IMG/VR virus record: IMGVR_UViG_3300032084_000482
Coordinates: 1 to 25,439 of that record
DNA length: 25,439 bases
Origin: a virus
Direction: 5' to 3' (one strand)
Within the stretch, counting starts at the first letter, position 1. The number at the start of each line of letters is the position of its first letter. Both the position numbers and the translations under genes were made by a program. Under the pieces are notes generated by a model. That model was not told the origin of the DNA. It saw nothing but the letters and a program-made list of their open reading frames with translations, and did not search any database. Shown piece by piece: positions 1-25,439 of the stretch.

Positions 1-1
1 T

Positions 2-9
2 TATAAATA
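2..9 (+). promoter_or_regulatory. T4-type late promoter
   Basis: An exact TATAAATA octamer, the T4 late promoter -10 box read by phage sigma gp55 with gp33/gp45, lies 26 bases before the first gene. Transcription would begin about a dozen bases downstream. A GGGAG ribosome-binding site follows at about 25-29. Only three exact copies were noticed in the window, each directly before a gene of the virion-type region. Confidence 0.75.
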
Positions 10-35
10 TAAGATTAAACATATGGGAGCATTGA

Positions 36-1187
36 ATGAGGCAGTTTGTAAAACAACTTACACGACCAAAGAAAGAATCATATACTTCACCATTAAATAA
101 AATTCAGTCATTTACTGAAGCTTATGATATAATTCCAAAATCTACACAAGAGATTGATGAATTAGATACTCCACATAATAAAGAAAACCTAAAAGGTCTT
201 TTTAGTGATATTGTAAAAAAATCTGGTGTTAATGATCCTATTGCAATATCAAAAAATCCAAAAGAAAGTGGAGTTAAAGTCATGCGTTCAGTCGCAGATG
301 ATTTTAATTTACCATCTTTATCTAAAAAATATAATTTAAAAATTACAGCTGGTAATGGTTCAAGAGGTGGAGGGGGATCTAAAAGTAAAGGATTTGGTTT
401 TGAAGGGCAAGTTACTCAAGATATTGAAACTTACATAGCAGAGGGTGAAGATTCTCCAAATTTTAAATATCCAGAATTTATGAAAGAGTTGCACGATGAC
501 ATACTCTCAAAACACGAAGTTATTCAAGTAATACCAGAGGGTGGTGCGAACACTAGAAGGCCTTTAGTTTTTACAGATATTGGTGCGTTAATTAAAGGTA
601 GAGAACTACAAATAGGAAGATATATAACAGATGTGACAGTTCTTGGAGATGGTAAACCTTATTTCCTTTCACTTAAGTATGGTGGAACTGTTACATTTTT
701 CAATGCTGGGGTTGCAACTATTTTCACAGAAGATCAGTTTAAAGCTGGTAAATTTAAAGATAAAAGAGCAAAACAAATTCTTGGTATGTTTGGTATTGAA
801 GAAAAAAGGTTTATAGAAATTTTTGAGGGATATGATAAAAAAACTGCATCTAGGAAATCACCAAAAATAATTGTTGATGTAACTAGAAAAGTTAATATGA
901 GAGCTTTACTACAAATACTTGTTACTGGAATAGGATATGGTTATCACATGGTTCACAAAAAAGGTAAAAAAATTGAATATTATGAGATGACTAGAAGAAG
1001 AATGATGGATTCTGCAAAAGTTAAAAGTGTAAAAGTTTTATATCCAAAGCCAGGCTCTGCAAAAAGAATAGATATAGAAATCATAACTAAACTTTATATT
1101 TTTAAAGTTAACATTAGAAATAAACAAGGTGGTTTGTATCCATCACATATTATGTGTGATTATAGACCAAATCCGAGTGCAACATGA
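36..1187 (+). CDS. Unknown phage protein with possible PD-(D/E)XK nuclease-like core
   Basis: A 383-residue protein that I do not recognise as a named family. The N-terminus (MRQFVKQLTR) resembles the targeting motif seen on several downstream proteins, although it lacks the closing glutamate. Residues 1-105 look like a poorly conserved leader. A glycine/serine linker (about 107-119) separates it from a compact domain. Within that domain E123, D199 (in ITDVT) and S212-L-K214 on a predicted beta hairpin are spaced like a variant PD-(D/E)XK nuclease site. A conserved-looking R361-N-K-Q-G-G segment lies near the C-terminus. It starts after GGGAG at a suitable spacing and overlaps the next gene by four bases (ATGA), so it heads a translationally coupled operon. 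The nuclease idea is inference from motif spacing only. A structural role is the main alternative. Confidence 0.6.
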   Translation: MRQFVKQLTRPKKESYTSPLNKIQSFTEAYDIIPKSTQEIDELDTPHNKENLKGLFSDIVKKSGVNDPIAISKNPKESGVKVMRSVADDFNLPSLSKKYNLKITAGNGSRGGGGSKSKGFGFEGQVTQDIETYIAEGEDSPNFKYPEFMKELHDDILSKHEVIQVIPEGGANTRRPLVFTDIGALIKGRELQIGRYITDVTVLGDGKPYFLSLKYGGTVTFFNAGVATIFTEDQFKAGKFKDKRAKQILGMFGIEEKRFIEIFEGYDKKTASRKSPKIIVDVTRKVNMRALLQILVTGIGYGYHMVHKKGKKIEYYEMTRRRMMDSAKVKSVKVLYPKPGSAKRIDIEIITKLYIFKVNIRNKQGGLYPSHIMCDYRPNPSAT

Positions 1188-2425
1188 TTACATTCACAGA
1201 ATTACTTACAGAGCAAGCTGGTAAAAATCTTCACCTAGAGCATATAGAAGATGAGATACTAAATTTTGGAGTGCCAGGTGGTAGAGGTGCAATTAACTTT
1301 TTGCGTTCACTTCGTGATATGCTAGCTGGTGCAAGTCGTACTTCAGTAAACATGACAGTCAAGTGGGACGGAGCTCCAGCAATCTTTGCTGGTATTGATC
1401 CAGAAGATGGTAAGTTCTTCGTTGCAAAGAAATCTGTGTTTAATATTAATCCTAAACTTTATAAATCAGTTGCAGAGATAGATGCAGATTTGTCTGGTGC
1501 GTTGAACTCAAAGTTCAAGATTGCACTTGCAGAGTTTTCTAAACTTGGTATCAAGGGAGTTCTGCAAGGTGATTTAATGTTCACAGATGATGTAGAAACA
1601 CAAACCATAGATGGAGTAAAGTATTACACATTTCAGCCTAACACAATCGTATATGCAGTTCCAATAGATTCTGATTTAGGTAAACAAATAAAGAGTGCAA
1701 AAATAGGTGTTGTTTGGCACACCACATATTCTGGTAAAACACTACCAGATATGAAAGCATCTTTTGGTGCAGATATTAAAGGACTTAAAAAACCATCAAG
1801 TATTTGGATGGATGATGCAACATACAAAGATGTATCAGGGCGTGCAACATTTAACGCAAAAGAAACAGAGCAGATTACTTCTGTATTATCAGAGGTAGGT
1901 AAAACATTTCAAAGAATTAATGCACCAATGCTAAGAAAGTTTCTTAATTTACAGAATAGTTTGACTGGAACTTTAGCTGGTGCATCACTTAAAACATATA
2001 ATAACAGTAAAGTAAGAGTTGGTGAAAAGATTAAGAATCCAAAACAACATGCACAAGGATATGTTGATTGGGTAAAGCAATCTGTTCAAAAACAAATTGA
2101 CAAAGTAAAAAGTGATAAGGGTAAAGAAAAATACACTAATATACAGAAAGAATATGTAAGAGAGTTTTCAAAACATAGTAATAATCTAACTCAAGTCATA
2201 ACATTCCAAAATTTGTTAGTTGATGCAAAGATGCAAATAGTAAAAAAACTAAATAGTGTCAAGGGATTGACTGATACATTCATCAGGACTAAAAATGGAT
2301 TTAAAGTAACAAATCCAGAGGGATATGTTGCTATTGATAGAGTAAGTGGTGGTGCTGTTAAATTAGTAGACAGAATGGAGTTCTCATTTAACAATTTCAC
2401 TGCAATAAAGGCATGGGACAAATGA
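1184..2425 (+). CDS. Ligase-like nucleotidyltransferase-fold phage protein
   Basis: A 413-residue protein resembling an uncharacterised T4-like marine phage family (possibly the one labelled DUF6267). The sequence carries what look like the motifs of covalent nucleotidyltransferases (DNA/RNA ligases): motif I K60-W-D-G63, a motif III-like segment GVLQGDLM (125-132), a motif IV-like E379-G-Y-V, and a motif V-like V-K393-L-V-D. In ligases the motif I lysine carries the AMP and the last motif contacts phosphate. The insert between motifs III and IV (about 220-345) is helical and charged, and longer than in minimal ligases. The N-terminus MITFTELLTE fits a capsid-targeting sequence ending in L-T-E and is close to the start of T4 Alt (MELITELFDE). 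The start overlaps the previous stop by ATGA. The motif assignment is inference, and activity could have been lost because motif III has D instead of the usual E. Confidence 0.7.
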   Translation: MITFTELLTEQAGKNLHLEHIEDEILNFGVPGGRGAINFLRSLRDMLAGASRTSVNMTVKWDGAPAIFAGIDPEDGKFFVAKKSVFNINPKLYKSVAEIDADLSGALNSKFKIALAEFSKLGIKGVLQGDLMFTDDVETQTIDGVKYYTFQPNTIVYAVPIDSDLGKQIKSAKIGVVWHTTYSGKTLPDMKASFGADIKGLKKPSSIWMDDATYKDVSGRATFNAKETEQITSVLSEVGKTFQRINAPMLRKFLNLQNSLTGTLAGASLKTYNNSKVRVGEKIKNPKQHAQGYVDWVKQSVQKQIDKVKSDKGKEKYTNIQKEYVREFSKHSNNLTQVITFQNLLVDAKMQIVKKLNSVKGLTDTFIRTKNGFKVTNPEGYVAIDRVSGGAVKLVDRMEFSFNNFTAIKAWDK

Positions 2426-2832
2426 CAAAGAAAACATTTAAAGAAATTTATTCTCCAAAAGATAGTGAGAAAGATTTAGAAGAATTTAGACTCATCTCTC
2501 GTCAACAAAGAATCAAACAAGCAAGACGCATGAAAAAACTTGCAAAGAGTGCTGCGTTTAAAACAAAAGTTAAAAGGTCTAAACTTAGAGTTGCAGATCC
2601 AGCAAAACTTCAAGTTAAAGCAAGAAAAGCCGCAAAGAAAAAAGTAGTTGATAGATTTTATCCAAACTATAATGAATTTTCAATCGCAAGAAGAGCTCAA
2701 ACTGACCAAATTATACAGCAAAAATATGGTGGTTTGATTGCAAAACTATCTAAAAGATTACTCATACCCATGAAGAAAAAAGAAATTGAAAAAGTTAAAC
2801 AAGCTAGGCTTGCTAGACAGGAAAAGAAATGA
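2422..2832 (+). CDS. Small lysine/arginine-rich phage protein
   Basis: A 136-residue, strongly basic protein. I chose the ATG at 2422 over the one at 2413 because it forms an ATGA overlap with the preceding stop, the coupling used throughout this operon. The start MTKKTFKEIY resembles the targeting motif of neighbouring proteins, but no L/I-x-E follows at once. The body is almost all helix with many K and R residues, suggesting DNA binding inside the head or a core role. It ends in KQARLARQEKK, echoed by ARQRRLARQEQ in the protein at 11307-11828. It overlaps the next gene by ATGA. No enzyme motif is visible. Function unknown. Confidence 0.7.
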   Translation: MTKKTFKEIYSPKDSEKDLEEFRLISRQQRIKQARRMKKLAKSAAFKTKVKRSKLRVADPAKLQVKARKAAKKKVVDRFYPNYNEFSIARRAQTDQIIQQKYGGLIAKLSKRLLIPMKKKEIEKVKQARLARQEKK

Positions 2833-4742
2833 AAAAATTTAGAGAATTAGTAGAGCAAAAAAACACAATAGTTTTTACTTTTGGTAGATTTAATCCACCA
2901 ACGACTGGGCATGAGAAACTTATACAAAAAGTAAAGAGTGTTGCTGGTTCACAACCATTTCGTATCTATCCATCATTTTCACAGAATCAAAAGAAAGACC
3001 CACTACCACACGCATTGAAGATTGCGTATATGAGAAAGATGTTTCCACAATATGCAAAAAATATAGTCGCAGATAAAAACTCTAGGACTGCAATTGATAT
3101 TGCAGTTAAATTATATGATGAGGGATTTAAAAATTTAACAATGGTGGTAGGCTCTGATAGAGTGAAAGAGTTTCAAAGATTACTTACAACTTACAATGGT
3201 GTTGATGGTAAACGACATGGATACTATAAGTTTGACAATATTAATGTTGTAAGTGCTGGAGAAAGAGATCCAGATGCAGAGGGTGTAGAGGGAATGTCTG
3301 CATCTAAAATGAGAACAGCTGCATCTGATAGTGATTTTGAATCATTTAAAAAAGGACTTCCATCTAATTTTAAAGATGATAAAAAACTTTATCTTGATGT
3401 TCGTAAATACATGGGTATTCGTGAGCAAAGAGATATGGGTGAAATGACAGATATGGAATCACTTAGAGATTTATATTTGACTGGACAGATTTGGAACATA
3501 GACGATTTAGTAGAGGCAAATGGTGTTGAGGGCAGAATAATTCGTAGAGGAACAAATTATGTTGCGTTCAATGATAGAGATGGTAAAGTTCACAAAGCTT
3601 GGCTACATGAAATAACAATAAATGAAATACAAAAAGGATTACGCAGAGTCAAGCAAGATCCAGACATTAAAGGTGATCCAGGCACAGAGCCAGCAAAGTA
3701 TTATAAAGGTGTTGCAAAAAGTAAAAAGAAAGATAGAGATGACCATTTTGAAAAAGGTGCAAAAATGGACGATGATAATCCAGCTGCATATACACCAGCA
3801 CCTGGCGATAAAGATAAATCTGGTAAATTAAAAAAGACTAAACCATCTAAATATACTCTTAAGTATAAGAAAATGTTTGGTGATGAATATGAAATAAATG
3901 AGAAGATTGCTGGACTTGTAAAGAAAGCAGATAAGTCTGGGGTGTCATATTCAATATTGAAACAAGTTTATAATCGTGGTATGGCTGCATGGAGAACTGG
4001 ACATAGGCCAGGCACTACTCCACAGCAATGGGCATTTGCAAGAGTGAACTCATTTTTAACTGGTGGTGGTGCAAGAAAAGCTGATGCAGATTTGTGGACA
4101 AAAGCAAAAGCAAGTAAGAAAAGTAAAAAAGAAGATGTTGAGGTAGCTGCACTATTTAAACCAATTAAAGAAGCACAAGCAGTTGCAAACAATAAAGTTC
4201 ACAGATTCATTAAAGGCCATGGCATAACATACAAAGGTAAAAAATATAAAGAGATTGAGTTTGAAAGAATAAAAATTGATAATGGAAGTAAAACAGTTAC
4301 ATTGAGAATGATTGCACCTAAAGAACTTTTTGGAAAAGAAGTGCCAGTTAGTTTTAGATTCTTGAGGAGAGGGCCTTTTACAAAATTAGAAGTTCCAAAT
4401 GCGTTTGAAGAAAAAACTGAAAAATTAAAAAAATTTAGTGATATGAATGAGTGGGGGCAAATAGTTCAAGAAGCAGAGTATCAAGGACGCAAAGTTAAAT
4501 TAAATGACCCATTTAGATTACCATCTGGTAGCACTAAAAAGTTTGGAGTTTATGTAAAGAATGAAAAAGGTAATATTATAAAGGTTACTTTTGGTGACCC
4601 AAATATGGAAATAAAAAGAGATGACCCTAATCGTAGAAAAAATTTTCGTGCAAGGCATAATTGTGATAATCCAGGCCCTAAAACAAAAGCAAGATATTGG
4701 AGTTGTTTTCAATGGCGCTCTGGTGCAAAGGTAGACAACTAA
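2829..4742 (+). CDS. Multidomain protein with N-terminal NMNAT/cytidylyltransferase-like domain
   Basis: A 637-residue protein. After a targeting-like start MKKFRELVEQ comes a nucleotidylyltransferase domain (about 12-195) with GRFNPPTTGH (19-28, the HxGH-type site) and a second signature M156-S-A-S-K-M-R162 resembling the ISxTxxR motif. This family joins a nucleotide to a phosphate-bearing substrate, as in NMN to NAD or CTP activation. Then follow a small beta-rich segment (about 225-262), a low-complexity linker, a conserved domain at about 356-428 (NRGMAAWRTGHRPGTTPQQW, probably DUF5824), another beta-rich domain (about 450-525) and a C-terminal domain (about 550-630) with RARHNCDNPG and YWSC. 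I-N-E or I-K-E triplets lie in three linkers (264-266, 356-358, 446-448), consistent with prohead-protease processing. ATGA overlap upstream. The substrate cannot be told from sequence. Confidence 0.85.
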   Translation: MKKFRELVEQKNTIVFTFGRFNPPTTGHEKLIQKVKSVAGSQPFRIYPSFSQNQKKDPLPHALKIAYMRKMFPQYAKNIVADKNSRTAIDIAVKLYDEGFKNLTMVVGSDRVKEFQRLLTTYNGVDGKRHGYYKFDNINVVSAGERDPDAEGVEGMSASKMRTAASDSDFESFKKGLPSNFKDDKKLYLDVRKYMGIREQRDMGEMTDMESLRDLYLTGQIWNIDDLVEANGVEGRIIRRGTNYVAFNDRDGKVHKAWLHEITINEIQKGLRRVKQDPDIKGDPGTEPAKYYKGVAKSKKKDRDDHFEKGAKMDDDNPAAYTPAPGDKDKSGKLKKTKPSKYTLKYKKMFGDEYEINEKIAGLVKKADKSGVSYSILKQVYNRGMAAWRTGHRPGTTPQQWAFARVNSFLTGGGARKADADLWTKAKASKKSKKEDVEVAALFKPIKEAQAVANNKVHRFIKGHGITYKGKKYKEIEFERIKIDNGSKTVTLRMIAPKELFGKEVPVSFRFLRRGPFTKLEVPNAFEEKTEKLKKFSDMNEWGQIVQEAEYQGRKVKLNDPFRLPSGSTKKFGVYVKNEKGNIIKVTFGDPNMEIKRDDPNRRKNFRARHNCDNPGPKTKARYWSCFQWRSGAKVDN

Positions 4743-4754
4743 AGGAATGAAAAA

Positions 4755-7637
4755 ATGAGATATACTAACATATCTGACTTATACAGACAAGTAAAAGAAA
4801 GAACACTTACACCTAAAGAACTTGAAGACCGAGAGAAGATTGCAAAAAAATTACCTATGGATGACTTCAAGAAAAGGTATGGTAAAGATGCAATGGCTGT
4901 TAAAATGGCAGTTGCAACTAATATTGCAAAGGGTAAATCAGAAGAAGTTGAGTTAGATGAGTTCAATAAAATGACTGTTACTGTAAATGACCCTAAACAA
5001 AGAAAAAAAGTATTTGATGACTTAAAGAAACAGAAAAGATTAGATGTTTCTATGGGGCCTGGTAAGACTATCAAAGTGGATGGTAAAGGTAAGGCACTAA
5101 ATCTTTTTGCAAAAGACATAATGAATTTTTATGATGCAGAAATCAGAGCAGAAGAAATAGAAGAAGATGCAAAGATGGCTAAACAATCTGATGATAATCT
5201 AAAGTCACTAATGAAAAAGTTTCGTGACATGGAAAAGAAAGACCCAAAGATGCCTTCTACACAGTTTATGATTAAAAGACTTGGTAAAGAAATGAAAAAG
5301 CGTGGACTTAAAGAAGAACAATTAGATGAATTAAGACAACCATTCGTAGTTATTGATACTGCTAGAAATAATCAAGTTATAAGTACATCATCTGATGAAA
5401 TGGGTGCAAAGAGTGCTGTTGCAAGTGCAGAACTTCCACCATTGAATGTTAAAGATAAGAAAACTTTAAAAATTGTTAAAACTCGCAAAAAACAAATGAT
5501 TGGATATCCTCTCAAAGAAGAAACTGAACTTGATGAAGAATTAAAAGGTTTTCAAGTTGACTTTGGTAAAGGTATGAAACAAGGTAAAGCAATTTATAAG
5601 AATAAAAAAGATGCAGAGGAATTTGCAGCTAGAAGAAAAAAGTTGGGTGAATTACCAGTAAAGATTACTCCAACTACTGTTAAAAATGCAAATATGTTTG
5701 ATGACCCAATGGGGCCTAAAAGAAAAAGAATACCAGAAGAAACTGAACTTGATGAAAAGTATGACTTATATCACAAGACATTTTCTGGTGCAATGCAACA
5801 TGCATACGACTATGCAAAGAAAAAGATGGGTATAACAGTAGACCCAAAAGAGATTGACAGTAAAGTTGCAACTGGGCCTAAGAAACCATCTGAGGGTAAA
5901 ACAAACAAATACAGACTCAAAGGTAAAGGTGGTAACTTACAAATTCAAGTACACAATAAAGGTGGCTCAAAACCATTTGAGTTGAATATGTATAAAGAAG
6001 AATTTATTAATGAAGATGGACATGCTGATGTTGCATCTGCAATTCGTCAGTGTAAAACAATTACAGAAGATGCAATGCAAATTATGTCTAAACTTCAAGG
6101 CATGAATCCAGAGGAGTCATTACCAACTTGGTGGACAAACAAACTTGCAGTTGCATCAAACAGTATGAACAAAATGAGAGACTATCTCTTAGTTCCGTCT
6201 ATGAAAGAATCACTTGATAAAGAAGATGAACCTACTGTAAAAAAGGTTGTAAAAATGTTAAAGAAAGCAAGTCAAGCTCACGCTGGACAAGCAAAAGATT
6301 TAGAAAAAGCAATTACTGAGCAACCAGAGCATGAAATCACAGTAGGTAATTATACTACTAAGTTTTTTCACATGTGTGGCTCTGCACAAAAAGTAATGAA
6401 GAAACATGCAGATAAAGATGGTGCAGAAGAACTTACTCGTATGCAAGATGTATTCTATAAGATGGAAAAAGATATTATGATGAATGATGGTGGTGCAAGT
6501 AATAATCAGAAAAAGAAAGCAGAAATACTTTACGATAAAATTATTGCAAAAGCTAAAGAAGTTGGTATTGCAGACGAAGTTGATAAGTATATGAAATTAC
6601 ATTTAACATCTGTAACAAAAGGTGAACCAAAATTAGGATTTGGTAGAACTGATAAGCAAGAGCAAGTAAGTGAAGCTCCAAAAAGAGGAGAATATGCTTT
6701 AGTTCTTAAATCTAATGATAAAATTGCAGATGTTGGTAGTTTAAAAGATATGAGAACACAAAGAAGAAAATTAGGACAAAATAAATATGATGTTTACCCA
6801 TCACAAGGTGGAACACCAGGCGATAACCATAATAAAACTTGTCCACCAGTAAACGAGGAAAATGAAATGAATAAAGATTTAATAGATGCAGCTAAAAAAA
6901 TTATGTTAGGTGAAAAAAAGACTGTACGACAGTTAGTTGATCCTAAAAAAGAAGTCATGGTTGTCAAGAAAAATAATGTAATAGTAATTGACAAAAAAGA
7001 CCAAGACAAGTATATGAAGATGGGATATCAACTCGCAGAAAAAGAAAAACTTGACCCTGTAAATCCAAAGGCTGTCAAAAAGAAGTTTGACGATAGAAAA
7101 GACAAAGACATTGACAATGATGGAGATGTTGATTCTACAGATAAGTATCTTCACAAAAGAAGAAAAGCAATTTCTAAAGCAGTAGCAAAAGAAGAAGTTG
7201 AACTTGATGAATCAATGTCTGGAAAAGAGGTTGCAAAAAGAATGATGAAAATTCAACTGATGAAAGGTTTTGCACCTAAAGTCGCAAAGATGAAAACTGT
7301 AAATCGTAGTGATTTAGAAAAGTTATTACCAGACTTTATTTCTGGTGGTGACATAACTAAAGTTTTACAAAAAGAAAACTATGAGATTGGAAAAGACTAT
7401 GGTAAACATACTAGAGATGTAACTCCAGGCCAATCAAATGATGATTTTGAAAAAATGGTGGATGTCATGCAAAAGAAAAATACAAGTATGCGAGAAGCAC
7501 TTGCAAAAGTTTGGAACACAACAGAGGGTAAAAATCCTTTTGTAAAAAAAGAAGAAAAACCTATGACTAAAACTATGACAGGTAAAACACCAACTAAAGT
7601 TGAAGTTAATCCAGAGGTAAAAGAAGATAAAAAGTGA
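4755..7637 (+). CDS. Modular 960-residue protein with repeated ELDE sites; putative packaged polyprotein
   Basis: A lysine- and glutamate-rich protein built of short, dissimilar modules separated by E-E-x-E-L-D-E-type linkers. L-D-E ends at residues 69, 192, 261, 334 and 819; similar I-E-E, I-N-E and L-A-E triplets end at 137, 420 and 762. This divides the first 420 residues into pieces of 69, 68, 55, 69, 73 and 86. T4 prohead protease gp21 cuts after L/I-x-E, so I infer a precursor cleaved during head maturation. Module 335-420 (HKTFSGAMQHAYDYAKKK) and 421-485 (LPTWWTNKLAVASN, MRDYLLVPS) resemble segments found in other marine T4-like phages. Residues 785-805 resemble a dockerin/EF-hand calcium loop. 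The start has AAGGA nine bases upstream; the GTG of the next gene overlaps the stop. A large scaffold or core protein is an alternative reading. Confidence 0.75.
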   Translation: MRYTNISDLYRQVKERTLTPKELEDREKIAKKLPMDDFKKRYGKDAMAVKMAVATNIAKGKSEEVELDEFNKMTVTVNDPKQRKKVFDDLKKQKRLDVSMGPGKTIKVDGKGKALNLFAKDIMNFYDAEIRAEEIEEDAKMAKQSDDNLKSLMKKFRDMEKKDPKMPSTQFMIKRLGKEMKKRGLKEEQLDELRQPFVVIDTARNNQVISTSSDEMGAKSAVASAELPPLNVKDKKTLKIVKTRKKQMIGYPLKEETELDEELKGFQVDFGKGMKQGKAIYKNKKDAEEFAARRKKLGELPVKITPTTVKNANMFDDPMGPKRKRIPEETELDEKYDLYHKTFSGAMQHAYDYAKKKMGITVDPKEIDSKVATGPKKPSEGKTNKYRLKGKGGNLQIQVHNKGGSKPFELNMYKEEFINEDGHADVASAIRQCKTITEDAMQIMSKLQGMNPEESLPTWWTNKLAVASNSMNKMRDYLLVPSMKESLDKEDEPTVKKVVKMLKKASQAHAGQAKDLEKAITEQPEHEITVGNYTTKFFHMCGSAQKVMKKHADKDGAEELTRMQDVFYKMEKDIMMNDGGASNNQKKKAEILYDKIIAKAKEVGIADEVDKYMKLHLTSVTKGEPKLGFGRTDKQEQVSEAPKRGEYALVLKSNDKIADVGSLKDMRTQRRKLGQNKYDVYPSQGGTPGDNHNKTCPPVNEENEMNKDLIDAAKKIMLGEKKTVRQLVDPKKEVMVVKKNNVIVIDKKDQDKYMKMGYQLAEKEKLDPVNPKAVKKKFDDRKDKDIDNDGDVDSTDKYLHKRRKAISKAVAKEEVELDESMSGKEVAKRMMKIQLMKGFAPKVAKMKTVNRSDLEKLLPDFISGGDITKVLQKENYEIGKDYGKHTRDVTPGQSNDDFEKMVDVMQKKNTSMREALAKVWNTTEGKNPFVKKEEKPMTKTMTGKTPTKVEVNPEVKEDKK
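5516..5756 (+). repeat. 22-bp direct repeat encoding the EETELDE linker
   Basis: The same 22 bases (AGAAGAAACTGAACTTGATG plus AA) occur at 5516-5537 and 5735-5756, inside the coding sequence of the 960-residue protein. Diverged copies of the same coding motif lie near 4938-4961 and 7189-7210. The repeats could allow in-frame deletion or duplication of single modules by recombination. Confidence 0.8.
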
Positions 7638-8149
7638 AATTCATACAGCAATTACTAGAGGTAAATAAAGAAGATTTACCAGAAATTTATTGTGATATGG
7701 ATCAAGTTTTATGTAATTTTATGAAAGGTGCTGATAAAGCAGTTGGAGAACCTTTTATCTATGCAGATAGAGTAGATAGGTGGAAAAAGATTTCAAACAC
7801 GAAAAATTTTTGGGCAAACCTAGAGTGGATGCCTGGAGCAAAAAGATTATATATGAGAATTGAAAAATATAATCCTCACATATTATCTGCATACTCAGAT
7901 CGTGACAATAATTCACGAGCTGGAAAAATGAAGTGGCTAAGTAGAAATACTAACTTTAAAAGAGGTAGAATACATTTGGTAAAAAGAGCACAAAAAAAAG
8001 ATTATGCAACAACAGATGGTAAACCAAATGTTTTAATTGATGATTATATAAAGAATATAAAAGAGTGGGAATCTAATGGTGGAATAGGTGTACATCACAC
8101 AAGTGTTAGTAAAACAATGGGTGAACTTAACAGATTAGGTTTTAAATAA
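7634..8149 (+). CDS. HAD-superfamily 5'(3')-nucleotidase-like phosphatase
   Basis: A 171-residue protein. After a short leader MKFIQQLLEV, which fits a targeting sequence ending in L-L-E, comes a HAD phosphatase core. Motif I is D21-M-D23-Q-V-L; a serine at 85 in HILSAYS acts as motif II; lysines around 117-122 fit motif III; I-D136-D137 fits motif IV. The first aspartate forms the phospho-intermediate and the others bind Mg. The size and motif layout match bacterial and phage 5'(3')-deoxyribonucleotidase-type proteins that dephosphorylate nucleoside monophosphates. Translation starts at a GTG that overlaps the previous stop (GTGA). The combination of an enzyme with a head-targeting leader is odd and suggests virion packaging. 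The enzyme class is secure; the substrate and packaging are inferred. Confidence 0.85.
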   Translation: MKFIQQLLEVNKEDLPEIYCDMDQVLCNFMKGADKAVGEPFIYADRVDRWKKISNTKNFWANLEWMPGAKRLYMRIEKYNPHILSAYSDRDNNSRAGKMKWLSRNTNFKRGRIHLVKRAQKKDYATTDGKPNVLIDDYIKNIKEWESNGGIGVHHTSVSKTMGELNRLGFK

Positions 8150-8150
8150 T

Positions 8151-8158
8151 TATAAATA
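8151..8158 (+). promoter_or_regulatory. T4-type late promoter
   Basis: An exact TATAAATA sits right after the stop of the phosphatase gene and 26 bases before the next start. The flanking bases TATAAATAGTTT are shared with the copy at 9031, and a clear AGGAGA ribosome-binding site follows. It would drive high late expression of the virion-type gene at 8184. Confidence 0.8.
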
Positions 8159-8183
8159 GTTTATAAAAAAATAGGAGAAACAG

Positions 8184-9026
8184 ATGCCTTTAGCAAAAAG
8201 TTTTAATATCGTACTGGAGGAATCCTCGGCTGAAAATGAATATGTTGTTTTAGATGGAACAGATAGCACTGGTGTTGCTGACTCTGGAGATAGAGTCATT
8301 GGGCTAGATGCAAGTCAAAGTGAAGCAAAACCAGAATGGTTAACTGAAGCAGCTGATGGGTCTGGAGATTACGCAAAAGAAAATGTTATCGCATTTGATG
8401 GTGGTTGGGGATTTCAACCTGGCTCAGCTGCAACTGGTAACGATAACGCAAACGCAGATCCAGAAATTATATCTGCAATAAGAGGACTAAGAAAGTCAAT
8501 AGATGTTCCTACTGCACCACAAATAACAATAGGTAATGCATCAGATAAAACAAAGTATTATCCAGACGGAGATACTTTTAGTGGTGCTGCTTCATCATCT
8601 GCTGGTGATATTGTCGTGTATGTAAGATTTAACGAGCAAGTTGATGTTACAGGAACTCCACAATTGCAGTTGAAACAAGCAACTGCATTAGGTTCTAACT
8701 TTGGAACTATAATGGATTTCAATACAACATACTCAGACTTATCAAATGGTATTGTTGCATTTGCATTAGCTGCTGGAACAGATACCAGAACAACAAATGT
8801 CACAAATAATACTTTAGGTGTTAATTCAGATGATACTATCGGTTTAAACAGTGGCACAATTAGTAAAGTTGCTGGTGATAGAGTATTAGATGAAGAAGGT
8901 AATCCATTAAGATTAGATTCTACTGCTGCTAATACGGACACAAATGGATTGTTAAGACTAGAAGGAATTATGGCTGCAGATTTAACAATGACTGCTGATG
9001 CAGACGCAAAGTTCACTGTATCTTAA
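8184..9026 (+). CDS. Probable virion protein with Ig-like domain
   Basis: A 280-residue acidic protein rich in A, D, T, S and G with almost no cysteine, as is typical of exposed virion proteins. Residues about 1-110 form an N-terminal part (VVLDGTDSTGVADSGDRVIG). Residues about 125-275 look like a bacterial Ig-like/SwmB-type beta-sandwich: IVVYVRFNEQVDVTGTPQL, followed by a run of short strands and ending near ADLTM. Such domains decorate capsids, tails or fibres and bind surfaces. The gene has its own late promoter 26 bases upstream and a strong AGGAGA site, and is followed immediately by another late promoter, so it appears to form an independently expressed unit. The structural role is inferred from composition and the Ig-like pattern; a head decoration protein or a fibre are both possible. 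Confidence 0.75.
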   Translation: MPLAKSFNIVLEESSAENEYVVLDGTDSTGVADSGDRVIGLDASQSEAKPEWLTEAADGSGDYAKENVIAFDGGWGFQPGSAATGNDNANADPEIISAIRGLRKSIDVPTAPQITIGNASDKTKYYPDGDTFSGAASSSAGDIVVYVRFNEQVDVTGTPQLQLKQATALGSNFGTIMDFNTTYSDLSNGIVAFALAAGTDTRTTNVTNNTLGVNSDDTIGLNSGTISKVAGDRVLDEEGNPLRLDSTAANTDTNGLLRLEGIMAADLTMTADADAKFTVS

Positions 9027-9030
9027 CTCG

Positions 9031-9038
9031 TATAAATA
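9031..9038 (+). promoter_or_regulatory. T4-type late promoter
   Basis: The third exact TATAAATA, four bases after the stop of the Ig-like protein and 33 bases before a GTG start. It shares the TATAAATAGTTT context with the 8151 copy. Confidence 0.78.
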
Positions 9039-9070
9039 GTTTTATAATTTTTTGAATTGAGAGGTTTTTT

Positions 9071-9280
9071 GTGATTACTGAAGAATTAATTAAAGAAAGA
9101 ATTTCTGTAATAGAATCAGATATTGAAAAGGTACAAAAAGAGATATCTGATGCAGAAAAAAAGAGAACTGAGTCTATTGGTTTGTTAAATGCACTTACTG
9201 GTGCAAAGCAACAATGTCTTAGTTTTTTAAAAGAATTTAGTAATGATGACCAGCCATCTGGTCAAAGTGATGTAGGATAA
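9071..9280 (+). CDS. Small coiled-coil phage protein
   Basis: A 69-residue protein starting at GTG, with GAGAGG a few bases upstream and a late promoter 33 bases upstream. Residues about 1-45 are a helix with heptad-like hydrophobic spacing and many E and K (ELIKERISVIESDIEKVQ), so a coiled coil is likely. A short tail rich in D, S, Q and G follows. Small coiled-coil proteins in phage late operons often serve as assembly chaperones or head/tail accessory subunits, but nothing in the sequence fixes the role. The stop codon falls in a small hairpin (9271-9289). The gene is convincing because of its promoter and position; the function is unknown. Confidence 0.65.
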   Translation: MITEELIKERISVIESDIEKVQKEISDAEKKRTESIGLLNALTGAKQQCLSFLKEFSNDDQPSGQSDVG

Positions 9281-9289
9281 TTACCTACA
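9271..9289 (+). other. Small RNA hairpin at gene end
   Basis: TGTAGG pairs with CCTACA across a seven-base loop that contains the stop codon of the preceding gene. No T-run follows, so this is not a standard terminator. It may protect or process the 3' end of the short late mRNA. Confidence 0.35.
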
Positions 9290-9345
9290 GTAAAATTCCC
9301 TAACACAATTAAGTGGGTGGGTTAATATTATTAAGGAGAAGCCAA

Positions 9346-9813
9346 ATGGCTGATAAGAAAATTACGGCGTTAACCGACTTAAGTACAGGTATTGCATCTG
9401 GTGACTTATTTCATGTTGTTGATGATCCAACAGGAACACCAATCAACAAAAAAATGAGTGTTGCTGACTTCTTGGGAAATCTTCCTACAGGAGCTCCAGT
9501 AGGTTTCAGTACAGAAGATGTTGATACAGCTGCTACTTTATCAAACAATGCTACAGTATCGTTTGTTACTGGTGCTGCAACAATTCTTGGTGACGGAACA
9601 TTAGCTGGACAGTTAAAAATCATCATTTGTGATGGTGTTGCTACACTTGCTGATGTGGACTACACTGATTCCAATGGTGCTGTTGCAACTACAACATTTG
9701 AAGCTGTTGGTGAGTCTGTTAGTTGTATCTGGAGTGGTACTGCTTGGACTCTAATTGCATATGGTACTGGTGCTGCTACTGCTAACTTAGTTGGTACACA
9801 GGACAACACATAA
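9346..9813 (+). CDS. Phage structural protein of the ADKKITALTDL type
   Basis: A 155-residue protein. I placed the start at ATG 9346 because AAGGAGA lies at an ideal spacing and because MADKKITALTDL is a start I recognise from marine phage virion proteins; an upstream in-frame extension has no ribosome-binding site. The N-terminal part (1-50) contains DLFHVVDDPTGTPINKK. The remainder is rich in A, T, G and V and likely beta-stranded (TLADVDYTDSNGAV, WSGTAWTLIAYGTG). These features suit a tail-fibre or head-fibre subunit with a carboxy-terminal beta domain. The gene ends at a strong terminator about 20 bases downstream, so together with the 9071 gene it forms a short transcript. The precise location in the virion cannot be read from sequence. 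Confidence 0.75.
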   Translation: MADKKITALTDLSTGIASGDLFHVVDDPTGTPINKKMSVADFLGNLPTGAPVGFSTEDVDTAATLSNNATVSFVTGAATILGDGTLAGQLKIIICDGVATLADVDYTDSNGAVATTTFEAVGESVSCIWSGTAWTLIAYGTGAATANLVGTQDNT

Positions 9814-9834
9814 TATTTTTATGTGTTTTTGTTT

Positions 9835-9862
9835 GGGTGGGGGGATTTTCCCCCCATTCTTT
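9835..9862 (+). terminator. Strong rho-independent terminator
   Basis: TGGGGGGA at 9838-9845 pairs with TCCCCCCA at 9849-9856 over a three-base TTT loop; up to three further pairs are possible outside this. A T-rich stretch (TTCTTTT) follows. It is the only GC-rich hairpin of this strength that I noticed in an otherwise AT-rich window. It separates the fibre-type gene from the tagged-protein genes downstream. Confidence 0.85.
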
Positions 9863-9879
9863 TACATAGGAATGGGAAA

Positions 9880-10338
9880 ATGAAATCATTTAAAAAGTAC
9901 ATCAAAGAAGAAAATAGAGGACTCAGTAGAATGGGTGGTGTTGGAGTTGGAACGACACATTCTCAAGCAGTTGATATGAATATCAATCCAGCTGCGATTT
10001 CAAATCCAAATGTTATTAGAAGATTAAACGCATATGTTGGTGCAATTGCAAACATGGAGTATATGTTACCAGAGCATGCACTAAACAAATTAAAAGAAAA
10101 ATTAGGTAGACTTGGTTTTTCTTTTGGACAGATTCCAGAGATGACAGAAAAAAGTGGTTCATTTGATTTACCATTATCCTTGTTTGGTGGAAGATATGGA
10201 AAAGATTTAGATACACCAGCCGATGAAATTATAAATGACGATGGTATATCAAACAAAATTGAGGGTGGTTTAGCACTAAAAATACAGTATGAAATGACAA
10301 GTAATAATAGCTGTAAGGTGTTTGCCAAAGTAGAATAA
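9880..10338 (+). CDS. Putative head-targeted phage protein
   Basis: A 152-residue protein. I chose the start at ATG 9880 because the upstream in-frame extension would be translated from the terminator hairpin. The N-terminus MKSFKKYIKEE is one of the clearest matches in the window to the T4 internal-protein targeting sequence, with I-K-E as the predicted protease site. Residues after about 20 (MGGVGVGTTHSQAVDMNINP) lead into a helical region and then a segment (FDLPLSLFGGRYGKD). The C-terminal part (GGLALKIQYEMTSNNSCKVFAKVE) looks like a beta strand pair. No known enzymatic motif is seen. It shares a TAATG overlap with the next gene. I propose packaging in the head; function unknown. Confidence 0.75.
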   Translation: MKSFKKYIKEENRGLSRMGGVGVGTTHSQAVDMNINPAAISNPNVIRRLNAYVGAIANMEYMLPEHALNKLKEKLGRLGFSFGQIPEMTEKSGSFDLPLSLFGGRYGKDLDTPADEIINDDGISNKIEGGLALKIQYEMTSNNSCKVFAKVE

Positions 10339-10700
10339 TGTACGAAAAAATCACTCCTGAGAATGTTGTGATGTATGCAATTAAACATTATGACAATCCA
10401 CAGTGTGAGGGTGAGAAAGAGTTTCAAGATGACATGAAACGATTTAAGTATATTAAAAGACTACTTAGAAAATATCACGACACTAAAATATTAAAAGAAA
10501 GACTTATATTAAATCACTTAACAGTATTACATAATGTTTTTGGTTCTACTGCTTGCACTACATTATTAATTTTTAAAATTCAAGAAGAATACTGGCCTAC
10601 ACTTAAATCATTTCTAATTTTCCTAAATAGTATTACAGAAGAAGAACTATCTCATGTTAAAAAAGATGAGTATGTTTTTAAAAAATTAGAGGAACTTTAA
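10338..10700 (+). CDS. Conserved T4-like marine phage protein, unknown function
   Basis: A 120-residue, mostly helical protein (MYEKITPENVVMYAIKHY; RLILNHLTVLHNVFG) of a kind I recognise from other marine T4-like phages, although I cannot assign a function. It carries two cysteines only and no signal peptide, although residues around 70-95 are rather hydrophobic (VFGSTACTTLLIF). It lacks the targeting leader found on its neighbours. Translation is coupled at both ends by TAATG overlaps (ATG shares its A with the previous stop; its own stop shares with the next start), so it is expressed with the flanking genes. A role in head or tail assembly is a guess from position. Confidence 0.75.
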   Translation: MYEKITPENVVMYAIKHYDNPQCEGEKEFQDDMKRFKYIKRLLRKYHDTKILKERLILNHLTVLHNVFGSTACTTLLIFKIQEEYWPTLKSFLIFLNSITEEELSHVKKDEYVFKKLEEL

Positions 10701-11314
10701 TGGGAAGAGCGATAGATTTATTTGTTACATACAGATTTATCAAATTACTTACAACACCATTTCAAAAAACTGATGCATTTAAACTTGGCATCATAGATGA
10801 AAATGGTAATCGTATTCGTCAACCCAATTCTACAAAACCAGCTGTTGAGCTTGCTACAACAGAACAAAAAAACGCATACACAATACTTCACAAATTAGTT
10901 TTCAATATCAAAAAATTATTTGCAAAAGTGCCAGGCTTAAGAACTAAAGTTGGAACTTATGCAGCTGCACTATTTTTACTCAAAGATACATTCAAGGAGC
11001 ATGTTGAAGATCCAGATATGTTTGAAAAAGAATTTATGAAATACTTAAAAGAAAATGATGTAGAATTAGATAACTCTATATCAGAAGAAGTTATAGGATT
11101 TGGTGAGATATTACCAAAAGGTGAGTATGTTCTAATTAATGATATTCTAAATAAAGAAGAAGAAGAATTAACTGCAAAAAAAGGTGATAAAGTTATTGCA
11201 TTTGATGATGAATCACCAATTGATACAGTTTTGGGTGTTGAGATATTTCCAGTAGTGCATGATAAAACCCAAGAAAAAATTTATGTAAGTTTAGAGGATA
11301 TTAAAAATGGGTAA
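10700..11314 (+). CDS. Conserved T4-like phage protein, possible structural
   Basis: A 204-residue protein beginning MGRAIDLFVTYRFIKLLTTPF, a start familiar from hypothetical proteins in marine T4-like phages. Residues 1-110 are largely helical, with a central helix KVGTYAAALFLLKD that could be buried or membrane-interacting. The C-terminal part (about 120-200) is acidic and stranded, with KGEYVLINDIL and IFPVVHDKTQEKIYVSLEDI. No catalytic motif, signal peptide or targeting leader is visible. The start codon overlaps the upstream stop (TAATG) and the gene overlaps the next by eight bases. The conserved gene order with the 10338 protein suggests a shared role, probably in virion assembly, but this is inference. 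Confidence 0.75.
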   Translation: MGRAIDLFVTYRFIKLLTTPFQKTDAFKLGIIDENGNRIRQPNSTKPAVELATTEQKNAYTILHKLVFNIKKLFAKVPGLRTKVGTYAAALFLLKDTFKEHVEDPDMFEKEFMKYLKENDVELDNSISEEVIGFGEILPKGEYVLINDILNKEEEELTAKKGDKVIAFDDESPIDTVLGVEIFPVVHDKTQEKIYVSLEDIKNG

Positions 11315-11828
11315 GAAATGGACAGAGGTTGATGTTTACACAGGCCTAGTTAAAAAAGAAGATGCACCAACAAACGCAACTGGTGTTAATGTTGCTGGAA
11401 CTGGTGATGACTCATCAGTAGTTGTTGTAAAAAAGAAAAAGAAAAAAACATTGATTGATGCACGATCAAAAAAATACAAAGAGCATCGTAGAAAACTAGA
11501 GCAAGCAAGACAGAGAAGGCTTGCAAGGCAAGAGCAAAGTAATCTTGTAAAAAAAGTTAAAGAAAATATTGGTGAATTTAATCGTGAACAATATCTTGAA
11601 GAAGATAATGTTGCAAATTTAAGAGATATCGTTAAAAGAAAATCTGCAAAAAGTTTAAAATTTAAAGATGGCTCTATGAAAGTAGATTTGTTTACTGCGA
11701 GTGCAATAGTTCAAATTTTAGATAAAGTAAAGCCAGAAACTAAAAATAAAATGATAAGTATAATTAACAATGGCACAAAGTCACAGATTATGAAACTTCA
11801 GCAAGTGGCAATGAAAGCAATTAAGTAG
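11307..11828 (+). CDS. Conserved basic phage protein
   Basis: A 173-residue protein. Residues 1-45 (MGKKWTEVDVYTGL, then a V- and T-rich stretch) lead into a run of lysines (VVKKKKKKT) and an arginine-rich helix (EHRRKLEQARQRRLARQEQ) suggesting nucleic acid or capsid-core contact. Residues about 100-173 are a helical domain (VDLFTASAIVQILDKV; NKMISIINNGTKSQIMKLQQ) resembling the ends of other marine phage proteins. The ARQRRLARQEQ segment echoes the C-terminus of the 2422-2832 protein. An I-G-E triplet at about 91-93 precedes the C-terminal domain, so protease trimming is possible. The gene overlaps the previous one by eight bases. Function unknown; an internal head protein is my best guess. 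Confidence 0.75.
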   Translation: MGKKWTEVDVYTGLVKKEDAPTNATGVNVAGTGDDSSVVVVKKKKKKTLIDARSKKYKEHRRKLEQARQRRLARQEQSNLVKKVKENIGEFNREQYLEEDNVANLRDIVKRKSAKSLKFKDGSMKVDLFTASAIVQILDKVKPETKNKMISIINNGTKSQIMKLQQVAMKAIK

Positions 11829-11834
11829 AAATGT

Positions 11835-13085
11835 ATGAAAACATTTCAAGAGTATTACTCAAATTCTTTAGACACATATCCTTATGGTGGCGCATCAGTT
11901 GGGCCAGGAATGGGGCAATATGTTCCAGTTGCAGATCTTAATTTAAGAGCTCAAAAAGAAAAAGAAGTAAAAAAATCAGACATTGACCAACTTGAAAAAT
12001 ATGCAGATAGATTATTTGGTGCAGTTGGTATAGATGTAGAATTTACACGACACTTTCTTGATCGTGTTAATGATGCAAGAAATAAAGTTCAAATCACACC
12101 ATCAGAACTCACTCGTCTATTCAGACAATCCTATAAAAAGTTTGGTAAAAGAATTGCAAAGTTAGGCCCTGATGCAGAGGCAGTTATTACGGATATGAAA
12201 ACTGATATCAACATGCCTTTTGTTTTAAATTTAAAAGGTGGTGAATTAGAACTCATTGCAAAAACTGTAATGAGAAAGAAAGACTTTAAAACACAAAATC
12301 CAAAACTTGCATTTGAGGGTATCGGAGAGCCAAACATATTCAGTCAAAAGAATCCTAGAATACCAAGAAAAAAAGGACAGCCAGCAAAGTCAAAGAAACA
12401 TTCTGATTTATATACAGATGAAGACCCAAAGGGAACAATACATGGCTTAGGTTTTAAAGATGTCGCAACTGCAAGAGCAAGTGTTAAAAAAATAGAATCA
12501 TCTGGTAGAACACACGCACATAAAATACAAGCTGCAATCGCAATGGAGCAAAGAGCAAGAGTGATGGGAAAAACAGCAGAGGCAAATGTTTATCGTGCAT
12601 ATATTGAAAAAATGAAAAAGAAAACTAAAGAGATGAGAAAAGAAGATGCACATGGTTTTAACTGCCCGCCTGGATATAAATTTGATAAAAAATTAATGGC
12701 ATGTGTTCCAAAGAAAACAAAATTTAAAACAGTATATGCATATCCATATTTTGGTGGTGGAACTAAGAGTGGAGACCAATCTGGAGAAACACAGAGTGGA
12801 CAAAATGGAAATGGGAATGGTAATGGTGGTAATGGTAATGGTAATGGTGGTAATGGTAATGGTGGAAATGGTGGTAATGGTGCAAGTGGAGGAGAATCAT
12901 ACATAGTTGCAGATGTAAGAAAGATGTCTGGTGGTGGATATGGTGTATACGCAGATAAGTTCGTTAAAGGCAAAAGAGTTACACTACCAAGTGGTAAGCA
13001 CGCAAAAGAACTTAAAAAAGTTTATCGTAGTAAAGAAAAGGCAAATAAATACATGGCTGCGATTATGATAGGAAAAGGTGGGTAA
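11835..13085 (+). CDS. Head-targeted multidomain protein with Gly/Asn linker
   Basis: A 416-residue protein. Its N-terminus MKTFQEYYSN is nearly the T4 internal-protein leader MKTYQEFIAE. Domain A (about 66-160) starts FTRHFLDRVNDARN and ends in TVMRKKDFKTQNP, compact and mixed alpha/beta. Domain B (about 190-262) contains YTDEDPKGTIHGLGF, SSGRTHAHKIQAAIAMEQRA and YRAYIEKMKKK, a module I have seen in other phage and bacterial proteins of unknown function. A CPPGYKFDKKLMAC segment (277-290) may bind metal or form a disulfide. A flexible linker made of glycine and asparagine (about 313-353) leads to a C-terminal domain (354-412; GGYGVYADKFVKGKRVTLPS). It shares TAATG with the next gene. The modular layout suits a packaged, possibly processed protein. 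No activity can be assigned. Confidence 0.75.
   Translation: MKTFQEYYSNSLDTYPYGGASVGPGMGQYVPVADLNLRAQKEKEVKKSDIDQLEKYADRLFGAVGIDVEFTRHFLDRVNDARNKVQITPSELTRLFRQSYKKFGKRIAKLGPDAEAVITDMKTDINMPFVLNLKGGELELIAKTVMRKKDFKTQNPKLAFEGIGEPNIFSQKNPRIPRKKGQPAKSKKHSDLYTDEDPKGTIHGLGFKDVATARASVKKIESSGRTHAHKIQAAIAMEQRARVMGKTAEANVYRAYIEKMKKKTKEMRKEDAHGFNCPPGYKFDKKLMACVPKKTKFKTVYAYPYFGGGTKSGDQSGETQSGQNGNGNGNGGNGNGNGGNGNGGNGGNGASGGESYIVADVRKMSGGGYGVYADKFVKGKRVTLPSGKHAKELKKVYRSKEKANKYMAAIMIGKGG
12802..12883 (+). repeat. Low-complexity GGTAATGGT repeat encoding Gly/Asn linker
   Basis: Imperfect tandem repeats of GGTAAT and GGTAATGGT encode a run of N-G, G-N-G and G-G units. The unit length is a multiple of three, so slippage changes linker length without breaking the frame. 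The matching minus-strand open frame rich in proline is a shadow. Confidence 0.9.
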
Positions 13086-13897
13086 TGAAAACATTTAAAC
13101 AGTTTACTGAAAGTCTTTGGGCAAACATCCATAAAAAAAGACAGAGAATCAAAAGAGGCTCTGGTGAAAAAATGAGAAAAGTTGGTGATAAAGGAGCTCC
13201 TACACCAGCACAGATGAGGCGTGCAAAAGGTGAGGGATTTCGTGAGGAAATGAAATGTCCGCCTGCAACTCAAAATTTAAAGATTAATACAAAAAACAGA
13301 GATGCAACAATTAAAAACTATAACTATGGCCCTCTGAATGTTGATGAGCCAGGCGACTACTGGAAAAAAATTGCAAGATATTGGAAAACAACTGAACAAG
13401 CTGCAAAGAAGTCTGTATGTAATAACTGTGTTGCGTTTGATGTTTCACCAAGAATGTTAGAGTGTTTACCAGGCGAAACATCTGATAAAGATGGTCGTTT
13501 AGGTTATTGTTGGATGCATCACTTTAAGTGTCATTCTGCAAGAGCGTGTCATACTTGGGCAAAGGGTGGCCCAATTACAACAGATAAGAAATCACATGAT
13601 TGGCAAGAGCGTGCAAAGATGACAGAAAGTGGCCACACGCAACTTGCAAAAACAAATATAAGACAAAAAAGAGAATTAGAAAGATTAAAGGTGCAACACG
13701 ATAGAGAGGACGATAGAGCAAGAAGTCAAGATGTTGCAAGAAAAAATATTCAAACAGAAAAAGCACCTAACACATCAGATGCAATGAAAAGATATAAATC
13801 AGGTAAAGCAGGATTTACTGACATCGCACATTTAAAAGCAAAAGGTTTAATTAAAAGAAGTGATGGAACAAAAAGAAAATCTGATAAATATAAGTAA
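13085..13897 (+). CDS. Head-targeted cysteine-rich phage protein, possible Fe-S or zinc site
   Basis: A 270-residue basic protein. It starts MKTFKQFTES, again the targeting-like leader, followed by an arginine/lysine-rich stretch (ANIHKKRQRIKRGSGEKMRK) frequent in marine T4-like phages. The central domain (about 58-170) has C112-x2-C115-x11-C127-x14-C142 with G-Y-C-W around C142, and then C149 and C155 with several histidines. The four-cysteine spacing resembles high-potential iron-sulfur proteins (C-x2-C-x~16-C-x~13-C with G-[YW]-C), although zinc binding is as likely. The C-terminal third is a charged helix (about 185-225) and a short basic tail. It begins in a TAATG overlap with the previous gene. 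The family is recognisable as a phage domain, but the cofactor is inference. Confidence 0.75.
   Translation: MKTFKQFTESLWANIHKKRQRIKRGSGEKMRKVGDKGAPTPAQMRRAKGEGFREEMKCPPATQNLKINTKNRDATIKNYNYGPLNVDEPGDYWKKIARYWKTTEQAAKKSVCNNCVAFDVSPRMLECLPGETSDKDGRLGYCWMHHFKCHSARACHTWAKGGPITTDKKSHDWQERAKMTESGHTQLAKTNIRQKRELERLKVQHDREDDRARSQDVARKNIQTEKAPNTSDAMKRYKSGKAGFTDIAHLKAKGLIKRSDGTKRKSDKYK
13889..13896 (+). promoter_or_regulatory. Possible variant late promoter
   Basis: TATAAGTA differs by one base from the late promoter box. It overlaps the end of the cysteine-rich protein gene and lies 26 bases before the C1q-like gene, the same distance as at 2 and 8151. The position supports it; the mismatch weakens it. 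Confidence 0.4.
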
Positions 13898-13921
13898 TAA
13901 TTAGATTAAAGGATAAAAAAA

Positions 13922-14683
13922 ATGGGAAGAGCTAGAGAACTTGCAAGAGGTGGTTCAGGAAACTTTAATGATGCGTTGGTATTAGATACTGCAGCTGATG
14001 TTGGAGATAATATTTTATTAGATGGAACTGATACCTCTGCAACTAATGCTGGATTTAATCTTACATTAGAAAATGCATCTAGCGATGGTTCAAGTGTTGT
14101 AGTTAATGCAAATTTAGATGATATAGATGGATATAAAAATGCTGTAGCAGATAGAAAAATAGTATTACCAAATGTAAGCACTGGCGATATGCTTACAACA
14201 AGTTCTGTTGCTGAAACAACAAAAGTGCCAATGTTTTGGGTTACACCAGCTGCTGCTAAAACTATTTCTGATGCTACAAATGCTGTCGTAGAATATGACA
14301 ATGTTCACTTTGATACACATAGTGCATGGGATAATTCAAATTATAGATATGTTGCACCTATTGCTGGATACTATTGGATAAGTATGGGTATATTTTTTGA
14401 CACTACAGCTCATGTTCAAACTCTTTGCACAGCTAGTATAAGATATAATGGTGATACAGTTAATCTTGGTTCTGGTAGAGTAATGTTAAGAAACGGAACT
14501 GATAACAATGAATCTGAATTAGGTGGTTCTGCAGCTTGGATTATTTATTTTAATGGAACATCTGATTATGTAGATGGTTATGCATATATGGACGCAGATG
14601 GAACAAGAACTATTTTAGGTGGTACAGGATATAATCAATCTTGGTTGTGTGGTTATCTATTAAGAGCAGGAGTACAAGTATGA
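13922..14683 (+). CDS. Virion/fibre protein with C1q-like C-terminal domain
   Basis: A 253-residue protein with an N-terminal segment typical of marine phage fibre proteins (MGRARELARGGSG, then ALVLDTAADVGDNILLDGTD). From about residue 103 it reads as a C1q/TNF-like jelly roll: PMFWVTPAA, NVHFDTHSAWDN, YRYVAPIAGYYWISMGIFFD and a final aromatic/glycine strand (SWLCGYLLRAG). C1q-like domains usually form trimers and bind surfaces, suiting a tail fibre or tail-tip adhesin. The start has AAAGGAT upstream. The stop overlaps the next start by ATGA, which suggests that the small downstream protein is a partner. The jelly-roll assignment rests on the conserved pattern of aromatic and glycine residues. 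Confidence 0.75.
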   Translation: MGRARELARGGSGNFNDALVLDTAADVGDNILLDGTDTSATNAGFNLTLENASSDGSSVVVNANLDDIDGYKNAVADRKIVLPNVSTGDMLTTSSVAETTKVPMFWVTPAAAKTISDATNAVVEYDNVHFDTHSAWDNSNYRYVAPIAGYYWISMGIFFDTTAHVQTLCTASIRYNGDTVNLGSGRVMLRNGTDNNESELGGSAAWIIYFNGTSDYVDGYAYMDADGTRTILGGTGYNQSWLCGYLLRAGVQV

Positions 14684-14898
14684 CATTAGCGGGAAAAATA
14701 AAAGTTCTTTATGAAACAATTAGTAACTCAGATTTTAGAGCAGATGGTTTTAATAATGGAAGTATAGTTTTGAGAAATGATGGTAAAAGTCCACCAGATG
14801 GAAAGGTAAAAGTTGGTAATGATTACATTGATTCATGGAATCACCCAACATTAGCACAACCAACACAACAGCAGTTAGATGCAATCAATAACGAATGA
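14680..14898 (+). CDS. Small fibre-associated protein
   Basis: A 72-residue protein; I chose ATG 14680 since it forms an ATGA overlap with the fibre gene stop. The body (GKIKVLYETISNSDFRADGFNNGSIVLRNDG and then IDSWNHPTLAQPTQQQLDAI) ends in a W-x-HP-x-x-x-QPT-x-x-Q-L pattern that resembles small proteins found next to tail-fibre genes (XkdW-like or fibre assembly proteins). No transmembrane segment. It overlaps the spanin gene by ATGA, linking fibre and lysis genes in one transcript. The role is a guess from position and the C-terminal pattern. Confidence 0.65.
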   Translation: MTLAGKIKVLYETISNSDFRADGFNNGSIVLRNDGKSPPDGKVKVGNDYIDSWNHPTLAQPTQQQLDAINNE

Positions 14899-15278
14899 TT
14901 AGAGTATATTTAACAATTGCAGTTGTTGGATTGATTGGTGGTATTGTTTATGGTGGATTTTATTTTTACCAAGATGCACAAAAACGCATTGCAACACTAC
15001 AACAGAATAACGCAAAACTAGAAGTTGTTGCAAAAGAAAACGAGCAAGTTGTACGAAGTATGCGAGTTGAAACTGCAAGATTAAATGATTTAAATCAAAG
15101 TTTACAAGGTAAACTAAGTAGAGCAGAGGAGTCAAGAGAAAGATTACTCACAAGATTACAAGAGATAAACTTGAAAAAAGAATCTATGGTTAACCCTATA
15201 GAAATAGAGAAAAGGATAAATGATGGTACTGATGAGATGTTTAACGATCTTGAGTCTATTACTTCTGTTATTCAGTAG
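14895..15278 (+). CDS. Inner-membrane spanin (Rz-like)
   Basis: A 127-residue protein with a single N-terminal membrane helix (residues about 5-25, LTIAVVGLIGGIVYGGFYFY), then a long, charged coiled coil (about 28-100) that would extend into the periplasm. This is the architecture of i-spanins, which pair with an outer-membrane lipoprotein partner to fuse the two membranes at the last step of lysis. The next gene begins inside it in another frame and encodes a lipoprotein, the classical Rz/Rz1 arrangement. The start overlaps the preceding stop (ATGA). Spanin families are poorly conserved, so the call rests on topology and context. Confidence 0.75.
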   Translation: MIRVYLTIAVVGLIGGIVYGGFYFYQDAQKRIATLQQNNAKLEVVAKENEQVVRSMRVETARLNDLNQSLQGKLSRAEESRERLLTRLQEINLKKESMVNPIEIEKRINDGTDEMFNDLESITSVIQ

Positions 15279-15615
15279 TGGGTGTGCATTATTTAGAAAA
15301 CCAGAAAAAGAAATAATCGTTAAAACAGTGGAGGTAGAGAAACAAATACCAATACAGCAAAGTCCAAGGCCACTTAAATTAGGTAAAGTAACTTGGAAAG
15401 TTGTAACCTCACAAAATGTTGATGAATTAGTTAAGCAGTATGAAGAAAACAATGGGCCTGATTGGGTGTTCTATGTTATGGAAGTTGAGTCATTTGAAAG
15501 ACTTGCACTTAACATGGAAGATATAAAAAGATATATAAAACAACAAAAAGAAATAATCATATATTATGAAGAAGCGGTAAAACCAAAGGAAAAAACAAAT
15601 GGGAAAGTTCCATAA
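15220..15615 (+). CDS. Outer-membrane spanin lipoprotein (Rz1-like)
   Basis: A protein of up to 131 residues with a signal peptide (CLTILSLLLLLFSSGC) ending in a lipobox-type S-S-G-C, so the mature protein would be a lipoprotein. It overlaps the i-spanin gene by 59 bases in another frame. Several starts are possible (15220, 15223, 15232); AAAGGA at 15211-15216 favours the first two. After a proline-containing linker (KQIPIQQSPRPL) comes a conserved-looking domain (WKVVTSQNVDELVKQY; FERLALNMEDIKRYIKQQ) that I know from lysis lipoproteins of marine T4-like phages. It is longer than the lambda Rz1 protein. Together with the upstream gene it should disrupt the outer membrane at lysis. Confidence 0.75.
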   Translation: MMVLMRCLTILSLLLLLFSSGCALFRKPEKEIIVKTVEVEKQIPIQQSPRPLKLGKVTWKVVTSQNVDELVKQYEENNGPDWVFYVMEVESFERLALNMEDIKRYIKQQKEIIIYYEEAVKPKEKTNGKVP

Positions 15616-16072
15616 TTTATTAGATGCAAAATTTAATCCACCACGCAACTGGACTTTAGATACTGCACTTAAGTTTGATTCTGATACATTATCAGATAAT
15701 GATAGAGATATGCTTAAATATTGTGGTATACAAGTAACAAAGAAAAATGTAATTAGTGTTCCAAAAGGATATATTACAGACTTAGCATCTGTTCCTCGTT
15801 TTTGTTGGGCATTTATCGCACCATTTGATGTTGCAAGAGCAGCTGTTGTGCATGATATTTTATACGAAAAAATAAATACTGCATACAAAGATGGTAAAAT
15901 ATTCACAAAATATGATAGAGAAAAATATAGAAAAATTGCAGATGATGTTTTCAAAGAGGGAATGGAATCTGCTGAGCCAAAAGTTCCAAAATGGAAAATA
16001 TGGTCTGCTTATAATGCAGTAAGATTATTCGGGCGTTGGGCAATCAATAGTTCTGCACCAAGAAAAATCTAA
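15599..16072 (+). CDS. DUF1353 family protein
   Basis: A 157-residue protein with the DUF1353 signature: VPKGYITDLASVPR (about 54-67), then VARAAVVHDILYE (77-89), and a later R-x-x-A-D-D-V-F-x-x-G-M (about 105-121). The family is common in phages, frequently next to endolysin, holin or spanin genes, but has no proven activity; the conserved D, H and D residues suggest a metal-dependent hydrolase site. No signal peptide. It overlaps the o-spanin gene by 17 bases and shares TAATG with the next gene, which ties it to the lysis module. Confidence 0.85.
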   Translation: MGKFHNLLDAKFNPPRNWTLDTALKFDSDTLSDNDRDMLKYCGIQVTKKNVISVPKGYITDLASVPRFCWAFIAPFDVARAAVVHDILYEKINTAYKDGKIFTKYDREKYRKIADDVFKEGMESAEPKVPKWKIWSAYNAVRLFGRWAINSSAPRKI

Positions 16073-16317
16073 TGTTTTGGGTTGCATGGGCTACTAAAAG
16101 CATAGCTGGTAGTATACTAGGAAATGCAACTTCAAAGTGGTTTGAAAAAACTGCAATGGGTAGATGGTTTCATAAGAAGATGGAAAACATTTACAATTGG
16201 GCTGCAAATAGATATGGGTTTGAAGTTTTAAAATCTGAAGATAAGTGGAAAAAGAAATACCCTAATGTTGCAAAAAAGATGGAGGAGTTAGAGGAGAGAA
16301 TCAAAAAGTTAGAGTAG
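16072..16317 (+). CDS. Small conserved protein of the lysis module
   Basis: An 81-residue protein, W- and K-rich (FWVAWATKSIAGSILGN; KWFEKTAMGRWFHKKM), ending in a short coiled coil (KKMEELEERIKKLE). The first 25 residues are moderately hydrophobic and amphipathic, so membrane association is possible though no clean transmembrane helix is seen. It starts at TAATG within the DUF1353 stop. Similar small proteins occur near lysis genes in other marine T4-like phages. A holin-like or regulatory lysis function is possible but unproven. Confidence 0.65.
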   Translation: MFWVAWATKSIAGSILGNATSKWFEKTAMGRWFHKKMENIYNWAANRYGFEVLKSEDKWKKKYPNVAKKMEELEERIKKLE

Positions 16318-16372
16318 GTATAGTTATTGCATGTACTATTTACTTAACAATTTTTTGACACTAGGGGTAACA

Positions 16373-16795
16373 ATGGCACAATCAGATGTAAACACACAAA
16401 TAGAACTTGAACTTCTTAAAAAAGAAATCGCAGACATGAAGCAAATTCATGTTCGTCTTGATACTGCAATAGAGAAAATAACAGACTTTTCAAATTGTAT
16501 TAATCGTTTACTTGCAGTTCACGAAGAAAAAATTACACAGCAAGAAGAATCACAGCAAAGAAGTGTTCAAGAATTTACATCTGACATAAAAGAATTACAT
16601 TCTCGTATTACTACTAATACAAAAGAATTAACTGCACTTATGACACAGCAGCACAAAGAACAAAAAGATGTAATAGATAGACTTAAAGATGAAGTATCTA
16701 GTCGTGTGGGTGTGCTAGAAAAGTGGAGATGGATTATCATTGGTGGCTCTATCGTTTTAGGTTTTATCATACAAAAACTTCCAGTCTGGGGTTGA
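16373..16795 (+). CDS. XhlA-like coiled-coil protein with C-terminal membrane anchor
   Basis: A 140-residue protein. I placed the start at ATG 16373, which follows AGGGGTAAC; the longer in-frame form lacks a ribosome site. Residues about 10-110 form a long coiled coil (ELELLKKEIADMKQIHVRLD; SDIKELHSRITTNTKELTAL). A single C-terminal membrane helix follows (WRWIIIGGSIVLGFIIQK, about 118-135). This layout, with an L-E-K-W-x-W before the anchor, resembles XhlA/haemolysin-type proteins that act with holins in host lysis. It is the last gene of the lysis module; its stop overlaps the -35 box of the next promoter. A tail or membrane-sensing role cannot be excluded. Confidence 0.65.
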   Translation: MAQSDVNTQIELELLKKEIADMKQIHVRLDTAIEKITDFSNCINRLLAVHEEKITQQEESQQRSVQEFTSDIKELHSRITTNTKELTALMTQQHKEQKDVIDRLKDEVSSRVGVLEKWRWIIIGGSIVLGFIIQKLPVWG

Positions 16796-16820
16796 CTAAT
16801 AGTATACATTAGTGTATGAT
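16792..16820 (+). promoter_or_regulatory. Strong sigma70-type promoter for the replication genes
   Basis: TTGACT at 16792-16797, a 17-base spacer, and TATGAT at 16815-16820, only one base away from consensus at each box. The -35 overlaps the stop codon of the preceding gene. Transcription should begin near 16826-16828, right before the primase ATG at 16829. An inverted repeat GTGTA (16812-16816)/TACAC (16823-16827) flanks the -10 box and could be an operator. Confidence 0.75.
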
Positions 16821-16828
16821 ATTACACA

Positions 16829-17842
16829 ATGTATATTCAACAAAAATACCTATCAATAGTATCTTCCCAACTTTCTCAATTTAAAAAGAAAGGGGATTTC
16901 CTATATAACTTTCGTTGCCCATATTGTGGTGATTCACAGAAATCACAAACAAAGGCTCGTGGGTTTATCTTTCGTAAAGACATGGATTTAATATATAAGT
17001 GTCATAACTGTGGAAAAGGTGCGAGTTTTACAAATTTTTTAAAACATGTAGACTCAAAGATTCATAATGACTATATAATGGAACGATACAAGAAGGTTGA
17101 AAATGTATCTGAAGTTGAAGTCAGAAAATCTAAAATTACTCAAGGAGAAACCCCACTTAAACAACTCAAACGAATATCTCAACTAGAATGGACTCATGTT
17201 GTAAAGAAATTTGTTCAAAAAAGAAAAATACCATCAAAGTTTCATTATGAATTGTACTTTGCACCAAAATTTTATGAATGGGTTAACACAATCATACCGA
17301 ACAAATTCTCCAGTTTACAAAACGATCACCCAAGATTAGTAATACCATTCTTTGATGAAAAAGGTAAGATGTTTGCGTTACAAGGTAGGTCATTCGGTAA
17401 TGAAACTCCTAAGTATATAACTATTATTCTTGATTCAACAAAAAACAAAATTTATGGTTTAAACAGAGTTAAAAAAGACAAACCACTATATGCAGTAGAA
17501 GGCCCAATTGATAGTTTGTTTTTAGATAACTGTGTGGCTGTTGCTGGTGCAGAGTTTACAAGTTTGCCACTTAATACTATAATTATTTTTGATAATGACA
17601 GAAGAAACAAAGAAGTATTAAAACAAATTGAAAAAACAATAAACAGAGGCTATAGTGTTGTTCTTTGGCCTAATGATGTCAAACAAAAAGACATTAATGA
17701 TATGGTCTTGTCAGGAATGACAAGGGGTGATATTTATAAAATAATTAAAGAGAACACTTTTAGCGGTGTTCACGCAAAAACAAGATTTGTATTTTGGAAG
17801 AAAGTAGAAACAAATGAAAAAATATTTAGGAATAAAAATTAA
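16829..17842 (+). CDS. T4 gp61-type DNA primase
   Basis: A 337-residue primase that would synthesise RNA primers for lagging-strand replication together with a gp41-type helicase, not in this window. The N-terminal zinc ribbon has C30-P-Y-C33 and C58-H-N-C61 and the family phrase RCPYCGDSQKSQTKARGF. A toprim-type core follows: YAVEGPIDSL with E224, then IIIFDNDRR with D255 and D257, and the final QKDINDMV. The start at MYIQQKYL matches the extent of related primases, and no ribosome-binding site precedes it, so translation may be leaderless from the adjacent promoter. Its last 29 bases overlap the nrdA gene. Its length and motifs are complete. Confidence 0.9.
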   Translation: MYIQQKYLSIVSSQLSQFKKKGDFLYNFRCPYCGDSQKSQTKARGFIFRKDMDLIYKCHNCGKGASFTNFLKHVDSKIHNDYIMERYKKVENVSEVEVRKSKITQGETPLKQLKRISQLEWTHVVKKFVQKRKIPSKFHYELYFAPKFYEWVNTIIPNKFSSLQNDHPRLVIPFFDEKGKMFALQGRSFGNETPKYITIILDSTKNKIYGLNRVKKDKPLYAVEGPIDSLFLDNCVAVAGAEFTSLPLNTIIIFDNDRRNKEVLKQIEKTINRGYSVVLWPNDVKQKDINDMVLSGMTRGDIYKIIKENTFSGVHAKTRFVFWKKVETNEKIFRNKN

Positions 17843-19574
17843 TGAAGATCGTGATAAACTTCTTTCAGAACAAGCCCAAAAATTATTAAAAGATTATTAT
17901 TGCAGAGGTGATGAAACTTCACCACAGATGGCATTTGCTAGAGCTGCTTATGCTTATTCTTTTGATGATAAAGGACTTGCTCAAAGAATTTATGACTACG
18001 CATCACAAGGGTGGTTTATGTATTCATCACCAGTTTTATCAAACGCACCTTTACCTAAAGAAAAAGTAAAGGCATTACCAATATCATGTTTTCTTGCATA
18101 TGTTCCTGATTCATTAGATGGATTGATTGACCACACTTCTGAATTGAGATGGTTAGCAGTTAAAGGTGGTGGTGTTGGTGGACACTGGAGTGCAGTTCGT
18201 TCAGTATCTGATATTGCCCCTGGCCCTATTCCATTTTTACACACAGTAGATGCAGACATGACTGCGTATCGTCAAGGTAAAACTCGTAAAGGTTCTTATG
18301 CAGCTTACTTAGACATATCGCACCCAGACATCATTGAGTTTTTATCTATTCGTATACCAACAGGTGATGTTGGAAGAAAGTGCTTAAATCTACATCACGC
18401 AGTTAATATTACAGATGACTTTATGAAAGCTGTTAGAGATGATACAGATTGGAATCTACTTGACCCCAATGATAAGTCTGTTAGAGAAACACTGAAAGCT
18501 CGTAAGATATGGGAAACAATATTAGAAACAAGATTTAGAACTGGTGAGCCTTATCTTAATTTTATTGATACTGCAAATCGTTATTTACCAGAATCAATGA
18601 AAGAAAAAGGACTTAAAATTCATGGCTCAAATTTATGTAATGAAATACATTTACCTACAAACGAAGAAAGAACAGCAGTTTGTTGCTTATCATCACTTAA
18701 TTTAGAAAAGTATGATGAATGGAAAGATACACGAATTGTGCAAGACTTAATTCGTTTCTTGGATAATGTGTTACAATTTTTTATTGGACACGCACCAGAC
18801 ACAGTAAAGCGTGCAAAATACTCTGCAATACAAGAAAGAAGTCTTGGATTGGGTGCAATGGGTTTACACTCTTACTACCAAAAACATCGTATTGCGTTTG
18901 ATTCTGATGCAGCTGCAATTTTAAACACAGAAATATTTGCAAAGATTAAAAGAGATGCAGTAGAAGAAACAGAGATACTTGCAAAAGAGCGTGGTGAAGC
19001 ACCAGATATGAAAGGAACTGGTAGAAGAAATGCACATTTACTTGCTATTGCTCCAAATGCAAATAGTTCAATGATTGTAAGTTGTTCTCCATCAATTGAG
19101 CCACACAAAGCAAACGCATACACGCATAGAACAAGAGCTGGTTCACATTTAATTAAGAACAAGTACCTTGAAGAAGAATTAATTAAAGTCAACATGAATA
19201 CACCAGAAGTTTGGACTTCAATTATTACAAATGGTGGCTCTGTTCAGCAATTAGAATTTTTAGATAATGAAGTTAAAGAAGTATTTAAAACTGCTATAGA
19301 AATTAATCAGAAAGTTTTAGTAGAGCAAGGTGGAGATAGACAGAAGTTTTTATGTCAAGGACAATCACTTAATCTTTTCTTTCCAGCTGGTGCAACAAAA
19401 AGTTATTTACATAAAGTTCACATGAGAGCATGGGAAACAGAGTGCAAGGGATTATATTATTTAAGAACTGAAACATCTCAGCGTGCCGAGAATGTTGCAG
19501 AAAAAGTAGAGTTAGATAAATTAGTAGATTATAAAAACACAGAAGAAGATGACTGTGTTGCTTGTCAAGGATAG
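17814..19574 (+). CDS. nrdA: Class I ribonucleotide reductase large subunit, short form
   Basis: A 586-residue catalytic subunit that reduces ribonucleotides to deoxyribonucleotides for phage DNA synthesis. Key residues are present: redox cysteine C92 (PISCFL), radical cysteine C275 in S-N-L-C-N-E with N273 and E277, partner cysteine C290/C291, radical-transfer pair Y548-Y549 (GLYYLRT), and C-terminal shuttle cysteines C581-V-A-C584. It is much shorter than bacterial NrdA (about 760) and has no N-terminal ATP-cone, so dATP feedback inhibition through that domain should be absent. It overlaps primase by 29 bases and is directly followed by the small subunit. Function is clear. Confidence 0.95.
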   Translation: MKKYLGIKINEDRDKLLSEQAQKLLKDYYCRGDETSPQMAFARAAYAYSFDDKGLAQRIYDYASQGWFMYSSPVLSNAPLPKEKVKALPISCFLAYVPDSLDGLIDHTSELRWLAVKGGGVGGHWSAVRSVSDIAPGPIPFLHTVDADMTAYRQGKTRKGSYAAYLDISHPDIIEFLSIRIPTGDVGRKCLNLHHAVNITDDFMKAVRDDTDWNLLDPNDKSVRETLKARKIWETILETRFRTGEPYLNFIDTANRYLPESMKEKGLKIHGSNLCNEIHLPTNEERTAVCCLSSLNLEKYDEWKDTRIVQDLIRFLDNVLQFFIGHAPDTVKRAKYSAIQERSLGLGAMGLHSYYQKHRIAFDSDAAAILNTEIFAKIKRDAVEETEILAKERGEAPDMKGTGRRNAHLLAIAPNANSSMIVSCSPSIEPHKANAYTHRTRAGSHLIKNKYLEEELIKVNMNTPEVWTSIITNGGSVQQLEFLDNEVKEVFKTAIEINQKVLVEQGGDRQKFLCQGQSLNLFFPAGATKSYLHKVHMRAWETECKGLYYLRTETSQRAENVAEKVELDKLVDYKNTEEDDCVACQG

Positions 19575-19582
19575 GGGAAAAA

Positions 19583-20821
19583 ATGGAAGTACAAATTTAT
19601 ACAAAAACAGATTGCCCATTTTGTGTAGAAGCAAAAAAATGGTTTAACGAACACATTATAGATTACAATGAGCATTGTATGGACGATGAAGAAGAACGCC
19701 TTGCGTTTTATCAAAGAATTAATAATGTGCAAGAACAATTAGGTGCAAAAGAAAAAGTTGGAAGTGTTCCACAAATTTTTATTGATGGAGAAAGAGTTGG
19801 TGGATATAACGAATTAATTAAACAGCAAGAAAAAATTCTTAAAAAAAGAGGCGGTGGACTTTTTCAAACATCACAAACCTATAAACCATTTTACTATCCA
19901 TTTGCAGTAGAACTAACAACAAGACATGAGAAAGCTCATTGGATTGAAGATGAGATTGATTTATCAGAAGATGTAACTGATTGGAAAAGTAATAAAATGA
20001 CTGAAGTAGAAAAAGATTATATAACAAATATTCTAAGATTATTTACACAGTCAGATGTTGCAGTTGGGCAAAACTATTACGATCAGTTTATTCCTAAATT
20101 TAAAAATAATGAAGTTCGTAATATGATGGGCTCATTCGCATCAAGAGAAGGTGTTCATCAAAGAGCATATGCACTTTTAAATGACACTCTTGGTTTACCA
20201 GATGAGGAGTATCACGCATTTTTAGAATACAAAGAAATGGCAGACAAAATTGAATATATGCAAAAGTCAGATGTAACAACTCATAGAGGACTCGCACTTG
20301 CACTTGCAAAATCTGTATTTAATGAGGGTGTAGCTTTATTTGCATCGTTTGTGATGTTACTTAACTTTCAAAGATATGGAAAGATGAAAGGAATGGGTAA
20401 AGTTGTAGAATGGTCTATTCGTGATGAATCTATGCATGTTGAGGGTAATTCTAAACTGTTTAGAACATTTTGCTCAGAGCACCCTAAACTTATCAATGAT
20501 GATTTCAAATTAGAGATATATCAGATGGCTCGTGATGTTGTTAAGCTTGAAGATAAGTTTATTGACCTTGCATATAAAATGGGTAACATTGAAGGCCTTG
20601 AATCTGAGGAAGTTAAAAAATATATTAGATATATAACGGACAGAAGATTGCTTCAATTAGGTTTAAAAACTAACTTTAAGGTAAAAGAGAATCCTTTGCC
20701 ATGGCTAGAATGGGTATTGAATGGTGCAGATCATACTAATTTCTTTGAGAATCGTGTAACAGAATATGAAGTTGCTGGTTTAACTGGAAGTTGGGAAGAT
20801 GCGTATCAAAGGATGCAATGA
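19583..20821 (+). CDS. nrdB: Glutaredoxin-NrdB fusion, ribonucleotide reductase small subunit
   Basis: A 412-residue fusion. Residues 1-85 are a glutaredoxin with C11-P-F-C14, the cis-proline loop GSVPQIFI and the GGY signature. Residues about 100-412 are the radical-generating small subunit with the metal ligands: the W-I-E-D-E-I-D-L-S-E-D region (D130), E189-G-V-H192, E248 (FNEGV), E282-S-M-H285, and the radical tyrosine position Y196, four residues after H192. The glutaredoxin would re-reduce the NrdA C-terminal cysteines directly. Glutaredoxin-fused NrdB proteins are known elsewhere in bacteria (for example Facklamia). The start at 19583 follows AGGGG; a slightly longer in-frame form from 19562 lacks support. 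The metal content cannot be told. Confidence 0.93.
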   Translation: MEVQIYTKTDCPFCVEAKKWFNEHIIDYNEHCMDDEEERLAFYQRINNVQEQLGAKEKVGSVPQIFIDGERVGGYNELIKQQEKILKKRGGGLFQTSQTYKPFYYPFAVELTTRHEKAHWIEDEIDLSEDVTDWKSNKMTEVEKDYITNILRLFTQSDVAVGQNYYDQFIPKFKNNEVRNMMGSFASREGVHQRAYALLNDTLGLPDEEYHAFLEYKEMADKIEYMQKSDVTTHRGLALALAKSVFNEGVALFASFVMLLNFQRYGKMKGMGKVVEWSIRDESMHVEGNSKLFRTFCSEHPKLINDDFKLEIYQMARDVVKLEDKFIDLAYKMGNIEGLESEEVKKYIRYITDRRLLQLGLKTNFKVKENPLPWLEWVLNGADHTNFFENRVTEYEVAGLTGSWEDAYQRMQ

Positions 20822-20973
20822 AAATAATATTTTATTGCTCACATTGTGAGGCAGATTATATTATTAAGCATGATTTAGAAGAACCATATATAATACAATA
20901 TTGTCCGTTTTGTGGCGAACAGATTGATGAAGAAAATACTGATGAGATAGAAGATGAAGACCCAATCAGCTAA
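20818..20973 (+). CDS. Small zinc-ribbon protein
   Basis: A 51-residue protein. The start at 20818 overlaps the nrdB stop (ATGA), a better choice than a longer upstream form. It has C-S-H-C (7-10) and C-P-F-C (29-32) as two zinc knuckles, followed by a strongly acidic tail (DEENTDEIEDED). Such small zinc ribbons occur widely in phage replication regions; possible roles are binding nucleic acid or a host protein, including RNA polymerase. Its last bases overlap the nuclease gene start. Function unknown. Confidence 0.7.
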   Translation: MKIIFYCSHCEADYIIKHDLEEPYIIQYCPFCGEQIDEENTDEIEDEDPIS

Positions 20974-21295
20974 AGCAAAAGGTCGTAGATTACAGCAATG
21001 GTTTCGTGATTTATTGATAGAAAAGTTAAATATTCACCCAGAGGATATTGAAAGTCGCTCAATGGGAGCTGGTGGTGAGGATTTAATTATGGCTAGAGCT
21101 GCAAGAGAAAAATTCCCATATTCAGTAGAATGTAAAAATCAAGAGAAAATTAATGTATGGGAATCTTACAATCAAGCACAACAAAATTCAAAAGACCATG
21201 AGCCAGTAGTTATTCTCAAAAGGAACAATTCAAAGCCACTTGCACTTGTAGATGCAGAATATTTTGTAAAATTACATGATTCTGTATCTAAGTAG
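20954..21295 (+). CDS. PD-(D/E)XK nuclease, possible Holliday-junction-type resolvase
   Basis: A 113-residue nuclease. The sequence shows AKGRRLQQWFRDLL, then SRSMGAGGEDLIM with the catalytic D, VECKNQE as the E-x-K strand, and WESYNQAQQ with the following conserved Q, together the PD-(D/E)XK pattern of small phage nucleases. These cut branched or nicked DNA, fitting a role in recombination or DNA processing beside the replication genes. It overlaps the zinc-ribbon gene by 20 bases and is the last gene before the promoter at 21330. The nuclease class is fairly sure; substrate specificity is inferred. Confidence 0.8.
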   Translation: MKTQSAKAKGRRLQQWFRDLLIEKLNIHPEDIESRSMGAGGEDLIMARAAREKFPYSVECKNQEKINVWESYNQAQQNSKDHEPVVILKRNNSKPLALVDAEYFVKLHDSVSK

Positions 21296-21329
21296 TTGAT
21301 TTTAAAAGAATCTTTTTTTGTACAATCTA

Positions 21330-21358
21330 TTGACAAATGACAATTGTTTTGATAACAT
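21330..21358 (+). promoter_or_regulatory. Sigma70-type promoter for the small-gene cluster
   Basis: A perfect TTGACA at 21330-21335, 17 bases, then TAACAT at 21353-21358. A TGACAA direct repeat (21331 and 21338) overlaps the -35. An AT-rich weak hairpin followed by a T-run at about 21303-21319 may end the replication transcript just upstream. It serves the gene starting at 21393. Confidence 0.6.
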
Positions 21359-21392
21359 ATAGTTAATGGTTAACAATTTGAAAGGAAATGAT

Positions 21393-21611
21393 ATGTTTGA
21401 TTTAGGGAACTACGAGTCAAATACCACAGAAAGATCTTTATTTAAGGGTATTCCAATTGATTACCTAGATTATATAAAGTCTTGCCTTGCAAAATCAACT
21501 GCAATAACTGGTAGGAAGTATAGAATCCGTTTTAGAGGCCCTAGATATGACGCATTTGCATCAAATTGTTTAAAGAGAGATGCAAAAACATTTGCAATTT
21601 ATAGAAAATAA
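21393..21611 (+). CDS. Small phage protein, unknown
   Basis: A 72-residue protein. I chose ATG 21393, which follows AAAGGA at good spacing; an in-frame ATG at 21366 has no such site. The sequence MFDLGNYESNTTERSLF continues to a basic C-terminal half (TGRKYRIRFRGPRYD, DAKTFAIYRK) that may bind nucleic acid or another acidic partner. It is the first gene behind a sigma70-type promoter, so probably expressed early. No known domain recognised. Confidence 0.65.
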   Translation: MFDLGNYESNTTERSLFKGIPIDYLDYIKSCLAKSTAITGRKYRIRFRGPRYDAFASNCLKRDAKTFAIYRK

Positions 21612-21625
21612 CATAAGGAGATTAT

Positions 21626-21835
21626 ATGGGTGCATTTTCAGATATGGACATTGAGTTACAGAATTGTGAAACAAGTGCTGAAGCTCATACTTTGATACAA
21701 AGTTGGGGTATAGAAAGAAGAAGTGATTTCTATTCTAAATGTTTTCAACATTGGTATAAATCTAAGTATGATTTTAAAGATTTGTCATCAGAACCTAAAG
21801 ACAGACATTTTGAATCATTGAGAGGTAACATTTAA
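21626..21835 (+). CDS. Small phage protein, unknown
   Basis: A 69-residue protein with a strong AAGGAG site and two cysteines (C13 and C39). It is W-, H- and E-containing (SAEAHTLIQSWGIERRSDFY; QHWYKSKYDFKDL) and mainly helical. No signal peptide, membrane segment or known motif. It shares TAATG with the next gene, so it is in an operon with the membrane protein downstream. Function unknown. Confidence 0.65.
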   Translation: MGAFSDMDIELQNCETSAEAHTLIQSWGIERRSDFYSKCFQHWYKSKYDFKDLSSEPKDRHFESLRGNI

Positions 21836-22053
21836 TGAGTCCAATAGAATTAACACTATTTACCCTTTTATGCACATTTTGTGCGTATCTTTGGGGTAGA
21901 TATGAAAATAGAATCTCAAGTGAGAAAATATCAGAGGCAACAATAGATATTCTTATTAAAGAGGGTTATGTTCAAATTGATAAAGATAGAAACTTAATAA
22001 AGGTTAATGATGAAATGGTTGATAGCAATAGTTCTTTTGATAAGGACAGTTGA
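21835..22053 (+). CDS. Small membrane-anchored phage protein
   Basis: A 72-residue protein with an N-terminal membrane helix (IELTLFTLLCTFCAYLWG, about 4-21) and a cytoplasmic domain with EKISEATIDILIKEGYVQID. I recognise this layout (membrane anchor, then an I-x-x-L-x-x-x-G-Y segment) from other marine T4-like phages, though not with a function. The start overlaps the upstream stop (TAATG) and its end overlaps the next gene by 47 bases. Confidence 0.65.
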   Translation: MSPIELTLFTLLCTFCAYLWGRYENRISSEKISEATIDILIKEGYVQIDKDRNLIKVNDEMVDSNSSFDKDS

Positions 22054-22453
22054 TTTACAATCTTGTGAATATAAAAGTGATGATGAAATAATATTTCAAG
22101 GTAGTATTGAATCAGTAAGAATAGTTAAACAAACAGTTTTTCCATACATTGAAGATACGAGAAAATGTAGAATTAAGATAGATGCTCGTATTAAAAGAAA
22201 ATGGTATCCCTCATCTGGCGAATATGTATTTGGCCCAGATATGTCAGAAACAGAAGCTTGCTCTAAAGCAGAAAATCGTGCAAAATTAAGTATTATGCGA
22301 GAAGTGATACCTGAAACTCTTAAAAGTAAGAGAGAACTAAATTGTTCTAAAAAGGACTTGACAAAATCTAAAAGTTCATGTACAATTGCGTATATGGATG
22401 TCTTGATTCGTGGTCAGGGTAAACAAAAACTTAAAATGGAGATGTGCAAGTAA
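22007..22453 (+). CDS. Secreted phage protein, unknown
   Basis: A 148-residue protein with a likely Sec signal (MMKWLIAIVLLIRTVDLQSC). The residues before that cysteine are a poor lipobox because glutamine is at -2, so either periplasmic release or lipidation is possible. The mature part holds several cysteines and a segment (FGPDMSETEACSKAENRAKLS) found in envelope-associated proteins of similar phages. It overlaps the previous gene by 47 bases and shares TAATG with the next. It belongs to a cluster of envelope proteins (22007-23842) whose role is probably modification of the host envelope. Function unknown. Confidence 0.65.
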   Translation: MMKWLIAIVLLIRTVDLQSCEYKSDDEIIFQGSIESVRIVKQTVFPYIEDTRKCRIKIDARIKRKWYPSSGEYVFGPDMSETEACSKAENRAKLSIMREVIPETLKSKRELNCSKKDLTKSKSSCTIAYMDVLIRGQGKQKLKMEMCK

Positions 22454-22593
22454 TGATTAAATTTATTATGGGTATGGCAGTAGGTTTTCTACTATACGAT
22501 ATGGGGCCAGAGTTAAAAAGTTACATTATTAATTCTGGTAGTGTTGATGTTGCAATTGAAAAATTAGAGGATATTAAAAATGAAAGCAATTAG
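22453..22593 (+). CDS. Very small membrane protein
   Basis: A 46-residue open frame starting at the TAATG junction with the upstream gene. It has an N-terminal hydrophobic helix (MIKFIMGMAVGFLLYDM) and a polar helix ending in VAIEKLEDIKNESN. It overlaps the next lipoprotein gene by 14 bases in another frame. The TAATG coupling and dense packing support translation. Function unknown. Confidence 0.55.
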   Translation: MIKFIMGMAVGFLLYDMGPELKSYIINSGSVDVAIEKLEDIKNESN

Positions 22594-23194
22594 TATATTA
22601 TTATTAGGTGTGGTTGGTTTAGTTGGTTGTGCAAATAAACCACCAATTGATGTGAAAAGTGTAGATTATAAAACTAAAAAGGTTGAAACTGCAATAAGTC
22701 AGATTCCTAAATGGTTTTTAGAAATACCAAAAGATGAAGAAAATGTTTACTCTACTGGAACTGGTGTTGCACCAGATTTACAACTTGCAGTAGACATTGC
22801 AACTATGAACGCAAAGACTACTCTTGCAGATAGAATCAATGGTAAACTTGATGCAATGATGAAAACATTTATTGCAAAAGTTGGTCAAGACGATTTAGAT
22901 AGTGAAGTTTTAACAGAGGTAGAAAAAGTTGCGAAAAATTTGATTGCAGAAGTTGATGTTGCTGGTTACACGCCAACAAATGTTGAAGTTTTTGCATCAG
23001 GAACACAATTTCGTGCATTTATTTTATTAACATATTCTGAAAAAGAAGCTCGTAAAGTTATAGTAAATAGATTAAGAAAGAACAATCTTGCATATTCTAA
23101 ACTTAAAGCGACCGATGCTTGGAAAGAATTAGAGGAAGAAATTGAAGAAAATAAAAGAGAAATCCAAGAAAGTGCAAAACTTGAGCAAACTTAA
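22580..23194 (+). CDS. LPP20-like outer-membrane lipoprotein
   Basis: A 204-residue lipoprotein. The signal peptide (AISILLLGVVGLVGC) ends in a lipobox with C17 as the lipidated cysteine. The mature domain contains IPKWFLEIPKDEENVYSTG and AVDIATMNAKTTLADRI, the pattern of the LPP20 family of Gram-negative surface lipoproteins (first known in Helicobacter). A charged C-terminal coil follows (ELEEEIEENKREIQES). Such proteins are unusual phage cargo and would sit in the host outer membrane, perhaps altering receptor access or envelope stability. It overlaps the 46-residue gene by 14 bases. Confidence 0.75.
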   Translation: MKAISILLLGVVGLVGCANKPPIDVKSVDYKTKKVETAISQIPKWFLEIPKDEENVYSTGTGVAPDLQLAVDIATMNAKTTLADRINGKLDAMMKTFIAKVGQDDLDSEVLTEVEKVAKNLIAEVDVAGYTPTNVEVFASGTQFRAFILLTYSEKEARKVIVNRLRKNNLAYSKLKATDAWKELEEEIEENKREIQESAKLEQT

Positions 23195-23300
23195 TCCAGT
23201 TGCAAAGTTTGGTTGGTTGTTTAATAAGTGTGGTGTCTTTCAAGACAAAACAAAAAAAATTGAAAGACATCGTAAACATAAAAATTATTTAGTGGAGTAG
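23172..23300 (+). CDS. Small basic protein, GTG or TTG start
   Basis: A 42-residue frame from GTG 23172 (or 39 from TTG 23181) that overlaps the end of the LPP20-like gene and fills the gap to the next gene. The sequence (SKLNPVAKFGWLFNKCGVFQ, then DKTKKIERHRKHK) resembles a small N-P-V/I-A-K...K-D-K-K family that I know from other T4-like marine phages. No strong ribosome site is visible. It is plausible but unproven. Confidence 0.5.
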   Translation: MQNLSKLNPVAKFGWLFNKCGVFQDKTKKIERHRKHKNYLVE

Positions 23301-23302
23301 AC

Positions 23303-23842
23303 ATGAGAATTATTTTAGTTATGATGTTAGTTTTATTAACTGGTTGTGCTGGGATAGGTGGATTTGCACCGAGTGGAGTTAGAGATTATAGTTGTGAGCC
23401 AATGTGCAACTCTGGTGATTTCTATATTCCAGGCAAGGGACATTGGGCACCAAAAAAACAAATGCTTAAAGCAGACTATGGTGCGATAGGTGGTTCTGCA
23501 ATCGCAGCCGCAATTGCAACATCTACCGATGACCCTTTAATTGTTGCGACTGCAGCTGTTGTTGGTTTAGTGGTTGGACATGGTGTTGGTAATACTTTAG
23601 ATAAGATAGACCAAATTCATGCGACTATGGTTTTGAGAGATTCACTAAATTATAATCGTGATGGGCAAAGTTCTACTTGGTATCACCCAACAAAAAATAT
23701 GGTAGTAAATGCAATGCCAACTGTTACTAATGGAGATTGTAGAGAATTTGTAACAGATGTTCAAGTAGATAAAAACATTAAACAAATGCGTGGAACTGCA
23801 TGTTTAGATAATAATGAGTGGAAACTCAAGGAGATATATTAG
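23303..23842 (+). CDS. 17-kDa-surface-antigen-like lipoprotein
   Basis: A 179-residue lipoprotein. The signal MRIILVMMLVLLTGC has a good lipobox (L-T-G-C15). A glycine-zipper-like segment (about 64-100, GGSAIAAAIA and VVGLVVGHGVGNTLD) follows, then a C-terminal domain (LRDSLNYNRDGQSSTWYHP; GDCREFVTDVQV; GTACLDNNEWKL) matching the 17-kDa antigen family seen in Rickettsia and other alphaproteobacteria (C-R-E-[YF] and G-T-A-C). It was probably taken from a host and may act in the outer membrane of infected cells. It ends at TAGTG, overlapping the bS21 start. Confidence 0.78.
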   Translation: MRIILVMMLVLLTGCAGIGGFAPSGVRDYSCEPMCNSGDFYIPGKGHWAPKKQMLKADYGAIGGSAIAAAIATSTDDPLIVATAAVVGLVVGHGVGNTLDKIDQIHATMVLRDSLNYNRDGQSSTWYHPTKNMVVNAMPTVTNGDCREFVTDVQVDKNIKQMRGTACLDNNEWKLKEIY

Positions 23843-24084
23843 TGGGAAGAAAGTATAAAAAGGCAAAACAATCTTTTGATAAAAGAATAGAAGTTATTAA
23901 TGGTGATATAAATCGTGCATTAAGAAACTTGAAAAAGAAAGTTCAAAATGGTGGTATCTTAAATGATTTGAGAAAAAAAGAATTTTATCAATCAAGAGGT
24001 ACTAAAGTTAGATTGCAGAAGGCTGCTGGTAAAAGAAGATGGTTAAAAAAACAAGCAGATATGATACCACAAAAGAGGTTCTAA
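23842..24084 (+). CDS. rpsU: Viral ribosomal protein bS21
   Basis: An 80-residue protein with a GTG start overlapping the previous stop (TAGTG). Residues about 15-60 match bS21: IEVINGDINRALRNLKKKV, GGILNDLRKKEFYQSRGTK, then a basic tail. bS21 is the small-subunit protein next to the anti-Shine-Dalgarno site and is needed for initiation; copies are known in pelagiphages and other marine viruses. The viral copy may replace the host one and favour phage mRNAs. An in-frame ATG upstream at 23818 would add eight residues, but it lies within the antigen gene. Ribosome incorporation is inferred. Confidence 0.8.
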   Translation: MGRKYKKAKQSFDKRIEVINGDINRALRNLKKKVQNGGILNDLRKKEFYQSRGTKVRLQKAAGKRRWLKKQADMIPQKRF

Positions 24085-24088
24085 AATT

Positions 24089-24562
24089 ATGTCTAAAAGA
24101 AAAATGACACCAGAGCAAAGAGAAGCAGCTGTGGAAAGACTTAGAATCGCAAGAGAAAAACGATTAAAAGAAAATCCACCAGAGTATAAAAACATACACT
24201 CAAAAGTAAAAAATTTACCTGATGATGATACTTTCTCACTTAAAAATGTTCGTAAGTGGATTAAAACACAAAGAGAATTACTTTTATCTGCAAAAAGTGA
24301 TGCAAGAAATAATATAAAAGGTGCAGAATCAAAAATAATGGATATACAAGGTTATATTCGTCATTGTGAAGATTATATTAAATATGGAGATTGGATTGAT
24401 ATGAGGTGTGGCGAGTATCAAGAAAAGAAAGTAACTTTTAAATGTACCTCTATGGCATATGATGCAGCTGGAAATCCAAAAAGAGTTGTAGGAATTTGGT
24501 ATCCTGATATTGCGTGTGAGTGGACAAGAGAAATGGACGATGAAGAAAGAAATAGAAAATAA
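24089..24562 (+). CDS. Conserved T4-like marine phage protein
   Basis: A 157-residue protein of a kind common in marine T4-like phages. The N-terminal part is basic and helical (MTPEQREAAVERLRIAREKR), followed by NPPEYKNIH and VKNLPDDDTFSLKNVRKWI. The central helix pair leads to GYIRHCEDYIKYGDWIDM and a C-terminal beta part (KKVTFKCTSMAYDAAGNPKR; GIWYPDIACEW). No catalytic motif. A GAGG ribosome site lies ten bases upstream. It overlaps the next gene by 23 bases. Function unknown. Confidence 0.8.
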   Translation: MSKRKMTPEQREAAVERLRIAREKRLKENPPEYKNIHSKVKNLPDDDTFSLKNVRKWIKTQRELLLSAKSDARNNIKGAESKIMDIQGYIRHCEDYIKYGDWIDMRCGEYQEKKVTFKCTSMAYDAAGNPKRVVGIWYPDIACEWTREMDDEERNRK

Positions 24563-24929
24563 TGTTGTTGTAGGGCCGTGGAAAAAATCTTCAAAAACTC
24601 CACCAAAATTGAGTGAAGAAGAAATTAAGAAACGAAAACTTGAAGAACTAAAAAACAACATTATGCAAATAGAAAAACTCACAGAGAATATTGTTTTACA
24701 AATGATTCATACTTTAAAAGAAAATAATTTTGATTTAAGCTCTACAAATTTTATTAAAGATGTTGCATTTGTAAATGAGTCTATTAAAGGTTTAATTAAT
24801 AGGCAGTATGGTTATGAAAATATTATGATTGATTTAATGGATAAATTAATTCAAATGAAAAAAAAAGATGGTAAGTATTACACAACATTTAGAGGTGATA
24901 TACTTAAAAAGATTGTAGAGGATTCGTAA
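24540..24929 (+). CDS. Conserved phage helical protein
   Basis: A 129-residue protein; I chose ATG 24540 since the upstream in-frame GTG lies further into the preceding gene. The N-terminus is charged (VVGPWKKSSKTPPKLSEEE), followed by helices (IMQIEKLTENIVLQMIHTLK; SSTNFIKDVAFVNESIKGLI) of a pattern I know from other T4-like marine phages. The C-terminus continues as helical, charged sequence (LMDKLIQMKKKDGK). It shares TAATG with the next gene. Function unknown. Confidence 0.7.
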   Translation: MKKEIENNVVVGPWKKSSKTPPKLSEEEIKKRKLEELKNNIMQIEKLTENIVLQMIHTLKENNFDLSSTNFIKDVAFVNESIKGLINRQYGYENIMIDLMDKLIQMKKKDGKYYTTFRGDILKKIVEDS

Positions 24930-25439
24930 TGGATAATAAAATTAAATTTCACGAACCATTTAGCCCCATCATTATGGAATCTAAAGTTCCAGATAAATTT
25001 TTAAATTTAATTAATGGTGTTGGTGACGAAGTTTTAAATGATGAAGTAAAATCAAGAGAATGGGATTGGTCTGGGCAACTTGTAGGTAAAGTTCATAAAG
25101 AAGTTAGAATACCAATAACAAATAAAGAAGATAGTGCGTATTGTTTAGATGTTATTAGAAAAGGTTGTTTACAATATTTAAACAATAATATTAAAAGAAA
25201 TAAAGCTCACATAGATTTGTTTACTTTACATAGTGAAAACCACAAATTTAAGCATGGTGATTTAACAGAGCAAAATATTCGTATAGACCAAACTTGGATT
25301 GTAAGTCAATATAAAGGTGAATACAATCCATGGCATAAACACTCTGGGCATTTGTCTGGTGTGATATATTTAAAAATACCAAAAGATATGGATAAACATT
25401 TTGAAAAAGAAATGGAAGACCATTATCCAGTAAGTGGTA
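24929..25439 (+). CDS. 2OG-Fe(II) oxygenase-like protein, cut by window end
   Basis: An open frame from the TAATG junction to the end of the window, 170 codons without a stop, so the C-terminus is missing. The last part holds WIVSQYKGEYNPWHKHSGHLSGVIYL, with H-x-H and S-G-V-x-Y-L as in the putative 2-oxoglutarate/Fe(II) oxygenase families common in marine T4-like phages. The N-terminal part (FHEPFSPIIMESKVPDKFLN) also fits. The third iron ligand and the 2OG-binding arginine would lie beyond the window, so activity cannot be judged. Substrate unknown. Confidence 0.6.
   Translation, partial: MDNKIKFHEPFSPIIMESKVPDKFLNLINGVGDEVLNDEVKSREWDWSGQLVGKVHKEVRIPITNKEDSAYCLDVIRKGCLQYLNNNIKRNKAHIDLFTLHSENHKFKHGDLTEQNIRIDQTWIVSQYKGEYNPWHKHSGHLSGVIYLKIPKDMDKHFEKEMEDHYPVSG

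Follow-up and report, generated by a model that had tools for sequence, protein, structure and literature searches.

The T4 proteins IPI, IPII, IPIII and Alt each carry an N-terminal leader (MKTYQEFIAE or MKTFKEFT in T4) with a cut tripeptide near residues 8-10; there is one protein per gene and a single leader that is removed. IPIII starts, according to the T4 record, with MKTYQEFIAE/A (here and below, the slash marks the cut or putative cut), and its first ten residues are enough for packaging (PMC9026906). The protease gp21 cuts after L/I-x-E (PMC9026906). Two other described systems come close to the locus studied here: In the polyvalent proteins described by Iyer et al. (2017, PMC5512222) and in Dar of phage P1, each chain contains many domains, for which injection and separate action have been proposed; some of these proteins are known to be processed, and an explicit comparison with polyproteins has been made (PMC5512222). 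In the giant phages phiKZ and SPN3US, a prohead protease related to gp21 makes several cuts per propeptide (PMC5694885, PMC10052503).

In this work, we have analysed a gene of an uncultivated virus (IMG/VR record IMGVR_UViG_3300032084_000482) in a window that comprises the whole stretch of 25,439 nucleotides. Its product is likely to be a head-targeted precursor from which gp21 would release about 13 small, mostly basic internal head proteins of a T4-type marine phage. This would be an enlarged version of the strategy that T4 follows with its internal proteins, with cleavage and injection both being inferred.

Results

The open reading frame at 4755-7637 of the window (plus strand, as for the sites and leader-bearing genes of the window given below) encodes a protein of 960 amino acids with about 13 modules, the polyprotein, and lies between a cytidylyltransferase and a nucleotidase gene. 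The polyprotein contains seven [LI]xE sites in an acidic context: EEVELDE at residues 63-69 (4941-4961) and 813-819 (7191-7211), IEE at 135-137 (5157-5165), EEQLDE at 187-192 (5313-5330), EETELDE at 255-261 (5517-5537) and 328-334 (5736-5756), and FINE at 417-420 (INE, 418-420, 6006-6014). A preliminary description had claimed repeated ELDE-type sites, and this held, with all sites at the positions given there. It was incomplete in two respects. First, it left the 393 residues from 421 to 813 undivided, and this stretch contains further junctions, MKE-485, ITE-522 (residues 520-522, 6312-6320), VSE-640 (638-640, 6666-6674) and LAE-762 (760-762, 7032-7040), which we call junctions because the modules of relatives begin or end there. 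Second, the motif extends beyond this gene: EExELDE-type sites also run through the homologs of the neighbouring genes and through many other carriers. LDE occurs five times in the polyprotein as compared to a mean of 0.41 and a maximum of 4 in 5000 shuffled sequences, the EExELDE-like pattern six times (shuffle mean 0.00, maximum 2), and [LI]xE 15 times in total (shuffle mean 8.3, P 0.013). The protein has a net charge of +39, and the majority of the modules are basic: 10 of 13 predicted products are positively charged as cut, and 12 of 13 if their last 8 residues are omitted. Searches of Pfam, PHROGs, NCBIfam and PDB sequences returned almost nothing for the polyprotein; only PHROGs families without known function touch it.

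Three of the sites are doublets: LKE-EQLDE (residues 185-192, window 5307-5330, with GLKE-187), LKE-ETELDE (253-261, 5511-5537, with PLKE-255) and IPE-ETELDE (326-334, 5730-5756, with RIPE-328). Both cuts at such a site would free a short acidic peptide. Behind LAE-762, there is an EF-hand-like module with the pattern DxDNDGDxD (DKDIDNDGDVDSTDKYLHKRRKAI, residues 764-808, window 7044-7178) that is shared with the phages HTVC008M and P-HM1/P-HM2 and that is possibly a metal-binding module.

Relatives were gathered by tblastn and pattern searches, and about 160 further loci came from two scans using the flanking cytidylyltransferase and nucleotidase genes, so that about 170 relative loci were compared in all. 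The matches of relatives are bounded by the motifs: They cover residues 63-193 in locus L006 and 63-332 in L004, with homology breaking at EEVELDE 63-69 in both, and an isolate, the Methylophilales phage Melnitz, matches residues 328-414. When searched singly, the modules recur in other genes and in other orders, and acidic [LI]xE sites border them. The module at residues 138-184, which stands behind IEE here, follows EEVDLDE in L107. In L095, the YDLYHK module is flanked by EEVELDE and YKEEVELDE; in L063, L112 and L118, it forms the C-terminal end of proteins homologous to the product of the window gene at 11307. The cytidylyltransferase gene of L008 has the QPEHEI module after EIDE, and the module at junction ITE 520-522 is the same as that behind EIDE in this gene. 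Moreover, the order M6-M11-M7 in L149 differs from the order M6-M7-M8-M9-M11 in the polyprotein. Related phages shuffle the same modules between genes, and between one another, at [LI]xE seams.

Two tests addressed where homology starts and stops. In the fragment test, 128 non-redundant carriers were cut in silico at their 417 sites; this yielded 316 reciprocal full-length fragment matches as compared to 40-48 for random and 167-231 for shifted cuts, and 34 of 81 module families had at least two different neighbours on each side. However, cuts at acidic patches without [LI]xE gave 200-308 reciprocal fragments, i.e. little separation from the 316. Since this test cannot separate acidic patches from sites, our claim of seams rests on the breakpoint test, which used 5959 ungapped, non-collinear homology breakpoints among carriers. 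(The ends of gapped all-against-all BLAST matches were enriched but blurred as a boundary test and were dropped in favour of these breakpoints.) Breakpoints are enriched 2.4-fold at [LI]xE for right ends (0.373 vs. 0.156) and 2.0-fold for left ends, 3.1-fold (0.142 vs. 0.046) and 2.0-fold, respectively, at LDE, and about 1.6-fold at [VMF]xE. There is no enrichment of breakpoints at acidic patches lacking [LIVMF]xE (ratios 0.99 and 1.11), at [LI]xK (0.83, 0.91) or at [LI]xD (1.09, 1.08). In an alignment of 43 mostly dissimilar carriers, motifs of the EEVELDE type are nearly the sole consensus. (A MAFFT alignment of all module fragments to the polyprotein misplaced many of them, and the cleaner subsets A6 and A7 were used instead.) We regard it as very likely that the protein is a modular polyprotein with its seams at gp21-type sites. 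Within modules, [LI]xE is not depleted (139 observed vs. 134.5 expected from composition); therefore, folding or a longer acidic motif must determine which sites are cut.

The DNA of the seam is conserved as well. The 20-mer GAAGAAGTTGAACTTGATGA, found e.g. at 7191-7210 of the window (seam DNA of the site EEVELDE 813-819: GAAGAAGTTGAACTTGATGAA), keeps its synonymous sites in dissimilar contexts of many viral contigs. Codon choice at 74 seam sites with dissimilar flanks was compared to the usage in the same genes: The seam leucine codon is CTT in 57 of 69 cases (background 32%, P 6e-18), and the seam valine codon is GTT in 46 of 50 (background 52%, P 1e-9). In 336 of 336 cases (197 near matches in unbiased loci and 139 exact matches), the 20-mer is read in the EEVELDE frame within a long open reading frame; the exact matches stem from loci fetched by the 20-mer. 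Judged from sequence alone, the peptide is the form that is used, and its DNA has either spread together with the modules or been retained as their recombination seam, two options that cannot be distinguished here.

AlphaFold predicts modules M4 and M5 to be folded in a model of residues 245-421, with pLDDT values below 50 around the sites 255-261, 328-334 and 418-420. In the full-length model, M4 and M8 reach 77-92 in most blocks, and the low-confidence stretches (58-70, 121-136, 190-260, 317-335, 413-430 and 765-817) cover most of the listed sites. This model is limited since its mean pLDDT is only 50.9; several modules had no alignment in it, and low confidence does not prove disorder, least of all in those modules. 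The best-supported modules, M4 and M8, are thus folded according to prediction. ELDE motifs inside folded cores had been named beforehand as a finding that would refute the polyprotein reading: No listed site lies in a confidently folded core in the two AlphaFold models, both of modest overall confidence. Searches of Pfam, NCBIfam and PDB sequences and with Foldseek brought no convincing hit that would assign functions to the modules. Weak matches of other carriers to SutA-RBD, HNH and RMF were not relied on, and the resemblance of M4 to stand-alone phage proteins of 46-61 residues reaches merely E values of 0.07-0.6.

The polyprotein gene is part of a cluster that is conserved in Melnitz, Pelagibacter phage HTVC008M, P-HM2 and other cyanophages, in the order DUF6267 protein, cytidylyltransferase, modular proteins and, in several phages, nucleotidase; the genes of primase and ribonucleotide reductase come next. 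In the window, putative leaders of the form MKxFxxxLxE, which resemble that of T4 IPIII, are found on the DUF6267 protein (1184-2425, MITFTELLTE/Q), the cytidylyltransferase/NMNAT-like protein (2829-4742, MKKFRELVE/Q), the nucleotidase (7634-8149, MKFIQQLLE/V) and a protein of unknown function (9880-10338, MKSFKKYIKE/E). In the gene at 13085-13897, the leader MKTFKQFTE directly precedes the SLWANIHKK module; in L005, this module lies within the cytidylyltransferase gene. The cytidylyltransferase of the window has modules of its own after EITINE-266 and EYEINE-358, and its residues 288-419 match DUF5824. A tripeptide [LIVFM]xE ending at residues 8-12 is present in 219 of 278 homologs of four cluster genes (DUF6267 64/75, cytidylyltransferase 73/93, nucleotidase 36/61, gene 9880 46/49) as compared to 10 of 205 homologs of seven control genes from the same loci. 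The leader of the polyprotein itself is atypical: The putative head-targeting leader MRYTNISDLYRQVKE (4755-4799), with a possible cut after the VKE at residues 13-15, is a variant of the T4 leader and weaker than those of the sister genes. In polyprotein relatives, the leader reads M[TS]xYxxTMxEALxE.

The putative leaders also include MTRYNKTMSEALSE and MKNFKNHIAE. In relatives, the gene downstream of the polyprotein gene (e.g. L124:9239, L006:5951) bears a leader of a third type, M(A/G)xYxxTKxGSLEEA; the C-terminal module of this gene is fused onto the end of the polyprotein in the window. The P-loop kinase-like protein gp129 of HTVC008M (L296:6563-7225) starts with MIPFILKE/GLYD and is possibly a packaged kinase.

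The sites of the polyprotein fit the published L/I-x-E rule, with the cut after E. The protease gp21 (PF03420, Peptidase_S77) is encoded by Melnitz and by the contig of L008 as well as by 8 of 12 further relative contigs, including all six motif-bearing contigs above 100 kb. It was found neither in the 25-kb window nor in a 60-kb contig from this phage, which are both genome fragments. In Melnitz, where the polyprotein is gp20 (QZI94753.1) and gp21 is QZI94933.1, gp23 has a fitting gp21 site, FLSE/AAP, and a separate gp22 gene adjoins gp21. For this protein family, we found no report of cleavage, no cleavage product and no semi-tryptic peptide in the literature searched.

Homologs of the cluster proteins have been found in virions. 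The cytidylyltransferase T4-GC190 was detected by mass spectrometry in S-SM1 virions (Sullivan et al. 2010, PMC3037559), and NMNAT/cytidylyltransferase-like proteins were reported in virions of S-SCSM1 (PMC9602691) and S-CREM2 (PMC10665884, Table 3). In S-CREM2 virions, the neighbours gp155, gp156 and gp160 were also detected (PMC10665884); the authors warn that such proteins are possibly contaminants or carry-over (PMC10665884). Our analysis identified gp160 as modular, with EENLEE and EETEISE before modules of the CWPGYEKKGTK and ACYHKVKARYD type, and gp154 of the same phage starts with MKNFSSFLTE/ADEK. As a separate observation, gp160 (L175:14343-15236) contains GFTGAAAPEGPVAGYDPLM, which closely resembles the segment right after the gp23 cut site of this phage (GFTGAAAPGGPNAGFDPVM).

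Discussion

We suggest the following sequence of events. The leader would take the precursor into the prohead core, and during head maturation, gp21 would cut after the E of every exposed site. The folded, mostly basic modules would remain in the head beside the DNA and would enter the host upon infection, each as a small effector of its own, and the conserved seam would be the place where recombination adds or swaps modules. With about 13 modules in a single precursor, one gene would therefore supply as many different proteins, all in the same amount. In our judgement, it is likely that the polyprotein is packaged in the head, and likewise likely that it is cut at its seams by gp21, even though no cut has been observed. 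That the modules are injected as effectors is inferred, and we only lean towards this step. The preliminary description had read the gene as a precursor of many small internal proteins released by a gp21-type protease. The presence of gp21 in relatives, the site rule, the swappable modules, the leaders of the sister genes and the virion homologs support this reading; it remains unproven, and the support is by inference only, since the cut is unreported and the gp21 of this phage lies outside the 25-kb fragment.

It is tempting to speculate further that marine T4-type phages share an exchangeable library of dozens of effector modules that are strung into polyproteins and cut by the head protease in the capsid, with the cut-site DNA GAAGAAGTTGAACTTGATGA being the recombination seam. 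One short sequence would then serve both protein maturation and gene shuffling. At present, we are slightly more inclined to doubt this bolder reading than to accept it.

If the proposed model is true, it has several implications. A head-targeting leader of the T4 type would explain the presence of cytidylyltransferase/NMNAT-like enzymes and of many 'hypothetical' proteins in cyanophage virions. The abundant ocean phages of Methylophilales, Pelagibacter, Synechococcus and Prochlorococcus may deliver to their hosts, by injection, sets of small proteins that are large and change quickly. Finally, the leader together with the [LI]xE seams would be a sequence rule that predicts packaged proteins and their exact fragments, and as most modules match no described family, this rule would yield a catalogue of candidate host-takeover proteins.

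Three other explanations have to be considered. First, the polyprotein might be a sacrificial core or scaffold protein that, like gp22, gp67 and gp68 of T4, enters the prohead and is cut by gp21, with the pieces leaving and the modules having no function in the host. In favour of this idea, gp22 and other core proteins are likewise cut at many L/I-x-E sites (PMC9026906), and the leaders imply an association with the core. However, the best-supported modules are predicted to be folded, modules are exchanged as units and are present in enzyme genes too, Melnitz has its separate gp22 gene beside gp21, and the modular gp160 and the cytidylyltransferase have been detected in virions. We therefore consider this explanation unlikely. 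Second, the protein might be an uncut multidomain virion protein, similar to polyvalent proteins, with the acidic motif merely serving as a flexible linker. Indeed, acidic linkers are common, polyvalent proteins of other phages have 2-15 domains, the N4 vRNAP is packaged unprocessed (PMC5512222), and [LI]xE is not depleted inside the modules. This explanation is improbable as well: The breakpoints track [LI]xE in particular, which other acidic patches do not match, the tripeptide fits the rule of a protease that is present in related phages, and this tripeptide also closes the leaders of the sister genes, at the place where T4 has it. Finally, the idea that the seam is kept as DNA, i.e. as a recombination linker or site, with the protein motif being incidental, can draw on the synonymous conservation across dissimilar flanks but is very unlikely given that all matches share a single frame within a long open reading frame, that IEE, FINE, EEQLDE and ITE differ in their DNA yet mark junctions, and that the leaders have the tripeptide without the seam DNA.

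The reading as a precursor of internal head proteins invites comparison with the systems introduced above. With the T4 internal proteins, the cluster shares the leader on the sister genes, the L/I-x-E rule, products that are predicted to be small and basic, pronounced variation from phage to phage and, in relatives, gp21. No sequence homology of the polyprotein to IPI, IPII, IPIII or Alt was found, and Pfam, PHROGs and NCBIfam yielded no match to a named family; hence, we class it as working like the internal proteins and not as a homologous member. With the scaffold and core protein gp22, the polyprotein shares many L/I-x-E sites per chain and an expected place in the prohead core. There is no gp22 match in the polyprotein (Pfam, PHROGs), and gp22 of Melnitz is located elsewhere in the genome. 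In the polyprotein and 43 further carriers, Pfam found none of the catalytic domains of polyvalent proteins (MPTase, ART, ParB, helicase). A chain of exchangeable mature modules has not been described for T4, the giant phages (PMC5694885, PMC10052503) or the polyvalent proteins (PMC5512222) in the literature searched, and this literature, which leaves out preprints and most subscription papers, contained no earlier account of capsid targeting sequences (CTS) or of polyproteins for marine phages of the T4 type.

The polyprotein differs from each of these systems. Whereas the T4 internal proteins carry only their removed leader, the polyprotein has many modules in a chain, with sites between them, that are reshuffled among genes. 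After cutting, the peptides of T4 gp22 mostly leave the head, whereas the modules of the polyprotein are exchanged as units, and two or more of them are predicted to be folded. For the polyprotein, as opposed to polyvalent proteins, cutting would rely on the head protease acting at uniform sites rather than on a built-in peptidase. In phiKZ and SPN3US, the cuts strip long propeptides off single mature proteins, whereas the polyprotein would be a chain of exchangeable mature modules. The conserved synonymous DNA of the seam, always in frame, is newly seen here.
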